Shown here: positions 1 through 64,000 of the stretch, one piece after another | How the letters are laid out: each line of letters begins with the position of its first letter | Numbering within the stretch: position 1 is the first letter of the stretch | Assembly (NCBI GenBank): GCA_017959005.1 | Contig: JAGDBO010000008.1 | Location: 1 to 64,000, forward strand | Direction of reading: 5' to 3' | Length of the DNA: 64,000 nucleotides | Origin: Bacteroidales bacterium | GTDB taxonomy: Bacteria; Bacteroidota; Bacteroidia; Bacteroidales; UBA932 | Notes under the pieces: generated by a model | Told to the model about the DNA's origin: nothing | What the model saw: only the letters and a program-made list of their open reading frames with translations | Databases searched by the model: none | Made by a program: the position numbers and the translations under genes

Positions 1-10
1 AAATCAGAAG

Positions 11-526
11 ATGAAAAAGATTTTAATTCTTGCTCTTGCACTTGTTTTTGTTCTTCCTTCATTTGCTCAGAAGCTTACAAAGGAGGAGAAGGCTGCTCAG
101 CAGAAGGCTCTCTATGAGACTATGGTCAAGGCTCTTGAGGAGAACGATTGGGCTATCGTTCCATCTTCATACACAGACTCTGACGGTATCTCAGAACAGC
201 TTACTGATAACGGCATATTCATCTCTTATGAGAAGAAAAATATGTTTATGCAGGGCTTAAGAGTTTGCGGTAATTCCTATACCAACATCGCAGAGGTAAA
301 GGACATCGAATTCAACAAAGACAAGAAGGGTAACATTAAGAATGTAATTATCAGAGTACAGGGAAGACACATCCAGGGTACATACAAGATTACTCTTCCA
401 AAGGTAGATAACGGAAACAATGTGGATGTAATTTTCACTCCTTCTTCCGGAACTACCCGTAAGTTCCAGGGACCGCTTGTACCTTCAAAGGTTGCAGGCT
501 TCTATAAGAAATCTAACCCGGAGTAA
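11..526 (+). CDS. Secreted DUF4251-like protein
   Basis: 171 residues beginning with a clear signal peptide (MKK, a hydrophobic run, then SFAQ at about residue 20), so the mature protein should be periplasmic or outer-membrane associated. The C-terminal two thirds, ending in a conserved-looking segment around FTPSSGTTRKFQGPL, resembles the DUF4251 family of secreted Bacteroidales proteins, whose function is unknown. No catalytic motif or lipobox is visible. Only ten bases of upstream sequence are in the window, so its promoter cannot be judged. It is followed by a hairpin terminator, so it is probably the last or only gene of its transcript. The family call rests on the overall pattern, not on a signature residue. 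Confidence 0.7.
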   Translation: MKKILILALALVFVLPSFAQKLTKEEKAAQQKALYETMVKALEENDWAIVPSSYTDSDGISEQLTDNGIFISYEKKNMFMQGLRVCGNSYTNIAEVKDIEFNKDKKGNIKNVIIRVQGRHIQGTYKITLPKVDNGNNVDVIFTPSSGTTRKFQGPLVPSKVAGFYKKSNPE

Positions 527-554
527 ACTCTGAGAATCAAATACTTACGAAAGA

Positions 555-587
555 GGGATGACCAGAATAGTGGTCATCCCCTTTTTA
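555..587 (+). terminator. Intrinsic terminator
   Basis: A perfect 10-bp stem (GGGATGACCA, loop GAATAG, TGGTCATCCC) is followed by CTTTTTAT. It lies 29 bases after the DUF4251-like gene and before the end of the convergent serine hydrolase gene. Confidence 0.85.
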
Positions 588-652
588 TATCCCGTCTCCG
601 CTACTCTTACCTTTGCAGAATGCGGAGCTGTTCTTACTTTCTTTGTTCTCCG

Positions 653-2200
653 TTAGTAAGAGGAGTAAACTGTTGCCATGATGGCGTTCAGAGCAACGTA
701 AATCGCTGTATCAAAGTCATCCTTAGGGCTTCTGGAGTTGCAGAGCAGAACTCCGTTAACACCGTTCTTTCCTCTTGCCCAAATTGTAGCAGTACCTGCA
801 ATGTTTCCTCCGTGGTAAGATGCCCAGTTGGTAAGAGTTGAGTGACCTATTCTCCAACCGAAACCGTAACCTCCCGGAGATGAAGATGTATAGTTGTAAT
901 ACATCAAATCCAAAGTCTCCTTCTTAAGAATATCAGGAACAACAGTTCCGTAATCCTCAGCACAGAGAACCTGCATAAGGTCTGGTGCAGAAGCTATTAC
1001 AGCTCCGCAGGCACCTACAACGGTCATATCGTTTCCGTAACCGTCATTGCCGGATACCTGTGAGTAATAAACGCACTCGTTTGAACGTCTGTCTGACTTT
1101 TGAGTCTTTGCAACCCACATATCTGTTACACCTGCTTTTGCAGTAACCTCTCTCAAATAAGTTTCATAGGACTTACCAGTAATCTTCTCAATGATCTGAC
1201 CTAAAACGCAGAATCCCAAATTGTAGTAAGAGTAAACAGCACCAGGCTCGTTGGTAGTTGCAGTACCAACCATATATTTCACTCTCTCTGTCAGACTCTT
1301 GCCATAGAATCTGGAGTCTCCTGTAAAGATAGGATCCACGCCGCCTGTTGTAGCATATTGCCAGCCGGTAGTGTGAGTAAGGAGGTGTCTTACCTTAATC
1401 TTGTCTACACGTGCTCCATGAGTTCCAGGATACATGCTGTAAAGAATACCCTCTTTACTTCCCTCTCCGTTTGCTCCTGCAGGTGCAAATACATAATCAT
1501 CAGGAGACAAGAGACCCTCTTCATACAATGTCATGATACAGAGAGCAGTCTGAGCTTTTGAAACGCTGGCTAGACGGAAGAGCATATTTGGAGCAACTCT
1601 CACTTTTGGAGTAGCATCAATGTTTGCATAACCGTAACCGTTTGCAAAAACAAGCTTCTCATTCTTTGTGCAGGCAACGGAAATACCAGGGATATTGTAC
1701 TTAGCCATAACAGCATAAACCTGTTCGTCTATTGTGTTGTTTCCCTTCTTTACAAAGATGAAATATTTTTTGCTGGTAGAACCGTTCTCCGCAGTAACCA
1801 CCATCTCCGTATCATTGGTAAAGTCAAAGGATGTAACTCCCGATGTAGCAGCCACTCCGCCAATCTTTGCCGTAGCCTTGTCACTGATGCTGAATGTTGG
1901 AACAAGCTTGGTAATATCTACCGTCTCCGGAACTGTAATCAATACAAGATTTCTGTTCTGAATTGTTGAAATAGTTGCAGATGGATTGGAAGCAAGACCT
2001 GTATTGTTTGCAGATTTAAACTGGAATACAACCAAATCACAAGCCTTTGATACTGTTGGAGTTGGAGGATTAGGAGTAGGATCCGGATCCAATGGTTTAC
2101 TGCCACCGCCACCACCGCAACTTGCAACAAGCAGCATTGATGAAACCATCACTGCTGCAAGGAGCAGTGTTTTTGCTTTCATAAAAAATCTACTTTTCAT
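653..2200 (-). CDS. Serine hydrolase lipoprotein, beta-lactamase class C fold
   Basis: 515 residues. A lipoprotein signal (VASC followed by five Gly) predicts an envelope lipoprotein. A proline-rich linker leads to an Ig-like domain at about residues 50-150, resembling the DUF5018-type domains placed before catalytic modules in Bacteroidetes. The class C beta-lactamase/DD-peptidase-like domain follows. Its nucleophile motif S-x-x-K is SVSK in FRLASVSK, the second motif is YSYYN, and the third-motif region reads YHGGN. The family includes esterases, D-aminopeptidases and peptidoglycan-related enzymes, so the substrate cannot be named. A second Met at residue 7 (position 2182) would give an equally good signal peptide. 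No TAnnTTTG promoter was found just upstream. Confidence 0.8.
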   Translation of the reverse strand: MKSRFFMKAKTLLLAAVMVSSMLLVASCGGGGGSKPLDPDPTPNPPTPTVSKACDLVVFQFKSANNTGLASNPSATISTIQNRNLVLITVPETVDITKLVPTFSISDKATAKIGGVAATSGVTSFDFTNDTEMVVTAENGSTSKKYFIFVKKGNNTIDEQVYAVMAKYNIPGISVACTKNEKLVFANGYGYANIDATPKVRVAPNMLFRLASVSKAQTALCIMTLYEEGLLSPDDYVFAPAGANGEGSKEGILYSMYPGTHGARVDKIKVRHLLTHTTGWQYATTGGVDPIFTGDSRFYGKSLTERVKYMVGTATTNEPGAVYSYYNLGFCVLGQIIEKITGKSYETYLREVTAKAGVTDMWVAKTQKSDRRSNECVYYSQVSGNDGYGNDMTVVGACGAVIASAPDLMQVLCAEDYGTVVPDILKKETLDLMYYNYTSSSPGGYGFGWRIGHSTLTNWASYHGGNIAGTATIWARGKNGVNGVLLCNSRSPKDDFDTAIYVALNAIMATVYSSY

Positions 2201-2281
2201 AATTCAAGATTTTAATCCTTTTTATAATTATCTATTCTTTTTTCAACTTGCATAACTCTCTTGCTATCAATCTAATAACCA

Positions 2282-4816
2282 TTAATAGCGTCTCTTTATC
2301 TTCTCTTTCTTGAAGATGTATTCACCCTCATTTGTGATACCCTCAATGATTACGGTGTAACTTGAGTTACCGTCTGAGGTATTAAATTTGAAGCCGCCCT
2401 TTCCGTCAGTAACCTGAACGTTAGGATTCCAGTAAACGGTGCTTCTCTTATCTGAACCGCCGCGTATAATTCCCTTACCGTAAACATCGTATGCAGGAGA
2501 GTAGAACCTCTTAGGTCTCTGCCAGCCAAGAGGATAGCCCTTGCTTACATTCTTAGGCATACCGGTTCTTGCACTAGGCCTTGTCTTTATCATTATTACT
2601 CTTCTGAGTGATGCGCTACCCTCAATCATAGGAACAAACGGTGCTGCATCATTACCCTGCAGATAGACAAATGCCTCCAACTCATCTACGTTGTAATGCT
2701 CCAATTCTGAAGAGGACTGTGCCTGCATTCCGTTAACAAATACCACAACCTCCGCCATATCTGAAACCTCCCATTCAGAGGCTACTCCGGCAACTCTGCT
2801 CATAAGTTTTCTCTCTCCTGTAACGGTATCTGTTGAAAATCTTAAACCTTGGCAAGTCTCAATGACATAGGTCATTACATCATATCCGATAAATGGTTTA
2901 AGATCCTCCTCAGTCTTAAGCTGACCCTGTTTGAAATATTGAACAGGGAATGGAGAGATGTTATCAGAAGCCTTAACTTTTCTCATTGAGGTAACATAGA
3001 TAGGATCCAGCTGGTATACCTTTTCTCCACCGGTATTGTAATAGTTCTGAATCATATACTGAGCATCCTCATCTGAGTAGTTAATCTTCTGTTTTCTGCG
3101 GTTGTATTGAATCAGCGGAGCAAATGAATCTTCAGAAATTGAAGGGATGAAAGACTTTCTTCCTCCGGTTCCAACTGCATTGACAATGAAGAGTGTAGAG
3201 TCCGGGAAGTCTATGTCTTTGAGTTCAAAGAAACCTGCAGAATCCAACTCACCCATTGCGGTGAATCCAATAGAAGGAGCTACAAATGAGACTATTGAAG
3301 ACTTACCTCTTCTCATAGAGGCCTTTCTTACTCTTCCGCTGATTGTCTGAATATACTCCTTCCCAAACTGAGGAAGTTCAAACTGAGCCTTGAAGATTGC
3401 AGGGAGATCATAGTACTGCCAGCCCTGAGTCATCATAAGAAGATCCACGTCACGGTCCCTTACATCCATTGGAACTGAAGTGTCAAAATATCTCTGAGGA
3501 TTCTCCACATATCCCTTAATCTCAGATGATAAGAACATATAGGAGATGATGTTGTCCTCCGCTCCGGTATAAGGTGCGTGGCTGTCATCCGTAACGGAAA
3601 CGGAGAAGTTTCCGGCAATAGGTTTATCCAAATCCAATGAGCAGGTAACCAAATCTCTCTGAGTATATTCAGGTTTATCCGTAGAGAACTTTAATCCATC
3701 CTTGGTTGAAGGAAGTACAAAGAAAGGTCTCTTTGCATATACATTTCCCTGATTGTCTGCAATTGTTGCAACATTTACTCCCTCAGCCATTTTCATAATA
3801 GGAAGAGCCAGCTTTGAAGAGTGTTTGAAATCTCCGTTGTAGAAAATCTCCGTTCCGTTGGAGAGTATCACTCTCAAAGAATCTTTGTTGAGATCATCCG
3901 TTGCATAGAGTTCTGCAATAAAGTTGTCTCCTTTACGTGTAAGATTAATCTGAGCACCCGTTGTTGAGACTTCCGGAAGGTTAATCTTCTCAGTAACCTC
4001 TCTCTCGTCAGTTACAACTGCATAATACTTCTTACCCGGTTCCGCGGTAAAGACAAAGCTTCCCATACCAATATCATTGGTCTCAAACTCAGCCACTTTC
4101 TCACCCTTAGATGTGAAGACTTCTCCCTTGGTCTTTGTTCCGAATCCCTCTTCATTGATGCTCTTTACACCCATCTTTGTCTTAACGGAAGCAAAGTATC
4201 TGCCGCTCTCCGGCAGGAACTGACAATCAATCTTGCTGTGAACCTTTTCCTTCTTGAAAGGATTCTGAACACCAACCTTTGTAAATTCCGCGGTCTCGTT
4301 AACCTTGTGTTCAACAAGATCCTTAACAAAGTTATCCTTTATAGGATTTATCACCATTATACGGCGGGTAAATATGTAATCCACCGGGAAGTTGAGTCCC
4401 CAATAGGTATAAGCCCTGAGGATGGAGATTCCGGTGTTCATATCGCTGTCCAAAACAATGTAACCCTGAAGCACACCGTTACGTCTCTTAATCTTAACTC
4501 TCTGAACTGTACGTACGGTCTCCTCTACCCTGTTTGAATAGACATTTTTATTGTAGTAGTAGGTGAGAAGTTCTACATAGATGAAGTTACTCTCCGGAAA
4601 CTCTGAAATCAGAGAATTGTTAACCAGGTAACCCTTAAACCACAATGTATCTCCAACGCAGTAAGTCTCTTTATCTGTCTGAAGATAAAGCTTCTCCGGG
4701 GAGAGCAATTGTGAGAAGGCTGTGAATCTCTCATCAATTTTGCTCTGAGCAAAAAGGTTTCCGCCCATCAGCAGGCAAACAAGGAGTAATAGTGGTAACG
4801 TCTGTTTTGTCTTCAT
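2282..4816 (-). CDS. MG2/carboxypeptidase-like outer-membrane protein with TonB plug-like region
   Basis: 844 residues with an N-terminal signal peptide ending near FAQS. The first part (LYLQTDKETYCVGDTLWFKGYLV) has the look of an MG2/alpha-2-macroglobulin-like beta domain, followed by further beta-rich segments. Around residues 590-760 the sequence (DPIYVTSMRK ... VETCQGLRF ... VVFVNG ... VIMIKTRPS) resembles a TonB-dependent receptor plug without a barrel. Large proteins of this build are common in Bacteroidetes, often annotated as plug-containing or MG2 proteins of unknown function. The gene lies between the tsf terminator and the serine hydrolase, on the same strand as both. A degenerate promoter-like TATCTTGC lies at 4838-4845, one T short of consensus. 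Confidence 0.65.
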   Translation of the reverse strand: MKTKQTLPLLLLVCLLMGGNLFAQSKIDERFTAFSQLLSPEKLYLQTDKETYCVGDTLWFKGYLVNNSLISEFPESNFIYVELLTYYYNKNVYSNRVEETVRTVQRVKIKRRNGVLQGYIVLDSDMNTGISILRAYTYWGLNFPVDYIFTRRIMVINPIKDNFVKDLVEHKVNETAEFTKVGVQNPFKKEKVHSKIDCQFLPESGRYFASVKTKMGVKSINEEGFGTKTKGEVFTSKGEKVAEFETNDIGMGSFVFTAEPGKKYYAVVTDEREVTEKINLPEVSTTGAQINLTRKGDNFIAELYATDDLNKDSLRVILSNGTEIFYNGDFKHSSKLALPIMKMAEGVNVATIADNQGNVYAKRPFFVLPSTKDGLKFSTDKPEYTQRDLVTCSLDLDKPIAGNFSVSVTDDSHAPYTGAEDNIISYMFLSSEIKGYVENPQRYFDTSVPMDVRDRDVDLLMMTQGWQYYDLPAIFKAQFELPQFGKEYIQTISGRVRKASMRRGKSSIVSFVAPSIGFTAMGELDSAGFFELKDIDFPDSTLFIVNAVGTGGRKSFIPSISEDSFAPLIQYNRRKQKINYSDEDAQYMIQNYYNTGGEKVYQLDPIYVTSMRKVKASDNISPFPVQYFKQGQLKTEEDLKPFIGYDVMTYVIETCQGLRFSTDTVTGERKLMSRVAGVASEWEVSDMAEVVVFVNGMQAQSSSELEHYNVDELEAFVYLQGNDAAPFVPMIEGSASLRRVIMIKTRPSARTGMPKNVSKGYPLGWQRPKRFYSPAYDVYGKGIIRGGSDKRSTVYWNPNVQVTDGKGGFKFNTSDGNSSYTVIIEGITNEGEYIFKKEKIKRRY

Positions 4817-4851
4817 AATAATTCAACGCATTTGGGTGCAAGATACAAAAA

Positions 4852-4895
4852 AAAACAAAAGGGGTAGCGCAAAAATCATTCCGTCTACCCCTTTA
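4852..4895 (-). terminator. Intrinsic terminator after tsf
   Basis: Read on the minus strand, AAAGGGGTAG pairs with CTACCCCTTT around an 18-base loop and is followed by a T-rich tract. It lies 22 bases past the tsf stop and separates the ribosomal/translation operon from the next gene. Confidence 0.8.
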
Positions 4896-4916
4896 AATGT
4901 GTTATTTTACCTCTCC

Positions 4917-5912
4917 TTAGTCTGCCAGAGAGAATCTGTGGAAGGCAACAACCTTAACCTCAGGATCTACTCTCTTCAGGTACTGAGATACTGTCTCCTT
5001 ACCGTCTCCAAGAGCAAGAATCTGCTCGTTAAGAGTCTTCTCCTTAAAGAACTTCTGAAGACGACCGTTGGCAATGTTCTGAATCATTGCCTCAGGAAGT
5101 GAGGCTGCCTTCTGCTCAGCTGCCTCCTTCATGATCTTACGGCCCTGCTCTGCCTGCTCAGCGGTAATCCATCCCTTTGCAGTGTTGCTCTCAATATGAT
5201 CCTCACTGTCAAAGTGGTTAGGATTAAGGCCGGCCTTTGAGAGAGCTGCGTCTACAGCCTTCTTTACAAGCTCTTCCTTAGTCTTGTTAACTGCAAGTGC
5301 AAACTCCTCATCTTTTCTTGCCTGAGGAATCTCATCTGCGGTAACAGCTATAGGAGCCATTGCAGTAATCTGCATTGCAATCTCCTTAACAGCGTCGTCT
5401 GCAATCTTCTTGTTGAATCCTACTATGGTAGCCACCTTCTTGTTGCTGTGAACGTAGAAGCCAACGTAAGGAGCCTCAACTTTCTCATAGCAAGCAATAA
5501 CGTGTTTCTCACCACTCTTACCTGTCTGATCCATAATTGCATCGTCAACTGTGATATCTCCGAGTTTGCATTTCTTCAGAGAATCAAGGTCTGCAGGATA
5601 CTCAGCCATAGCAGCGTCTGCTATTCCGTTTGCAAGTGCCTGGAATCCGTCAGTTTTTGCTACGAAATCAGTCTCGCAACCGAGGCAAACCATAACGGCC
5701 TTATTCATCTCACCGTTTGTACGTGCCAGAACTGCACCCTCAGTAGTCTCTCTGTCTGAACGCTTTGCAGCAACAACCTTACCCTTCTCTCTAAGGATTT
5801 CCTTTGCTCTGTCAAAGTCACCGTCAGCCTCAATGAGAGCCTTCTTGCAGTCCATCATACCGGCCTGCGTCATCTGACGCAATTTCATTACATCTGATGC
5901 TTTAATATCCAT
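4917..5912 (-). CDS. tsf: Elongation factor Ts
   Basis: 331 residues, the longer Bacteroidetes form. EF-Ts is the guanine-nucleotide exchange factor that recycles EF-Tu in the cytoplasm. The N-terminal UBA-like region contains the signature VMKLRQMTQAGMMDCKKAL, and the core carries the EF-Tu contact segment GCETDFVAKTDGF. It starts with ATG 11 bases after rpsB and is probably cotranscribed with it, the usual rpsB-tsf arrangement. A strong terminator follows the stop codon. Confidence 0.97.
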   Translation of the reverse strand: MDIKASDVMKLRQMTQAGMMDCKKALIEADGDFDRAKEILREKGKVVAAKRSDRETTEGAVLARTNGEMNKAVMVCLGCETDFVAKTDGFQALANGIADAAMAEYPADLDSLKKCKLGDITVDDAIMDQTGKSGEKHVIACYEKVEAPYVGFYVHSNKKVATIVGFNKKIADDAVKEIAMQITAMAPIAVTADEIPQARKDEEFALAVNKTKEELVKKAVDAALSKAGLNPNHFDSEDHIESNTAKGWITAEQAEQGRKIMKEAAEQKAASLPEAMIQNIANGRLQKFFKEKTLNEQILALGDGKETVSQYLKRVDPEVKVVAFHRFSLAD

Positions 5913-5923
5913 AACTTTCCTCC

Positions 5924-6793
5924 TTATTCTGCTTTAGGCTCTGCCTTTTTAGCAGGCTTTGCATCCTCTGTATTTACTTTTCTTCTTGGGCGGATTTTCT
6001 TTCCCTCAGGAACTGAATCGGAAGCCTTCTTCTCTCCTTCCATCTTTGCAAGTTCCTTATCCTTAGCCCTTTTCTCTTCCTCTGCAGCTTGCTTCTCTCT
6101 CTCGAGTTTTCTCTCCTCAAGACCCTCAGCAATAGCGCCGCAAAGTGCACCTACAACAACTGCAACACTCTTTGCTGCATCGTCATTTGCAGGGATAACA
6201 TAATCAATCGGAGTTGGGTCGCAGCAAGTATCAACCATCGCGATAACAGGAATATTCAGTCTCTTAGCCTCTTTTACTGCATTGGCTTCTTTCTGAACAT
6301 CAACAACAAACAGTGCTGATGGGAGACGACTCATATCTGCGATAGAACCTAAGTTCTTCTCCAATTTTGCTCTCTGACGGTCTACCTGGAGTTTCTCTCT
6401 CTTTGCAAGAGTCTCATATGTACCGTCTGATTTCATTTTATCTATGGTGTTCATCTTCTTAACCGCCTTACGGATTGTAGGGAAGTTAGTAAGCATTCCA
6501 CCAGGCCATCTTTCTGTAACGTAAGGCATATTAACGGATTGTGCTTTCTCTGCGATAATATCCTTAGCCTGTTTTTTAGTAGCTACAAAGAGAACTCTGC
6601 GGCCACTGCGTGCAAGATTCTTCAGCATTGCTGCTGCATCATCTATCATAAGCACGGTTTTGTGCAGGTCTATGATATGGATTCCGTTCTTCTCCATAAA
6701 GATATAAGGAGCCATCTTAGGATTCCATTTCCTCTTCAAGTGTCCGAAGTGTGCACCTGCATCTAATAATTCTTGGAAATTTGTTCTTGGCAT
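5924..6793 (-). CDS. rpsB: 30S ribosomal protein S2
   Basis: 289 residues from ATG 6793 (MPRTNFQELLDAGAHFG). The frame can be extended three codons to a TTG at 6802, but the family start is MxRxxFQEL. S2 motifs are present: GAHFGH, WNPKMAPYIF, the FVATKKQA segment and RWPGGMLTNF. The C-terminus is long and Lys/Glu-rich, as in other Bacteroidetes. It lies downstream of rplM-rpsI on the same strand but is separated from rpsI by 182 bases carrying two crossing inverted repeats, a possible leader or switch. The gene pairs with tsf. Confidence 0.96.
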   Translation of the reverse strand: MPRTNFQELLDAGAHFGHLKRKWNPKMAPYIFMEKNGIHIIDLHKTVLMIDDAAAMLKNLARSGRRVLFVATKKQAKDIIAEKAQSVNMPYVTERWPGGMLTNFPTIRKAVKKMNTIDKMKSDGTYETLAKREKLQVDRQRAKLEKNLGSIADMSRLPSALFVVDVQKEANAVKEAKRLNIPVIAMVDTCCDPTPIDYVIPANDDAAKSVAVVVGALCGAIAEGLEERKLEREKQAAEEEKRAKDKELAKMEGEKKASDSVPEGKKIRPRRKVNTEDAKPAKKAEPKAE

Positions 6794-6896
6794 TTTTGTC
6801 AATTTTTAATGCTTGTTTTTTCTGTTTTGCCTGTCACTTTTGTGACTTGGCCTCTTTCATCAATCCTCAGGTAGTTTCCGTCCTGAAGATTTTTCG

Positions 6897-6957
6897 CAGA
6901 AGAGCAAAGTGCAGTAGTCTAATTGAATCCACAGCTTTTACAACTCTTCTGTGCACT
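6897..6957 (-). promoter_or_regulatory. Candidate structured leader of rpsB-tsf
   Basis: In the rpsI-rpsB gap the minus strand reads AGTGCA (6957-6952), CAGAAGAG (6951-6944), thirty bases, TGCACT (6913-6908), TTG, then CTCTTCTG (6904-6897). The two perfect repeats (6 and 8 bp) cross each other, so they could form a pseudoknot or two exclusive hairpins. The spacing and position suit a ribosomal-protein autoregulatory leader, as known for S2 in enterobacteria. No TAnnTTTG box was seen in the gap. Confidence 0.4.
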
Positions 6958-6975
6958 GATTGTCCAACGTAAATA

Positions 6976-7365
6976 TTAACGTTTGCTGAACTGGAAGCGT
7001 CTGCGTGCACCAGGCTGGCCAGGTTTCTTTCTCTCAACCTCTCTTGCATCTCTAGAAAGGAATCCCTCCTTCTTGAGAACGGAGCGGTAAGCCTCAGCAT
7101 CAATCTTGCAGAGTGCGCGAGAGATAGCAAGGCGAAGAGCCTCTGCCTGTCCCTTTATTCCACCACCGTCAAGGTTAACGTCAATGTCAAAATTACCTTG
7201 AGTGTTGGTTACTGTAAGTGGCTGCATTACAATGTACTTAAGGGAATCATCCGGAAAATATACGTTGAGTTCCTTACCGTTGATTGTAATGTTACCTTTA
7301 CCTGCATTCACATAAACGCGAGCCACAGCTGATTTACGTCTTCCAAGGGCGTTAACTTTCTCCAT
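6976..7365 (-). CDS. rpsI: 30S ribosomal protein S9
   Basis: 129 residues, normal length. Family features are the N-terminal NALGRRKSAVARVY, the GGGIKGQAEALRLAISRAL helix and the basic C-terminus GARRRFQFSKR, which in S9 reaches the P-site tRNA. It starts with ATG three bases after rplM and forms the standard L13-S9 operon. Confidence 0.97.
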   Translation of the reverse strand: MEKVNALGRRKSAVARVYVNAGKGNITINGKELNVYFPDDSLKYIVMQPLTVTNTQGNFDIDVNLDGGGIKGQAEALRLAISRALCKIDAEAYRSVLKKEGFLSRDAREVERKKPGQPGARRRFQFSKR

Positions 7366-7368
7366 GCT

Positions 7369-7821
7369 CTAAATTTCGTTTAAAGTGATTGTTTTTGGTT
7401 TCTGTGCCTCGTGAGGATGCTCACTTCCTGCATAAACGTGCAGGTTGCGGAACATCTGAGCTCCGAGTCTTGACTTAGGAAGCATTCCTCTTACAGCTTC
7501 CTCAATAACTGCTACCGGCTTGCGCTGCAATAACTCCTTAGGAGTTGTAAAGCGCTGGCCGCCAGGATAACCGGTGTGACGAACGTACACCTTGTCAGTC
7601 AACTTCTTGCCGGTGAGGCGCACCTTCTCAGCATTGATGACAATAACATTGTCACCGCAGTCTGTGTGAGGTGTGAAGTTGGCTTTCATCTTGCCCCTTA
7701 GCAGTAAAGCCACGCGAGAAGCAAGACGGCCTAAAACCTGATCTGTCGCATCAATCACAACCCACTCTTTTGTGGCTGTCTGATCGTTTACGAAGACCGA
7801 TTTGTAACTTCTGTAATCCAC
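7369..7821 (-). CDS. rplM: 50S ribosomal protein L13
   Basis: 150 residues. The start is GTG at 7821: alignment of the opening DYRSYKS with the usual MDTLSYK start supports it, and no ATG is available nearby. Family motifs are [36 protein letters not shown] and [11 protein letters not shown]. The gene heads the rplM-rpsI transcript, with a promoter about 65-95 bases upstream and a leader that can fold into a 6-bp hairpin (CTCCGC, CGGAT, GCGGAG) at 7845-7861. L13 represses its own operon in E. coli, so the leader is a plausible regulatory site. Confidence 0.96.
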
Positions 7822-7885
7822 TGTTTGTTGTTTTAAATTAATATTAACTCCGCATCCGGCGGAGCCCTCTTTTCAAAAAGGGGTG

Positions 7886-7916
7886 CAAATATAACTATTT
7901 TTTCCCCATCTGCAAA
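7886..7916 (-). promoter_or_regulatory. Promoter of rplM-rpsI
   Basis: Minus-strand TTTG (7916-7913), a 19-base spacer, then TATATTTG (7893-7886). This matches the Bacteroidetes housekeeping consensus TTTG-N19-21-TAnnTTTG exactly and predicts a leader of about 60 nt. Confidence 0.8.
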
Positions 7917-7924
7917 CTTCTATG

Positions 7925-7932
7925 TACTTTTG
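7925..7932 (+). promoter_or_regulatory. Promoter -7 element of dusB
   Basis: TACTTTTG fits TAnnTTTG. Only six bases separate it from the ATG at 7939, so the transcript would be leaderless or nearly so. No TTTG is seen at the expected -33 position. Confidence 0.55.
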
Positions 7933-7938
7933 CAATGT

Positions 7939-8916
7939 ATGTTTAAGATAGGTAACATTGAGTTCCGGGACAAGGCCCTCTTTCTGGCACCTATGGAGGA
8001 TGTAACAGATGCCTCCTTCAGGTACATCTGCAAGGAGTACGGGGCGGATATGATGTATACGGAGTTCGTCTCATCTGACGGGCTGGTGCACAACGCCCAG
8101 AAATCCTTCAAGAAGATGGAGGTCTTTGACTACGAGAGACCCATCGGGATACAGATATACGGCCACATTCCGGAGGCAATGGTAGAGGCGGCAAAGTTTG
8201 CCCAGGAGCAGCATCCGAACCTTATAGATATAAACTTTGGCTGCCCGGTCAATAAGATTGCAAAGAGAGGTGCCGGATCTGGTATGATGCGCTTCCCGGA
8301 TTTGATGGTGGAGATTACGGAGAAGGTTGTCAAGGCGGTAAATCTGCCCGTTACGGTAAAGACTCGCCTTGGGTGGGATGAGAACTCCTTAATAATAGTG
8401 GAGCTTGCAGAGAGGCTGCAGGATGCGGGTATACAGGCGCTTACCATACACGGCCGCACCCGCTGCCAGATGTATAAGGGTGAGGCGGACTGGACTCTGA
8501 TTGGCAAGGTAAAGGAGAATCCGAGGATGAAGATTCCAATCATAGGAAATGGAGACGTGGTGGATGAGAAGAGCGCCCGGGAGAAGTTTGAACGTTACGG
8601 CGTGGATGCAATTATGATTGGCAGAGCCACTTACGGCCACCCGTGGATTTTCCGTGATATCCGTCACTATCTGGATACGGGAGAGATACTGCCCCCTATG
8701 AGCGTGGCTGAGAGGGTGGAACTGGCTAAAAGACACTTCCTAAAATCTATAGAGGTAAAGGGTGAAAAGCGCGGGGTCTTTGAGATGAGACGCCATCTTA
8801 GCTGTTACTTTAAGTCACTTTTCAACTTTAAAGAGACCAGAATGAAACTTGTTACGGAGACGGACCCGCAGAAGGTGCTGGAACTCTTAGACTACGTCAA
8901 AGCCACCTGGGGTTAG
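7939..8916 (+). CDS. dusB: tRNA-dihydrouridine synthase
   Basis: 325 residues from ATG 7939 (MFKIGNIEF). An in-frame TTG at 7930 lies inside the promoter element and cannot be the start. The enzyme reduces uridine in tRNA D-loops using FMN and NADPH. Family signatures are LAPMEDVTDASFR (FMN site), the substrate loop INFGCPVNKIAKRGAGSGM with its catalytic Cys, KTRLGWDEN, LTIHGRTR and the FMN phosphate-binding GNGDV/GRATYG. It faces an aromatic biosynthesis gene, and the two stop codons overlap (TTAG). Confidence 0.92.
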   Translation: MFKIGNIEFRDKALFLAPMEDVTDASFRYICKEYGADMMYTEFVSSDGLVHNAQKSFKKMEVFDYERPIGIQIYGHIPEAMVEAAKFAQEQHPNLIDINFGCPVNKIAKRGAGSGMMRFPDLMVEITEKVVKAVNLPVTVKTRLGWDENSLIIVELAERLQDAGIQALTIHGRTRCQMYKGEADWTLIGKVKENPRMKIPIIGNGDVVDEKSAREKFERYGVDAIMIGRATYGHPWIFRDIRHYLDTGEILPPMSVAERVELAKRHFLKSIEVKGEKRGVFEMRRHLSCYFKSLFNFKETRMKLVTETDPQKVLELLDYVKATWG

Positions 8917-9974
8917 GGAAGTTGCAAACGGACAGATTCCTGGTGGATGGCCTCAATGATTGAGAGGACAAACTCCTCATCCAAATCCATCTCTTTTGCC
9001 TTTTTCAGAGCGGTCTGAATAATCTCGTTGTAACGGTCGTTTTGGAAAACCGGAATATTGTTCTGCTTTTTATACGCCCCTATCTCTCTGGAAATCTGCA
9101 TTCTGCGGGAGAGCACCTTTAAAAGTTCATCATCCAGTTCATCTATCTCGCTGCGGTATGCCCCTATTCCCTCAATCTTTTGAGAGTTCTCTCTTATTAT
9201 GAGATTTTGAAGGATAAGTTTCAACTCCCCTGGCGTAATCTGCTGAGCCTTATCTGAAAGCGCCTCTTCCGGATTTATATGGGTCTCAATCATTAAGCCG
9301 TCATACATCAAATCCATAGCCTGCTGGCAGATTGGAGCAATCAGGGTGCGACTGCCTCCCATGTGGCTCGGGTCACAGAGCAGAGTTATGGATGGATATC
9401 TTCTCTTCATCTCCATTGGGATGTTCCAGAGCGGAGCGTTGCGGTAAGATCTGTGCTCGTATGTGCTGAAACCCCTGTGAATCAAACCTATTGCAGCAAC
9501 TCCCGCATTGGCAAGACGCTCTACTGCGCCGCTCCAGAGATCTATATCCGAACTGAGAGGATTCTTAACCAGGATTGGAACTGAGGTTCCCTTAAGGGCA
9601 TCCGCGATGGCCTGTACTGCGAATGGATCTGTAGTTGTTCTAGCCCCTATCCAGAGAAGATCCGGATTGATTTTCATCACCTGCTCTATGTGAGAGGGCG
9701 TTGCAACTTCTGTGATGATTTGCATTCCGGTTTGCTCCCTCACCTCCTTGAGCCACTCCATGCCGGCCGCTCCAACACCCTCAAAACCACCCGGTTTAGT
9801 TCTTGGCTTCCAGAGGCCGGCACGGAAGATTTTTACACCCGCCTCTGCAACGGAAACAGCGGTAGAGAGCAGTTGCTGCCTGCTCTCCGCACTGCAAGGT
9901 CCTGCAATAACCAACGGCCTTGACCCGCCTGATGAAATCTCCGTTTTTTTGATATCTGACATCTTCTCCTTCAT
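8913..9974 (-). CDS. Bifunctional DAHP synthase / chorismate mutase type II
   Basis: 353 residues from ATG 9974; an ATG at 9962 (MSDIKK) is preceded by AAGGAG only three bases away and is an alternative. A TTG further out at 10013 is unlikely. The N-terminal KdsA-like DAHP synthase domain joins PEP and erythrose 4-phosphate. It shows GPCSAES, GLWKPRTKPGGFEG, LVKNPLSSD, HRGFSTYE and LLCDPSHMGG. An AroQ-type chorismate mutase domain of about 90 residues follows (RSEIDELDDELLKVLSRRMQ), converting chorismate to prephenate. The two activities mark the entry and the Phe/Tyr branch of the pathway. The gene has its own promoter and a leader with a Tyr-rich peptide and terminator, so it is probably under attenuation control. 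Confidence 0.93.
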   Translation of the reverse strand: MKEKMSDIKKTEISSGGSRPLVIAGPCSAESRQQLLSTAVSVAEAGVKIFRAGLWKPRTKPGGFEGVGAAGMEWLKEVREQTGMQIITEVATPSHIEQVMKINPDLLWIGARTTTDPFAVQAIADALKGTSVPILVKNPLSSDIDLWSGAVERLANAGVAAIGLIHRGFSTYEHRSYRNAPLWNIPMEMKRRYPSITLLCDPSHMGGSRTLIAPICQQAMDLMYDGLMIETHINPEEALSDKAQQITPGELKLILQNLIIRENSQKIEGIGAYRSEIDELDDELLKVLSRRMQISREIGAYKKQNNIPVFQNDRYNEIIQTALKKAKEMDLDEEFVLSIIEAIHQESVRLQLP

Positions 9975-10017
9975 TCCTGGTACAAATCTCCGAAAAATTA
10001 AGCACACTTTCAAGGAG

Positions 10018-10129
10018 AAAAAAAAAGTCCCGCTTCTTTTGAAAGCAGGAAACCGACAGACATTAACAAAAACTTTTACACTTTAACCAAATAGCCGCGA
10101 TAACCTGCTCTCAGCATCTCTGCCAAGAG
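10018..10129 (-). promoter_or_regulatory. Tyr attenuator: pause hairpin, antiterminator and terminator
   Basis: Four segments on the minus strand. Segment 1 CTCTTGGC (10129-10122) pairs with GCTGAGAG (10115-10108), with two G-U pairs. Segment 2 GAGAGCAGG (10112-10104) pairs with segment 3 CCTGCTTTC (10049-10041) over nine bases with one G-U. Segment 3 TCCTGCTT (10050-10043) pairs with segment 4 AAGCGGGA (10035-10028) over eight bases with one G-U, followed by C and nine T (10026-10018). The 1:2, 2:3 and 3:4 pairings exclude one another in trp-type order. Segment 1 abuts two Tyr codons (10134-10129), and the leader-peptide stop sits on segment 2. Pairings were worked out by hand. Confidence 0.8.
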
Positions 10130-10170
10130 TAATAGTTATTGTGGCTGTAATGTCTATTCAACTTTTTCAT
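10111..10170 (-). CDS. Tyr-rich leader peptide of the DAHP synthase gene
   Basis: A 19-codon frame, MKKLNRHYSHNNYYSWQRC, starts at ATG 10170 about 45 bases after the predicted transcription start and stops with TGA at 10113-10111. It has three Tyr codons, two of them adjacent (10134-10129), and one Trp; no Phe. The adjacent Tyr codons end exactly where the first arm of the pause hairpin begins. A ribosome stalled there would free the antiterminator strand, while one reaching the stop would cover it. No Shine-Dalgarno sequence is present, as is normal for this lineage. The peptide itself is expected to have no function other than sensing. Confidence 0.75.
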   Translation of the reverse strand: MKKLNRHYSHNNYYSWQRC

Positions 10171-10221
10171 TTGTCAGCGGAAAGGACTCCGACTCGTATC
10201 CTCCGGTTCTCTTTCCGGGTG

Positions 10222-10253
10222 CAAAAGTATATTCGCCTATTAGATTTTGCAAA
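10222..10253 (-). promoter_or_regulatory. Promoter of the DAHP synthase/chorismate mutase gene
   Basis: Minus-strand TTTG (10253-10250), a 20-base spacer, then TACTTTTG (10229-10222). This is a full match to the Bacteroidetes consensus. Transcription would start near 10215, giving a leader of about 240 nt that contains the leader peptide and attenuator. Confidence 0.8.
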
Positions 10254-10324
10254 TTGTTACTAAAAAATGTTACTTAAAAAGTAAAACCTTAACAAAAACA
10301 ACACAATCTAAGGGTTATTTTTCT

Positions 10325-10332
10325 TATATTTG
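10325..10332 (+). promoter_or_regulatory. Promoter -7 element of the aroB operon
   Basis: TATATTTG fits TAnnTTTG and lies 26 bases before the aroB ATG. It shows that the GTG at 10332 is not the start. No -33 TTTG is evident. Confidence 0.6.
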
Positions 10333-10358
10333 TGGAGATTATTACAAATAGCACTAAA

Positions 10359-11384
10359 ATGAAATTCTACAACCACAAGAATATCAATTATTTAGCAAAG
10401 TACATTCCTAAAAGTAGCGGTGTTTTTGTAATAATTGATAAGAATGTAACAGAATACTTTCCAAAAAATAGAATTTTTCACTTTATACCTATAGATGCCA
10501 ACGAACGTAACAAGAGTTTGGAGTATGTATATGGCATTTACGAGGCTTTGATGGGGTTTGGAGCGGACAGAGATTGCTTTATTATAGGAGTGGGAGGGGG
10601 CATTACTACAGATTTGGCGGGCTTTGTGGCCTCTACATATAAGCGTGGAGTAAGGTTCGGTTTTGTACCTACCACCCTTTTGGCTCAGGTAGACGCCGCA
10701 ATTGGAGGAAAGAACGGGGTGAACTTCTCCGGTTATAAAAATATGATAGGAACCATCAACCAGCCGGAGTGGATCTATCTTACACCCGCCTTTCTGTGGA
10801 GTCTGGATGAGCGTGTTTTCAGAGAGGGGGTTGCTGAGATGGTTAAAACCTTTATGATTTTTGACAAGGAGAGTTACAACTCTGCCGTTGCCCTCGCTTC
10901 CGTATTTAAGAACAAGAATGCGGCTGCCTGGCAGGAGAAAGAACTAAGAAGGCTGATTGTTCTCTGCGGAGAGATGAAGATGATGCTTGTTGTTGAAGAT
11001 GAGAAAGATAGAGGCAACAGAAGGCTCCTTAACCTGGGACACACCTTTGCTCACGCCATGGAGAAATGTGCTGCAGATAAGGGAGCAGATTGGCTGCACG
11101 GAGAGGCTGTAAGTGTGGGGATGATGATAGCCGCAAAGGTGGCGGAAAGGCTCTCCCTCTGCTCTGAAAAATTTGTAAACACTCTCCGAGATGATCTTCT
11201 TATGGCCTCACTTCCCGTCAGTTGTCCATTTACCCCAACTCAACTATTCTCTGCAATTAAGGCGGATAAGAAGAGAAGCGGAGAGAGCATTTGTCTGATT
11301 CTTCCAAAAACCATCGGGAGAGTTATCAAGAAAAATATAGAGCTGAAAGAGTTGCAAAAAGTGCTGAAAGAGATAAACTTATAG
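10359..11384 (+). CDS. aroB: 3-Dehydroquinate synthase
   Basis: 341 residues from ATG 10359 (MKFYNHKN). The enzyme converts DAHP to 3-dehydroquinate using NAD and a divalent metal. Signatures are GVGGGITTDLAGFVASTYKRGV (NAD site), PTTLLAQVDAAIGGKNGVN, EMVKTFMI, and the metal ligands in NLGHTFAHAMEK and LHGEAVSVGM. First gene of an aroB-aroDA-aroC operon, 13 bases before the next start. It runs divergently from the attenuated DAHP synthase gene, so the two transcription units share a roughly 100-base promoter region. Confidence 0.95.
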   Translation: MKFYNHKNINYLAKYIPKSSGVFVIIDKNVTEYFPKNRIFHFIPIDANERNKSLEYVYGIYEALMGFGADRDCFIIGVGGGITTDLAGFVASTYKRGVRFGFVPTTLLAQVDAAIGGKNGVNFSGYKNMIGTINQPEWIYLTPAFLWSLDERVFREGVAEMVKTFMIFDKESYNSAVALASVFKNKNAAAWQEKELRRLIVLCGEMKMMLVVEDEKDRGNRRLLNLGHTFAHAMEKCAADKGADWLHGEAVSVGMMIAAKVAERLSLCSEKFVNTLRDDLLMASLPVSCPFTPTQLFSAIKADKKRSGESICLILPKTIGRVIKKNIELKELQKVLKEINL

Positions 11385-11397
11385 AGAGAGTTGCTAT

Positions 11398-13617
11398 ATG
11401 GAGGAGAGTATAAAAAGGAAAATATGCGCTTGCATATCGGAGAAGAATTTTTCCGATTGTATGGCTCTTGCCTCCAAATATAGCTTTGCGGAGATAAGGG
11501 GAGACATCTGTCTTCTGACTCTCAAGGATATAGAGACTCTCATCTCTCAGAATCTTAATCTGATTTTCACATACAGGTTTGATGAATACGGCAGGGATAT
11601 TGCTCTCAATCAGATGGTTGCAGCCATCAATAAAGGAGTGGCGTATGTAGATGTGGATGTCAGCGCAGACAAAGAGTTCATTGAGAGAATAAGAGAGGAG
11701 ATTGATAAGAAACCTCAGGCAGTACGCTGCAAACTTATACTTTCATATCACAACTTTTCCGAGACCCCTTCACTGGAAAAAATGAAAGAGGCGGTGGCGG
11801 AGTGTGTTAAGAAAGGGGCTGATATTGTGAAGATTGCCGTTACAGCTAACAACATCTCTGAGGCCTCCCGTGTACTCTCGCTCTACCATTGTACAGATTT
11901 GGGAGTGGACAGAGAGCATCTTATTGCTTTCTCGATGGGTGAAATTGGACGCTTTACCAGAATTGCAATAATCGGCATGGGCGCTCCCTTCACCTACTGC
12001 AGTGTGGGCAGCCCTACCGGTGCCGGGCAATACACTGTTACTGAGATGTATAAAGAGTTACTTGGAGTTGCAGGAAGCGGCGCCTTTTCTCAGGTGGAGG
12101 ATGCCTCAAAGAGTGATCTCTTCTCACGTTTCTGCCAGAAGAGTCTTCCTACAGCTCGCAAGAAAAAGGGAAAGAGCATCTCCATTCCTTGCTCTAAGAG
12201 CATAGCACAGAGGGCAATAGTGGCAGCGGCCATTGCAAGCGGTCAGACTATCCTGAGAAATTTTGAGCCTTGCGGAGATATAAAATCTGCAGTGACGTTT
12301 GCCCGTAAATGCGGCTGTGTCATAAAGATAAGCAGAGACGGAAAGAGCAGCAAGGGAGAGAAGATGTTGATAATAAGAAGTGCCGGCATCTCAAAATGGA
12401 AATATTTTCAGATTGCGGATGTTGGGGAATCCGGACTTCTGACACGCCTGCTTATGCCCATAATGGCTTATGTATCAAGCATTAGAAATAAGACAGCCAT
12501 TACCTCAAAGATTACCATTGTGGGAGAGGAGACTCTGCTTAAGAGAGATATCTCCTCCGCAGTTGCTGCGGTAAAAAAATCCGGAGCAGTCTGCTCAGCC
12601 ACAAAGAATCCTAGGATGGAGGGGGAGTTTCTGCCAATTACAATAAGCGGCGGTATTACGGAGAAAAACTTCACAATCTCCGGCAACGAGAGTTCTCAAA
12701 CGGTATCCGGATTCTTAATGGTTCTCCCTCTGCTTAAGCAAGATACAACTATGGTGGTGGAGAATCCTGTGAGCACTCCGTTCATAGATCTTACCATTGA
12801 CGTTCTCCGCAGTTTCGGAATTAAGATTGGCATAACCAAAAAGGAGAACAAGTATATCTTCAACATTGCAGGCAATCAGAGTTACCATCCGGTAGATTTC
12901 TTTATGGATTCTGATTGGAGCAGTGCCTCAAATTTTGTGGCGGCGGGTGCCATTGCAACCTTTGCACAGAAGAGTTTTGAGCAGGATGAAACCCTCACAA
13001 TCAACAACATGGAGATAGAGTCAGACCAGGCGGACGAGAAGATTCTCTCCGTTGTGGAGTCTTGCGGTGCGGAAGTAGATTTTGAAAAGACGAGCAATGC
13101 AGATTTTGCTGAGGTTGCAGAGAACAGATTCCACAGCAGAAGAGATTTCTCAGATAAACTCAACAACGTTACTGTAAGAGCCAACACCCTTAAACCGTTC
13201 TGCGTGGATGTTACGAACTCTCCGGACCTCTTCCCTATACTTGCCACACTTGCAGTCTATTGCAACGGCGAAAGCAGAATAAACGGAGTAAGCAGGCTTA
13301 TGAAAAAGGAGAGCAACAGAGCGGAGGCAATTATTCTGGAATTCTCCAGAATGGGATACTGCATTGAGATTGAGGATGATGTGATGATAATAAAGGGTAT
13401 GGGAGGTAAGACTCTGCTGGAAAAAGAGGGAGGAGAGAACCTTCCAACCATCTATTGCTCAGCGCATAACGACCACAGAATTGCAATGGCCGTTGTAATC
13501 TGCGGAATGTTCCGTTCTCTCTTCAACCATTCGCAGAGCAAGATTATGATAGACAATCTGAAATGTATAGATAAATCTTTCCCTACCTTTATGGAGAGAC
13601 TGCAAATAACGGAATAG
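11398..13617 (+). CDS. Fused 3-dehydroquinate dehydratase (type I) / EPSP synthase
   Basis: 739 residues holding two shikimate-pathway enzymes that are usually separate. Residues 1 to about 230 are a type I dehydroquinate dehydratase: AEIRGD substrate loop, general-base His118 in SYHNF, Schiff-base Lys145 in VKIAVTA, and the active-site loop SVGSPTGAGQYT. Residues from about 258 to the end are 5-enolpyruvylshikimate-3-phosphate synthase: SKS with Lys267, GESGLLTR, SSQTVSGFL, SDWSSASNF and NDHRIAMA. All expected key residues are visible in both halves. Continuous reading frame with no sign of a frameshift. The gene ends one base before aroC, so the three genes form one operon supplying most of the pathway. 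Shikimate dehydrogenase and kinase are not in the window. Confidence 0.92.
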   Translation: MEESIKRKICACISEKNFSDCMALASKYSFAEIRGDICLLTLKDIETLISQNLNLIFTYRFDEYGRDIALNQMVAAINKGVAYVDVDVSADKEFIERIREEIDKKPQAVRCKLILSYHNFSETPSLEKMKEAVAECVKKGADIVKIAVTANNISEASRVLSLYHCTDLGVDREHLIAFSMGEIGRFTRIAIIGMGAPFTYCSVGSPTGAGQYTVTEMYKELLGVAGSGAFSQVEDASKSDLFSRFCQKSLPTARKKKGKSISIPCSKSIAQRAIVAAAIASGQTILRNFEPCGDIKSAVTFARKCGCVIKISRDGKSSKGEKMLIIRSAGISKWKYFQIADVGESGLLTRLLMPIMAYVSSIRNKTAITSKITIVGEETLLKRDISSAVAAVKKSGAVCSATKNPRMEGEFLPITISGGITEKNFTISGNESSQTVSGFLMVLPLLKQDTTMVVENPVSTPFIDLTIDVLRSFGIKIGITKKENKYIFNIAGNQSYHPVDFFMDSDWSSASNFVAAGAIATFAQKSFEQDETLTINNMEIESDQADEKILSVVESCGAEVDFEKTSNADFAEVAENRFHSRRDFSDKLNNVTVRANTLKPFCVDVTNSPDLFPILATLAVYCNGESRINGVSRLMKKESNRAEAIILEFSRMGYCIEIEDDVMIIKGMGGKTLLEKEGGENLPTIYCSAHNDHRIAMAVVICGMFRSLFNHSQSKIMIDNLKCIDKSFPTFMERLQITE

Positions 13618-13618
13618 C

Positions 13619-14641
13619 ATGAACACCTACGGCAACAATTTCAAAATCACCATATTCGGAGCATCACACGCAAAAGAGGTAGGAGTAGTTGTAGATTGCT
13701 GCCCATCCGGAATTGAAATTTGCGAGGAGGATTTTAAAGAGGATCTTTTAAGAAGAAAAAACGGAGATAATTCCTCTCTGCTTTTTGGAACAACTCCAAG
13801 AAAAGAGGAGGATATACCTCATATTACAACAGGAATTTCAAACGGAAAGACGGACGGTTCTCCTATTACAATCTCTTTTGAAAACAAAAACGTTCAGGGT
13901 AAAGATTACTCACAGTTCCGCACTACTCCAAGGCCATCTCATGCAGACTTTGTAAATCTCTGTAAATACAAAGAATTCAGTAATATACAGGGCGGAGGCC
14001 AATCATCCGGAAGAATGACGGTAGCGCTTGTTGCAGCGGGAGTGGTGGCAAAAAAGATACTGGCGGCAAAGGGAGAGAAGATCTCCATTAAGGCATCCAT
14101 CGCGGAGATAGGAGGTGAGAAAAATCCAACACTTTGGCCAAAGATGCTGGCAGATGCAAAGGGTGAGGGAGACTCTTTGGGAGGCGTGATAAGATGTGTG
14201 GCTGAGGGAGTTAAGGTGGGTGTGGGAGAGCCTTTCTTCTCCTCTTTGGAGTCTCAGATTTCACAACTTGCTTTCTCTGTTCCGGGAGTAAAGGGAATAG
14301 AGTTCGGAGATTTCTCAGATATAGATTGCAAAGATTACTTCACCTCCGCACGCCTTAAGGGTTCTCAGTATAATGACCCTATAGTCAACACTTTAGGAAA
14401 GTGCACCACCAATCACAGCGGCGGCATAAACGGAGGAATTTCAAACTCCAACCCTATTGTCTTCTCCGTTGCAGTGCGCCCAACTGCCAGCATTTCAAAA
14501 CCTCAGAAAACAATCAACCTCTCCACTGGAGAGGTTGAAGAGATTTCCGTTAAGGGAAGACATGATGTCTCTATTGCCCTAAGATGCCCCGTTATTATTG
14601 AGGCTATCACGGCTATTGTTCTGGCAGATAATCTATTATAG
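13619..14641 (+). CDS. aroC: Chorismate synthase
   Basis: 340 residues, slightly short. The enzyme removes phosphate from EPSP to give chorismate with reduced FMN. Recognisable segments are the N-terminal MNTYGNNFKITIFG, GGGQSSGRMTVALVAAG, NSNPIVFSVAVRPTASI and GRHDVSIALRCPVIIEAI. The usual GESHG signature reads GASHA (residues 14-18): the active-site His is kept, but Glu and the last Gly are replaced. Last gene of the aroB operon. Its stop overlaps the stop of the convergent serine hydrolase gene by six bases, with no terminator between. Confidence 0.92.
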   Translation: MNTYGNNFKITIFGASHAKEVGVVVDCCPSGIEICEEDFKEDLLRRKNGDNSSLLFGTTPRKEEDIPHITTGISNGKTDGSPITISFENKNVQGKDYSQFRTTPRPSHADFVNLCKYKEFSNIQGGGQSSGRMTVALVAAGVVAKKILAAKGEKISIKASIAEIGGEKNPTLWPKMLADAKGEGDSLGGVIRCVAEGVKVGVGEPFFSSLESQISQLAFSVPGVKGIEFGDFSDIDCKDYFTSARLKGSQYNDPIVNTLGKCTTNHSGGINGGISNSNPIVFSVAVRPTASISKPQKTINLSTGEVEEISVKGRHDVSIALRCPVIIEAITAIVLADNLL

Positions 14642-15850
14642 CTCTACCTTTGTAATTGAGCCGGCAACTATGCTGCCCACAGTAGCCCTCTCTCTTGCAA
14701 GTCCGCCTGTATCGTAAGGGTGAACTCTGTTTGCAAGAATTATTACTGCAGTCTTTGTAACAGGATCTATAACAATTGAAGGACCTGTATAGCCGGTATG
14801 TCCAAATGACTGGTTGGAGAACAAATCACCTGCAGTATAATAGATTATATCGTTATCCCATCCGAGTGTACGGCCAAAACGGCGAACCTCCATAGGAACA
14901 GTTCTCATTGCCTTAACTGTAAGAGGGCCTAGTATGCGCTTACCGTCATACTCTCCGCCGTTCATCAGAGCGGCACATATAACTGCCAGATCCTCAGCAT
15001 TTGAGAAGACTCCGGCGTTTCCGGAATTACCGTTGTTGCAAACTCTTGCAAGCGGATCGTGAACCTCACCTAACAGACATTTGCCGTCCGGCTGCTTCTC
15101 TGTTGGAGCTACGAGTTTCATTATATTCTTCTTGTTTTGAGCTTTAGGCATATAGGTAGTGTACTCCAGACCCAAGCGGTCAAAGACATTCTTCTGTGCG
15201 TAGTCACAGAGTTTCTCCCCTGTTACAACCTGCAGAATATTCTGCAAAGTAATGAAGTTGAGGCAGCTGTAACGGTAGCCGGTTGTAGGGCGAAACTCTC
15301 TCTTGCAGTGAGCTATCCAATCCAGAAGAGACTCCGGATTTGTGTTGCCGTACTTCTCCTGAATAACTGAAGGGTTAACGTATGCCGGCAGACCGCTGGT
15401 GTGAGTCATAAGGTCTATAACTCTGATATGATGCTTTCTGCCGTTCTCATCTACAAAAGGCTCAAAGCCGGGAATGTACATATCAACTCTGTCTATCAGA
15501 CGAACCTTTCCGCCCTCTATCAGCTGCATAAAACTGAGAGTTGTTCCAACGCACTTGCTGCAGGAAGCCAGATCAAAAACGGTATTGGTTGTCATCTTCT
15601 CAACCTTAGGATAGACGGCCTTGTTGCCGTAAGCCTTCAGATAGACAATCTTATCCCCTCTTACAACGCAGACAACTGCACCGGGAATAGTGGTGTCTCT
15701 AATAGACTTATTCATAATATCATCCACCTTGGACAACTTCTCAGAGTCCATTCCCATGCTCTCAGGTGTTGCAAAGGAGAGTCTTGTTCCCTGGGCAAAG
15801 CAGAAAAAGCCTACCAGAAGAAGGGAAATCAAACAAAAGAATTTCTTCAT
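14636..15850 (-). CDS. Secreted serine hydrolase, beta-lactamase class C fold
   Basis: 404 residues with a signal peptide ending at CFAQG, so probably periplasmic. The class C beta-lactamase/esterase fold is indicated by the nucleophile SCSK in FDLASCSK, the DLMTHTSGLP segment, a YSCLN second motif and FGHTGYTGPS near the C-terminus. Proteins of this kind act on peptidoglycan peptides or ester substrates; specificity cannot be read here. It is not close to the other serine hydrolase at 653-2200, which has an Ig-like domain and lipobox. It converges on aroC. Confidence 0.8.
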   Translation of the reverse strand: MKKFFCLISLLLVGFFCFAQGTRLSFATPESMGMDSEKLSKVDDIMNKSIRDTTIPGAVVCVVRGDKIVYLKAYGNKAVYPKVEKMTTNTVFDLASCSKCVGTTLSFMQLIEGGKVRLIDRVDMYIPGFEPFVDENGRKHHIRVIDLMTHTSGLPAYVNPSVIQEKYGNTNPESLLDWIAHCKREFRPTTGYRYSCLNFITLQNILQVVTGEKLCDYAQKNVFDRLGLEYTTYMPKAQNKKNIMKLVAPTEKQPDGKCLLGEVHDPLARVCNNGNSGNAGVFSNAEDLAVICAALMNGGEYDGKRILGPLTVKAMRTVPMEVRRFGRTLGWDNDIIYYTAGDLFSNQSFGHTGYTGPSIVIDPVTKTAVIILANRVHPYDTGGLARERATVGSIVAGSITKVEL

Positions 15851-15921
15851 ATAGCTATTGTAATTATTGTTTCTATCTCCTTACAAATATAAAAAAATGG
15901 CTTGGTTTTTAGAAAAATTGG

Positions 15922-15929
15922 TATATTTG
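15922..15929 (+). promoter_or_regulatory. Promoter -7 element of the FadL-like gene
   Basis: TATATTTG matches TAnnTTTG, 43 bases before the ATG. A TTG at 15902-15904 lies 17 bases upstream, slightly closer than usual. Confidence 0.6.
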
Positions 15930-15972
15930 CCCACTTTTTTGGCACTTTTGCCATCAACCTAAACTAAATGAT

Positions 15973-17316
15973 ATGAAGAAGATACTGATTTCAGCGCTGG
16001 TTTTGTTTATCTCAATCAGCTCATTTGCAGGAGATTATCTTACAAACACTAACCAGAGCGTCAAATTTCTCCGCAACCCAGCCCGCCAGGCAGCCATTGG
16101 TATAGACGGAGTTTATTATAATCCGGCCGGAGTAAGTTTCTTAAAGGATGGATTCCACGTCCAGTTCAACTGGCAGGTCCCTTTTCAGACAAGAAATTCA
16201 AAATCCTCATACGGACAGCTTTTTGGAGCCAACTATCTCAATCCGGGAACAAAGGAGGCAGACGGAAGCTTCAGCCGTCTCTTTAAGGGGAAGGCAAACG
16301 TTCCAATCCAGCCATCACTTTACATGGCTTATAACGTTCAGGGATGGTCATTCCAACTCGGATTCAACGTTGTAGGCGGTGGCGGAAAATGCAAATTCAA
16401 AAGCGGAATAGGAGTGCTGGAAGCCCTTGTAGGTCAGAACGGTATCACAACTCTGGGAGCTAACTTCGGAGGTTACTCATTGACCAACTACGTAGAGGGA
16501 AAGTCATTATATTACGGCCTCACCCTTACCGCAGCCAAGACAGTAACGGATGAGTTGAGCGTAAGCGTCGGATTGCGCGCCATCTTCGGATCCAACAAAT
16601 ATACCGGAACCATAAAGGATATAACCTACAGAACCACAGCTGGTACCATCATTGATGTTCCTAACGATATTGTTTTGGACTGCAAACAGACCGGAACAAG
16701 TCTGGCCCCTATAGTAGGCATTGATTGGCGCCCAAGCAAATATGTCAATTTCTCAGCCCGTTACGAGTTTCTCTCTCATCTTACACTTAAGAGCAAATCA
16801 AATAACAGCGAGACATTTAATAACCTTGCCGGCAGCGGAAACCCTCAGTTTGCTCCGTTCAAACAGTTCCTCGATGGTGCAAAGCACAAGGCAGATATGC
16901 CAGGTATGCTTGCCTTAGGCACTGAAATCCAGCCTATAGCAGGACTTCGCTTTGATTTTGGATACAACCACTACTTTGACCGTGCTACCAGACAGTGGGG
17001 AAAATCTCTCCTCCAGGATACCAATGAAATGGTATTCGGTGCAGAGTATGACGTAACTGACAAACTCACTCTGAGTGCAGGTTTCCAAAAGACATTCTAC
17101 AGACAGGAGAAGGAGAACTTCTCAGACCTCTCATTCATTATGAGCGCCTGGTCTTCTGCAGTCGGTCTTGAGTACAGCGTTACAAGCAATCTTAAACTCA
17201 ACGCCGGTTACTTCCACACCTTCTATAGAAATCACACCAACACAACTGCTGTAAGCACAACTACTTACAGCCGCACAAGCCGCGTCTTCGGTATTGGAGT
17301 AGAGTACAGTTTCTAA
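15973..17316 (+). CDS. FadL/OmpP1-type outer-membrane transport protein
   Basis: 447 residues. Signal peptide (cleavage near SSFAG), then the N-terminal hatch-like segment QSVKFLRNPARQAAIGIDGVYYNPAGVSFL, typical of the OmpP1/FadL/TodX family: the asparagine-proline-alanine-glycine turn is characteristic. The remainder alternates beta strands and ends in an aromatic residue (EYSF), as outer-membrane barrels do. FadL proteins let long-chain fatty acids or hydrophobic molecules cross the outer membrane. Single-gene transcript with its own promoter and a strong terminator shared with the convergent rpsC. Confidence 0.85.
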   Translation: MKKILISALVLFISISSFAGDYLTNTNQSVKFLRNPARQAAIGIDGVYYNPAGVSFLKDGFHVQFNWQVPFQTRNSKSSYGQLFGANYLNPGTKEADGSFSRLFKGKANVPIQPSLYMAYNVQGWSFQLGFNVVGGGGKCKFKSGIGVLEALVGQNGITTLGANFGGYSLTNYVEGKSLYYGLTLTAAKTVTDELSVSVGLRAIFGSNKYTGTIKDITYRTTAGTIIDVPNDIVLDCKQTGTSLAPIVGIDWRPSKYVNFSARYEFLSHLTLKSKSNNSETFNNLAGSGNPQFAPFKQFLDGAKHKADMPGMLALGTEIQPIAGLRFDFGYNHYFDRATRQWGKSLLQDTNEMVFGAEYDVTDKLTLSAGFQKTFYRQEKENFSDLSFIMSAWSSAVGLEYSVTSNLKLNAGYFHTFYRNHTNTTAVSTTTYSRTSRVFGIGVEYSF

Positions 17317-17331
17317 GATATCGTTACAATA

Positions 17332-17366
17332 AAAAAAGGGATGGCATTTGCCATCCCTTTTCTTTT
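17332..17366. terminator. Bidirectional intrinsic terminator
   Basis: GGGATGGCA pairs with TGCCATCCC, preceded by seven A and followed by TTTTCTTTTT. It can end both the FadL-like transcript and the ribosomal transcript finishing at rpsC. It marks the true end of the ribosomal block. Confidence 0.85.
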
Positions 17367-17381
17367 TAAGACGTAGCCTTA

Positions 17382-18131
17382 TTATGCATTCGCAGCTTTC
17401 TTGCGTCCGCCACGGGCACCGCCTCTTGAACGTCTCTCGCCTCTGCCCTCTGCAGAACGAGCACGCTCGTTAGCATTAACGCCTGCGTTAGGAGTAAGGT
17501 CTCTCTTTCCGTAAACCTCACCGTTGCAAACCCATACTTTGATACCGAGAATACCAACCTTGGTATTTGCCTCAGCCAAAGCGTAGTCAATGTTTGCACG
17601 GAAAGTGTGGAGAGGAGTTCTTCCCTCCTTAAACATCTCAGTACGAGCCATCTCGGCACCGCCCAGACGTCCGCTGATAAGAACCTTGATACCCTCGGCA
17701 CCGGCTCTCATTGCAGATGCAACGGCCATCTTAATAGCTCTTCTGTAAGATACACGGCCCTCAACCTGGCGGGCGATGCTGTTTGCAATAATGTTAGCAT
17801 CAACCTCAGGTCTCTTAACCTCAAAGATGTTAATCTGAACATCCTTGTTGGAAATCTTGTTAAGCTCAACCTTCAGCTTATCTACCTCCTGACCGCCCTT
17901 ACCAATGATAAGACCCGGCTTTGCAGTGTGGATAGTTACGGTTATAAGCTTAAGAGTTCTCTCAATGACAATCTTAGAGATGTTAGCTTTGGAAAGTCTT
18001 GCGTTCAGATACTTACGAATCTTATCATCCTCAAGAATCTTTCCGGCGTAATCTGTTCCGCCATACCAGTTGGAATCCCATCCGCGGATAATTCCAAGTC
18101 TGTTGCTAATTGGATTGGTTTTCTGTCCCAT
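17382..18131 (-). CDS. rpsC: 30S ribosomal protein S3
   Basis: 249 residues. N-terminal [26 protein letters not shown] domain with the [11 protein letters not shown] loop, and a C-terminal half containing [14 protein letters not shown]. The tail is Arg/Gly/Ala-rich ([16 protein letters not shown]), longer than in E. coli. One base separates it from rplV. In nearly all Bacteroidetes rplP, rpmC and rpsQ follow rpsC directly; here a terminator follows and the rest of the S10/spc genes are absent. Confidence 0.97.
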
Positions 18132-18132
18132 A

Positions 18133-18552
18133 TTATTTCTCCTCCGCTTTTGGTGATTTCTTATCCAATACTATAGTAACGTGGTTAGAACGCTTGCGAA
18201 TTCTTGCAGCTCTTCCCTGAGGAGCTGTTCTGATTCTCTTAAGTGTACGTCCCTCGTCTACCATAATGGTCTTTACAATAACGTTACCGTTATCAAGCTC
18301 TTTGCGGTCTGCCTCATTCTTGCTCTCCCAGTTTGCAATAGCACTCTTGAGGAGCTTGTAAAGCTTGTTAGATGCCTCTTTTTTAGAATATTTCAGAATG
18401 TCAAGAGCTTTGTTTACCTCTACTCCTCTGATGGTATCTGCGCTGTAACGCATTTTACGTGGAGAAGTAGGCACATCATTCAGCTTTGCTACAGCTGTCT
18501 GCTTTTTTATGGCTTTCTGGCGCTCGGCCATTTCTCTTTTTCTTTTTCCCAT
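18133..18552 (-). CDS. rplV: 50S ribosomal protein L22
   Basis: 139 residues, with a lysine-rich N-terminal extension of about 25 residues compared with E. coli, as is usual in this phylum. Core motifs are [19 protein letters not shown] and, near the exit-tunnel beta hairpin, [25 protein letters not shown]. Sits between rpsS and rpsC in the standard order. Confidence 0.96.
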
Positions 18553-18586
18553 TTCTGTAATTCTTTAATCGTTAAATCTTTACAGC

Positions 18587-18862
18587 CTACTTGTTCTCCT
18601 TACGGTTACCTGAGTGGCCTTTGAAAGTACGGGTAGGAGCAAACTCACCGAGTTTGTGACCAACCATATTTTCAGTTACGTAAACGGGAATAAATTTGTT
18701 TCCATTGTGAACGGCTACTGTATGTCCGACAAAGTCAGGTGAAATCACGCTGGCTCTGGACCAAGTCTTCACAACCTCCTTCTTACCAGACTCATTCATG
18801 GCAAGAATTCTCTTTTCCAGAGATGCCTCGATGTACGGGCCTTTTTTAATTGAACGACTCAT
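18587..18862 (-). CDS. rpsS: 30S ribosomal protein S19
   Basis: 91 residues, normal length. [19 protein letters not shown] at the start, then [46 protein letters not shown] region, which contacts 16S rRNA and S13. Standard position between rplB and rplV. Confidence 0.97.
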
Positions 18863-18880
18863 AATCTTTAATTTATTCCG

Positions 18881-19705
<825 letters not shown>

Positions 19706-19707
19706 CT

Positions 19708-19998
19708 CTAAATGTTGCTATAGAAATCAATCTTGTCATCACCGGCAAGAGTTACATAAGCCTTCTTATACTTGTTAGCTCTTCCTGTAAGAAGACCTGC
19801 CTTTGTATAACGGCTCTTTGCCTTGCCATTATAATTAACGGTGTTGACATCTTTTACTGTTACACCATACATCTCCTCGACAGCTTTGCGAATCTCAATT
19901 TTGTTTGCGCTGCTATCTACGATGAATCCATAACGGCCTCTCTTTTCTCCTTCAGCCGTCATCTTCTCAGTTACAATCGGTTTTACTAAAATTCCCAT
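19708..19998 (-). CDS. rplW: 50S ribosomal protein L23
   Basis: 96 residues. [12 protein letters not shown] at the start and the RNA-binding segment [22 protein letters not shown] are diagnostic. L23 lies at the tunnel exit and docks trigger factor and SRP. Standard position between rplD and rplB. Confidence 0.96.
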
Positions 19999-20010
19999 AA
20001 TTCTCTGATT

Positions 20011-20640
20011 TTAACGTTTGTACTCTACCTTAAGAGAATCCTGGGCACCGTTTACGAACACTACGGAATAAGCACGCATAATGTCGTAGGTATTGAGATT
20101 GTTAGGTGTAGAAACCATTACGTTCTCCAGGTTACGTGCAGAGAGAACAACGTTCTGTGTTCTTTCCGGAACTACAAAGAGAACCAAACGGTCATTAACC
20201 TTGATGTTCTTAAGGATTTTTGCAAACTCTTTAGTCTTAGGAGCTTCCATTGTAAACGGCTCAACTACGGCAATTGCAGACTCCTTAGCCTTGTATGAGA
20301 GGGCTGAGAAACGTGCAAGTTGTTTAACCTTCTTGTTAAGTTTGAAGTCGTAGTTTCTTGGTCTTGGACCGTGAGCTCTACCACCACCTACATAGATATT
20401 TGCCTTAATGGAACCGTGACGTGCGCCACCGCTACCCTTCTGACGAATAATCTTCTTGGTGCTGTAAGCAACTTCGCTTCTGTCTTTGGTCTTGCTTGTG
20501 CCCTGGCGGTGAGCAGCCAAATACTGCTTAACGTCCAGATAGATAGCATGGTCGTTCGGCTCAATGCCAAACACTGCATCGTCCAGATTTACCTTCTTAC
20601 CGGTATCTGTTCCGTCAATTTTCAATAATGCTAATTCCAT
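20011..20640 (-). CDS. rplD: 50S ribosomal protein L4
   Basis: 209 residues from ATG 20640 (MELALLKIDG); six further codons to a TTG overlapping rplC are unlikely. L4 features are the tunnel loop RQGTSKTKDRSEV ... IIRQKGSGGARHGSIKANIYVGGGRAHGPRPRNY and the C-terminal Rossmann-like half. L4 is the autogenous repressor of the S10 operon in enterobacteria. Here it is the second gene of the transcript, behind a structured leader. Confidence 0.96.
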   Translation of the reverse strand: MELALLKIDGTDTGKKVNLDDAVFGIEPNDHAIYLDVKQYLAAHRQGTSKTKDRSEVAYSTKKIIRQKGSGGARHGSIKANIYVGGGRAHGPRPRNYDFKLNKKVKQLARFSALSYKAKESAIAVVEPFTMEAPKTKEFAKILKNIKVNDRLVLFVVPERTQNVVLSARNLENVMVSTPNNLNTYDIMRAYSVVFVNGAQDSLKVEYKR

Positions 20641-20644
20641 AATA

Positions 20645-21271
20645 CTATCCCTCCACAATTACATAAGAACCGGATGCGCCCGGTATAGAACCTTTTACCA
20701 ATAACAGATTGCTTTCTGGAATGACCTTGATAACCTTAAGATTGAGGATCTTAACCTTATCACCGCCCATTCTTCCTGCCAATCTCTTACCCTTGAACAC
20801 TCTAGAAGGCCAAGATGATGCACCCATTGAACCTGGAGCACGAAGTCTGTCGTCCTGTCCGTGAGTCTGACCACCTACACCGCCGAATCCGTGACGCTTA
20901 ACAACGCCCTGGAAGCCTTTACCTTTAGAAATTCCGGTAACATCAACCCAAGTGTCCTCGTTTTTGAAAACGTCTGCAACACTGAGAGAATCACCCAACT
21001 TAAGCTCGCCCTCAAAGTCGTTTTCAAACTCTACGAGCTTACGTTTAGGAGTGGTATTTGCCTTTTTGAAATGTCCCATAAGAGACGCGCTGGTGTGTTT
21101 CTCTTTTTGTTCGTCATAGGCAAGTTGTACAGCGGCATAACCATCTTTTTCTTCTGTACGAATCTGCGTAACAACACACGGACCAGCCTCAATTACAGTG
21201 CATGGGATGTTCTTTCCATCTGCACCGAATACGGAAGTCATTCCGATTTTTTTGCCGATTAATCCTGGCAT
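20645..21271 (-). CDS. rplC: 50S ribosomal protein L3
   Basis: 208 residues. N-terminal [15 protein letters not shown], then [21 protein letters not shown], the conserved [20 protein letters not shown] loop near the peptidyl-transferase centre, and the C-terminal [13 protein letters not shown]. It is the first gene of this block; rpsJ, its usual neighbour, is not upstream. It has its own promoter and leader. Confidence 0.97.
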
Positions 21272-21371
21272 TTTACGTATATGTTTTAATTAAACATCAG
21301 TTGCATAGCCATTTACGGAGGCACTGGCAGTCAGTGCACGCACCTGGGTACAACTCCTCGCACTTTTTGCG
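21272..21371 (-). promoter_or_regulatory. Structured leader of the rplC operon
   Basis: About 100 nt between the predicted start site and rplC. It contains a perfect 6-bp hairpin (GCACTG, ACTGC, CAGTGC on the minus strand, 21337-21321) flanked by GAGG and CCTC that could extend or enclose it, plus GTGCG/CGCAA elements near its 5' end. The location, ahead of L3-L4, suits ribosomal-protein feedback. The fold was drawn by hand. Confidence 0.4.
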
Positions 21372-21377
21372 GGGGTG

Positions 21378-21408
21378 CAAAGATAGAAACATTTATCAAA
21401 CTGACAAA
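21378..21408 (-). promoter_or_regulatory. Promoter of the rplC-rpsC operon
   Basis: Minus-strand TTTG (21408-21405), 19-base spacer, TATCTTTG (21385-21378): a full match to the Bacteroidetes consensus. It shows that rplC begins a transcript here. Confidence 0.8.
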
Positions 21409-21430
21409 AAAAAGACTCAAAACTAAACAG

Positions 21431-21468
21431 ATAAGGGATGGGCAAAAAGTGCTTTGCTCATCCCTTAT
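21431..21468 (-). terminator. Long hairpin after the SIMPL gene
   Basis: ATAAGGGATGGGCAAA pairs with TTTGCTCATCCCTTAT over 16 positions with one G-U on the plus strand. The T tract on the minus side is interrupted (CTGTTTAGTTTT). It lies 37 bases after the SIMPL stop and probably ends that transcript. Confidence 0.65.
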
Positions 21469-21505
21469 TGACTTAAAACCCGTCTAAAACGGTCTTCTAA
21501 GCGGA

Positions 21506-22213
21506 TTAATCCAGGTAGTAAACTATGGTTGTTACAACGCGTACCTTCTTAACAAACTCTGTAGTCTCATCCAGATCCTCTACTGAGAACTGACCCTGGT
21601 TTGCTGTCTTAATCTTTCCAAGTTTGCTCTTGCTGTCCTCTGCAAACTTCTGAGCAGCCTGTCTTGCATTAGCGGTAGCCTCTGCAATCATTTCCGGCTT
21701 AAGTTCGTTCAGACCGGTAAACTCGTAAGAAGCCCAATCGGAGATGATGATTCCTCTCTTGAGCATATCTGCGGTTGCAGTCTTAGCCAGCTGCTTTACA
21801 GCATCCACCTTGTTGGTGGAGATTGTGAGACTCTGGCTGATCTGGTACTTGTACTCCGGACGGTTGTTGGAGTATCTATACTGATCCTCAAGATTGGATA
21901 CGTTTGGAGAAGATTCAAAAATCTCAGAATCCTCAATACCCTTATCCTTTATATACTCCTTAATATATTTGGCGTTAACGTCCAAAGAGGAGTAAAGGGA
22001 TACCAGGTCATTGCCAACTCTTGCAAAAGAGACTCTCCAAACAACCTTGTCTGCGTTTACCTGCTTCTCAGCCAGGCCTTTAACAGCCACGGTTCTCTCC
22101 ATTGACTTGAATTTTACAATACCGCTCTTGAGAGAAATTCCCAATGCGATAAGACCAAAAGCAATAATGGCAGCTGCCACAATTTTGCTCCAATCATACT
22201 TACATTCTGACAT
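21506..22213 (-). CDS. SIMPL (DUF541) domain envelope protein
   Basis: 235 residues from ATG 22213 (MSECKYDWSK); the longer frame begins with TTG and is not needed. One N-terminal membrane anchor (about residues 11-30, AAAIIAFGLIALGISL) is followed by a SIMPL/DUF541 domain beginning at RTVAVKGLAEKQVNADK. DUF541 proteins form oligomeric periplasmic rings; roles in stress tolerance have been proposed, but no activity is established. It lies divergently from eno and has no operon partner. Confidence 0.85.
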   Translation of the reverse strand: MSECKYDWSKIVAAAIIAFGLIALGISLKSGIVKFKSMERTVAVKGLAEKQVNADKVVWRVSFARVGNDLVSLYSSLDVNAKYIKEYIKDKGIEDSEIFESSPNVSNLEDQYRYSNNRPEYKYQISQSLTISTNKVDAVKQLAKTATADMLKRGIIISDWASYEFTGLNELKPEMIAEATANARQAAQKFAEDSKSKLGKIKTANQGQFSVEDLDETTEFVKKVRVVTTIVYYLD

Positions 22214-22295
22214 AATCGTATACGTTTTGTTAGATATTTTTCCCGTTTCAGACTGCAAGTTGCAAAAAACAATCCAAATAACAATTAAAAAAATA

Positions 22296-22303
22296 TAACT
22301 TTG
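22296..22303 (+). promoter_or_regulatory. Promoter -7 element of eno
   Basis: TAACTTTG followed by CGCC is an exact TAnnTTTG match, 34 bases before the eno ATG. No clear -33 TTTG. Confidence 0.65.
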
Positions 22304-22334
22304 CGCCCGAAAATGAACTTATAAACAATTTTGA

Positions 22335-23645
<1,311 letters not shown>

Positions 23646-23673
23646 TTGTATCCGGATAGCGTAAAGCAGACAG

Positions 23674-23706
23674 AAAAAGGGGACGGCTCAACACCGTCCC
23701 CTTTCT
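23674..23706. terminator. Bidirectional intrinsic terminator
   Basis: GGGGACGG, loop CTCAACA, CCGTCCCC, preceded by five A and followed by TTTCTT. It ends eno on the plus strand and the PepSY-like gene on the minus strand. Confidence 0.85.
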
Positions 23707-23723
23707 TCATCTTCAAGAATCTT

Positions 23724-24167
23724 CTAATCATCAATGGACAATAAGTTTCCTGCGTGGTCAAACTTGAGTTCCAAATCTGTAGAGAGCTCAATCTCATAGC
23801 CGTAGCGCTCCTTGTCTATCTTAACAATAGTAGCGTTCTGGAAGTTTGTGTTCACATAATTTGCAATTGCAGAAGGAACCAAAGCGGCCGGTACTGCGGA
23901 ATACTTGCAGTCTACCTTGTCCCACTCCCCGTTCTTTCTGAAATCAATCTCTGTACCGTCAGTGAACTTCACTTCATACTTGACGCCAAAGCCGTCTCTG
24001 TCTTTTTCAGCATAAGCAGGTGTCTTATCTGCAAAATGCTTTTTAATGAACTCCTGAGCCAGAGCAGGTATCTGATTTACAGGGATCTTCCTTCCGTCTG
24101 CAATGCAACTTGCGGAGATGAACATGAACGAAAGAAACGCTACAAATGAAATTGTTAAACTTTTCAT
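23724..24167 (-). CDS. Secreted PepSY-like (DUF2874) protein
   Basis: 147 residues with a signal peptide (cleavage near SCIADG). The mature part holds two related PepSY-like repeats, each with an IP..I..F...HF / AIANYVNTNF helix followed by a beta sheet ending in EVKFTDGTEIDFRKNGEW or EIELSTDLELKFDHAGNL. Proteins of this kind are abundant periplasmic Bacteroidetes proteins of unknown binding role. It lies 16 bases downstream of cysS on the same strand and may be cotranscribed, though a functional link is not obvious. Confidence 0.8.
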   Translation of the reverse strand: MKSLTISFVAFLSFMFISASCIADGRKIPVNQIPALAQEFIKKHFADKTPAYAEKDRDGFGVKYEVKFTDGTEIDFRKNGEWDKVDCKYSAVPAALVPSAIANYVNTNFQNATIVKIDKERYGYEIELSTDLELKFDHAGNLLSIDD

Positions 24168-24183
24168 AACTATTGTTTTAAAA

Positions 24184-25689
24184 TTAGAATTCCCATGTAG
24201 TGGAGCCGTCTTTGTTGTCTTTGAGCTGTATGCCCAACTCCTTCAAAGCGTCTCTAATCTGATCACTCTTTGCCCAATCTTTATTTGCTCTCGCCTCCTT
24301 TCTCTCCTTAATGACAAACTGCATCAGACCGTCAACAACATCCACAGAACCAGCTGAACCAGAAGAAGATACTGCATCTTCATCCAACAGTCCCAGAATA
24401 TCAAAGACTACCTCTTTGAAGAGTGACTGAATGCTCTCCTTCTCTTTTTGTGAAACCTGAACTCTTCCCTCCTTTGCATTGTTTACAATCTTTACAACTT
24501 CATAAACGTATGATAATGCAATTGGAGTGTTCAAATCATCACACAATGCAGTGAATATTGCCTCTCTGATTCTCTCAACCTCTTTACCAACGGAACCGTC
24601 AGACTCTCCAACCTTCAGAGTATCAGCATCCTTAACAGCCTGCATCAACCTCTTCAGTCCCTTCTCCGCAGCCTTTAGTGCAGAGTTGCTGAAGTCCAAA
24701 GTTCCTCTGTAATGAGCCTGAAGAATAAAGAAACGCACCGTCATAGGAGAGTATGCCTGCTCCAGATTAGGGTTGTTTCCGGTAAAGAGTTCCTCCAGTG
24801 TAATGAAGTTGCCCAGAGACTTGCCCATTTTACGTCCCTCTATGGTAATCAGGTTGTTATGCATCCAATACTTAACACCGGACTTACCTCTTTCAGCAAC
24901 GTTCTGAGCAATCTCGCACTCATGGTGAGGGAACATCAAATCCATTCCGCCGCCGTGAATGTCAAACTCACCTCCCAGATATTTTTCTCCCATTGCAGAG
25001 CACTCCAAATGCCAGCCCGGAAAACCCTCAGACCAAGGTGAAGGCCACTTCATTATATGTTCCGGAGAGGCCTTCTTCCAGAGGGCGAAATCTGCCGGAT
25101 GGTGTTTGTCACTCTGACCGTCCAGCTCACGGGTGTTGGAGAGAAGCTCCTCCACATTACGTCCGCTCAAGGCACCGTAATTATGTTGTTTACTGTACTT
25201 TACAACGTCAAAGTAAATGGAGCCGTTGCTCTCGTATGCAAAACCGTTTGCCAGAATCTTCTTAATGAACTCTATCTGCTCAATTATATGACCGGAAGCG
25301 TTAGGTTCAATGCTTGGAGGACGAACGTTCAACTCTGTCATCTTCTGACGGAAATGAACCGTATAAGTCTGTGCAACCTCCATAGGTTCAAGCTGTTCCA
25401 GGCGCGCCTTCTTTGCTATTTTATCCTCTCCCTCGTCTGCATCATGCTCAAGGTGTCCCACATCCGTAATGTTACGTACGTAGCGTACCCTGTAACCTAT
25501 GTTTCTAAGAAGTCTTACCAAAACGTCAAACGTTACACCCGGTCTTGCATGCCCCAGATGAGGATCTCCGTAAACAGTTGGACCACAAACGTATAGCCCC
25601 ACCATTCCAGGCACTATGGTCTCCAACTTTCTGCTCCTTCTGGATAGGGTGTCATAAATGAAAAACTCCCTTTTTATCTCACTGCTCAT
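24184..25689 (-). CDS. cysS: Cysteinyl-tRNA synthetase
   Basis: 501 residues. Class I synthetase that charges tRNA-Cys. HIGH motif in [15 protein letters not shown]-type motif in [11 protein letters not shown], zinc-binding Cys/His residues in [17 protein letters not shown] and [11 protein letters not shown]-terminal DALR-type helical domain and a short anticodon-binding tail. A TAAATTTG promoter element and a small hairpin lie in the 39-base gap after ssb. The DUF2874 gene follows. Confidence 0.96.
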
Positions 25690-25716
25690 AAAAATTCCGT
25701 AGGCCGTTAGGGCCTA
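25690..25716 (-). promoter_or_regulatory. Hairpin and T tract in the cysS leader
   Basis: Minus-strand TAGGCC, CTAAC, GGCCTA (25716-25700), then CGGAATTTTT running up to the cysS ATG. It may be a weak terminator after ssb, or, since a promoter element lies just upstream, part of a cysS control leader. No T-box features. Confidence 0.4.
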
Positions 25717-25723
25717 TCAGGAG

Positions 25724-25731
25724 CAAATTTA
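25724..25731 (-). promoter_or_regulatory. Promoter -7 element of cysS
   Basis: TAAATTTG on the minus strand overlaps the last codon of ssb and would start transcription about 30 bases before the cysS ATG. Confidence 0.45.
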
Positions 25732-26064
25732 ACAATTTTCCGGCAGAGACATTTTTAAAGCCACAATTTCTGAGCTGAAACGCTCCTCTCCATTCTTTGT
25801 TACATACTTGAAGTAACGCAGTTTTCCAATCAAATCCACAAAGACTCCTTTTCTGACCTTTGAAAAGTCCGGAATGTTCTTGCTAGACCAGGCAGCTACG
25901 TTGTGCCAGGTTGTCTCCTCCTTGTAAAGACCATCCTTTCCTTTGTACGCCTCATGTGTTGCAACGGAAAAACGAATAATGCTAACCCCGCCTTCCATTT
26001 GTGAGATTTTAGGATCCGCGCCTACGCGTCCCTTCAACTCTACTCTGTTTAATGTTTTCTCCAT
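25729..26064 (-). CDS. ssb: Short single-stranded DNA-binding protein
   Basis: 111 residues from ATG 26064 (MEKTLNRVELKGRVG); a longer frame to 26130 is not supported. An OB-fold SSB: NRVELKGRVGADP at the start and ETTWHNVAAWSSK in the middle are typical. The protein stops soon after the OB fold (SLPENC) and lacks the Gly/Pro-rich linker and acidic DDDIPF-type tail that recruits repair partners. It may be a second, specialised SSB. Upstream lie a degenerate -7 box (TTTCTTTG, 26106-26099) and helically phased repeats. Confidence 0.88.
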   Translation of the reverse strand: MEKTLNRVELKGRVGADPKISQMEGGVSIIRFSVATHEAYKGKDGLYKEETTWHNVAAWSSKNIPDFSKVRKGVFVDLIGKLRYFKYVTKNGEERFSSEIVALKMSLPENC

Positions 26065-26132
26065 AATTATTTGTTTTAGAGTGTTAATAAATGCAGAACA
26101 AAGAAAGGGTGGCAAAAAGAGAATAGCCATAT

Positions 26133-26167
26133 TTTAAACGTGTATAAACGTGTATAAACGTTTAAAA
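26133..26167. repeat. Three phased TAAACG repeats inside an inverted repeat
   Basis: The 10-base unit TAAACGTGTA occurs twice, followed by a third that ends as the palindrome TAAACGTTTA. The whole block is bounded by TTTTAAACG and CGTTTAAAA. One helical turn per unit suggests cooperative protein binding. It lies 70-100 bases upstream of ssb. The rest of the 305-base gap (26065-26369) holds an imperfect palindrome AAACTTTTGTA/TACAAGTTT around 26180-26203, and the promoter of the next gene. Confidence 0.7.
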
Positions 26168-26345
26168 CACGGATAATCCAAACTTTTGTACAATTACAAG
26201 TTTTTGGCAAGAAACAACCACACAAAATACTATATAACAATGACTTATCTAAAGTAAAATTTACTCGTTACAAATGATGATTATAAGATTGTCAAAAATC
26301 CGAGAGAAATTTTCAGCCAATCAGATAACAATGTTCCATAAGGGA

Positions 26346-26353
26346 TAACTTTG
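26346..26353 (+). promoter_or_regulatory. Promoter -7 element of the Zn-ribbon gene
   Basis: TAACTTTG, an exact TAnnTTTG match, 16 bases before the ATG at 26370. Confidence 0.6.
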
Positions 26354-26369
26354 GCACGGAGTCTTTGAT

Positions 26370-26639
26370 ATGAAAGAGAAGAAATGTCCGGTATGCGGAA
26401 GGGTTGTCCTGGGAAGAACAGACAAGAAATTCTGTTGCGACGATTGCCGTACGGAGTACCATAACTTAAGCAACAGAAAGCTCCGTCAGACCAATCCCAA
26501 CAGATTCATTCTTAGGGACATCTATCACAACATCAACTCCATCAACCACGCCGGGAGCAAAAAATTTCTCAAAATTCTAAGTAGACTTAGCAAACTATTA
26601 AATATTATGAGTACCTTCGCTATGAAGAGAAAACAATGA
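26370..26639 (+). CDS. Small Zn-ribbon protein
   Basis: 89 residues. CPVCG near the start and FCCDDC about 20 residues later form a four-cysteine zinc site like that of DUF2116-type Zn ribbons. The remainder is basic with a predicted helix, and no signal peptide is present, so it is probably cytoplasmic. The basic charge and Zn site would suit nucleic-acid binding, but no role is known. It starts 13 bases before the next gene and may be cotranscribed with it. Confidence 0.7.
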   Translation: MKEKKCPVCGRVVLGRTDKKFCCDDCRTEYHNLSNRKLRQTNPNRFILRDIYHNINSINHAGSKKFLKILSRLSKLLNIMSTFAMKRKQ

Positions 26640-26652
26640 ATCAGTTTGCGGT

Positions 26653-27555
26653 ATGCTTTCCAAATTACTTAAACTCAGATATTTTGCTATAGCAATAGTA
26701 GTTCTGTTTGTTGCATCATCCTGTGTAGAGGGATCTCGCAAGTACAAAGAGCTACAGGCTCAATTAGACTCACTTCAAGGCAATTACGGCTCTCAGAAAA
26801 ATCAGTTGGATGAGGTCTTTGCAACCCTTAACGAGGTGGAGGCCGGCCTTAGCGCCATAAGAGAGAAGGAGAACATTCTTACGGTAGAAAGTTCCAGGGA
26901 GGGATATGATATGACTCAGAGTCAGAAAGAGCGTCTGCAAACGGATATCTCCGTACTGCAAGGAGCTATCACTCAGTACAAAGAGAAGATTGAGCAACTC
27001 AAAAAAGAGAACAAGATAAAATCCGTAGAGTTCAAAAAACGTCTCAACGCCATCCAAAAGGAGTTGGAGGAGAAGAGTGAAACAATTGTAAAACTTCAGT
27101 CTGAGATTCAGCAGAAAAACCTTGCTATTATAAAGAAAGATAAGCAGATAGACAGCCTCGGCCGGCAGGTTACAGACCTTCAGGAGAACATCTCAAATCT
27201 CAACACACAGGGAGAACAGATGAAGGAAACCATTGCTACTCAAGACCGTGCGCTCTACTCCGCATACTACATCATTGGCACAAAAGATGAACTGGTAGAG
27301 GCCGGCGTCCTTACAAAGGGAGGGCTCTTCAGATCTTCAAAGGTCTCATATCAGGGAGAAAAGACAGCATTCATAAAGATAGATTACAGAGAGATTTCAA
27401 CCATCAACACCAACTCTCCAAAGGCTAAGGTTCTCTCCAACCACACTAAGGGCACTTACACCATTGAGAACGTAGACGGTGAAGCAATCATCACCATCTC
27501 AGACCCTGCCGGCTTTTGGGAGCAGACCAAATACCTGGTAATCCAAGTCCAGTAG
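26653..27555 (+). CDS. Coiled-coil lipoprotein, Cbp1-like
   Basis: 300 residues. Lipobox VASSC at about residue 23. Residues 30-200 form a long heptad-rich coiled coil with many Lys/Glu/Gln. The C-terminal 100 residues (YYIIGTKDELVEAGVLTKGGLF ... TYTIENVDGEAIITISDPAGFWEQTKYLVIQV) are beta-rich and resemble the Bacteroides family annotated as Cbp1 collagen-binding adhesin, a name I recall rather than could check. Surface or periplasmic role likely. Followed by the umuD promoter/operator. Confidence 0.65.
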   Translation: MLSKLLKLRYFAIAIVVLFVASSCVEGSRKYKELQAQLDSLQGNYGSQKNQLDEVFATLNEVEAGLSAIREKENILTVESSREGYDMTQSQKERLQTDISVLQGAITQYKEKIEQLKKENKIKSVEFKKRLNAIQKELEEKSETIVKLQSEIQQKNLAIIKKDKQIDSLGRQVTDLQENISNLNTQGEQMKETIATQDRALYSAYYIIGTKDELVEAGVLTKGGLFRSSKVSYQGEKTAFIKIDYREISTINTNSPKAKVLSNHTKGTYTIENVDGEAIITISDPAGFWEQTKYLVIQVQ

Positions 27556-27563
27556 CCCCTCTG

Positions 27564-27600
27564 TGACAAAAGGTGTCAAAGTGATTGGGCACCTTTGTCA
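27564..27600 (+). promoter_or_regulatory. Palindromic operator over the umuDC promoter
   Basis: TGACAAAAGGTG (27564-27575) and CACCTTTGTCA (27590-27600) form an 11-bp inverted repeat with one bulged A. The right arm contains CACCTTTG, a one-mismatch -7 element. ATG follows six bases after the palindrome. This is a natural site for a damage-responsive repressor. Confidence 0.55.
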
Positions 27601-27605
27601 TTGCA

Positions 27606-27929
27606 ATGGGTAAAGCGGAAACGGAGGCTATAACGGGGTTTCAATCTCCCGCACAAGATTACACTGAGGGTGTGATAGACCTCAACAAGGAGCTTGTTTC
27701 AAGCCCCAATTCCACCTTTTATGCCCGCGTGAGGGGCAACTCATTTGAGGCGCTGGGTGTTTCAGAAGGAGATATCATTGTGGTGGATAAATCTCTGATT
27801 CCCAAGGCAGGAGATCTTGCCGTATGTGTTACGGATGGGGAGTTTGTTCTAAAACGAATAAAGGCTAAAGAGAAACCCCTGCGCCTTTGGGGAGTGGTTA
27901 CATACTCCATAAAGAAACTAAGAAAATGA
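27606..27929 (+). CDS. umuD: UmuD-like S24 peptidase, Pol V accessory subunit
   Basis: 107 residues from ATG 27606 (MGKAETEAITGFQSPA); the longer TTG-started frame begins inside the operator. The S24/LexA-type fold is shown by FQSPAQDYTEG, the catalytic Ser in VRGNSFEALGVSEGDIIVVD and the catalytic Lys region VLKRIK. UmuD cleaves itself after DNA damage and then partners UmuC. Its last codons overlap umuC (ATGA), so the two are translationally coupled. A palindrome covers the promoter. LexA itself is not in the window. Confidence 0.88.
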   Translation: MGKAETEAITGFQSPAQDYTEGVIDLNKELVSSPNSTFYARVRGNSFEALGVSEGDIIVVDKSLIPKAGDLAVCVTDGEFVLKRIKAKEKPLRLWGVVTYSIKKLRK

Positions 27930-29254
27930 ATACGGAGAGATATTTTGGAGTGATGGATTGCAACAACTTTTTTGTCTCCTGTGAAAGAGTTTTCAATCCG
28001 GGTCTGGAGGGAAAACCGGTGGTGGTTCTCTCCAACAATGACGGCTGTGCAGTCTCACGCAGCCAGGAGGCTAAAGCACTGGGTATCAAGATGGGAACGC
28101 CGGCCTTTAAGATAGCGCAGGAGTATATTTCCAAGGGAGTGAACGTTCAGATGTGCTCCTCAAATTATACTCTCTATGCAGATATGAGCCGCAGGGTTAT
28201 GAGAATCCTTCGTTCCATCGTAGGCGAGGTGGAGGTTTACTCCATTGATGAGAGTTTTATAGAGTTCAGAGGAATGGATTTGGAGAGGATAAAAATGCTC
28301 TCAAGAGAGATTGTGGAGAAGGTGGCACGCTTTACGGGAATCCCTGTCTGCGTGGGAGTTGCAAAGACCAAGACTCTGGCAAAAGTTGCCAACAAATTTG
28401 CAAAAAAGTATCCCGGGTACAGAAGATTCTGTCTTATCTCTACGGAGGAGCAGCGGCTGGCCGCACTTAAACTTATGCCGGCAGAGGATGTATGGGGAAT
28501 TGGATACAGAACAATGAAACGCTTTAACACTGAGGGAATTAAAACGGCGTATGATTTTACCTGCCGCCATCCCTATTGGATAAAGAAAACTATGGGAGTC
28601 TGTGGATTAAGGGTTTACGAGGAACTCAACGGACGCAGCGTAATCTCACTTGGCAGGGCCAAGGATAAAAAGAGCATTACCACATCACGCAGTTTTGGAA
28701 CCATGGTTGAGAGCATAGAGCAACTGCAAACTGCTGTATCCAACTTTGCAACCTCATGTGCTCAAAAGCTTAGGGCTCAAAGCAGTGCGGCCCTATATGC
28801 AACCGTTTACCTTATGACCAATCCCTTCAGGGAAGATCTGCCTCAATACTTCAACAGCGCCGTAGTGGAGTTCCCTCAGGCAACCTCCTCTTCTCTGGAA
28901 CTTGTGGAGGGAGCCCTCAGTGCGCTGGATAAAATTTACCTTCCCGGTTTCAGATACAAGAAGGCCGGTGTTTTGGTAAGCGGAATAGTACCTAATGGCC
29001 ATATTCAGCAAAATCTTTATTACCAGCAGGATACTGAGAAACTTTCCCGTATAGACCTGCTTATGGATGATGTAAACAGAAGATGGGGAAAGGGGGCGTT
29101 GCACCTCGCCGTGCAGGGAAACTCCGCTCTCTACAATCTCAAGCGCAACGAGTATGGAGTAACTCCACGTGAAGAGGAGTGGGAGATGAGGCGTGAACAC
29201 CTCTCCTGCAACTACACTACAAATCTGCAGGAAGTTATTACGGTCCGTTGCTAA
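27926..29254 (+). CDS. umuC: UmuC-like Y-family DNA polymerase
   Basis: 442 residues from ATG 27926 (MNTERYFGVMDCNNFF). Error-prone translesion polymerase. Catalytic acidic residues lie in GVMDCNNFFVSCERVF and YSIDESFIEF; PVCVGVAKTKTLAKVANKFAKK is the fingers/palm signature, and the little-finger domain follows from about residue 240. Full length, with a UmuC-type C-terminal extension. The start overlaps the umuD stop. The promoter of the next operon overlaps its stop codon. Confidence 0.93.
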   Translation: MNTERYFGVMDCNNFFVSCERVFNPGLEGKPVVVLSNNDGCAVSRSQEAKALGIKMGTPAFKIAQEYISKGVNVQMCSSNYTLYADMSRRVMRILRSIVGEVEVYSIDESFIEFRGMDLERIKMLSREIVEKVARFTGIPVCVGVAKTKTLAKVANKFAKKYPGYRRFCLISTEEQRLAALKLMPAEDVWGIGYRTMKRFNTEGIKTAYDFTCRHPYWIKKTMGVCGLRVYEELNGRSVISLGRAKDKKSITTSRSFGTMVESIEQLQTAVSNFATSCAQKLRAQSSAALYATVYLMTNPFREDLPQYFNSAVVEFPQATSSSLELVEGALSALDKIYLPGFRYKKAGVLVSGIVPNGHIQQNLYYQQDTEKLSRIDLLMDDVNRRWGKGALHLAVQGNSALYNLKRNEYGVTPREEEWEMRREHLSCNYTTNLQEVITVRC

Positions 29255-29277
29255 CTAAAAGAAAATGGTTAACTTTG
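29248..29277 (+). promoter_or_regulatory. Promoter of the lipoprotein-rSAM operon
   Basis: TTG (29248-29250), 19-base spacer, TAACTTTG (29270-29277). It overlaps the end of umuC and predicts a leader of about 25 nt before the ATG at 29308. Confidence 0.7.
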
Positions 29278-29307
29278 AGCAAGAATAATCAGAAAACAAA
29301 GTACGCT

Positions 29308-29517
29308 ATGAAATACAGGGTATTAAGAAACTTCTTAAAGGGTTGTTCTTTGACAACGGCTCTGTTTATTTTCCAGGCCTGCTACGGTACTCCGCAGGGC
29401 TATAACGCCAATCTTGAGGAAGAAACCTATCAGACAGATACCCTGCAGACCTCTGCTGCAACCTCAGATATGCTTGAGGCTGAGGAGGTAACCAACAGCA
29501 AAGAAGAGTCTGAATAA
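29308..29517 (+). CDS. Small lipoprotein partnered with a radical SAM enzyme
   Basis: 69 residues from ATG 29308; an extended TTG frame begins upstream of the transcription start. The lipobox is FQAC, so the mature peptide starts at Cys with the sequence CYGTPQGY, and only about 43 residues follow, rich in Glu, Thr and Ser. The CYGxP motif after the lipidated Cys is the hallmark I recall for lipoproteins of the rSAM/lipoprotein system (TIGR04134-type); this one is shorter than I expect for that family. Its stop shares a base with the radical SAM start (TAATG). Confidence 0.7.
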   Translation: MKYRVLRNFLKGCSLTTALFIFQACYGTPQGYNANLEEETYQTDTLQTSAATSDMLEAEEVTNSKEESE

Positions 29518-30602
29518 TGAATCCCTTCCTGTTCCGCCGTTTCCGCAATCTGGAAACCAGGGTTCATGAACTAAACTATATCTTTTGGGAGTGCACTTTA
29601 AGGTGTAACTTAAGTTGCCGTCACTGCGGAAGTGACTGCTTCTCCTCTTCTCTTACTCCCGATATGCCTTTGCAAGATTTTCTGAAAGCTCTTGATACGA
29701 TGCCCCGCTCTTTAAACAACGCCAACAACAGAATCATTGTAGTTCTTACCGGCGGCGAGCCTCTGCTAAGACCTGATATCCTGGAGGTTGGAATGGCTTT
29801 AAATCATAGAGGCTTTTACTGGAGCATGGTTTCCAACGGCTTTCTCTATACGGAACAGATGCACAAACAGCTGATGGATGCAGGCCTTAAAGCGCTGACT
29901 ATAAGCCTGGACGGGGTGGAGGAAGATCACAACTGGATGAGAGGAAATCCGCAAAGTTTCCAAAGAACGCTTAATGCAATAAAGATTGCTGCATCAGACA
30001 AACGTCTTGATTTTGACGTGGTTACCTGCGTCAACAAAAGAAACTTAAAGAGGTTGGAAGAGCTTTATTCACTCCTTGCCGGAGTGGGCGTAAGAAAGTG
30101 GAGACTCTTTACCATCATACCCATAGGGAGAGCAGAGAAAGAGGCGGACTTGCACTTAACAAAGAGTGAAAAGGTTGAAATGATGGAGTTTATAAAGGCC
30201 CATCGGGAGAAAGAGAGTTGCAGCAAAACGAAAAGTGCTGATAGTCAAATAGATGTAGCATTCAGCTGTGAGGGATATTTAGGCAAGTATGAGGAGAAGG
30301 CTAGGCCTGTGCGCTTCTTCTGCCACGCCGGAATCAATATAGCATCCGTGCTTATAGACGGCAGAATATCAGGCTGTCCAAACATAGACAGAGACCTTTT
30401 CTCTCAAGGCAATATCTACCGGGACAACTTCTATGACGTCTGGGAAAACCGCTTTAAACCCTTCAGAGAGAGGAGTTGGGCAAGGCAGGGTATCTGCAAA
30501 GAGTGTAAACATTTTAAAAACTGCTTTGGCGGCGGAATGCACAACTGGAAGGGTGAGAAAGCAATCCTTCAACCCCTAACTTGCAATAAGATTGACTATT
30601 AG
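29517..30602 (+). CDS. Radical SAM/SPASM enzyme of the rSAM/lipoprotein system
   Basis: 361 residues. The [4Fe-4S] SAM cluster motif C-x3-C-x2-C is CNLSCRHC near residue 30, and the SAM-binding GGEP follows in VVLTGGEPLLR. The C-terminal SPASM region has the Cys series CHAG, GCPN, CKECKHFKNC and LTCNKID for auxiliary clusters. SPASM enzymes usually modify peptides. The directly coupled lipoprotein gene upstream, with its CYGxP motif, is the likely substrate or partner, matching the TIGR04133/TIGR04134 pairing known from Bacteroidetes. The chemistry and product are unknown. Confidence 0.85.
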   Translation: MNPFLFRRFRNLETRVHELNYIFWECTLRCNLSCRHCGSDCFSSSLTPDMPLQDFLKALDTMPRSLNNANNRIIVVLTGGEPLLRPDILEVGMALNHRGFYWSMVSNGFLYTEQMHKQLMDAGLKALTISLDGVEEDHNWMRGNPQSFQRTLNAIKIAASDKRLDFDVVTCVNKRNLKRLEELYSLLAGVGVRKWRLFTIIPIGRAEKEADLHLTKSEKVEMMEFIKAHREKESCSKTKSADSQIDVAFSCEGYLGKYEEKARPVRFFCHAGINIASVLIDGRISGCPNIDRDLFSQGNIYRDNFYDVWENRFKPFRERSWARQGICKECKHFKNCFGGGMHNWKGEKAILQPLTCNKIDY

Positions 30603-30622
30603 TTTTATTTTGTCTACCTTTG
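30592..30622 (+). promoter_or_regulatory. Promoter of the lipase-like gene
   Basis: TTG (30592-30594), 20-base spacer, TACCTTTG (30615-30622), 22 bases before the ATG at 30645. Confidence 0.7.
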
Positions 30623-30644
30623 AGCAGATAAAAGAGAGTGTAAT

Positions 30645-32465
30645 ATGAAAAGATTTTCAGAAAAGTTATTCCTCCTGAGTGTGATAGTTGCACTCTGCGG
30701 TGTTGTTGTTTCATGCCATAAGGAAGATAAACTTTCAAAAAATGACTCTTTCCTGGGCAAATGGTACAGGATAATTGAGCCAAATGAAGATTGGACCTTT
30801 GGCAATACCTACGATATCTACGAATTCTCAGAGGGAGGTTTTGCCAACTATACCCGTTATGTCTTCTTTAATGAGTATCCGGTAGAGAAGACAGAGATTA
30901 AAATCAGTTACACAGCAGATGGTAAAACACTGACACTCAACTCAAATGATGAAAGAGCAAGGGGCGTAGTAACTTGGCAGAGAGAAAAGGAACGCCTTCT
31001 TCTATACATAGACGGCTACCCTGTTTACTTGGAAAAAGTGAACAACACACTGGAGAAGGAGATAGAAACTTGGAACAAAGAAGAGAACTACCGTAAAGGA
31101 AATGATGACAGCGTTCCAAGCGGAGCTTCTACAGAGCTGGAACTTGTATATTCATCACTTAGAAACATCTATAACTACAACTACCCAAGCGTAGATTACA
31201 AGGGTGAACCTATAATTCTCTCCGCCTCTTTGGCCGTTTGCCTTTACAAAGCTTCAACTGAGATTAAATCTGTATTCATGGCCTGTCATGCCACTATTAC
31301 GAGCAATTTTGAATCTCCGTCCAACTACTATAAATACGGAGATATGAACTCTGACGTTGGAGTTTTCTCTTTGCTACCTTACACAGGAGGCGGTTCAGAT
31401 CTTTTAAAGCACCCTATGGTAATAATGCCGGACTACGAAGGATACGGCATAACTGCAGACAGAGCACATCCTTATCTGAATGAAGAAGTTACATCAAGAC
31501 AGGTTATAGACGGAGTTATGTATGGGCTCAAACTCTACCAAAAACTTGTGGATGAGGGAAAAGCCTGTCCTCTCTCAGACGATTGGAAATCTTTCTGCGT
31601 AGGGTATTCTCAGGGAGGAGCCGTAGCCCTTTCATCTCAGCGATATATAGAGAAACAAGATTTGGCGGACGAACTGCACTTTGTTGGCACTCTCTGCGGA
31701 GACGGACCGTATGACCCTATCGCAACATTGCGTTACTATTTTGACGATGACGGTACATCTTACGGAGTTTCCACAAAACATCGCAAGGAACAGCTTACAA
31801 TGCCTGTGGTACTGCCTCTTATAATTAAGGGAATGCTGGACAGCAACCTTGATATGCAAAGCCATAAACTCACAGATTTCTTTTCCAAACAGTTCTTAGA
31901 CACAGGCGTTATTAAATGGCTGGAAGATAAGAAGTTGGACAAAAATGACCAGAAATCAATAAGTATTATAAACAAGCTATGGTATGACATGTGCGAAAGT
32001 GGTTATACTGCTAGTGACGGTACCGTTTATTCTGCAGCAGATGTTCAGAAAATTTTTGTAGAGCACAGAAAGGAGAAAGGGATATTCAGCACCTCGTACT
32101 ACGTTACTGCAGATTTAAAAGAAGTTATGACGCCACAAGCATACGAATATTTAAAAAACACCAACAACTTTACATCACTTCCTAATGGCAATGACCCAAT
32201 GAAAGACCTTCACAGAGCGCTGATTATTAATAAGGTCTCTTATAACTGGGCCCCTAAATTCCCGGTAGTCTTTGCCCACTCTAAATATGATATGGTGGTA
32301 CCATACGGTAACTATCAAGCGTTCTCCAGTGAATACCCTTCTTTAAACTACAGAATAAGAGATAGTTATACCGGAGACCATCTTGATACCGGCACCGCCT
32401 TTTTCCTGGAAATGATAGGAACATTGGCAGAATACTTCCAATGGCTTGTTAATCAGTCAAATTAG
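30645..32465 (+). CDS. Lipase-like alpha/beta hydrolase lipoprotein
   Basis: 606 residues. Lipobox VVSC at about residue 23. Residues 35-130 form a beta-rich, lipocalin-like accessory domain (FLGKWYRIIEPNEDWTFG). The alpha/beta hydrolase domain follows: nucleophile elbow GYSQGG, an acid residue in HSKYDMVVPYGNY and a His in GDHLDTGTAFF, in the order of secretory lipases. The segment VIMPDYEGYGITADRAHPYL before the nucleophile is typical of that group. Envelope-anchored lipase or esterase is the best guess. Probably cotranscribed with the 17-residue-repeat gene 16 bases downstream. Confidence 0.75.
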   Translation: MKRFSEKLFLLSVIVALCGVVVSCHKEDKLSKNDSFLGKWYRIIEPNEDWTFGNTYDIYEFSEGGFANYTRYVFFNEYPVEKTEIKISYTADGKTLTLNSNDERARGVVTWQREKERLLLYIDGYPVYLEKVNNTLEKEIETWNKEENYRKGNDDSVPSGASTELELVYSSLRNIYNYNYPSVDYKGEPIILSASLAVCLYKASTEIKSVFMACHATITSNFESPSNYYKYGDMNSDVGVFSLLPYTGGGSDLLKHPMVIMPDYEGYGITADRAHPYLNEEVTSRQVIDGVMYGLKLYQKLVDEGKACPLSDDWKSFCVGYSQGGAVALSSQRYIEKQDLADELHFVGTLCGDGPYDPIATLRYYFDDDGTSYGVSTKHRKEQLTMPVVLPLIIKGMLDSNLDMQSHKLTDFFSKQFLDTGVIKWLEDKKLDKNDQKSISIINKLWYDMCESGYTASDGTVYSAADVQKIFVEHRKEKGIFSTSYYVTADLKEVMTPQAYEYLKNTNNFTSLPNGNDPMKDLHRALIINKVSYNWAPKFPVVFAHSKYDMVVPYGNYQAFSSEYPSLNYRIRDSYTGDHLDTGTAFFLEMIGTLAEYFQWLVNQSN

Positions 32466-32481
32466 AAAAAACAGAACTGAT

Positions 32482-32901
32482 ATGAAAAGACTTTTTGCAC
32501 TTTTTGCAGCAGCTCTCCTTTTGGTGGCAATGCCTTCAAAATCAGAGGCTCAGACCATAAGAGACAAGTATGGTGCTGCCGTAGGTAAGATTGAATCCAA
32601 CGGAGTCATCAGAGATAAATACAACTCTCAGGTAGGAAAGATTGAGTCTAACGGTGTTATCAGAGATAAGAACAACTCTCAGATTGGCAAAATAGACAGT
32701 GACGGAACTATCAGAGACAAATACAACTCAGCTGTTGGAAAGGTTTGCAGTGACGGAACTGTAAGAGACAAATACAACGCTCAGATTGGTAAGATAGACA
32801 ATGACGGAACTGTAAGAGACAAATACAACGCCTCCATTGGCTCCGCACGCGGCATCCCTAAAACCTGGGCCGGCGTATACTTCTTCTTCAATCTGAAATA
32901 A
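32482..32901 (+). CDS. Secreted protein of 17-residue repeats
   Basis: 139 residues from ATG 32482. Signal peptide ending at SEAQ (residue 24), then six tandem copies of a 17-residue unit of the form IRDKYNSQVGKIESNGV from residue 25 to about 124. A short aromatic tail KTWAGVYFFFNLK follows. The regular G-K-I..x-D/N-G pattern should fold as a beta solenoid or stacked hairpins, comparable to MORN or YD-type repeats, with no catalytic residues. The aromatic end may direct outer-membrane insertion. The fourth copy has a Cys (KVCSDG). A terminator follows. Confidence 0.75.
   Translation: MKRLFALFAAALLLVAMPSKSEAQTIRDKYGAAVGKIESNGVIRDKYNSQVGKIESNGVIRDKNNSQIGKIDSDGTIRDKYNSAVGKVCSDGTVRDKYNAQIGKIDNDGTVRDKYNASIGSARGIPKTWAGVYFFFNLK
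32554..32859 (+). repeat. Six tandem 51-bp coding repeats
   Basis: DNA repeats encoding the 17-residue units; neighbours such as AGAGATAAATACAACTCTCA recur with few changes. In-frame length means copy number could vary without breaking the gene. Confidence 0.8.
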
Positions 32902-32927
32902 CCTCTCAACTCCCGATAGTAAAAAAT

Positions 32928-32964
32928 ACCGCCGACTCTTTTAAGGGCCGGCGGTTGTTTTTAT
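32928..32964 (+). terminator. Intrinsic terminator
   Basis: ACCGCCG pairs with CGGCGGT, extended by CTC/GGG across one mismatch, followed by TGTTTTTA. It ends the lipase/repeat-protein transcript and faces the fimbrillin-like gene. Confidence 0.75.
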
Positions 32965-32985
32965 AAACTGATCTTTATCTGACCG

Positions 32986-33843
32986 TTAAATATCTTTAGG
33001 TGTGAATTTTGCCTGAGTAAAATTGTAAATGTGATTATTTGTCAAATATTCAGACGTCATCAGAGGGAATGTATAAATTGTAGCATTACCTACAAGTTTT
33101 ATTTTCAGATTGAAATTATAGTCAGGAGTTGATCTGTAAATAAAAGAAATAAAAACATCTTGAGTTAATGCACCGTCTGTTAAAGGAATATTTTCCAAAG
33201 TCACTGAACCATTATCAACTGCTGCAGAATTAGAGTTGCTATTATTCCTTGCTCTATAACCCATCTTATTGGCGGTTTCTTCCAATACCATTGTCTCTAT
33301 AGTACTGCTTCCTGTTGTATTTAAAAATTTTATTCCGCTAGGAATCTTAAAAAATGTGGACTGTGAATTAAATGTACCACCGCTAGTGTAAATACCATCT
33401 ACAATACTTCCTTCTCTGTATAAAAAATCATAGTTTCCAAGGTTGGCAAGAGAACCGGTTCCCTGATTTTCCATTGAACGAATCCACCAGTTATAACCAT
33501 CTTTCGTATTAGTATACGGATAGATAACTCTAATGCCGTGAGTTCCCGTTGCATACACACTAGATGCATTTGAAAATGTCGCTGTTGCAGTACCGGCGCC
33601 AGACACAAGAGTGAACATCTCATTGTTGCCGTACGCATCTATTACAGAAACTTTGTCCGAAGCACTCCAAACACGGTTTAAACCTGCTCCGGATGTTGTC
33701 AATGTTGTTTTTGTTCCAATATCATCTCTAGAAAGGGTTATTGTTACAGGACCTTTGGTAGGTTCTTTTGTTTTCTCTTCTTTCTGGCATGAAACTGCTG
33801 CAATTGCGCAACAGAGACTCAATATAAATAATCTTGCTTTCAT
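32986..33843 (-). CDS. Fimbrillin-like lipoprotein
   Basis: 285 residues. Lipobox AAVSC at about residue 19 followed by QKEE. The mature sequence has the fimbrillin/Mfa-like pattern: short beta strands, W.A.D.VSVIDAYG, an aromatic YPYTN stretch and a final YTFPL...L..NHIYNFTQAKF strand, which in type V pili contributes to donor-strand exchange. Could be a pilus subunit or a related surface lipoprotein; no other pilus genes are adjacent. A 43-residue open frame with its own promoter lies 20 bases upstream. Confidence 0.7.
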   Translation of the reverse strand: MKARLFILSLCCAIAAVSCQKEEKTKEPTKGPVTITLSRDDIGTKTTLTTSGAGLNRVWSASDKVSVIDAYGNNEMFTLVSGAGTATATFSNASSVYATGTHGIRVIYPYTNTKDGYNWWIRSMENQGTGSLANLGNYDFLYREGSIVDGIYTSGGTFNSQSTFFKIPSGIKFLNTTGSSTIETMVLEETANKMGYRARNNSNSNSAAVDNGSVTLENIPLTDGALTQDVFISFIYRSTPDYNFNLKIKLVGNATIYTFPLMTSEYLTNNHIYNFTQAKFTPKDI

Positions 33844-33863
33844 AGTCTTTCTTACTTTAAGGG

Positions 33864-33995
33864 TTAAAAATCAGAACCAGGAATAGATCCAGGAATAAAG
33901 AATTCACCGCTGCCACTTGCGCAGATAATGCCCTCAGATTTCACCTCCATGATGAAGAAGGCCGGGGCTTCATACAATTTTTTTTCTTTGTTCAT
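33864..33995 (-). CDS. 43-residue companion peptide of the fimbrillin-like gene
   Basis: ATG at 33995, TAA at 33866-33864. It begins MNKEKKLYEAPAFFIMEV, continues KSEGIICASGSGEFF and ends in Pro/Gly/Ser. The pattern M-K-rich, Y..P....., E(G)I(I)CASG recurs in short uncharacterised Bacteroidales proteins found beside fimbrillin-like genes. No signal peptide. A promoter with TAGTTTTG lies 26 bases upstream, so it opens the transcript. Function unknown. Confidence 0.65.
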   Translation of the reverse strand: MNKEKKLYEAPAFFIMEVKSEGIICASGSGEFFIPGSIPGSDF

Positions 33996-34021
33996 AAGCT
34001 TATGTTTTAATTGGTTTAGTG

Positions 34022-34040
34022 CAAAACTATGGTCTGACCA
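34022..34040 (-). promoter_or_regulatory. Promoter and small palindrome for the peptide-fimbrillin operon
   Basis: TAGTTTTG (34029-34022 on the minus strand) is an exact -7 match. Immediately upstream is the 11-base palindrome TGGTCAGACCA, in the spacer where a repressor could block RNA polymerase. Confidence 0.55.
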
Positions 34041-34060
34041 AAAAAATTTTGTAATGAGAA

Positions 34061-34091
34061 TTCAGTATTTTGAGCTGTCCGCCATACTGAA
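34061..34091. promoter_or_regulatory. Dyad in the divergent fimbrillin/LuxR intergenic region
   Basis: TTCAGTA (34061-34067) and TACTGAA (34085-34091) form a perfect 7-bp inverted repeat centred between the divergent genes. A LuxR-type regulator encoded next door is a natural candidate to bind it. Confidence 0.45.
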
Positions 34092-34148
34092 AAGTTGTCT
34101 ATTTGCATTTAAAAGGTATTCTTCCCATTTTTGTTTAAAATTTTTGTG

Positions 34149-35600
34149 ATGAAAAGCGTCATTCGTGTTCTATTTTTCATAAGCCTTTCAATGGGGTTGT
34201 TTTCCTGCACATCAGGGGCAAAAGAGGAAGCGGCGGAAAGCGCTGTTAATGAACTCCTTGCAGATGTTTCAAAAGATATCTCATCTCAGAATTTTGATGC
34301 AGCAATGGAGAAGGCTCTCAAGGCTCTGGATTTATCTGCGGGAAAACCTCAGCTTCAGGTAAATACGCTCTCTACCATTGTAGGAATAGACATTATGGCT
34401 AGCAGGGATGAAGATGCCTGGGCAAAGGCGTTGGAGGCGGAGAGTATTGCCAGAGAAAACGGATTGAAAAAGGATTTATCCAGCATATTGATTTCCAAGG
34501 CTAAACTCTGTTCATACGCAGAGATTTCACCGGAAACGGGACGTAATGACGAGGGACTAAAGTATGCAAATGAGGCGTTGGAACTGGCTCAGGAAGTGGG
34601 AGCAGAGGAGCAGCAGTGTGAGGCCTGTTATGTGATAGCATCACTATACATAAACAAGAACCGTTGGAGCAATCCTATAGACAAAGAGATCTACCAGACG
34701 GCCGGAAAGTGGCTGGACAAGGGACAGACCATAGCGGACAAAAATGGACTTAGCCGCCTGATTCGCAACGGAATACTCTTCCGTTCCAGATGGTTTCAGC
34801 AGGGGGACAAGAATGATGAGGCCATAAAGTACTTTGAGAGGGAACTGGCCGCATTGAAGGAGACGGACCACCTTACCGCCTCAAGCCTGGATGACCGCCT
34901 GGTGCGCCTCTATACCCGTATCGGGGAGTATGAAAAGGCCCTTGAGACTCACGATGACTATGTCTTTCACATTCAAAAGTACATTCAGCAAAAGCAGGAT
35001 GAGACACTGCAGGAGATGGAAACCCGTTTCCAAGTGCAGGAGAAGGAGAGAAAGATAGAGAGAAGAGGTTATCAGATTGGACTTCTGATTCTGGCGCTGT
35101 TGCTCTCTATTGCTCTTATTCTTTTGGGCATGAACAGCATACGCAAGATAAGAAGCCGCAATGTAGAGCTTAAGAAGATAAACGAATCCAAAGAGGAGTT
35201 GATTGAGTTCCTATCTAAAGATCTCAGAAACCCAGCAAAGGCTATGACTGAGGAGATTGCAGCACTCTCAACCGCAGCGTCCAATCTTCCGGCAGACCAG
35301 ATTCGTGAAAAGTGCGAACAGCTGGCCAAGAGAGCTGAGTCAATCAACTCAAATGTAGCAACTTACGTGGGTGACATCCTTATTAAACGCAGCAGAAAGA
35401 TTGCAGACTTGGGCCTTACCCAGCGTGAAATACAAATCATTCGCCTTAGTGCTGAGGGTCTTACAGCCGCTCAGATAGCAGAGCGTGCCTTCCTCTCCGT
35501 ACATACCGTTAACACCCACCGCCAGCACATCTATGCCAAGATGGATGTGAAGAACGTTACAGATATGCTCCACAAGGCTACGGAGGTTGGAATTCTTTAA
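34149..35600 (+). CDS. TPR sensor with LuxR-type DNA-binding domain
   Basis: 483 residues from ATG 34149. N-terminal signal with a lipobox-like LFSC, then about 270 residues of helical TPR-like repeats expected outside the inner membrane. A membrane helix follows at about residues 308-330 (QIGLLILALLLSIALILLG), then a coiled-coil linker. The C-terminal GerE/LuxR helix-turn-helix reads LTQREIQIIRLSAEGLTAAQIAERAFLSVHTVNTHRQHIYAKM. The layout is that of Bacteroidetes one-component transmembrane regulators: signal bound outside, DNA bound inside. It is divergent from the fimbrillin-like operon and adjacent to a dyad, so that operon may be its target. Confidence 0.85.
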   Translation: MKSVIRVLFFISLSMGLFSCTSGAKEEAAESAVNELLADVSKDISSQNFDAAMEKALKALDLSAGKPQLQVNTLSTIVGIDIMASRDEDAWAKALEAESIARENGLKKDLSSILISKAKLCSYAEISPETGRNDEGLKYANEALELAQEVGAEEQQCEACYVIASLYINKNRWSNPIDKEIYQTAGKWLDKGQTIADKNGLSRLIRNGILFRSRWFQQGDKNDEAIKYFERELAALKETDHLTASSLDDRLVRLYTRIGEYEKALETHDDYVFHIQKYIQQKQDETLQEMETRFQVQEKERKIERRGYQIGLLILALLLSIALILLGMNSIRKIRSRNVELKKINESKEELIEFLSKDLRNPAKAMTEEIAALSTAASNLPADQIREKCEQLAKRAESINSNVATYVGDILIKRSRKIADLGLTQREIQIIRLSAEGLTAAQIAERAFLSVHTVNTHRQHIYAKMDVKNVTDMLHKATEVGIL

Positions 35601-35632
35601 TTTTTCGTAACTTGCAGAACAATTGCAACAGT

Positions 35633-36865
35633 ATGAAGAGAATTTTCTTTTTGTTTTTGACTATCGCCGTGCTGATGGCATCCGGCACGATTGAGGCTCA
35701 GAATGTTACAAAGAAACAGGACTGGGCACAGTTCTACACGTTCCAAAATGACAACGCCCGTTGGAACAGAGTTAAGGCTGTTTTGATGGGAGATTCCATC
35801 ACGGAGCTGTGGTGGGACAGGGATTCTGTTTTCTTCAAAGAGAACAACTTTGTGGGAAGGGGTATCTCAGGGCAGACCACCAGCGAGATGCTGGTAAGAT
35901 TCAGAAGGGATGTTTTGGATCTTCATCCTCAATATGTTGTGATAATGGCGGGCACAAATGATGTTGCAGAGAACAACGGAAAGATTTCAAAAGAGAATAT
36001 TCTGGGCAATTTGAAATCTATGGTAGAAATTGCCAAGTTCCACGGTATCAACCCAATGCTATGTTCTATTCCGCCTGCTGCGGGCTTTATTTGGAGGAAA
36101 GATCTTACTCCGGCACAGGATATCATTGAGATAAACAAGATGATTAAGGAGTATGCCCAAAGTGTTGGAATTCCTTACATAGATTACCATTCCGCTCTTA
36201 AGGATGAAAACGGAGGCCTTCCAAAAGAGTATGCAAAGGATGGTGTACATCCTACTCTTGAGGGATTTAAGATTATGGAGAAGATTCTGCTGAATACATT
36301 TGAAAAAACAGATTTAACTATGGATAACGTTGTATTAAACTCTTTAAAGACAAGAAGAAGCATCAGGAGTTACAAGCCTCAACAGATTAAAGATGAGGAA
36401 CTTCTGGCAGTTCTGCAGGCCGGCACATTTGCGCCTAACGGAATGGGAATACAGGATTCCTGGATTGTTGCCGTTCAGAATGAGGAGATTAAGAAGGAAC
36501 TCATCCGCATGAATGCAAAGATACTGGGCACTAGCTCAGACCCTTACTACGGTGCCCCTACTATTATTCTGGTCTTTGGTTCAGATCCTGAGAAGTGGAG
36601 GAACTCCGTTCAGGACGGCTCACTTGTTTTGGGCAATATGATGAACGCCGCTCACTCCCTTGGATTGGGTACCTGTTGGATTAACAGAGAGATGGAGATG
36701 TTTTCAACAAAAGAGGGAAAGGATTTGATGCGCAAAATGGGTATAGATGAGAAACTTATAAAAGAGGGACTCACCGGCATAGGAGCGCTTGCAATTGGTT
36801 ATCCGGAAGGCGAACCGAGAGCTCCAAAACCTCGTAAAGAGAACTATTACAGAATTATAAAATAA
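35633..36865 (+). CDS. SGNH hydrolase - nitroreductase fusion
   Basis: 410 residues from ATG 35633. Signal peptide ending near IEAQN. Residues 25-225 are a GDSL/SGNH esterase: block I MGDSITELWW, block II GISGQTT, block III AGTNDVAEN and block V DGVHPTLEG with the catalytic Asp/His. From about residue 233 a nitroreductase domain begins (NVVLNSLKTRRSIRSYK), with NAAHSLGLGTCWI and a final ALAIGYPEGEPRAPKPRK. The junction contains an internal Met where a free-standing nitroreductase would start. An FMN enzyme behind a Sec signal is unusual. The frame is continuous. Each domain call is firm; the joint role is not known. Confidence 0.85.
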   Translation: MKRIFFLFLTIAVLMASGTIEAQNVTKKQDWAQFYTFQNDNARWNRVKAVLMGDSITELWWDRDSVFFKENNFVGRGISGQTTSEMLVRFRRDVLDLHPQYVVIMAGTNDVAENNGKISKENILGNLKSMVEIAKFHGINPMLCSIPPAAGFIWRKDLTPAQDIIEINKMIKEYAQSVGIPYIDYHSALKDENGGLPKEYAKDGVHPTLEGFKIMEKILLNTFEKTDLTMDNVVLNSLKTRRSIRSYKPQQIKDEELLAVLQAGTFAPNGMGIQDSWIVAVQNEEIKKELIRMNAKILGTSSDPYYGAPTIILVFGSDPEKWRNSVQDGSLVLGNMMNAAHSLGLGTCWINREMEMFSTKEGKDLMRKMGIDEKLIKEGLTGIGALAIGYPEGEPRAPKPRKENYYRIIK

Positions 36866-36877
36866 ACTATCATAAAT

Positions 36878-37585
36878 ATGAAAAAACTATTTTTGATTAT
36901 TGTAGCTGCTCTTACATTTGCAGGAGTACGCGCTCAGGATGTTGACGTTAACTTCATGCCTCTTTCAGATGAGGATAAGACTACGGCTGTATCCTTTAAC
37001 TTCCTGGAGAACCTCTATGTTGGTTCAATCTCCCCTATTGACTCTCCTAAAGAGATGGGACTTAAGGCTTTCAAGTCTTGGGACCTCGGCTTTGACATTG
37101 TCAATTTTACCTATAAGCCGGCAGATGAGCAAGAACTGAGATTTGCCGTAAACTTTGGAACAAGATTCTTCAAAACCCGCCACAGAAATGTCATTTGGAA
37201 TGAGGGCGGATACTATGTACCGCTTTCTTTCTCAGCACTTTCTGATGATGCAATGAATCACAGCAAGAGAAAATCCAGACTGGATGTTTATGAATTCGGT
37301 CTCTCTGCAGGATATGAATTTAAGGTTCTTGATGACCTCAAAATAGGACTGGATGTTATTGGCAACTACAACTTCTCTGCAAAGAGCGTTACCAAATACA
37401 AAGTGGGCAGTTCTAAGGAGAAGATTAAGAAAAAAGGTTGGAAAACTCAGAAGATTACACCTGAATACCGTCTTACCGTTGGTCTTCCGGAGGTTAAACT
37501 TTACTTAAGAGTTGCTCCTCACCGCCTCTTCAAGAAAGAGTACGGCCCGGATATCACCTACTTTGCTTTTGGTATAATACTCTAA
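36878..37585 (+). CDS. Outer-membrane beta-barrel protein
   Basis: 235 residues. Signal peptide (cleavage near VRAQD). The rest is built of alternating hydrophobic and aromatic beta strands ending in TYFAFGIIL, consistent with a small eight-stranded barrel. No family signature recognised. Starts 12 bases after the SGNH-nitroreductase fusion gene and shares its terminator, so the two are probably one transcript. Confidence 0.6.
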   Translation: MKKLFLIIVAALTFAGVRAQDVDVNFMPLSDEDKTTAVSFNFLENLYVGSISPIDSPKEMGLKAFKSWDLGFDIVNFTYKPADEQELRFAVNFGTRFFKTRHRNVIWNEGGYYVPLSFSALSDDAMNHSKRKSRLDVYEFGLSAGYEFKVLDDLKIGLDVIGNYNFSAKSVTKYKVGSSKEKIKKKGWKTQKITPEYRLTVGLPEVKLYLRVAPHRLFKKEYGPDITYFAFGIIL

Positions 37586-37603
37586 GAGTAATCATTAACA
37601 GAT

Positions 37604-37635
37604 AAAGGGAAGGCCAAATTGGTCTTCCCTTTTTT
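37604..37635. terminator. Intrinsic terminator between barrel gene and tRNA-Met
   Basis: AAGGGAAGGCCAA pairs with TTGGTCTTCCCTT with one G-U, followed by TTTT on the plus strand. It ends the barrel transcript and can also end the tRNA transcript on the minus strand, where CCCTTTAT follows. Confidence 0.75.
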
Positions 37636-37636
37636 G

Positions 37637-37710
37637 TAGCGCGGGGCGGGCTTGAACCGCCGACCTCATGATTATGAATCATGCGCTCTAACCAGCTGAG
37701 CTACCGCGCC
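37637..37710 (-). tRNA. tRNA with CAT anticodon, probably elongator tRNA-Met
   Basis: 74 nt cloverleaf. Acceptor stem GGCGCGG/CCGCGCT with a G-U at 1-72 and discriminator A, D arm AGCTCAGCTGGTTAGAGC, anticodon arm CATGA-TTCATAA-TCATG, T arm GGCGG-TTCAAGC-CCGCC. CCA is not encoded. The anticodon stem lacks the three G-C pairs of initiators. A tRNA-Ile2 whose C34 becomes lysidine has the same anticodon and cannot be excluded by eye. A terminator-like hairpin ends four bases before its 5' end. Confidence 0.9.
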
Positions 37711-37713
37711 ATC

Positions 37714-37735
37714 AAAAAGTCCGGAATATCCGGAC
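37714..37735 (-). terminator. Terminator-like hairpin between tRNA-Gln and tRNA-Met
   Basis: Minus strand: GTCCGGA, TAT, TCCGGAC (37735-37719), then TTTTT (37718-37714). A perfect 7-bp stem with a U run, placed just before tRNA-Met. It may end the tRNA-Gln transcript or act as a processing signal. Confidence 0.6.
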
Positions 37736-37741
37736 CGTTTG

Positions 37742-37812
37742 TTGAGATACCCGGGTTCGAACCAGGACTAAGAGGACCAGAATCTCTTGTGCTACCATTA
37801 CACCATATCTCA
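37742..37812 (-). tRNA. tRNA-Gln (CTG)
   Basis: 71 nt. Acceptor TGAGATA/TATCTCA with discriminator A, D arm GGTGTAATGGTAGCAC, anticodon loop TTCTGGT giving CTG, T arm CCTGG-TTCGAAC-CCGGG. The base pair 31-39 is an A-C mismatch. The D-arm sequence is the form found in Bacteroidetes tRNA-Gln. CCA is not encoded. Own promoter upstream. Confidence 0.9.
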
Positions 37813-37821
37813 ATGGGGTTG

Positions 37822-37852
37822 CAAAAGTAATGATTTTTATCTTAAGAGCAAA
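37822..37852 (-). promoter_or_regulatory. Promoter of the tRNA-Gln gene
   Basis: Minus-strand TTTG (37852-37849), 19-base spacer, TACTTTTG (37829-37822), ten bases before the tRNA: a full consensus match, sitting just after the ispF stop. Confidence 0.8.
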
Positions 37853-37857
37853 TTTTT

Positions 37858-38364
37858 TCAAATTCGCTCCACCAAAACCGATGCATAGACGGCTACGCCC
37901 TCCTCTCTGCCAACAAAGCCGGCCTTCTCTGTGGTGGTGGCTTTTACGGAGATATCCTCCTTGGAGCAAGGGTAATCCTTGTTGCACTTAGAGAGGGTCT
38001 CTGAGAGGGTTTCTCTCATCTTCTCAATGAACGGTGCAACCTTAGGACGTTGGAGAAGGATTGTAATATCTGCATTTACAAGGCGGTAGCCCCTCTCCAA
38101 AATCATATTGTAGGTCCTTTGAAGCAGAATCTTACTGTCTATTCCCTTGAACTCATTGCTGGTATCCGGGAAGTGATGACCTATGTCTCCAAGTGCGAGG
38201 GTGCCCAGAAGGGCATCACAGAGGGCGTGGATAGCCACATCTCCATCTGAGTGGGCCACACACCCCTTGGTGTGAGGAATGTTCACGCCGCCCAGAATCA
38301 GAGGGAGTCCGGGAGCCAGAAGGTGAACATCATAACCGTTTCCTATTCTAATGTTAGCGCTCAT
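37858..38364 (-). CDS. ispF: 2-C-methyl-D-erythritol 2,4-cyclodiphosphate synthase
   Basis: 168 residues from ATG 38364 (MSANIRIGNGYDVH). Fifth step of the MEP isoprenoid pathway, releasing CMP to form the cyclic diphosphate. Zinc ligands are in GYDVH and the conserved His of the SDGDVAIHALCDALLG helix; GDIGHHFPDT and the C-terminal KATTTEKAGFVGREEGVAVYA are diagnostic. A promoter (TTTG 38403-38400, 21-base spacer, TATTTTTG 38378-38371) ends six bases before the ATG, so the mRNA is probably leaderless. Confidence 0.96.
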   Translation of the reverse strand: MSANIRIGNGYDVHLLAPGLPLILGGVNIPHTKGCVAHSDGDVAIHALCDALLGTLALGDIGHHFPDTSNEFKGIDSKILLQRTYNMILERGYRLVNADITILLQRPKVAPFIEKMRETLSETLSKCNKDYPCSKEDISVKATTTEKAGFVGREEGVAVYASVLVERI

Positions 38365-38370
38365 ACAACG

Positions 38371-38403
38371 CAAAAATAATGGTTTTTCTTATCTTTGTAC
38401 AAA
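38371..38403 (-). promoter_or_regulatory. Promoter of ispF
   Basis: TTTG (38403-38400), 21 bases, TATTTTTG (38378-38371) on the minus strand. Six bases separate the -7 element from the ispF ATG. It overlaps the divergent promoter at 38390-38397. Confidence 0.65.
38390..38397 (+). promoter_or_regulatory. Promoter -7 element of the mutL run
   Basis: TATCTTTG, an exact -7 match, 21 bases before the ATG at 38419. It overlaps the ispF promoter on the other strand, so the two may compete for RNA polymerase. Confidence 0.6.
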
Positions 38404-38418
38404 TCTAGAGTTAAAGAG

Positions 38419-38739
38419 ATGGGATTTAAGTTTTTTCATCTGCCTTCTCACAGGGTGTTTGACTACCCTGCAAGGCACTACAATAAGGATATGGAGAAGT
38501 TTGAAGGGGTAAATGCGGAGGCCAAGGCCAACGAGGAGGGAGAAAATTATGTACCGGGCTCCATTGTCTCCAAAGGGTTCAGAAGGGCTCGCCGTGAACC
38601 GCTGAGAAAGACCGGAGGCTACTCCACCGCCAAGAGAGTTATAGTCTATATCCTTCTTGCTGCTATCCTTGTTGCCCTGTTCTATTTTGCAAAGGTTTTC
38701 TCTCTGCTGTTTAACGCATACCAGACCACAAGCGGATAA
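38419..38739 (+). CDS. Small membrane protein upstream of mutL
   Basis: 106 residues from ATG 38419 (MGFKFFHLPSHRVFDYPARHY). A basic cytoplasmic N-terminal part with conserved-looking FDYPARHYN and RARREPLRK, then one membrane helix near the C-terminus (VIVYILLAAILVALFYFAKVF). No signal peptide. I believe similar small proteins occur upstream of mutL in other Bacteroidetes, but their role is unknown. Eleven bases before mutL; same transcript. Confidence 0.65.
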   Translation: MGFKFFHLPSHRVFDYPARHYNKDMEKFEGVNAEAKANEEGENYVPGSIVSKGFRRARREPLRKTGGYSTAKRVIVYILLAAILVALFYFAKVFSLLFNAYQTTSG

Positions 38740-38750
38740 AATTGAAGTTT

Positions 38751-40532
38751 ATGTTAAAGGTTCTTCCGGAAAAAATATACAGTTTGATTGCTGCAGGCGA
38801 GGTGATTCAGCGCCCTTCATCCGTTGTGAAGGAACTTATGGAGAACTCCGCAGATGCGGGGGCAACTTCTATTATGCTTGTAGTCAATGATTACGGAAAG
38901 ACTCTCATTCAGGTTATAGATAACGGAGAGGGAATGACCGCAGAGGAGGCGGAGCTTTGCTTCCTCTCTCACGCCACATCCAAGATAGAGAGCGTGGAGG
39001 ATCTTCAGAACCTCTCAACATTTGGATTCAGAGGAGAGGCGTTGGCCTCAATAGCTGCCTGCGCGGATGTTACGCTCAGAACCCGCAAAAAGGGAGAAGA
39101 GACCGGAACACAGGTACATATTGCAGCCTCTAAAGTGTTGGAAAAGAGCGAGGCGGGCTGTCCTCAGGGATGCAACATCTCAGTCAGAAATCTATTCTAC
39201 AACATACCTGCAAGAAGAAAGTTTTTAAAGTCTGACAGCAGCGAGTACCGTGCTATAGTCTCTGAGTTTACCAGGGTTGCACTTACAAGGTTGGATATTG
39301 AGTTCCGCTTGATAAGCAACTCAAAAGAGGTGATGACTCTGCCTGCAGGAAGAAATCTAAAACAGAGAATTGCAGATATCTGCGGAGCGCCTATGGCCAA
39401 GCTGATTGTTGATATTAAAGCAGATACCAGCGTTGTAAAGATATACGGAGTTGTTGGAACGCCTCAGAGTGCAAAGAAGAATCAGCCAAACACATTCCTC
39501 TTTGCTAACGGCAGATTCTTCCGCTCTCCTATGCTCCACAAGGCGGTGGTAAAGGGATACAGCAATCTTGTTCAGGAGGGATACACCCCTCACTACTTTA
39601 TCTTTTTGGAGGTTGCACCGGATGCTATGGACGTGAATATCAGCCCTTCCAAGACAGAGATAAAGTTGGAGGAGGAGCAGATGATATTTCAAATCCTGGA
39701 GGCTGCGGTTAAGGAGGCTATTGGAAAGAACGCCTTTGCTCCGGCCATAGACTTTGATACTGAGGGAGTTCCTATGGAGATTACATCCGGAGACGGCTTC
39801 ACTCTGGATGAGACGGATAAGAAAAGAGTACGCTCCGGAGAGAGGTTCAAAGCCCCTTCAATCAACTATGATCCTCTCTTTAACCCGTTCAAAGAGAAGA
39901 AGGTAGAGGTTACCGGATATAAGACCGTGGAGAGTTCCATCAATGAGAATCTTATGGAGGAACAGACTCCTTACAGAAGATATATTCAGGTAGGAAAAGA
40001 GCTTGTTGCAACTCAGGACGGAGAGGGCGGCGTAATGTTGATTAACATTGCAAGAGCCAGAGAAAGAATATTTTACGAGAAGTATCTCAACTCCATAAAC
40101 AATAAAGAGTGCGCTATTCAGGAGGAGCTCTTCCCTAAGAGCGTAACTCTGGACCACGCTACATTCAAGACCTTAATGGATAACAAAGAGAAGGTAGCAA
40201 GACTGGGATTTGAGATACGTCAGTTTGGAAAGGACAGCATTGTTGTAAGCGGCACACCTGCAGACTTTAAGGGAGAGAAGTTCTCCATTGAGGAGTGCAT
40301 TGAAGAGATAGCTCAATACCTGGAAAACGGAGACGAGAGCGAGTTCTTCCGCAAGGTTGCCCTGGAGGTTGTACGCCACACCTCTTTCTCCTACACTGAG
40401 ACCATTTCAGAAAAAGAGGCGGAGGCTGTTGTGGAGTCTCTCTTCAAGTGCAAGGAGAGTGCAACTTCCCCAACGGGAGGCTATTGCGTAGTCAGAATTG
40501 GGGCGGACGAGATTAAAAAGAGAATGTTATGA
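38751..40532 (+). CDS. mutL: DNA mismatch repair protein MutL
   Basis: 593 residues from ATG 38751 (MLKVLPEKIYSLIAAGEVI). GHKL ATPase motifs are intact: KELMENSADAG, IDNGEGM, TSKIESVEDL, TFGFRGEALASIA. The transducer domain has FANGRFFRSP and DVNISPSKTEIKL. In the C-terminal dimerisation domain the segment where the endonuclease motif DQHA(X)2E(X)4E is expected reads LINIARARERIFYE, with Asp and His missing. The usual C-P-H-GRP end motif reads SPTGGY. So it is probably not an endonuclease. Overlaps the rhomboid gene by ATGA. Confidence 0.93.
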   Translation: MLKVLPEKIYSLIAAGEVIQRPSSVVKELMENSADAGATSIMLVVNDYGKTLIQVIDNGEGMTAEEAELCFLSHATSKIESVEDLQNLSTFGFRGEALASIAACADVTLRTRKKGEETGTQVHIAASKVLEKSEAGCPQGCNISVRNLFYNIPARRKFLKSDSSEYRAIVSEFTRVALTRLDIEFRLISNSKEVMTLPAGRNLKQRIADICGAPMAKLIVDIKADTSVVKIYGVVGTPQSAKKNQPNTFLFANGRFFRSPMLHKAVVKGYSNLVQEGYTPHYFIFLEVAPDAMDVNISPSKTEIKLEEEQMIFQILEAAVKEAIGKNAFAPAIDFDTEGVPMEITSGDGFTLDETDKKRVRSGERFKAPSINYDPLFNPFKEKKVEVTGYKTVESSINENLMEEQTPYRRYIQVGKELVATQDGEGGVMLINIARARERIFYEKYLNSINNKECAIQEELFPKSVTLDHATFKTLMDNKEKVARLGFEIRQFGKDSIVVSGTPADFKGEKFSIEECIEEIAQYLENGDESEFFRKVALEVVRHTSFSYTETISEKEAEAVVESLFKCKESATSPTGGYCVVRIGADEIKKRML

Positions 40533-41134
40533 GAAATTTACCGGTAGTACTGAAAAACATAATCATAATCAATGTGATAATGTTCATAGCCACGTTGATT
40601 ATTGGAGAGAGGATGTATCTGCTGTTTGCCCTCTTCCCGGTAGATTCCGGATTCTTTAAGGTGCATCAGCTTGTTTCTCACATGTTTATGCACGGTGGGT
40701 TCTTCCACATCTTCTTCAATATGTACTCATTATTCTTCTTTGGAATAATGCTGGAGAGACTGTGGGGGCCAAAGAAGTTTTTGCTCTACTATATGCTTAC
40801 AGGATTGGGAGCGGCGGCCTGCCACTTGGGAGTTATGCATCTGCAGGGAGTTACATATCCTGTACCTACCGTTGGTGCATCCGGCGCCGTTTACGGAGTG
40901 TTGCTGGCTTACGGAATGCTCTTCCCAAACAACCAGATAACAATGGTCTTCCCCATACCTATAACACTGAAAGCCAAGTGGTTTGTCTGCATATTCGGAG
41001 CAATAGAATTGATTTGCGGAGTCTTTGATACCGGAAGCGGAGTTGCCCACTTTGCCCATTTGGGAGGTATGATCTTTGGTCTGGTATTACTTCTTATTTG
41101 GAGAAAACGAGATAGAATGTATACGGATTATTGA
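40529..41134 (+). CDS. Rhomboid-family intramembrane serine protease
   Basis: 201 residues with about six membrane helices. Catalytic Ser in VGASGAVYG and catalytic His in HFAHLGGMIFG, plus the conserved HMFMHGGFFHIFFNM segment of the second helix, define an active rhomboid. It would cut membrane-spanning substrates within the inner membrane. Translationally coupled to mutL and to the next gene (TGATG). Substrates unknown. Confidence 0.9.
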   Translation: MRNLPVVLKNIIIINVIMFIATLIIGERMYLLFALFPVDSGFFKVHQLVSHMFMHGGFFHIFFNMYSLFFFGIMLERLWGPKKFLLYYMLTGLGAAACHLGVMHLQGVTYPVPTVGASGAVYGVLLAYGMLFPNNQITMVFPIPITLKAKWFVCIFGAIELICGVFDTGSGVAHFAHLGGMIFGLVLLLIWRKRDRMYTDY

Positions 41135-42231
41135 TGGAGGTAAAGAGAAGAAACGGATTCATAATTTTTCTGAGCGTTACCTTCAGAGTCCTTCTGGTGC
41201 TTGCCGGATTGTGCCTAATTGTCTCATATATCTCCTCTTACATTGACCCGGCTCACTACTGGACGCCCCTTTTCTTCGGACTCTATTTTATCCCGATACT
41301 GATAGTAAATTTTATCCTTCTGCTCATTGCTCTCATTTTAAGAAGCAAGAGTGTCTGGATTGCCGTCATAGCTATTCTGCCCGCTCTTCTCTTTGCAGAC
41401 AGGTTCTACCGTTTTGGATCAAAGAGAAGTGATCTGATAGAGGGAACACCGGTAAAGTTGGAGACCTACAACGTAGGAAACTTTGGGCTTTCAAAGAGGG
41501 GTCTTGATAAGGATACCGCAAAGGCGGGAGTCTTTGCACAGATAAAGGAGTATGATCCGGATATTGTTTGTCTTCAGGAGGTTACACTGGATGAGTTCTC
41601 TCAGACGGCATCCATTCTCCCTCAGTACAAGTACCGCACAAACTATATGTTTCCAAACAAGGGAGACGTATTCGGAAACATAATCCTAAGCCGTCACAAA
41701 ATAATAGGTGGAGGAACCATAAAGTTCAAACACAGCACAAACCTCAGCATTTACGCAGATATTGTTATTGATAAAGATACAATCAGAGTCTTTAACAACC
41801 ATCTGGAATCCAACAGCATTTCTCTCGCCTCTTCCATTAAGAAAATCAGAGAAAACAAGAGAAACGTAGATGAGGTGAAAGGGGAGATACTCAGTGTAAA
41901 TCACAAGATTAGAGATGCCGTCATAAGAAGGTCACGCCAGGCAAACGCACTCTTCAACATCATTAAAAAGAGCCCGTACCCAACTATAATCTGCGGAGAC
42001 TTCAATGACACCCCAATGTCATACACCTACTACAAACTTTCATACAACAGAAAGGATACATTCAAGGAGAGCGGAAAGGGCTTTGCTGCAACATATTCCG
42101 TACTTTGGCCTCTGCTCAGAATAGATTATGTATTTATTCCGGAAAAGTTTGAAGGGCTGAGTCATAAGACCATAAAATGCGATTTCTCAGACCATTACCC
42201 GGTGGTAACTGAGTTCACAATAATCAAATAG
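41134..42231 (+). CDS. Membrane-anchored endonuclease/exonuclease/phosphatase-family protein
   Basis: 365 residues from ATG 41134. Three N-terminal membrane helices (residues 8-95) carry an EEP domain: ETYNVGNFG, CLQEVTLDEF, NNHLESNSIS, ICGDFNDTPMSYTY and CDFSDHYPVV include the catalytic Asn, Glu, His and Asp residues in order. Members include nucleases and phosphodiesterases; Bacteroidetes forms with membrane anchors have no assigned substrate. Overlaps the rhomboid stop. Confidence 0.85.
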   Translation: MEVKRRNGFIIFLSVTFRVLLVLAGLCLIVSYISSYIDPAHYWTPLFFGLYFIPILIVNFILLLIALILRSKSVWIAVIAILPALLFADRFYRFGSKRSDLIEGTPVKLETYNVGNFGLSKRGLDKDTAKAGVFAQIKEYDPDIVCLQEVTLDEFSQTASILPQYKYRTNYMFPNKGDVFGNIILSRHKIIGGGTIKFKHSTNLSIYADIVIDKDTIRVFNNHLESNSISLASSIKKIRENKRNVDEVKGEILSVNHKIRDAVIRRSRQANALFNIIKKSPYPTIICGDFNDTPMSYTYYKLSYNRKDTFKESGKGFAATYSVLWPLLRIDYVFIPEKFEGLSHKTIKCDFSDHYPVVTEFTIIK

Positions 42232-42233
42232 CT

Positions 42234-42836
42234 ATGGGAGGAAAGAGACCATACAAGATGGATCCAAAGATGGAAATCCAGGTAGCCAAGGCTGCGGAGG
42301 TTCTGAAAAAGGGCGGAACCATTCTCTACCCTACGGACACCATCTGGGGCATTGGCTGTGACGCCACTGATAAAGAGGCGGTTGCAAAGGTCTTTGCAAT
42401 AAAGAAAAGAGAGGAGAGCAAATCTCTGGTAACCCTTGTCTGCAATCTGGATATGCTGGCCCGCTACGTTAAAGAGATTCCTCAGGCCGCGTTGGATCTG
42501 ATTGAGGTTAATGACTCTCCAATGACAATCATTTATCCCAATGCCTGCAATCTTGCAGAGAATGTTGTTGCAGAAGACGGCAGTGCAGGCATAAGAATTC
42601 CGTTCAACGAGTTCTGCAAACAGCTATGTTTCAGATTGAAGAAGCCAATCGTTTCTACCAGCGCAAACATATCGGGAGATATGCCTCCTCTCAACTTCAA
42701 GGCTGTGAAAGAGGAGATAAAAGAGGCTGTTGACTACATAGTATCTCCTGCAATGGAAGAGAAAGAGGCTACACATAAAGCATCGCAGATAATAAAAGTT
42801 GGGTTGAGGGGAGAGATAGAGATAATAAGAAAATAA
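42234..42836 (+). CDS. tsaC: L-threonylcarbamoyladenylate synthase
   Basis: 200 residues. YrdC/Sua5 fold that makes threonylcarbamoyl-AMP for the t6A37 modification of ANN-decoding tRNAs. Diagnostic are GGTILYPTDTIWGIGCD, AVAKVFAIKKREESKSL and IVSTSANISGDMPP. It has the YrdC domain only, without the Sua5 C-terminal domain. Two bases after the EEP gene. A second t6A gene, tsaE, lies 4.4 kb downstream. Confidence 0.94.
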   Translation: MGGKRPYKMDPKMEIQVAKAAEVLKKGGTILYPTDTIWGIGCDATDKEAVAKVFAIKKREESKSLVTLVCNLDMLARYVKEIPQAALDLIEVNDSPMTIIYPNACNLAENVVAEDGSAGIRIPFNEFCKQLCFRLKKPIVSTSANISGDMPPLNFKAVKEEIKEAVDYIVSPAMEEKEATHKASQIIKVGLRGEIEIIRK

Positions 42837-42846
42837 ACATGGCACT

Positions 42847-43521
42847 ATGAAATACATTTTACCAATTATTGCAACTTTCTTGTTTATAGCTTGTTCTGTA
42901 GACAGGAAATACGACCTCAAAAAAGATGTCAACATGGAGATGAAGGTTGGCCAGCAGGTTCAGGTTCCTCTGGGAAACCTCGGACGCCTGCGTATCAAGG
43001 CTTTGCTCTCAAAGGAGGCAAAAGAATACTTCACCAAGGATGAGGAATCCAACTGGATCTATGATCCTAAGGGTGAGGTTCTGACCAATTTCACTTTTGG
43101 TCATTACAAAGTTGCCGGATTGTCATTTATAAATTTGAAACACTTCCATATTCCGTATATCAGATTCCATATGACCCTGGTAAACACCCTGCCGTTTGAC
43201 TATACCATAAGTGCTTTTGTTATAGACACTAGCGGAAATAGGGTTCCTGATATTTCAGCATTTATAGAGGCACATCTTCCTGCCGGTTCAGAAGAGGCTC
43301 CCGGAATAGCAGAAGCAGATCTCAATCTCTCAACTAACCAGATTCACGATGGGTTCGGATTTGACGGAATCTCCATTCAGTTCACCTCCCCTAGAATGCC
43401 TTTGGAAGCTATGTATTTGGACCGTCACTTGGGAATAGGTCTTAACAAAGTGAGCATACAGCTCCCGGAGGGAATTGTTCTCAAGATTAAGAAAACGAAT
43501 ACTAACGATGATGATGAGTAA
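42847..43521 (+). CDS. Bacteroidetes lipoprotein of unknown function
   Basis: 224 residues. Lipobox FIAC at residue 16, then SVDRKYDLKKDVNMEM, a start seen in other uncharacterised Bacteroidales lipoproteins. Beta-rich with no catalytic motif; the C-terminus is acidic (TNDDDE). Coupled in order with tsaC and the following barrel gene, with which it may form an envelope unit. Confidence 0.6.
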   Translation: MKYILPIIATFLFIACSVDRKYDLKKDVNMEMKVGQQVQVPLGNLGRLRIKALLSKEAKEYFTKDEESNWIYDPKGEVLTNFTFGHYKVAGLSFINLKHFHIPYIRFHMTLVNTLPFDYTISAFVIDTSGNRVPDISAFIEAHLPAGSEEAPGIAEADLNLSTNQIHDGFGFDGISIQFTSPRMPLEAMYLDRHLGIGLNKVSIQLPEGIVLKIKKTNTNDDDE

Positions 43522-43536
43522 TAATCACCTAAAATT

Positions 43537-44931
43537 ATGGCTATGAAAAAGTTAACTATAACAATCATCATACTTTTCTCTTCTCTCTATTCTCTTTTTA
43601 GTCAGGAAATCAGAGAAGGTTATTTTATGGACAGTTATGTTTACGGCTACCGCCTGAACCCAGCTTTCCAGACAGAGAAAAACTTTATTGGAGGTATTCT
43701 CTCAATCAGTGGCGGCACCCAGAGTAACGTAGGTTTGAGTACTTTCTTCTATCCATATGAGGGAGAGCTTGTTACCTTCATGCACCCGAGTGTCTCTCAA
43801 GAAGAGTTTCTATCCAAAATCAGAGACAAAAACAAGATAAACTTCAACTTAAAAGAGAACATCCTTTCATACGGATTCTGGAAAAAATTTAGAGGTAGAG
43901 AATTCTTCAACACTCTGGAGCTCAACTATATAAACAGCACCGCAGCAAGGATTCCAAAAGGTCTCTTTGAGTTCCTTAAGGCGGATGCTCCTGAAGATTT
44001 CTCATATGACTTGTCTAACGTAAAGGCATTCACAAATACATACTTTGAGTTAGCATACGGTTCATCATTAAAGATGGGAAAACTCTCTCTTGGAGCAAGA
44101 GCCAAATTCCTGGTGGGAATGAATGCTATTAGACTGAATGTGAGTAGTATGTACGCATTCCTCGCTGCAGATGAGTGGGCGATGTATTCAAATGCCGAGT
44201 TTTACGCTGCCGGCGGCGGAGTGAAAAGAAGGATGAAAGAGGCTCCTGTTGGAGGTTATGATGTATGTGATCTTTCATACGTTAAGTTCCGGCCATTTGG
44301 ATTCGGAGGATTGGGATTAGGTGTTGATTTGGGCGTCAAATATGAGTTTAACGAATACATCAACGTTTCTGCCGCTATAAAAGATCTTGGATTCATCTGG
44401 TGGTTCAACAAAGCTTGCGGAGAATCCAAGGACTACAAGTGGATCTTTAGCGGTGAAATAATAGAGGAGATTGAAGACTTCTCCAATATAAAGGACGTTG
44501 TTAATCTTCTGGTAGATAATGTAAAGAGTATCTATGAGTTTGAGCCAAAAAAGAGATGCGTAAAGGGAAAGCCTCTAACTTATACCGCAAACATTGGAGC
44601 GGAGTTCAAGATGCCTTTCTACGAGAAGATGTCCATAGGTATTCTGGGAACACAGATTTATAACCACATTGTTCCATTCCACGAGGTAAGAATGTCTCTG
44701 AATGCAAGACCGCTTGACTGGCTTGGTCTAACTGTAAGTACCGCCTATTCAACATACGGATGGGAGTACGGAGGAATGGTCAATTTCTACGCCAAGAAGT
44801 TTAGCGTTTTCTTGGGAACAGACAACTACTACACCCACATGACTCCGCAGTTCGTCCCTGTAAATCAGTTTAATACGCACGTAGCTTTAGGATTTACCTA
44901 CAACTTTGGAGGCAGAAAGAATCTGAATTAA
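43537..44931 (+). CDS. DUF5723-type outer-membrane protein
   Basis: 464 residues; ATG 43543 is an equally good start. Signal peptide ending near LFSQE, followed by REGYFMDSYVYGYRLNPAFQ, the N-terminal pattern of DUF5723 proteins, which look like FadL/PorV-type barrels. Regular beta strands run to the C-terminal FTYNFGGRKN. Likely outer-membrane barrel of unknown cargo. Its stop overlaps the stop of the convergent rsmE (TTAA). Confidence 0.75.
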   Translation: MAMKKLTITIIILFSSLYSLFSQEIREGYFMDSYVYGYRLNPAFQTEKNFIGGILSISGGTQSNVGLSTFFYPYEGELVTFMHPSVSQEEFLSKIRDKNKINFNLKENILSYGFWKKFRGREFFNTLELNYINSTAARIPKGLFEFLKADAPEDFSYDLSNVKAFTNTYFELAYGSSLKMGKLSLGARAKFLVGMNAIRLNVSSMYAFLAADEWAMYSNAEFYAAGGGVKRRMKEAPVGGYDVCDLSYVKFRPFGFGGLGLGVDLGVKYEFNEYINVSAAIKDLGFIWWFNKACGESKDYKWIFSGEIIEEIEDFSNIKDVVNLLVDNVKSIYEFEPKKRCVKGKPLTYTANIGAEFKMPFYEKMSIGILGTQIYNHIVPFHEVRMSLNARPLDWLGLTVSTAYSTYGWEYGGMVNFYAKKFSVFLGTDNYYTHMTPQFVPVNQFNTHVALGFTYNFGGRKNLN

Positions 44932-45662
44932 TCTATAGAGGCAAAGTAGATTTCGCTCACTGCAGAAAGAGCGGCAGTCTCTACCCTCAACCGTGAAGGA
45001 CCCAGTGTTACAGGTTTATAGCCCTTGCTAAGTGCGAGGGCTATTTCCTTTTCTGAGAAATCTCCCTCAGGCCCGATCATTATCAAGACATTGCGCCCTT
45101 TTGAAGAACCGCCCAAATATGAGCGGATGCTCTTTTTCTCTCCCTCCTCACAGTGAGCAATAAGGGCGAGAGTATCCTTTTCCCTATCGCGATGGAGAAA
45201 ATCTTCAACACTCACACACTCCTCTATCTCTGGCAGATAGGACTTTAAAGACTGTTTGGTGGCAGAGAGGGCCACGGCCTCCACTCTCTCCTTCTTTATT
45301 GTGGTGCGGATGGAGTGCTCGGAAATTATAGGGATAATTCTCTCCACTCCCATTTCGGTAGCCTTCTCCACAAACCACTCAAAACGCTCCATATTTTTGG
45401 TGGGGCAGACAGCCATCGTGAGTGTGTAGTTTCTCTCCCCTACGCCAAATGAACGCTCTTCAATTGAGCACTCTACGGCCGGCTCCCCCTTCTTTGGGAG
45501 AGTGATTTCAGATATCAGGCAGCGGTACATCCCGCCTCTGCCGTCAATGACAAAAAGGGTCTCTCCAACTTTATGACGGAGAACCTTGGCGCAATGTTCA
45601 GCCTCCTTGCCCCTGAGAGTAAGCCTCTCCTTGCCTATTTCCGTGGAGAAAAACAATTCCAT
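44928..45662 (-). CDS. rsmE: 16S rRNA (uracil-1498-N3)-methyltransferase
   Basis: 244 residues from ATG 45662 (MELFFSTEIG). SPOUT-class enzyme. KEAEHCAKVLRHKVGE in the N-terminal PUA-like domain, then the knot motifs RIIPIISEHS, LIMIGPEGDFSEKEI and VTLGPSRLRVETAA, which bind SAM. Methylates U1498 in the decoding centre. Converges on the DUF5723 gene, with no terminator between. Confidence 0.94.
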   Translation of the reverse strand: MELFFSTEIGKERLTLRGKEAEHCAKVLRHKVGETLFVIDGRGGMYRCLISEITLPKKGEPAVECSIEERSFGVGERNYTLTMAVCPTKNMERFEWFVEKATEMGVERIIPIISEHSIRTTIKKERVEAVALSATKQSLKSYLPEIEECVSVEDFLHRDREKDTLALIAHCEEGEKKSIRSYLGGSSKGRNVLIMIGPEGDFSEKEIALALSKGYKPVTLGPSRLRVETAALSAVSEIYFASID

Positions 45663-45702
45663 CCCTATCACTTTTATAATGGCGAAAATAACATTATTTA
45701 GT

Positions 45703-45710
45703 TAATTTTG
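45703..45710 (+). promoter_or_regulatory. Promoter -7 element of the nagX-like operon
   Basis: TAATTTTG followed by CAC is an exact -7 match, 28 bases before the ATG. Confidence 0.6.
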
Positions 45711-45738
45711 CACTAGTAAAAATCAAAACCTATCTATT

Positions 45739-46977
45739 ATGGGACAAGCAAAGAGCACCCGCTATGTAGCTCTGGACGTACTCAGAGGAATGACCGTAGC
45801 GGGAATGATTCTGGTAAATAACCCCGGCAGTTGGGGCCATATTTTTAAACCCTTAAGACACGCCGCTTGGGCAGGATGTACACCAACTGACTTGGTGTTC
45901 CCATTCTTCCTCTTTGTTGTGGGCGCCGCAATGGCCTTCTCTTTTGCAAAGTACAACGAGACACTGTCCGGAGCCAGCATCAAAAAACTTCTGAAGAGAG
46001 GCTGTCTCATCTTCTTGGTAGGTCTTCTGCTGAATGCCTTCCCGTTCATTAAATTCCCTGTAGACCAGGAACTTGGATTCTGGGGAAGCGTGGCATACAA
46101 GTTTGAACATTTGAGGATATTCGGAGTGCTTCAGAGAATTGCACTCTGTTACATATTCGGCGGATTCTTTGCTTTGCTGCTTAAAAAGCCAAAGAAGATT
46201 GTAACTGCAATGGTTATTCTTTCTCTGCTGGAGATACTGGTACTCTGGCTCTTACGAGACGGCGAGGGAGCCTTCCTCTTTGGAGAGACCGTAAAGGATA
46301 CAATGGCCGGCAGAGCATCCGGAGCATTTGACGTAAACTTCTTCAACTCTCTGGGCCTTATTGGAGAGAACCATGTTTACCACGGAGAGGGCTTTGCTTT
46401 TGACCCTGAGGGACTTATAGGCGTGCTCTCCGGAAGTTGCACCGTTCTGCTCGGCTTCCTGGTTGGTAACATCTGCCGCACCAGCACAGACAAGACTACC
46501 TCAGTTGCAAAGCTCTTTGTAATTGGAATGTTCTGCCTCGGATTGGCAATGATTGCAAGCATTTGGATCCCGATAGTTAAGAAGATTTGGACCGGCTCTT
46601 ATGTCTTGTACGCAGGCGGTTGGGCTATTTTGATGCTCGCCTTCTTCATCTACTTCATTGATGTTAAGGGCAAAGAGAAAATCTTCACTCCTTTCAAAGC
46701 GCTTGGTATGAACCCGCTCTTTGCTTTTGTAATGGCGGGCCTCTTCTCCAAGATTCTGGGAGGAATGATTCGTTGGAAAGTACCTGTTCTACAGGATGAT
46801 GGAACAATGGGAGAGAAGTCCTACTCTGTACTCAGCTGGTTCTACCAGAACATCTGCCAGCCGGTATTCGGAGGTAACAACGAGTACTCTTCACTTATGT
46901 ATGCAATCATCTATGTGCTGGTATTTACACTGATGGCGTACGTGCTCTATAAGAAGAAGATTGTCATTAAGATATAA
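45739..46977 (+). CDS. NagX/HGSNAT-like membrane acyltransferase (DUF5009)
   Basis: 412 residues with about ten membrane helices. The N-terminal RYVALDVLRGMTVAGMILVNNPGSWGHIF and HAAWAGCTPTDLVFPFFLFVVGAAMAFS are the signature of the heparan-alpha-glucosaminide N-acetyltransferase/NagX family, including the His thought to carry the acetyl group. In bacteria these are linked to amino-sugar transport or modification; the substrate here is not shown by context. Its stop shares a base with the next start. Confidence 0.85.
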   Translation: MGQAKSTRYVALDVLRGMTVAGMILVNNPGSWGHIFKPLRHAAWAGCTPTDLVFPFFLFVVGAAMAFSFAKYNETLSGASIKKLLKRGCLIFLVGLLLNAFPFIKFPVDQELGFWGSVAYKFEHLRIFGVLQRIALCYIFGGFFALLLKKPKKIVTAMVILSLLEILVLWLLRDGEGAFLFGETVKDTMAGRASGAFDVNFFNSLGLIGENHVYHGEGFAFDPEGLIGVLSGSCTVLLGFLVGNICRTSTDKTTSVAKLFVIGMFCLGLAMIASIWIPIVKKIWTGSYVLYAGGWAILMLAFFIYFIDVKGKEKIFTPFKALGMNPLFAFVMAGLFSKILGGMIRWKVPVLQDDGTMGEKSYSVLSWFYQNICQPVFGGNNEYSSLMYAIIYVLVFTLMAYVLYKKKIVIKI

Positions 46978-47228
46978 TGAAAAAAATGCTTCTGCATAAC
47001 GGCAAGATGGTCAACGCCTTACGTTGGGATGGCGTGAACATTGAGGAGGTGAAGGAGATGGTCAGAGAGCGCCTTATGCAGCCCCATCTTTGCATGGGCT
47101 TTCTCTATCTCTTCATTATGACTGATGAGGGGATAGTACAGTGCAATGAGGGAGATTGGATTGCAAAGGATTTGGATGGAAACATCACAGTAATTACAGA
47201 GGAACAGTTGCAGGCAGATGGCAAATAA
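46977..47228 (+). CDS. Small protein with a phage-like GDWI domain
   Basis: 83 residues, no signal peptide. The pattern VNALRWDGVNIEEVKEMV ... NEGDWIAKDLDGNITVITEEQL resembles a small domain common in phage and integrated genomes, where GDWI.KD.DG is followed by a short beta strand. It is overlapped at both ends (one base with the acyltransferase gene, 11 bases with tsaE), so it is in the operon. Function unknown. Confidence 0.6.
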   Translation: MKKMLLHNGKMVNALRWDGVNIEEVKEMVRERLMQPHLCMGFLYLFIMTDEGIVQCNEGDWIAKDLDGNITVITEEQLQADGK

Positions 47229-47652
47229 GGAATTTATAATTAGAAATTTGGAGGAGATAGACTCTGTGGCTGAGCAGTTTGTTCAGTACATCTCAGAGTC
47301 TGACCTTCAGAGCAACATCTTTGCCTTCTACGGAAAAATGGGGGCGGGTAAAACCACCTTCATTAAGGCAATATGCAAGGCGCTGGGAGTTAAAGATAAC
47401 GTAAACTCCCCAACCTTTACCCTTATTAACGAGTACTCAAGCAACCGCGGTTTTCCAATCTATCACTTTGATTTCTACCGCATTAATAAACTATCCGAGG
47501 CCTGCGACATTGGAGCGGAGGAATACTTTGCAGGAAACGGTCTCTGCCTAATAGAGTGGCCGGAAAAGATAGAAGAGATCCTGCCGGAGGATGTAATCAA
47601 AGTGACCATCACCACCAACCAGGACCTCTCCCGCACCGTCATCCTTCAGTAA
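47218..47652 (+). CDS. tsaE: t6A biosynthesis ATPase TsaE
   Basis: 144 residues. P-loop GKMGAGKTTF with the following SPTFTLINEY (switch I-like) and YHFDFYRI, then LIEWPEKI, are diagnostic of TsaE (YjeE). It works with TsaB and TsaD in transferring the threonylcarbamoyl group to tRNA A37. Ends one base before the stop of the convergent secreted-protein gene. Confidence 0.94.
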   Translation: MANKEFIIRNLEEIDSVAEQFVQYISESDLQSNIFAFYGKMGAGKTTFIKAICKALGVKDNVNSPTFTLINEYSSNRGFPIYHFDFYRINKLSEACDIGAEEYFAGNGLCLIEWPEKIEEILPEDVIKVTITTNQDLSRTVILQ

Positions 47653-49251
47653 CTACTTCCACTGATCAGGATACATCTGAATGTGCTCCTTCAGGATGTT
47701 TACCATATCTATAAAGTCGTCTGCAGCAACAACTTGGGAATATCTTTGGAAATGAAGATCTGTACCGTCAGCTCTCTTTGCTATATATCTTCCGCTCTGC
47801 TCCTGAACTATAAAAACAGGGCGCTCCTTACCATTATTATCAAGCATCCATAGATGTGCAATATCCTTATACTGAGGATTTTTAACCTCATCTCTATAAT
47901 ACGGGCCTATGCCAAACTTGTTGTCTTTTCTAGTGATGACAACCTCCTTTCCTTTCATTGTATGGGTGGTTTTCACCTCTGCTCCGCCCACAATAGAAGC
48001 TACTGGTGTAACATCATCATATTCACAAGGTAACATCTGATATGAATCCAATTGACGTTTCATATCTGCTGTGTGATGAGCAAAAACATAACCCATCTTA
48101 CCGTTGTTTTTCACCTTGTAAAAATCATAGTAGGTATCCATTGGCTTGCTACGAGATGTCCCAGAAAGAGTTTGACCTTTAGTAACCATACCGGTCATTA
48201 TAATATCATCATATCTATCTTCTGAATGATGGCCGAAATAGTTATTGCCAAAGTGGTCTAAAATCTTGGTTTTCCCTGTTTTATAATCTTTCGCAACAAT
48301 AGCGGTATAGCCGTCATCATCTGGGGTAGGCATGCTGGTAAGTTCAACGTTGCTCCAGTCTCCAGGGAAAGGAACAAATTTGAAATCTCGTCCCTCCAGA
48401 ACAATACGTCCTATCATCCAGTGCATATTTCCATTCTCATCTTTGGCTCCGAATGCCATAGGCGTTCCATTTCCACCTCTTGTGTAAAACTGAACCTCGT
48501 CAAATACAAACGGAACAAGGACAGCACCTTTTTCAGAAACGTCAAAAACTCCCCATTTATTGTTTTTTACGCTCCTAGCCACGCCCTCTGCAGGTCCCGG
48601 GAGTTGAATGTCATAGTACATGCCAGGTTTCACATCCCATTTATGGGTGCCATTGTTCCAAATACCCTCCTTTCCATCCTTCTTCACAACTTGCGTTATT
48701 CCCCAACCTTTTAAAGGATTATCAGAGTGATAAACCTTGCCCTTTGATGAGAATATCTGTTTATAAGACCATGAAACAAAATCACACAACGCCTCAGCGG
48801 CTAGAGAGCCAACAGCATAACCAAGCCCTTCTACAGCCTGTAGTATTGCCTTACCCTCCGGAGTATCTCTTATTGGTGTTGGCGGAACATACACTGTTTT
48901 AGGCTGATTATAAGTCACATGAGAGTAGTTTCCGCTGGTGGAGTTATAGTTATCGTCTGAGTTAGTACCGTTTACGCTCCTTGGAACATTGTAACTTTGA
49001 TTTGACTGACCTTCATAATAACGGCATCCTTGTCTGTGAGGCTCACGTCTAGGAGAGTCACTTCTATTGGCTCCGCAGTAAACGCATACCGGATCACTTA
49101 CCGGTGGAATTGTAACCGGGGCTGTTCCCAGCATGCTCTTAAAAGCATCCATAGCTGTCTGAGCCTTAGCCTCTTGCCCTCTATCAAAGGTGGCAGATAC
49201 AACCAGCAGCAACGCCCCCAAAAGAACTATCAAATAACTCTTTGTTTTCAT
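47653..49251 (-). CDS. Secreted WG-repeat-like protein with a Cys pair
   Basis: 532 residues. Signal peptide ending near AKAQT. Around residues 55-80 a CVYCG and a later HRQGC suggest a small metal site. A Ser/Asn-rich linker follows. The rest contains WG-like units (NKWGVFDVSEKG, GKMGYVFAHH, NKFGIGPYYRD), each a short beta motif typical of KWG/WG repeat proteins. No enzyme motif. It is the last of three tandem minus-strand secreted repeat/zinc proteins and is separated by eight bases from the next. Confidence 0.6.
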   Translation of the reverse strand: MKTKSYLIVLLGALLLVVSATFDRGQEAKAQTAMDAFKSMLGTAPVTIPPVSDPVCVYCGANRSDSPRREPHRQGCRYYEGQSNQSYNVPRSVNGTNSDDNYNSTSGNYSHVTYNQPKTVYVPPTPIRDTPEGKAILQAVEGLGYAVGSLAAEALCDFVSWSYKQIFSSKGKVYHSDNPLKGWGITQVVKKDGKEGIWNNGTHKWDVKPGMYYDIQLPGPAEGVARSVKNNKWGVFDVSEKGAVLVPFVFDEVQFYTRGGNGTPMAFGAKDENGNMHWMIGRIVLEGRDFKFVPFPGDWSNVELTSMPTPDDDGYTAIVAKDYKTGKTKILDHFGNNYFGHHSEDRYDDIIMTGMVTKGQTLSGTSRSKPMDTYYDFYKVKNNGKMGYVFAHHTADMKRQLDSYQMLPCEYDDVTPVASIVGGAEVKTTHTMKGKEVVITRKDNKFGIGPYYRDEVKNPQYKDIAHLWMLDNNGKERPVFIVQEQSGRYIAKRADGTDLHFQRYSQVVAADDFIDMVNILKEHIQMYPDQWK

Positions 49252-49259
49252 ATGTTTTT

Positions 49260-49694
49260 TTAATCTTCGTCATCTTTAACTTCTCCGGTGCCGTTGCACT
49301 CAGGACATTTCCACTGTAGGTAACCCTGTTGATTGCAGGTAGCGCAGCGAATATGGCCCTCTCCGTTGCAAATGGTGCAGGTAATCTTGCCGGTTCCCTT
49401 GCAGCGCTCGCAGTCAAAATAACCTTGTCCTCCGCACTTTACGCAGTTTGGATTGCGGCCGTGGCAATGAGGGCAGACATATTTTCCGTCTCCAAAGCAG
49501 AATGTACAGCGTATCATCTTGGCACCGTTGCAGGTACGGCAATCGTTATATCCTGTGCCGTGGCAAACGTGACACTCGTTGCGGATGTATCCTGTGCCGT
49601 CACATTTTGGACAGGCTTTATCCATACTGACAAATAGGGTTCCCGCCAGTAATAAAGCAAACGCCATAATAAATGATTTAAAGCTCTTTTTCAT
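49260..49694 (-). CDS. Secreted DnaJ-type zinc-finger repeat protein
   Basis: 144 residues. An N-terminal hydrophobic signal sequence precedes ten CxxC pairs, most in the CxxCxGxG form of the DnaJ cysteine-rich domain (CPKCDGTGY, CHVCHGTGY, CTICNGEG, CPECNGTG). No J domain or substrate-binding domain is present: the whole mature protein is zinc-finger-like, with room for about five zinc ions. If exported, it is an unusual periplasmic zinc or disulfide protein. Three bases from the MORN gene; same operon. Confidence 0.8.
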   Translation of the reverse strand: MKKSFKSFIMAFALLLAGTLFVSMDKACPKCDGTGYIRNECHVCHGTGYNDCRTCNGAKMIRCTFCFGDGKYVCPHCHGRNPNCVKCGGQGYFDCERCKGTGKITCTICNGEGHIRCATCNQQGYLQWKCPECNGTGEVKDDED

Positions 49695-49697
49695 ACT

Positions 49698-50648
49698 CTA
49701 TCTGATAAATTTATCGTTTTCAAATACTCCTGATTTATCTACGGTTCCGTCCTCTTTATACAGGATTCCATTTCCGTGGAAAAGACCCTTTTTGAAGTCT
49801 CCCCTGTACATCGCTTTTCCATTGCTGTAATAGCGGGTGCCAAAACCATCCGGGTAGACGACGTCGTTATCTTTATCGTAGACAAATGTTCCGTTATAAA
49901 GCTTTACTCCCGTTTCATCATCATACAAAGTACCTTGAGTTGGGTTGTCCTTGGAAAAGTATCCTTCAAAGATCAATATCCCGTTTTTATAATACTTCCC
50001 AAAGCCCTCTCTTTCACCCTTTTTCCAGTAGCCGTCATACTCCAAAGAACCATCCTTATAATATGACTTTCCGTTTCCGTCCCAGTAACCGTCTACAAAG
50101 TATCCGGCATATTCCAAGGTCTTGTTCTTATAGTATGATTTTGCGAATCCGTTTAGATACCCTTTACGGAAAGTCCCTTCAAGTTCCAGTACTCCGTTGT
50201 CATAAAAACATTTACCATAACCATCCCATTGGTCTTCCTTAACTCCTCCATTATACTCCACTACGCCAGACTCATAATAGAAAGTGCCATGACCATCTGC
50301 CACCCCATTCTTCCACTCTCCCATATACTCTTTTGCCCCGTTCTTATTCTCGTAGTAGTACGTTCCGAATCCGTGAAATTCGTTACCCATAAAATCCCCC
50401 TCATAACAGATATTTCCGTTTGGATAGTAGATCTTTCCAAGGCCATCATTCTTTCCGTTCTTCCACTGTCCTTCATACCAGGAACCGTTCTTGTAATATC
50501 CTTTACCATAGCCGTTTGGCAGCCCATTAACCACCTGGCCTACATATTTTGTACTGTCCTTGAGAATAATAGTTTTTGTGTTTTGAGAAAAGCAATGTCC
50601 TGAAAAACAAAACATTGCCAATAAAATCAGGAACAGAATCTTTTTCAT
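49698..50648 (-). CDS. Secreted MORN-repeat protein
   Basis: 316 residues from ATG 50648 (MKKILFLILL). Signal peptide ending near CFSQN. The mature protein is about a dozen MORN-type repeats of 20-23 residues with the pattern YEGQWKNGKNDGLGKIYYPNG, forming an elongated beta hairpin stack. MORN proteins bind membranes or act as scaffolds. First gene of a three-gene run of secreted repeat proteins with a full-consensus promoter upstream. Confidence 0.85.
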   Translation of the reverse strand: MKKILFLILLAMFCFSGHCFSQNTKTIILKDSTKYVGQVVNGLPNGYGKGYYKNGSWYEGQWKNGKNDGLGKIYYPNGNICYEGDFMGNEFHGFGTYYYENKNGAKEYMGEWKNGVADGHGTFYYESGVVEYNGGVKEDQWDGYGKCFYDNGVLELEGTFRKGYLNGFAKSYYKNKTLEYAGYFVDGYWDGNGKSYYKDGSLEYDGYWKKGEREGFGKYYKNGILIFEGYFSKDNPTQGTLYDDETGVKLYNGTFVYDKDNDVVYPDGFGTRYYSNGKAMYRGDFKKGLFHGNGILYKEDGTVDKSGVFENDKFIR

Positions 50649-50663
50649 GACCGTACGTTTTTC

Positions 50664-50694
50664 CAAAGATAACACTTATCTGCCTATTTGCAAA
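50664..50694 (-). promoter_or_regulatory. Promoter of the MORN/zinc/WG operon
   Basis: Minus-strand TTTG (50694-50691), 19-base spacer, TATCTTTG (50671-50664): full consensus, 15 bases before the ATG. Confidence 0.8.
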
Positions 50695-50826
50695 TACCTC
50701 TCCGCCCTTGATTCAGGTAAAATTGTTCCATTGGGTAAAAAGTTTTCATAGAGATTGAAAGTTTTTACGGGGGTGCTTGGAGGAGACTGGTTATCAGGAT
50801 ATTTTTAGGGCAAAAAAGGAGGTTAT

Positions 50827-52410
50827 ATGTTGTGTAAAGTATTTTGTGCCTGTTGTAACGGGTTGGAAGTGACTACAATTACAGTAGAGGTATCTGTGTC
50901 AATTGGAATTCAGTATAGGTTGGTGGGCCTGCCGGACAGCGCTATCAAGGAGAGTCAGCAGAGAATAGAGAGCGCCCTAAATTGCAACGGATACCGCCTG
51001 CCGGGAAAGAAACTGACCATAAACCTTGCTCCTGCAAACATAAGAAAGGAGGGCTCCTCATTTGATGTTCCGCTTGCCATAGGAATCCTCTGTGCATCAG
51101 GACAGTTGGAGGTTGATATAACTCCCCGTCTAAGCAAGTTCATCATTCTCGGAGAACTTGCGTTGGACGGAACATTGAGAGAGATTCCTGGAGCTCTTCC
51201 TATCATTATTCACTCCAAAGAACAAGGTTTTTCTTCTTGTATCCTCCCAAGAAACTCTGCGCTGGAAGGAGCTGAGATAGACGGCATTACTATCTATGGA
51301 GCAAACAACTTTATGGATGTTGTAAACATTCTCTCATCTCCGGACTCTTGCAAAAGTTTTATTGTAACTCCAAAGAGCATCTCTAACCAGACCATAAACT
51401 CTGATGAAAAAAGCAACTACGATTTTGCTCTTGTAAAGGGACAGCATAAGGCAAAAAGAGGACTGGAGATTGCAGCCGCCGGGGCACACAACATAATTTT
51501 AAGCGGTTCGCCGGGCAGCGGTAAAACTTTTATGGCCAAGTGTTTGCAAAGCATCCTTCCTCCTCTTTCTAAAGAGGAATCCATTGAAACAAGTAAAATT
51601 TACTCGGTTGCAGGTCTGCTTCAGATGATGACCAACAATGAAAACCGCACGGGGGGTCTTATACGCCAGCGTCCTTTCCGCTCTCCGCATCACACCATTA
51701 CGGTTCCGGCTCTTATTGGAGGAGGCAACAAGGGTATGCCCGGGGAGATTTCTCTGGCCCATAACGGTGTCCTCTTCTGCGATGAATTTGCTGAATTTGA
51801 CCGCCGCTCAATAGAGGTTCTGCGCCAGCCATTGGAAGATGGTGTGGTTCAGATAAGTAGAGTGCGTTCCAAAAATTACTACCCTGCCCGTTTCATGCTG
51901 GTTGCTGCTATGAATCCCTGCCCTTGCGGACACCTTTATGACGGCAGAGGCGAGTGCCGCTGCTCCTCCTCCGCCATATCAAAATACAGGGCAAAGGTCT
52001 CCGGACCTGTTTATGACAGAATTGATATCAACCTTATTGTCAAACAGGTAGCTGCTTCAGACATTGTCTTTGGAGAGGACTCCTCTGCGGAACCAAGCAG
52101 AGTCATTGCAGAAAGAGTCAAGGAGGCCAGAAATCTTCAACTTAAGAGATACTCTGAAAACAACGAGTCCTTCTTCACCAATGCCGCCATATCATCCTCC
52201 AGATTGAAAGAATACTGCGCCCTAAAAAGAAACGAGGAACTCTTTATGGAGGCCGTCATCAACAAATACCACATCTCCGCCCGTGGCTACACCAGAATCC
52301 TCAAGATTGCAAGAACCATTGCAGACCTTGCTCATTCAGAACCTATCACTATCAACCACCTTGCAGAGGCCGTCCAATTCCGCTGCCCGGACAAAGATGA
52401 ACTCTACTAG
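50827..52410 (+). CDS. YifB/ComM-family Mg-chelatase-like AAA+ ATPase
   Basis: 527 residues. N-terminal Lon-like/ChlI-type domain (VEVSVSIGIQYRLVGLPDSAIKES), AAA+ core with Walker A GSPGSGKT, Walker B GVLFCDEFAEF, and the Mg-chelatase signature AMNPCPCGHL with a C-terminal helical domain. ComM in naturally competent bacteria promotes branch migration during transformation; many non-competent bacteria also have it. The ATG is preceded by AAAGGAGG five bases upstream, an unusually strong Shine-Dalgarno for this genome. Confidence 0.92.
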   Translation: MLCKVFCACCNGLEVTTITVEVSVSIGIQYRLVGLPDSAIKESQQRIESALNCNGYRLPGKKLTINLAPANIRKEGSSFDVPLAIGILCASGQLEVDITPRLSKFIILGELALDGTLREIPGALPIIIHSKEQGFSSCILPRNSALEGAEIDGITIYGANNFMDVVNILSSPDSCKSFIVTPKSISNQTINSDEKSNYDFALVKGQHKAKRGLEIAAAGAHNIILSGSPGSGKTFMAKCLQSILPPLSKEESIETSKIYSVAGLLQMMTNNENRTGGLIRQRPFRSPHHTITVPALIGGGNKGMPGEISLAHNGVLFCDEFAEFDRRSIEVLRQPLEDGVVQISRVRSKNYYPARFMLVAAMNPCPCGHLYDGRGECRCSSSAISKYRAKVSGPVYDRIDINLIVKQVAASDIVFGEDSSAEPSRVIAERVKEARNLQLKRYSENNESFFTNAAISSSRLKEYCALKRNEELFMEAVINKYHISARGYTRILKIARTIADLAHSEPITINHLAEAVQFRCPDKDELY

Positions 52411-52425
52411 GTGTTGGTACGAGAA

Positions 52426-53175
52426 TTACTGGGAGGTGCGGGCGCGGCCTTTGTCAATTATATCCTCTGCCTCTTGCATCTCACGAGCCAAATCTATTGA
52501 AGGATCGTTGTAGTTGGAATCCTTTGGGCTATGCAGGCGCGCACGGAACTTTTCTATTGTTTTCTGTGGTATACCCATCATATCCACGCACTTGTCTCTA
52601 ATGAATCTTAATTCACTCAAGAAAGCCGAACTCATCATAGCATAACTAGGGAAGTCTACGGAGAACAACGCTTTCTCATTCATGAAAGTGGCATTGCTCA
52701 TTAAGTCTACTGTCAAAGGGTCTAGAACTTCTTTCTTGTACTTCTGTCTTATCAGGTAGAAATAAGATGCTGTGGCTATGAAGTTAACATTACCTAATGT
52801 ATTGAATGTCTCAATATTGGATGAGAAGATTTTCTCTGTAGTCTCTATGAATTCCATTTGTGAGAGAGACAACACATCTATCAAGATGTGTTTTTGGGTT
52901 TTAAACGCCTCCGGATTAAGTGCCACCTGCTGCTGATAAAGGCTTGCTCTGCGCAACAGGGAATCTGCATCAGAAATCTGGTCTATTGTTCTGTCAAAAT
53001 CATAGAGAACCATCAACAGCATATCCCTCTTGGCCTTCTCCTTTTTATGGTGTTCTATTACAGAGGAGGTTCCAAATGTCAAAATAATGGATATGGTGGT
53101 TGCAAGAAGCATTAGGAGAAATCCTTTGATTATACGTCTTCTTTCAATCTGTTTTTCTGTTAAATCCTGCTTCAT
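52426..53175 (-). CDS. DUF6090-like membrane protein
   Basis: 249 residues. One membrane helix near the N-terminus (IIKGFLLMLLATTISIILTFGTSSVIEHHKK), after a basic cytoplasmic segment, and a mostly helical outer part of about 210 residues. The helix-plus-EHHKKEK pattern resembles DUF6090-type proteins of Bacteroidetes, which have no known function. Single gene with its own promoter. Confidence 0.55.
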   Translation of the reverse strand: MKQDLTEKQIERRRIIKGFLLMLLATTISIILTFGTSSVIEHHKKEKAKRDMLLMVLYDFDRTIDQISDADSLLRRASLYQQQVALNPEAFKTQKHILIDVLSLSQMEFIETTEKIFSSNIETFNTLGNVNFIATASYFYLIRQKYKKEVLDPLTVDLMSNATFMNEKALFSVDFPSYAMMSSAFLSELRFIRDKCVDMMGIPQKTIEKFRARLHSPKDSNYNDPSIDLAREMQEAEDIIDKGRARTSQ

Positions 53176-53200
53176 ATTGTTGGGTTTTCAGGTTATGGGG

Positions 53201-53208
53201 CAAAGATA
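53201..53208 (-). promoter_or_regulatory. Promoter -7 element of the DUF6090-like gene
   Basis: TATCTTTG on the minus strand, followed by CCCC, 26 bases before the ATG. No -33 TTTG seen. Confidence 0.6.
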
Positions 53209-53284
53209 TCTATTTTCCGTAAGTTGTGGGATTATTTTTGTAAATTGCAGAGCATTTAATAAAACTATTAAAGGAGGATTTACA

Positions 53285-53467
53285 ATGAGTAAAAAGTTAA
53301 TCAGTGCAATTTGTTCTTGCATTATCCTTATCTGCGTAGGTATTTGTGCTTTAGGGTACATCCTGGGAAGCCCCACTTTCCCTTGGTGGATTTCTGTATT
53401 TATCGGGATGCTGTTGTGTGGAATTATCTACATAATGGGTAACGCCCTGAGAAAAGAGAAGAAATAA
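53285..53467 (+). CDS. Small two-helix membrane protein
   Basis: 60 residues from ATG 53285 (MSKKLISAICSCIILICVG). Two hydrophobic helices separated by a short loop containing PTFPWW, and a basic C-terminus (RKEKK). AAAGGAGGA lies six bases upstream, a strong Shine-Dalgarno that fixes this start within a longer frame. Function unknown. Precedes a secreted-protein gene by 15 bases and may be cotranscribed. Confidence 0.7.
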   Translation: MSKKLISAICSCIILICVGICALGYILGSPTFPWWISVFIGMLLCGIIYIMGNALRKEKK

Positions 53468-53482
53468 GAGAGAAGGCAACCT

Positions 53483-54028
53483 ATGAAAAAGATATTTGTC
53501 ATAGCCTTGCTAATGCTCTTTGCCGTTGGTTCCTGGGCACAGAATGATCAGTTGGCAAAGATTCGTAAACTCTATGCGGAGACCAAGACAATGATTGAAA
53601 AGGGAGACCCGGAGAATCCGCCGGAGCTGCCGTTGAACATCACAACCGTCAAGTCTCACTATATGGCACCAGGAGCGGGAGAGATTACGGAGGAGATTAA
53701 CTACTACTACCATAGCGATCACAACTCGGAAACCGGAGAGCCTTATTACTTTCTCTATTTCATCTCACGCAAGTACGTAAGAACCATCTCAACATACTAT
53801 GAAGAGTTCCTCTATGACAAAGATTTGAATCTGGTATTCTATTTCTGTCAGAAAGCTACTGATACCGGCAAGGAGATTGTGAAAGAAGAGACCCGTTACT
53901 ACTGGGGCAAGGATGGTCTGATTAAGGAAATCATTAAGGGAGACAGAGAGATGGATGATGTCTTTGCTCTCCGCTTAGCAGATGAACTCAAAGGAGCCTT
54001 TGATAAACTTTTTAACAGTGAAGAGTAA
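53483..54028 (+). CDS. Secreted protein of unknown function
   Basis: 181 residues. Signal peptide ending at SWAQN. Mature part has mixed helices and strands, with an aromatic segment (SRKYVRTISTYYEEFLYD) and charged C-terminal helix. No Cys lipobox and no family recognised. Follows the small membrane protein gene; the next gene has its own promoter. Confidence 0.6.
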   Translation: MKKIFVIALLMLFAVGSWAQNDQLAKIRKLYAETKTMIEKGDPENPPELPLNITTVKSHYMAPGAGEITEEINYYYHSDHNSETGEPYYFLYFISRKYVRTISTYYEEFLYDKDLNLVFYFCQKATDTGKEIVKEETRYYWGKDGLIKEIIKGDREMDDVFALRLADELKGAFDKLFNSEE

Positions 54029-54039
54029 CTGAAATTTTT

Positions 54040-54047
54040 TAAATTTG
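54040..54047 (+). promoter_or_regulatory. Promoter -7 element before the 54070 gene
   Basis: TAAATTTG, exact -7 match, 22 bases before the ATG. It may also drive the KS-ACP-ligase cassette, as no later promoter was found. Confidence 0.55.
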
Positions 54048-54069
54048 GAGTTGAAAAACTAATACCGCC

Positions 54070-54591
54070 ATGAAAAGAATATTTACCCTTGCGTTGGCCT
54101 TGATGTTTATAGGTACAGCTTGCTTTGCAAAGTCTAAAGTTAAAGTGACTTCCGGAAATACTAATTGCTTGAAGAATAGTGAAGTTGCTACAGTTGAGTT
54201 TGATTTTTCAGCCACAACATGGCACGAGAAAGAAGACTTTAAGACCTGGTGCAAAGAGGATTATGAAAAGAGAGTGGAGGCTATGAAGTCTTCATTTGAG
54301 AAGACATTCAATGAAAAGACCAAAGGTCTTAGGATAGATAACAACGCTTCAGATGCTAAATACAAGATTGTAGTTGTTGTAAAAAATCTGGACAGAACTC
54401 AGGCCAAATGGGGAAACTGGGGACAAGGTACATTCCTCACAAAGAGTGTTATAACGGTTTACGACAAAAGCACCGGTGAAAGTGTTTGTGAAATAGTTGC
54501 AGATGATTACGGAACAGGTAAAGACTACAACTATGCAGACGGACTGGGCAAATGCTTCCAGGGATTGGCTGAGGAGATCTTCAAACTTTAA
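54070..54591 (+). CDS. Secreted protein upstream of the ketosynthase cassette
   Basis: 173 residues. Signal peptide ending near CFAKS. Mature part of about 150 residues with a pattern (VEFDFSATTW ... DAKYKIVVVVKNLDRT ... FLTKSVITVYDKSTGESVCEI) like small beta-sandwich proteins of the DUF4410 kind. Two Cys pairs might form disulfides. No enzymatic motif. Its stop codon is in the same frame as the ketosynthase, three codons before the latter ends its N-terminal free region, so both belong to one transcript. Confidence 0.55.
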   Translation: MKRIFTLALALMFIGTACFAKSKVKVTSGNTNCLKNSEVATVEFDFSATTWHEKEDFKTWCKEDYEKRVEAMKSSFEKTFNEKTKGLRIDNNASDAKYKIVVVVKNLDRTQAKWGNWGQGTFLTKSVITVYDKSTGESVCEIVADDYGTGKDYNYADGLGKCFQGLAEEIFKL

Positions 54592-54594
54592 GCC

Positions 54595-56289
54595 TTGGTC
54601 CTCAAAATAGCAGACAACATTGTTTCTCCTCTGGGAGAGGGGTCTGAACTCAATTACAGATTAATCAAATCCGGAAAGAGTTCACTGGCAAGGCGGTCAT
54701 TTCCGCTTTTGCCGGAGAAGTTCTACGCCTCCCTGTTTAATGAATCCCCTGTTAAAGAGAATCTTACGCGGTTTGAATCACTTGTTTTCAAATCTGTAAA
54801 AGGAGCTCTTTCTAATGTTGATTTTGACATTAGCGGCAATGATGTTCTCTTTGTTCTTGGCACAACCAAGGCAAATGTGGGCCTTCTTTCTCCCGATAGT
54901 AAAGAGAACAATATCCTCTATCCCGGAGAGTGTGCAAAAAAGATAGCCACGCTGCTCGGCATTACCACTTCACCTATTGTGGTATGCAACGCCTGCATAT
55001 CCGGACTCTCTTCTATAGTCCTTGCTTCCAGAATGTTGGAGGCCGGCTTCTATAAATACGCAATAGTTTGCGGAGCAGATATTCTTACTGAGTTTATCAT
55101 CTCCGGTTTCCAATCTCTTAAGACGCTCTCAGAAGATGAGTGCCGTCCTTTTGACATAGAGAGGATTGGAATGAACCTTGGAGAGGCGGCAGCCACGGTA
55201 ATACTCTCATCAAAGGAGGGAGAAGGGTGGAAGATATCCGGAGGAACAGTAAGGAACGATGCCTACAACATAACCGCCCCTTCCAAAAACGGAGATGGAG
55301 CATATCTGGCTTTAAAAGAGGCCATTGCAGAGGGCAGTATTGAAAAACTTGCTCTTGTGAACGCCCACGGAACCGCAACCCTGTTTATGGATGAAATGGA
55401 ATCCGTAGCATTGGAAAGAGCAGGGCTTGGAAAAATTCCTGTAAACAGTCTCAAGGGCTACTTTGGCCATACGCTTGGAGCGGCGGGAGTTATGGAGACA
55501 ATACTCACGATGCAGGCCCTTGAAGATGGTACTATCCTTAAAACCAGAGGATTTGATGAGATTGGAGTCTCAGCGGAGATAGATGTCTGCAAAGAGAATA
55601 AAGAGACAGACAAGCAGAGCTTTATAAAACTTGTTTCAGGATTCGGAGGCGCCAACGCAGCCATATTTGCAAGCAAAGAATCCACGCATAAAAACCCTAA
55701 CCGGAAGCCTGATAAAGAGGAGCTGATAAAGAGCCACAGGGTTCAGATTACCCCTTCCGGTGTGACTGTAGACGGTCAAAAGAGCCTCTCTTCAGATGAG
55801 TGTACAGGAAGTTGCAAGGAGATGCTGACAAAGATTTACAAGAGCCGCATTGGGGATTATCCTCAATACTACAAAATGGATATGCTCAGCCGCCTGGGAT
55901 TCATAGCCAGCGAACTGCTGCTTGATGTGGAAAATACGGGCCCTCAAGAGTCTGATTCTACAGCCGTTATACTGTTTAACCACTCTTCATCCCTGCAGAC
56001 GGACTTGCGTTACCTTCAGACAATTTCAGATCCTGAGAACTTTTTTCCATCTCCGGCACTCTTTGTTTACACACTGCCAAACATTGTAACCGGAGAGATT
56101 GCAATACGCAACAAATTCAATGGTGAGACGTCATTTTATATAGTGGAAAAGAGAGATGACGCTCTAATGGAGAAGGTTCAAAAGGCCTCATTCCTAGATA
56201 GGAAAACAAAGAGAATGATCTCCGGATGGCTGGATTATACAAATGAAAATGAGTTTGTTGCAGACTTATACATTATTGAAAAAAGATAA
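54595..56289 (+). CDS. Beta-ketoacyl synthase with a C-terminal KS-like domain
   Basis: 564 residues. The start is TTG at 54595, three bases past the preceding in-frame TAA; no ATG/GTG is available before the conserved NIVSPLGEG. Residues 1 to about 360 are a ketosynthase with Cys134 (CNACISG), His258 (NAHGTAT) and His292 (GHTLGAAG), the complete Claisen triad. Residues from about 375 on resemble a partial second KS (PF13723-like: SPALFVYTLPNIVTGEIAIRNKF), lacking a Cys nucleophile, comparable to the chain-length factor of type II PKS systems. It would elongate an acyl chain on the ACP encoded next. Product unknown. Confidence 0.8.
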   Translation: MVLKIADNIVSPLGEGSELNYRLIKSGKSSLARRSFPLLPEKFYASLFNESPVKENLTRFESLVFKSVKGALSNVDFDISGNDVLFVLGTTKANVGLLSPDSKENNILYPGECAKKIATLLGITTSPIVVCNACISGLSSIVLASRMLEAGFYKYAIVCGADILTEFIISGFQSLKTLSEDECRPFDIERIGMNLGEAAATVILSSKEGEGWKISGGTVRNDAYNITAPSKNGDGAYLALKEAIAEGSIEKLALVNAHGTATLFMDEMESVALERAGLGKIPVNSLKGYFGHTLGAAGVMETILTMQALEDGTILKTRGFDEIGVSAEIDVCKENKETDKQSFIKLVSGFGGANAAIFASKESTHKNPNRKPDKEELIKSHRVQITPSGVTVDGQKSLSSDECTGSCKEMLTKIYKSRIGDYPQYYKMDMLSRLGFIASELLLDVENTGPQESDSTAVILFNHSSSLQTDLRYLQTISDPENFFPSPALFVYTLPNIVTGEIAIRNKFNGETSFYIVEKRDDALMEKVQKASFLDRKTKRMISGWLDYTNENEFVADLYIIEKR

Positions 56290-56296
56290 AAAATAT

Positions 56297-56518
56297 ATGA
56301 AAGAGAGAATTAAGAAACTGTTGGAAGATGCTCTGCCGCTGGTAGATTTTGATTCCAACTTTTTGTTCAGAGAACTGGATTCACTGGGAATTACCACAAT
56401 ACTTATGACACTCTCTGAAGAGTTCAACATAAAGTTGGAGGCAAAGGATGCCACTCCAAAGAATCTTAAATCATTGGATTCTCTGGTTGCATTGGTAGAG
56501 AGCAAACTTTCAAAATAA
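56297..56518 (+). CDS. Acyl carrier protein
   Basis: 73 residues from ATG 56297 (MKERIKKLLEDALPLVDF). Phosphopantetheine attachment Ser in ELDSLGITT, with acidic helix II following (LSEEFNIKLEA). Shorter and less acidic than AcpP of fatty acid synthesis, so probably dedicated to the cassette. Seven bases after the ketosynthase and eight before the ligase gene. Confidence 0.88.
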   Translation: MKERIKKLLEDALPLVDFDSNFLFRELDSLGITTILMTLSEEFNIKLEAKDATPKNLKSLDSLVALVESKLSK

Positions 56519-56526
56519 CTGACGTT

Positions 56527-57843
56527 ATGAGTTTTATGAGACTTGTAGATTATCTGGAGAGGGACGCGGAGTTATATCCAAACAAGATTGCAGCAATCTG
56601 CAACGGGGAGAGTATAACCTACAAGGAACTCTTCTCAAAGGTGTTAGAAAAATCTTCAGAGTTCAAAAAGGGAGAGGTTGTTCCATTCCGCTCATCTCAG
56701 TCCATAGATTTTCTGATTACATACTTTGCCATTCACAAGGCAAAGGCAGTTGCGGCACCGCTTGAAAAAGATATTCCACAGAGCCGTTTTGATGAGATAG
56801 CATCATCACTATCCTCCTCATCTGTTCCGGAAGAAGTTGCTGATATACTGTTTACCACAGGCACCACAGGAAAGTCAAAGGGAGTGATGATATCTCACCG
56901 CACCATTGTATCAAACGGAGAGAATCTGATAGAGGGACAACTCTTTTCTCACGATCTGCTCTTTGTAATAAACGGACCGATGAACCATATCGGGAGTCTC
57001 TCTAAAATCTTTCCGGTGACCATTTTGGGAGCCACCCTCTATATTCTTGAGGGAATGAAGGATATGGAGAAGTTCTTTGAATCTCTTGATTATCCGGCAA
57101 ATAAAGTGGCAACTTTCTTTGTTCCGGCAACCATAAGAATGTTGCTCCAGTTCAGTGAAGAGAGGCTGGCATCATACAAAGACAAGATAGATTTTATTGA
57201 GAGCGGAGCTGCTCCTCTGCCTCATTCAGATATGCTCAAACTCTGTGAGGTTCTGCCAAATACAAGGCTTTACAATACCTACGCTTCTACAGAGACCGGC
57301 ATAATCTCAACTTATAATTTCAACGATGGAAGATGCATTCCGGGTTGTTTGGGAAGACCTATGAGCCACTCAAAGGTGATTATTACCCCAGATGGCAAAA
57401 TCTCCTGCAAGGGAGATACCCTTATGAGCGGCTATGTAAACGATCCTCAACTGACTGCCACAATCTTAAGAGATGATACAATATTCACCTCAGACTTAGG
57501 AGTTTTGGATGAGGAGGGAATGCTTCACATTAAAGGAAGGGAGAGTGATGTAATTAACGTAGGAGGTTTTAAAGTAGCCCCTACAGAGGTGGAGGATGTG
57601 GCAATGAGTCTTCCTGAGGTAAAAGACTGCATCTGCATCTCTGTTGAGCATAAGATTACCGGCAGAGCGCTAAAACTCCTGGTTGTAATAAAAGAGGGAG
57701 AAACTCTTAACAAACAGCGCATTGCAAGATTCTTAAGAGAGAGACTTGAGGCCTATAAAGTTCCTATGCTTTATGAGCAGGTGGAGTCTGTAAAGAGAAC
57801 TTACAACGGAAAAATGGACAGGAAATACTACAATAATTTTTAA
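56527..57843 (+). CDS. AMP-dependent acyl-CoA/acyl-ACP ligase
   Basis: 438 residues, shorter than usual (about 500). ANL-superfamily motifs are complete: P-loop FTTGTTGKSKGVMISH, NTYASTETG, the hinge region DLGVLDEEGMLHIKGRESDVINVGG, and the catalytic Lys in NGKMDRK at the C-terminus. It would activate a carboxylic acid as the AMP ester and load it onto the adjacent ACP or CoA. Operon with KS and ACP. The next gene (M13 peptidase) follows by 11 bases. Confidence 0.88.
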   Translation: MSFMRLVDYLERDAELYPNKIAAICNGESITYKELFSKVLEKSSEFKKGEVVPFRSSQSIDFLITYFAIHKAKAVAAPLEKDIPQSRFDEIASSLSSSSVPEEVADILFTTGTTGKSKGVMISHRTIVSNGENLIEGQLFSHDLLFVINGPMNHIGSLSKIFPVTILGATLYILEGMKDMEKFFESLDYPANKVATFFVPATIRMLLQFSEERLASYKDKIDFIESGAAPLPHSDMLKLCEVLPNTRLYNTYASTETGIISTYNFNDGRCIPGCLGRPMSHSKVIITPDGKISCKGDTLMSGYVNDPQLTATILRDDTIFTSDLGVLDEEGMLHIKGRESDVINVGGFKVAPTEVEDVAMSLPEVKDCICISVEHKITGRALKLLVVIKEGETLNKQRIARFLRERLEAYKVPMLYEQVESVKRTYNGKMDRKYYNNF

Positions 57844-57854
57844 CATAAAAAAAG

Positions 57855-59897
57855 ATGAAACTAAAAATGATTTTACCAGCAATTTGTTTTGCTGCCGCAG
57901 TTGCGGGTTGTGCCGGAAACGGTGGATTAAAGAAACTGACCTCCGGTATTGACCGTGCAAACATGAACGACAGCATTGCACCGGGCACTGACTTCTATCA
58001 GTATTGCGGCGGCAACTGGATGGCAGCCAATCCGTTAAAGCCTGAGTATTCATCCTACGGACAGTTTAACGTTCTCTTTGACAACAACGAGAAGCAGTTA
58101 AGAGAGATGTTTGAGGAGTATGCAACCAACCCTCAGGAGAAGGGAACTCTGGGCCAGAAGATAGGAAGTATCTTCCGTATGGCTATGGACTCTGTAAAGC
58201 GTAACGCTGACGGCTATAAACCTATTGAGAATCACCTCCGTATGGTAAGAGAAGTTGAAAGCAGAGAGCAGATGCAGGTTCTCACCGCAGAACTAGGCAG
58301 GATTGGTGTGGATATTTCAATGTTCTCAATCTATGTAGATGCAGACTTTACAGATGCAAAAAATAACCTGGTTCAGACTTACCAGGGCGGTCTGGGACTC
58401 GGCAACAAGGATTACTATCTGAATACAGATCCTGAGAGCAAGAAGGTTCTCAACGCCTACAAGGAGTACATCTGCAAGCTCTTCACTATGATTGGTTACA
58501 GCGAGGCAGAGGCTAAGGCAAAGATGGAGAACATCCTCTCACTGGAGTTCAGAATTGCACGCGCAAGTTACTCAATGACAGAGCTCAGAGATATTCCTAA
58601 CAACTTCCACAAGATGACCTATGCAGACTTTAAGAAGGAGTATCCTAAAATTATGTGGGATACCGTATTTGCAAAACTGGGTTACCCTGCATTTGAGAAC
58701 ATCTCCGTTGGTCAGCCTTCACAGTTGCACGAGGTTGAGAACATCCTCAACGAGGCTCCGCTTCAGGCACTTAAGGACTATGCTGAGTTTGGAGTTGTAG
58801 CAGGTGCTACAAACCTCCTCAGCGATGATTTCAGAGCAGTAAGCTTTGAGTTCAGCAAAGTTCTCTCCGGAGCAGAAGAGGATAAACCAAGATGGAAGAG
58901 AGCTGTAAGTGCAGTTAACGGAGTGTTGGGAATGCCTGTTGGAAAACTCTATGTTGAGAAATACTTCCCTGAGAGTTCAAAGAAACGTATGCTGGAACTT
59001 GTTAACAATCTTAAGGATGCGCTTAAGGAGAGAATTGAGGAACTTACCTGGATGAGCGACTCAACCAAGCAGCAGGCATACGACAAACTCTCTAACTTCA
59101 TTGTAAAGATTGGATATCCTGATACTTGGAGAGACTTCTCTAAACTTCAGATTGACGATTCTCTCACATACTATGAGAATATGTGCAACGCCTCCGAGTT
59201 CTACATTGCAGATATGATTGACCGCAAGGTTGGCAAACCTGTAGACAAGACCGAGTGGCTTATGACTCCACAGACAATCAATGCATACTACAACCCTACA
59301 ACCAATGAAATCTGCTTCCCTGCAGGTATTCTCCAGCCACCGTTCTTCAACGCAGATGCTGATGATGCTGCAAACTACGGAGCAATCGGAGTTGTAATTG
59401 GACACGAGATGAGCCACGGCTTTGACGATCAGGGTTGCCAGTTTGACAAGGATGGCAATATGCGCAACTGGTGGACTGAAGAGGATAAGAAGAACTTTGA
59501 CGAGCGTACAAGCGTTCTCAGAGATTACTTCAGCACTCTGGAGGTTCTTCCTGGCGTATTTGTAAACGGACAACTCACTCTGGGTGAGAACATTGGAGAC
59601 AACGGCGGTATCAACATCGCATTCAGAGCATTCCAGAATGCAATGAAGAAATCACCTCTTGGAGAGAAGGACGGTTTCACTCCTGAGCAGAGATTCTTTA
59701 TCTCATTCGGATTTATCTGGGCACAGAACAGTAGAGATGAGTATGTTAGAAATCAGGTTCTCAACGATCCTCACTCACCTGCTAAGTGCAGAGTTAACGG
59801 CTCACTTCCTCACGTAGATGCATGGTATGAGGCATTCGGTATTAAAGAGACGGATTCTCTCTATCTTGCACCTGAGAAGAGAGCACACATCTGGTAA
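57855..59897 (+). CDS. M13-family metallopeptidase, lipoprotein
   Basis: 680 residues. Lipobox VAGC near residue 19. Neprilysin/PepO-type: YCGGNWMAANPLKPEYSSYGQF near the start, zinc motif HEMSH in VIGHEMSHGFDDQG, third ligand Glu in ENIGDNGG (ENIADLGG in most members), and the C-terminal CRVNGSLPHVDAWYEAF. An envelope endopeptidase for short peptides. Full length. It follows the KS-ACP-ligase cassette closely and may be cotranscribed. Confidence 0.92.
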   Translation: MKLKMILPAICFAAAVAGCAGNGGLKKLTSGIDRANMNDSIAPGTDFYQYCGGNWMAANPLKPEYSSYGQFNVLFDNNEKQLREMFEEYATNPQEKGTLGQKIGSIFRMAMDSVKRNADGYKPIENHLRMVREVESREQMQVLTAELGRIGVDISMFSIYVDADFTDAKNNLVQTYQGGLGLGNKDYYLNTDPESKKVLNAYKEYICKLFTMIGYSEAEAKAKMENILSLEFRIARASYSMTELRDIPNNFHKMTYADFKKEYPKIMWDTVFAKLGYPAFENISVGQPSQLHEVENILNEAPLQALKDYAEFGVVAGATNLLSDDFRAVSFEFSKVLSGAEEDKPRWKRAVSAVNGVLGMPVGKLYVEKYFPESSKKRMLELVNNLKDALKERIEELTWMSDSTKQQAYDKLSNFIVKIGYPDTWRDFSKLQIDDSLTYYENMCNASEFYIADMIDRKVGKPVDKTEWLMTPQTINAYYNPTTNEICFPAGILQPPFFNADADDAANYGAIGVVIGHEMSHGFDDQGCQFDKDGNMRNWWTEEDKKNFDERTSVLRDYFSTLEVLPGVFVNGQLTLGENIGDNGGINIAFRAFQNAMKKSPLGEKDGFTPEQRFFISFGFIWAQNSRDEYVRNQVLNDPHSPAKCRVNGSLPHVDAWYEAFGIKETDSLYLAPEKRAHIW

Positions 59898-59929
59898 TCT
59901 GTAACGGATTGATTTTAAGGGGAGCCGGC

Positions 59930-61342
59930 TTACTCGTAAAGTAAGTACGGCTTCCTTTCTTTTATGAACTTCTGAACCTCTTTACTCCACTTGCGGTCCA
60001 GTTTTTTGGCTAGTTCACCGGCATTAACGGTGTTATCCTTTGCCTCCTTGATAATAGTCTTGCGAACCCACTCCTGTCCAATCTCAAGTTCAAACATCCT
60101 GGTAAAGAAGTCATCACCCTTAGAGCCGCTTCCAATGTAAGCGTCTATGATATAGGTAAGATTTACCTTGCCGTCATTTATGCGGTTAATTGGCAATGTT
60201 CTCAAATCCACACCCTTACAATCTTTATTTAGAAGCGGAGGATTTTTTGCTCCAGCAACGCTTCTAGGTGTAAATGCAAACGGAGCGGCAACTCTCTCCT
60301 TCTCTCCATAAGGGCTTCTTCCTGTAACTGAGGTATTTGTCATCTCCGGTGAGCCGTAGATCTGGAACGGAGCAACTGTTCCTCTACCCAGACTTGTGTG
60401 AGTTCCCTCAAAGTAGCAGGTAGAAGGATATAGATATACGCTCCTCATATTAGGGAGGTTAGGTGATGGTTTTACCGGCAGGCGGTAGTGAGAATTTCTT
60501 GAATAGTTGATGCAGCGAACAACGGTAAGGTCACACTTAACGGTAGGATTTGCACTCCAGTTCTTTCCGCTGAAAGAGAGCCATCCCTTCTCGTTAGCCA
60601 TATATGCAATCTCTCCCATAGTCATTCCGTGAGCAACCGGAATAGGAAGAGCGCCAACTCCACTCTTGTACTTCATATCCAGAATAGGACCGTCAGTTAG
60701 GAATCCTATAGGGTTAGGTCTGTCCAAAACAATGAACGGAATATTACGTCTTGCACACTTTTCCATCATCTTTATCATAGTGACGTAGTAGGTATAGAAT
60801 CTTACTCCAACATCCTGTAAATCAAAGAGCATCACATCAAAGCCGGCCATCAGCTCATCATCCTTAATCTTTGCTCCATAGAGAGAGCGGATAGGAATAT
60901 TTGTCTTCTCGTCCACACCGCTTGCAACATGCTCACCCGCATCTGCAGTTCCGCGGAATCCGTGCTCAGGAGACATAAGACAAACAACGTTCACTCCCTT
61001 CTTCAAAAGAGTATCCAGAACGTGAGTGTAGAGTGAAAGATCCACATCATCCATTGCATCCAGTCCGTTGCTTATGGAGAGTTCCATAGGAAGGCTCTTC
61101 CCCTGTTTTAGAATGATTCCCGTCTGGTTGGAAAGGAAGCAAACCCTCTTGCCCTTAAGAAGCGGAAGGTATTCATCCAGAGAGGCTGCACCAGGCTGTA
61201 TATCATTATGATAAGCCCACATGTAATCTACGTTTCTGAAATCCTTATTGAACTGTTCGTTTCCCTTTTTAGGCGTAGAACACCCGGTAAAAAAAGAGGT
61301 TGTCACAGCCAATGCAACAACCAGTGAGAATACTCTATTCAT
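59930..61342 (-). CDS. namZ: NamZ-type exo-beta-N-acetylmuramidase (DUF1343), lipoprotein
   Basis: 470 residues. Lipobox FTGC near residue 21. DUF1343 signatures are VCFLSNQTGI, CLMSPEHGFRGTADAGEHV, VMLFDLQDVGVRFYTYY, VLDRPNPIG, and FEGTHTSLGRGT. NamZ releases terminal N-acetylmuramic acid from peptidoglycan fragments, supporting cell-wall recycling. Overlaps the end of kdtA by eight bases, so it is translated from the same transcript. Confidence 0.88.
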   Translation of the reverse strand: MNRVFSLVVALAVTTSFFTGCSTPKKGNEQFNKDFRNVDYMWAYHNDIQPGAASLDEYLPLLKGKRVCFLSNQTGIILKQGKSLPMELSISNGLDAMDDVDLSLYTHVLDTLLKKGVNVVCLMSPEHGFRGTADAGEHVASGVDEKTNIPIRSLYGAKIKDDELMAGFDVMLFDLQDVGVRFYTYYVTMIKMMEKCARRNIPFIVLDRPNPIGFLTDGPILDMKYKSGVGALPIPVAHGMTMGEIAYMANEKGWLSFSGKNWSANPTVKCDLTVVRCINYSRNSHYRLPVKPSPNLPNMRSVYLYPSTCYFEGTHTSLGRGTVAPFQIYGSPEMTNTSVTGRSPYGEKERVAAPFAFTPRSVAGAKNPPLLNKDCKGVDLRTLPINRINDGKVNLTYIIDAYIGSGSKGDDFFTRMFELEIGQEWVRKTIIKEAKDNTVNAGELAKKLDRKWSKEVQKFIKERKPYLLYE

Positions 61343-62618
61343 GTTTATTTGTTATTCTAGATACAATCTTTTCTGTAGCCCCCAGATTCTTTTCCACATA
61401 CTTGCGGCAGTTGCTTGCACGGAATTCTCTGAGTTCCTTATCTTTAACACAGTTGTCCACAACCTGGTAAAGTTCAGACGGAGTGGTAACGCAGGTAGCA
61501 CCGTTGCAATCTATAAGATCTATAGCCTCTTTAAATTTCTTGTAATTAGGGCCGAACGCCAGCGGAACACCGTAAACCGCAGCCTCCAGAGTGTTGTGAA
61601 TTCCAACACCGAAGCCTCCGCCAATGTAGGCGAAATCTGCGTATCTGTATAGAGATGAGAGGATTCCTATGCAATCAATCACAAGAACTCTCTTGCCCTC
61701 AAATAGAGGATGAGGATTCTCGCTAACACTCTCCCTCTCTGCATCCTCCTTAATATCAGAGTATTTAACCACTCCGTAAGAAGAGTAAACCTCCACAACC
61801 TTATCTATTCTCTCCTTGTGAATCTCATGAGGCGCAACTATCAGCTTCACCTTGGAGAAGTTCTTCATCACCTCTGCAATCAACTCATCATCAGGAAGCC
61901 AGGAACTACCCGCAACAATGGTAAAGTTCTCCTTTGAAAACTCTGCAATAGCCGGAAACTCCTTGCTCTCTGATGCAATTTTCTCCACACGGTCAAAACG
62001 GGTATCTCCGCTGACAACCACATTCTCTTTTATCCCGATGGTTTCCAGCATCCTCTTTGACTCTTCATCCTGAACAAAGATGAATCTGAACTTACGCAGC
62101 ATTGAACGGAAGAAACCGCCCCACCACTTGAAGAAAGATTGGTACGGACGGAAAATTGCTGAGATAAGATAGAGCTCACACCCTCTCTTACTGCTCTTGT
62201 TTATATAGTTCTTCCAAAGATCGTACTTTGTAAATATCAGTTTCTTAGGCTTTACGGCGGAGACCACGCGGCGGGCGTTTGTAGGCGTATCTATCGGGAG
62301 ATAGAATACCCAATCTGCCAGAGGGTAGTTCTTTCTCAATTCGTAGCCGCTTGGGGAGAAGAAGGTCAGCAGAATTTTACTCTCAGGGGAGTTGCCCTTA
62401 AACCACTCAATCAGAGGGCGTGACTGCTCAAACTCACCCACGGAGGAGCAGTGAAACCAGATAACGTCAGATGTCTCACCCTTGAAGGCATCCTCAATCT
62501 TTTTTACCAGCCCCACTCTCCCTTTGTAAAACAACTTAGTCTTTCTGCTGAACAAAGAGGCTACCCCAATCAGGGGCATCACAAGGTATATTCCAATGTT
62601 GTAAAAGAATGTAATCAT
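61335..62618 (-). CDS. waaA: 3-deoxy-D-manno-octulosonic acid transferase
   Basis: 427 residues from ATG 62618 (MITFFYNIGIYLVMPLIG), the usual N-terminal membrane anchor of KdtA. A 20-codon extension to 62678 would be cut off by the promoter element found at 62641-62634. GT-30 family motifs are WFHCSSVGEFEQSRPLIE with the catalytic Glu, SATF-equivalent ISAIFRPYQSFFKWWGG, AGSSWLPDDELI and GGGFGVGIHNTLEA. It adds Kdo to lipid A precursors at the inner membrane. Overlaps namZ. Confidence 0.92.
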   Translation of the reverse strand: MITFFYNIGIYLVMPLIGVASLFSRKTKLFYKGRVGLVKKIEDAFKGETSDVIWFHCSSVGEFEQSRPLIEWFKGNSPESKILLTFFSPSGYELRKNYPLADWVFYLPIDTPTNARRVVSAVKPKKLIFTKYDLWKNYINKSSKRGCELYLISAIFRPYQSFFKWWGGFFRSMLRKFRFIFVQDEESKRMLETIGIKENVVVSGDTRFDRVEKIASESKEFPAIAEFSKENFTIVAGSSWLPDDELIAEVMKNFSKVKLIVAPHEIHKERIDKVVEVYSSYGVVKYSDIKEDAERESVSENPHPLFEGKRVLVIDCIGILSSLYRYADFAYIGGGFGVGIHNTLEAAVYGVPLAFGPNYKKFKEAIDLIDCNGATCVTTPSELYQVVDNCVKDKELREFRASNCRKYVEKNLGATEKIVSRITNKHE

Positions 62619-62633
62619 ATCTGTAACAGTTCT

Positions 62634-62641
62634 CAAAATTA
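62634..62641 (-). promoter_or_regulatory. Promoter -7 element of waaA-namZ
   Basis: TAATTTTG on the minus strand, 15 bases before the ATG at 62618. It fixes the shorter waaA start. Confidence 0.55.
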
Positions 62642-62698
62642 GTGATTTTTCCCGAATTTGAGTAACTTGCACGTCCATAAGGATGCATTCCTATAGAG

Positions 62699-63439
62699 AT
62701 GAGACTTTTCTTTCAAATAGCCGGAGAGTATTACCAACTGATGCTCAGGGTCTTCAAAAAACCCGAGAAATGGAGCATCTTTTGGAAGCAGTTCTGGAAA
62801 GAGGGCAACAAACTGATGTTGGCCTCCATACCTCTGATTGCCATCATATCCATCTTCATAGGAGCGGTTATTGTAATCCAGACCGCCAACAACATTGAAA
62901 GCCCTTTTATCCCAAAGTTTTACGTTGGAGTGATGGCTCGCGAGAGTCTTGTTTTGGAGTTCTGTTCCACCTCAATAGCCCTTATCCTTGCCGGTAAGAT
63001 TGGTTCCAATATAGCCTCAGAAATTGGAAGTATGAGGATTACGGAACAGATAGATGCAATGGAGATTATGGGGGTGAATTCCGCAAACTATCTGATACTT
63101 CCAAAAGTTTGCGCTTCCACCATCCTCAGCCCTCTCCTTATGGTTTTCAGCTTCTTGATTGGACTTTTAGGAGGAGGAATCATTGTAGCCTTAACCGGAA
63201 TTATAACGCTTTCCCAATATGACGAGGGGCTTCACTTTGCCTTCAACGAGTGGTTCATCTATTACAGTATGATTAAGATGAGCATTTTCTGCTTTGTAAT
63301 CACTTCGCTCTCTTCATATTACGGCTACCACGCAAAGGGCGGCTCCCTTGGAGTAGGAAGAAGCAGCACACAAGCCATTGTGGTAAGCTGTACTGTTATA
63401 CTCGTATTTGATTTGTTGCTTACAAAACTGTTGCTCTGA
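62699..63439 (+). CDS. mlaE: MlaE-family ABC transporter permease
   Basis: 246 residues with about five membrane helices. MlaE features are FIPKFYVGVMARESLVLEFCSTSIALILAGKIGSNIASEIGSMRITEQIDAMEIMGVNS, the conserved loop contacting the ATPase. Part of the lipid-transport ABC system that maintains outer-membrane asymmetry. Its stop overlaps the ATPase start (TGATG). Confidence 0.92.
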   Translation: MRLFFQIAGEYYQLMLRVFKKPEKWSIFWKQFWKEGNKLMLASIPLIAIISIFIGAVIVIQTANNIESPFIPKFYVGVMARESLVLEFCSTSIALILAGKIGSNIASEIGSMRITEQIDAMEIMGVNSANYLILPKVCASTILSPLLMVFSFLIGLLGGGIIVALTGIITLSQYDEGLHFAFNEWFIYYSMIKMSIFCFVITSLSSYYGYHAKGGSLGVGRSSTQAIVVSCTVILVFDLLLTKLLL

Positions 63440-64000
63440 TGATTGAAGTTAAGGGTTTATACAAGTACTTTGATAACGAGCCGGTTTTGGAAGATATCAA
63501 TATCAAGTTCCGGCCGGGTAACTGTTCCCTTATCATAGGAGCGAGCGGAAGTGGTAAAACCGTGTTGCTCAAGAATATAGTTGGCCTTTACGAGCCGGAC
63601 AAAGGGGACATACTCTACAACGAGCACAACTTTACAGAGATGACTCTGGCGGAGAGAAAGAATTTCCGCAAGGAGATGGGAATGCTCTTCCAGGGCAGTG
63701 CCCTCTTTGACTTTGCAACCGTGGAGGAGAATGTAATGTTCCCGATGGATTTCTTCACCTCCTGGAGCAAGGAGGAGAAACTGGAGCGTGTAAACTTCTG
63801 TCTTAAAAGAGTTAACCTTGAGAACGTAAACAAACTCTACCCATCTCAAATCTCCGGAGGAATGCAGAAGAGAGTGGGTATTGCACGCGCCATTGCACTC
63901 AATCCCAAGTACCTTTTCTGTGACGAGCCAAACTCCGGACTGGACCCTACTACCTCCATTGTGATAGACCATCTGCTGCAGGAGATTACCATGGAGTATC
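63439..64000 (+). CDS. mlaF: MlaF-like ABC ATPase (3' end outside the window)
   Basis: Starts with ATG at 63439 (MIEVKGLYKYFDNEPVLEDI) and is open to the window end, giving 187 codons. Walker A GASGSGKT, Q-loop MGMLFQGSALFDFATV, signature ISGGMQKR and Walker B LFCDEPNSGLDP are all present. It powers MlaE. The truncation is only the window boundary. Confidence 0.92.
   Translation, partial: MIEVKGLYKYFDNEPVLEDINIKFRPGNCSLIIGASGSGKTVLLKNIVGLYEPDKGDILYNEHNFTEMTLAERKNFRKEMGMLFQGSALFDFATVEENVMFPMDFFTSWSKEEKLERVNFCLKRVNLENVNKLYPSQISGGMQKRVGIARAIALNPKYLFCDEPNSGLDPTTSIVIDHLLQEITMEY

Follow-up and report, generated by a model that had tools for sequence, protein, structure and literature searches.

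A likely leader-peptide attenuator with conserved tyrosine codons ahead of aroF, the gene for DAHP synthase/chorismate mutase, in a genus of Bacteroidales

We propose that aroF, which encodes a DAHP synthase fused to a chorismate mutase, is likely controlled by a ribosome-mediated transcription attenuator in a Bacteroidales bacterium. The element was studied in a stretch of 64,000 nucleotides (hereafter the window) from a 1.80 Mb draft genome that is 86% complete, and in 39 genomes of the genus, that of the window included. Taking all observations together, the best explanation appears to be an attenuator on aroF that responds to ribosomes stalled at Tyr codons and that descends from the attenuator of a pheA operon, and we hold this explanation with considerable confidence. 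Tyr is probably the principal signal, with Trp as a possible second one.

Anatomy of the aroF leader

The gene controlled, aroF, lies at positions 8913 to 9974 on the minus strand (PF00793 and PF01817; start codon uncertain). Its product matches DAHP_synth_1 and CM_2, with NCBIfam matches below the curated cut-offs. Divergent from it, aroB (10332 to 11384, plus strand; 300 bits for TIGR01357 against a cut-off of 305) served as the syntenic anchor in tblastn comparisons. It belongs to a cluster of aroB, an aroD-aroA fusion and aroC, from which the transcription of aroF points away. The fusion, found at 11398-13617 on the plus strand, joins 3-dehydroquinate dehydratase to EPSP synthase.

Direct reading of the minus strand confirmed that all parts claimed by the sequence-only reading are present in front of the DAHP synthase/chorismate mutase gene. 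The promoter is of the Bacteroidetes type, with a -33 element TTTG (10250 to 10253) and a -7 element TACTTTTG (P1; 10222 to 10229) of the form TAnnTTTG, in agreement with the TTTG/TAnnTTTG consensus as quoted in PMC7366714. The leader frame, MKKLNRHYSHNNYYSWQRC, spans 10111 to 10170 on the minus strand and comprises 19 codons, ending with the stop codon TGA at 10113-10111. It contains, as had been claimed, three Tyr codons, two of them adjacent (codons 8, 13 and 14), and one Trp codon (codon 16). Ahead of the leader ATG, a 5' hairpin is predicted at 10178 to 10217 (minus strand), the fold from a slightly different start being different. This stretch occurs only in the clade of the window (G000, G016 and G035) and is absent from the other nine leaders described below. 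In those nine, the ATG lies 7-8 nt downstream of the -7 box, and the message is therefore nearly leaderless.

Folding with ViennaRNA recovered the mutually exclusive pairings 1:2, 2:3 and 3:4 that had been proposed, all on the minus strand. Segment 1 (10121 to 10145), which overlaps Tyr13, Tyr14 and Trp16, is the 5' arm of a hairpin with segment 2 (10094 to 10116), formed by 10145-10134 with 10105-10094 plus 10129-10121 with 10116-10108; it may be extended by an outer helix of 10161-10146 with 10068-10053. Segment 3 (10040 to 10050) can pair with either of two partners. With segment 2 it forms an antiterminator of 10 bp (10113-10104 with 10049-10040), and with segment 4 (10028 to 10036) it forms the terminator stem (10050-10042 with 10036-10028). 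Nine T at 10026-10018 follow this stem, which makes it the intrinsic terminator with nine U that had been described. The leader stop codon lies inside segment 2, as claimed, and within the antiterminator strand. The start of segment 1 had been placed at the adjacent Tyr codons, which holds roughly; the last base of Tyr14 opens the inner arm, and the outer arm begins 16 nt before it.

The folding energy of the whole window leader has a z-score of -2.5 (2 of 200 shuffles as stable), and that of its 1:2 region a z-score of -4.8 (0 of 300). Among 12 homologous leaders, the 1:2 region ranges from -3.6 to -7.7 in 11 and is weak in that of G027 (z -1.7, 18 of 300 shuffles).

We infer the following course of events in vivo. 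RNA polymerase would start at P1 and a ribosome would translate the 19-codon leader. With charged Tyr-tRNA at hand, the ribosome would reach the stop codon and cover segment 2, segments 3 and 4 would pair, and transcription would end at the U tract. When charged Tyr-tRNA is scarce, a ribosome stalled at Tyr13 or Tyr14 would cover segment 1, segments 2 and 3 would pair, and the polymerase would enter aroF. A stall at Trp16 would act in a similar way but probably less strongly. If no ribosome is present, the 1:2 hairpin would form and be followed by the terminator.

Conservation of the leader and simulated ribosome stalls

A homologous leader precedes aroF in 12 of the 39 genus genomes (G000, G003, G009, G012, G015, G016, G022, G023, G027, G029, G030 and G035), of which 11 leaders are distinct because those of G003 and G022 are identical. 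The leader is deleted in two genomes on different branches, G014 and G018, and aroF stands without a leader in six (G005, G020, G028, G031, G036 and G032, the last with only 191 nt upstream of aroF scanned). A full aroF was not found in three of the 39 (G001, G004 and G010). The same survey contains 16 genomes with pheA, in which a Phe/Tyr leader precedes pheA. This survey of the 39 genomes is also the outcome of a check that the sequence-only reading had set itself, namely whether orthologous leaders keep a Tyr frame and the pairings.

All 12 leaders share a length of 19 codons and the sequence Tyr14-Ser15-Trp16. Each contains 2-4 Tyr, 1-2 Trp (the leader of G027 having a second Trp codon) and at most one Phe. 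Phe occurs in seven of them as a single codon, codon 2, outside the stall-sensitive stretch defined below. An exact TAnnTTTG is found at the P1 position in all 14 genomes that carry or have deleted the leader. The same 14 share a box of the form GGTTAwAGTGT, which in the window reads GGTTAAAGTGT and lies between segments 2 and 3 (10078 to 10088, minus strand). In G014 and G018 the promoter is joined directly to this box; both deletions end at the box or at most 3 nt from it.

A scan for a leader frame combined with a terminator was passed by 11 of the 12 aroF leaders; that of G016 has too few aromatic codons. The background of the scan was 7 passes among 800 Markov-resampled sequences and 2 among 40 opposite strands. 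None of the eight leaderless or leader-deleted aroF genes of the genus passed, nor did any of 20 aroF upstream regions from other genomes of the family, which were hand-picked from a list made for 199 genomes. A covariance model (R1), built from the eight distinct leaders of the second set (the nine outside the clade of the window), matched the window leader (36.1 bits, E 4e-5) and nothing else in that genome. Within the genus, R1 matched 19 of 39 genomes at E up to 1, comprising the 12 leaders, the remnant in G014 and the pheA leader of G024, the rest being weak (best G013, E 0.0015). Inspection of the matches in G013 and G031 and of a second match in G027 revealed no leader there. Across the order, seven of 393 genomes matched at E 0.01, and the six besides that of the window look by eye like plain terminators.

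The 1:2 sequences differ widely between the clade of the window (three leaders) and the other set (nine), and both fold. Among the eight distinct leaders of the second set, 92.3% of the 1:2 and 3:4 cells hold standard pairs, compared with 46-53% when the partners are slid. Three of these pairs are changed on both sides, as many as occur in 26 of 500 shuffles, and pair types are no more numerous than in shuffles (296 of 500). For 2:3 the corresponding values are 97.7% of cells versus 55-62%; its core of eight pairs reaches 98.9% over 11 leaders versus 43-64%. No two-sided changes were found in 2:3, either in the set of eight or in the core over 11 leaders. Given 11 leaders, RNAalifold retrieved the terminator together with four pairs of 1:2, none with a two-sided change; it retrieves so few because the clades do not align in 1:2. 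The alignment of orthologous leaders that had been suggested as a check thus shows Tyr14 conserved in 12 of 12, but thin covariation (three two-sided pairs). Covariation proper is scant although the pairing is conserved, because segments 3 and 4 hardly vary.

By codon content, the leader is only modestly enriched (P ~0.03 for at least three Tyr among 18 codons, with Tyr assumed to make up 4%), and the case rests on conservation. This modest value would suit a plain terminator preceded by an untranslated chance ORF, as would the single other candidate for an aromatic leader with terminator that turned up when the two strands of the window were scanned, near tRNA genes. We regard such an arrangement as very improbable, since 12 genomes keep both P1 and the frame, 1:2 and 2:3 find no explanation in a terminator by itself, and comparable leaders stand at all 16 pheA genes of the genus. 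The other candidate itself consists of the short frame MHRFWWSEFEKICS with a terminator-like hairpin behind it (37886, minus strand) near two tRNA genes, and is probably due to chance.

Ribosome stalls were simulated by removing the RNA upstream of the front edge of the ribosome and folding the rest, which yields equilibrium folds under an assumed footprint; among footprints of +12, +15 and +18, the sensitive stretch shifts by one codon. In all 12 leaders, the terminator formed both without a ribosome and with one at the stop codon, whereas a ribosome stalled at Tyr14 led to the antiterminator. The sensitive stretch mostly covers codons 8-16 (10-16 in the window, 6-15 in G016, 7-17 plus 2-4 in G027). 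Tyr8 of the window lies outside it, and a stall there gave no antiterminator. Tyr and Trp account for 32 of 106 stall-permissive codons versus 16 of 134 others, where the others include stop codons and undecided positions and the leaders are related sequences. When the region between the Tyr14-stalled ribosome and segment 3 was randomized, the antiterminator formed 8 times in 100 trials with the window leader and 0-11 times in 100 across the 12 leaders.

Anatomy, conservation and simulated stalls together lend good support to the attenuator logic of the earlier reading. Tyr alone is not established as the signal, because Trp16 is as conserved as Tyr14 and 10 of 12 leaders also form the antiterminator when the simulated ribosome stalls at Trp16. 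The leader could read Tyr and Trp, or mainly Trp, and gauge aromatic amino acids generally. The conserved Trp16, the second Trp codon in G027 and the lack of Trp in the 16 pheA leaders all speak for this. On the other side, the Trp16 stall fails in G016 and G009 and is weaker in the window, with seven instead of eight antiterminator pairs in segment 3 and -19.4 kcal/mol for the exposed RNA, compared with -25.4 kcal/mol for the Tyr14 stall. Additionally, Tyr is the commoner codon, and neither a canonical trpB nor a PF00425 enzyme was found in the leader genomes (see next section). We consider a dual or Trp sensor a serious possibility that nevertheless falls short of being probable.

Genes not found and the leaders of pheA

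The 14 genomes with a leader or its remnant (the 12 leader genomes, G014 and G018) are drafts, 73-96% complete. PF00800 (pheA) and the PF00425 enzyme were not found in any of these 14, and TyrA was detected in them neither with PF02153 nor with a model from ten TyrA proteins of the genus. No canonical trpB exceeded the cut-off in the 14 genomes; five have a match of 147-153 bits, which we take to be the level of TrpB2-like proteins. The missing trpB and PF00425 enzyme are not peculiar to these genomes, as they are absent from 36 of 39 in the genus. The chorismate mutase domain of aroF is kept (it aligns through, with the CM_2 match in the window), and therefore prephenate seems to be made. With TyrA, a canonical trpB and a PF00425 enzyme all undetected by the searches, it is not evident that this pathway leads to Tyr or Trp. 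The idea that scarcity of the end product switches on the first pathway enzyme is accordingly incomplete: aroF feeds the pathway, but pheA, tyrA and the PF00425 enzyme were not found in these genomes. Either an unrecognized enzyme makes Tyr, or the leader control is a relic.

As a relic, the leader would have outlived its pheA operon and would now be eroding while a second promoter provides a way around it. The genes pheA and tyrA were not found in the 14 genomes, of which two have deleted the leader, and candidate promoter elements lie beyond the terminator. An exact TATATTTG, and with it a second exact TAnnTTTG, is located 43-44 nt past the terminator in all nine leaders that do not belong to the clade of the window, and 10 nt past it in G014; such elements may allow the attenuator to be bypassed. 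The window itself has a possible weak -7 element, GAGATTTG, with one mismatch to TAnnTTTG (9983 to 9990, minus strand). Against erosion, frame length, Tyr-Ser-Trp, pairings and U tract are kept in two clades with widely different 1:2 sequences, and the frame would be expected to go first. We therefore think it unlikely that the leader is a relic.

For a functional attenuator, the conserved Tyr codons would point to an unrecognized enzyme leading from prephenate to tyrosine, because the searches made turned up no chorismate user other than the fused chorismate mutase. A specific version, in which the Phe codons were replaced upon loss of pheA and the leader became a Tyr (or Tyr and Trp) sensor for DAHP synthase alongside such an enzyme, can be put forward only tentatively, and we judge it somewhat doubtful.

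Relatives with pheA carry leaders of a related kind. PF00800 (prephenate dehydratase) is present in 16 of the 39 genus genomes, and in all 16 a Phe/Tyr-rich leader stands upstream of pheA (by eye and by a leader-only count), each containing 2-6 Phe, 3-5 Tyr and no Trp. The scan with its clean terminator passes 12 of them; in G033, G002, G038 and G017 the leader is seen, and no terminator meets the scan rule. Across the order, 177 of 393 genomes gave a PF00800 match, and a Phe/Tyr leader with terminator precedes 42 of the 50 top-ranked pheA genes (26 of 30 and 16 of 20); these loci are the first 50 of a ranking and not a random sample, and one of the eight misses has only 218 nt upstream. Ten pheA loci with Phe/Tyr leaders had no Rfam match at the gathering score. 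Searching whole genomes, R1 found the pheA leader of G024 (E 1.2e-4; MLNRRFYGSYYFYFYFIR) and none of 14 others; that of G026 was matched only in a small search set, which included 2 of the 16 pheA loci. In G024, pheA is followed by a class I/II aminotransferase gene and, further down, by aroF and tyrA.

A divergent aroB adjoins all 12 Tyr-Ser-Trp leaders and the two sites of deletion, and it also adjoins 15 of the 16 pheA genes, the contig of the 16th being cut. The aroF element is thus the positional counterpart of the Phe/Tyr attenuator of pheA, both diverging from aroB. A branch of the aroF tree with support 96/99 (rooted by midpoint; G027, G030, G031, G032, G034 and G036 excluded) has on one side 10 of the 12 leader genomes, the two with a deletion and the leaderless G005 and G028, and on the other 15 pheA-bearing genomes, G020 and four outgroup rows. 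Supported by synteny and codon content, the element looks like a pheA-operon attenuator that was retuned after gene loss. The ancestor would have been the Phe/Tyr attenuator of an operon pheA-aminotransferase-aroF-tyrA diverging from aroB. Loss of the intervening genes would have placed aroF directly behind the attenuator; Phe beyond codon 2 would have gone and Tyr would have been kept, with a Trp codon, absent from pheA leaders, present in the aroF leaders. As to the direction of change, loss of the genes between attenuator and aroF, and of the Phe codons of the sensing region, is the parsimonious course. Measured against the Bacteroidales pheA attenuators, the aroF element shares the position beside a divergent aroB and has neither Phe codons past the start of the leader nor pheA downstream, and we therefore class it as a derived relative and not as a member.

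If this interpretation is right, the switch of an attenuator from one amino acid to another has accompanied the loss of biosynthetic genes, and the presumed older form survives in sister species, offering a natural experiment on the evolution of such switches. Leader codons would then hint at the product of a pathway whose last enzymes are unrecognizable. The findings also draw attention to the Phe/Tyr leaders before pheA genes in Bacteroidales.

Comparison with known systems

The pheA (pheL) and trp (trpL) attenuators of E. coli are leader-peptide systems that work by ribosome stalling. The aroF element shares with them the leader peptide and the stall logic, as outlined in PMC11802643, and differs in amino acid, gene and lineage. 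Within Bacteroidetes, the Bacteroid-trp RNA (RF01692, named in PMC2864571) likewise combines a leader peptide with a terminator before a biosynthesis gene, but it has Trp-Trp codons and precedes trpB; in the genus we found it before trpB in G037 and G026. Neither the window nor its genome has a match to RF01692 at the gathering score, and over the whole window the only Rfam matches at this score were two tRNAs. T-box models had no match at the gathering score, nor at E up to 10 within 9900-10400, where leu-phe_leader appeared at 16 bits (E 5.5) among chance-like matches only (E up to 10).

For Flavobacterium, PMC9723704 mentions structured 5' elements upstream of pheA and, independently of these, hints that leader peptides attenuate amino acid operons; for Bacteroides thetaiotaomicron, PMC7366714 mentions leader-like short ORFs in long 5' UTRs. 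A comparison from 2005 (PMC1262725) lists Tyr regulation under T-boxes and Phe regulation under attenuators. The sequence-only reading had found no place for a Tyr version on this gene in known descriptions. Precedent does exist, on a DAHP synthase gene with aroR (discussed below) and in Bacteroidales with the Phe/Tyr leaders of pheA, but the Tyr-Ser-Trp variant before aroF itself did not turn up in searches of open-licence papers for Tyr attenuators and aromatic leaders in Bacteroidetes. Given aroR, pheA, Bacteroid-trp and the other precedents, the kind of switch is known.

The pheA leaders of Bacteroidales resemble the aroF leader in their position beside a divergent aroB (in the genus) and in a comparable terminator, and the one in G024 is found by R1. 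Unlike the aroF leader, they are Phe-rich, lack Trp and precede pheA, with aroF further down the operon. On a DAHP synthase gene, the aroR leader of Corynebacterium glutamicum is a ribosome-mediated attenuator with aromatic codons, as the aroF leader probably is. It contains Phe-Tyr-Phe, and according to the review PMC11802643 (citing Neshat et al. 2014) transcription of the downstream aroF increases under Phe limitation, Tyr being irrelevant; the leader is also reported in the RNA-seq study PMC4046766. The two differ in that aroR is reported to respond to Phe and not to Tyr and belongs to another phylum.
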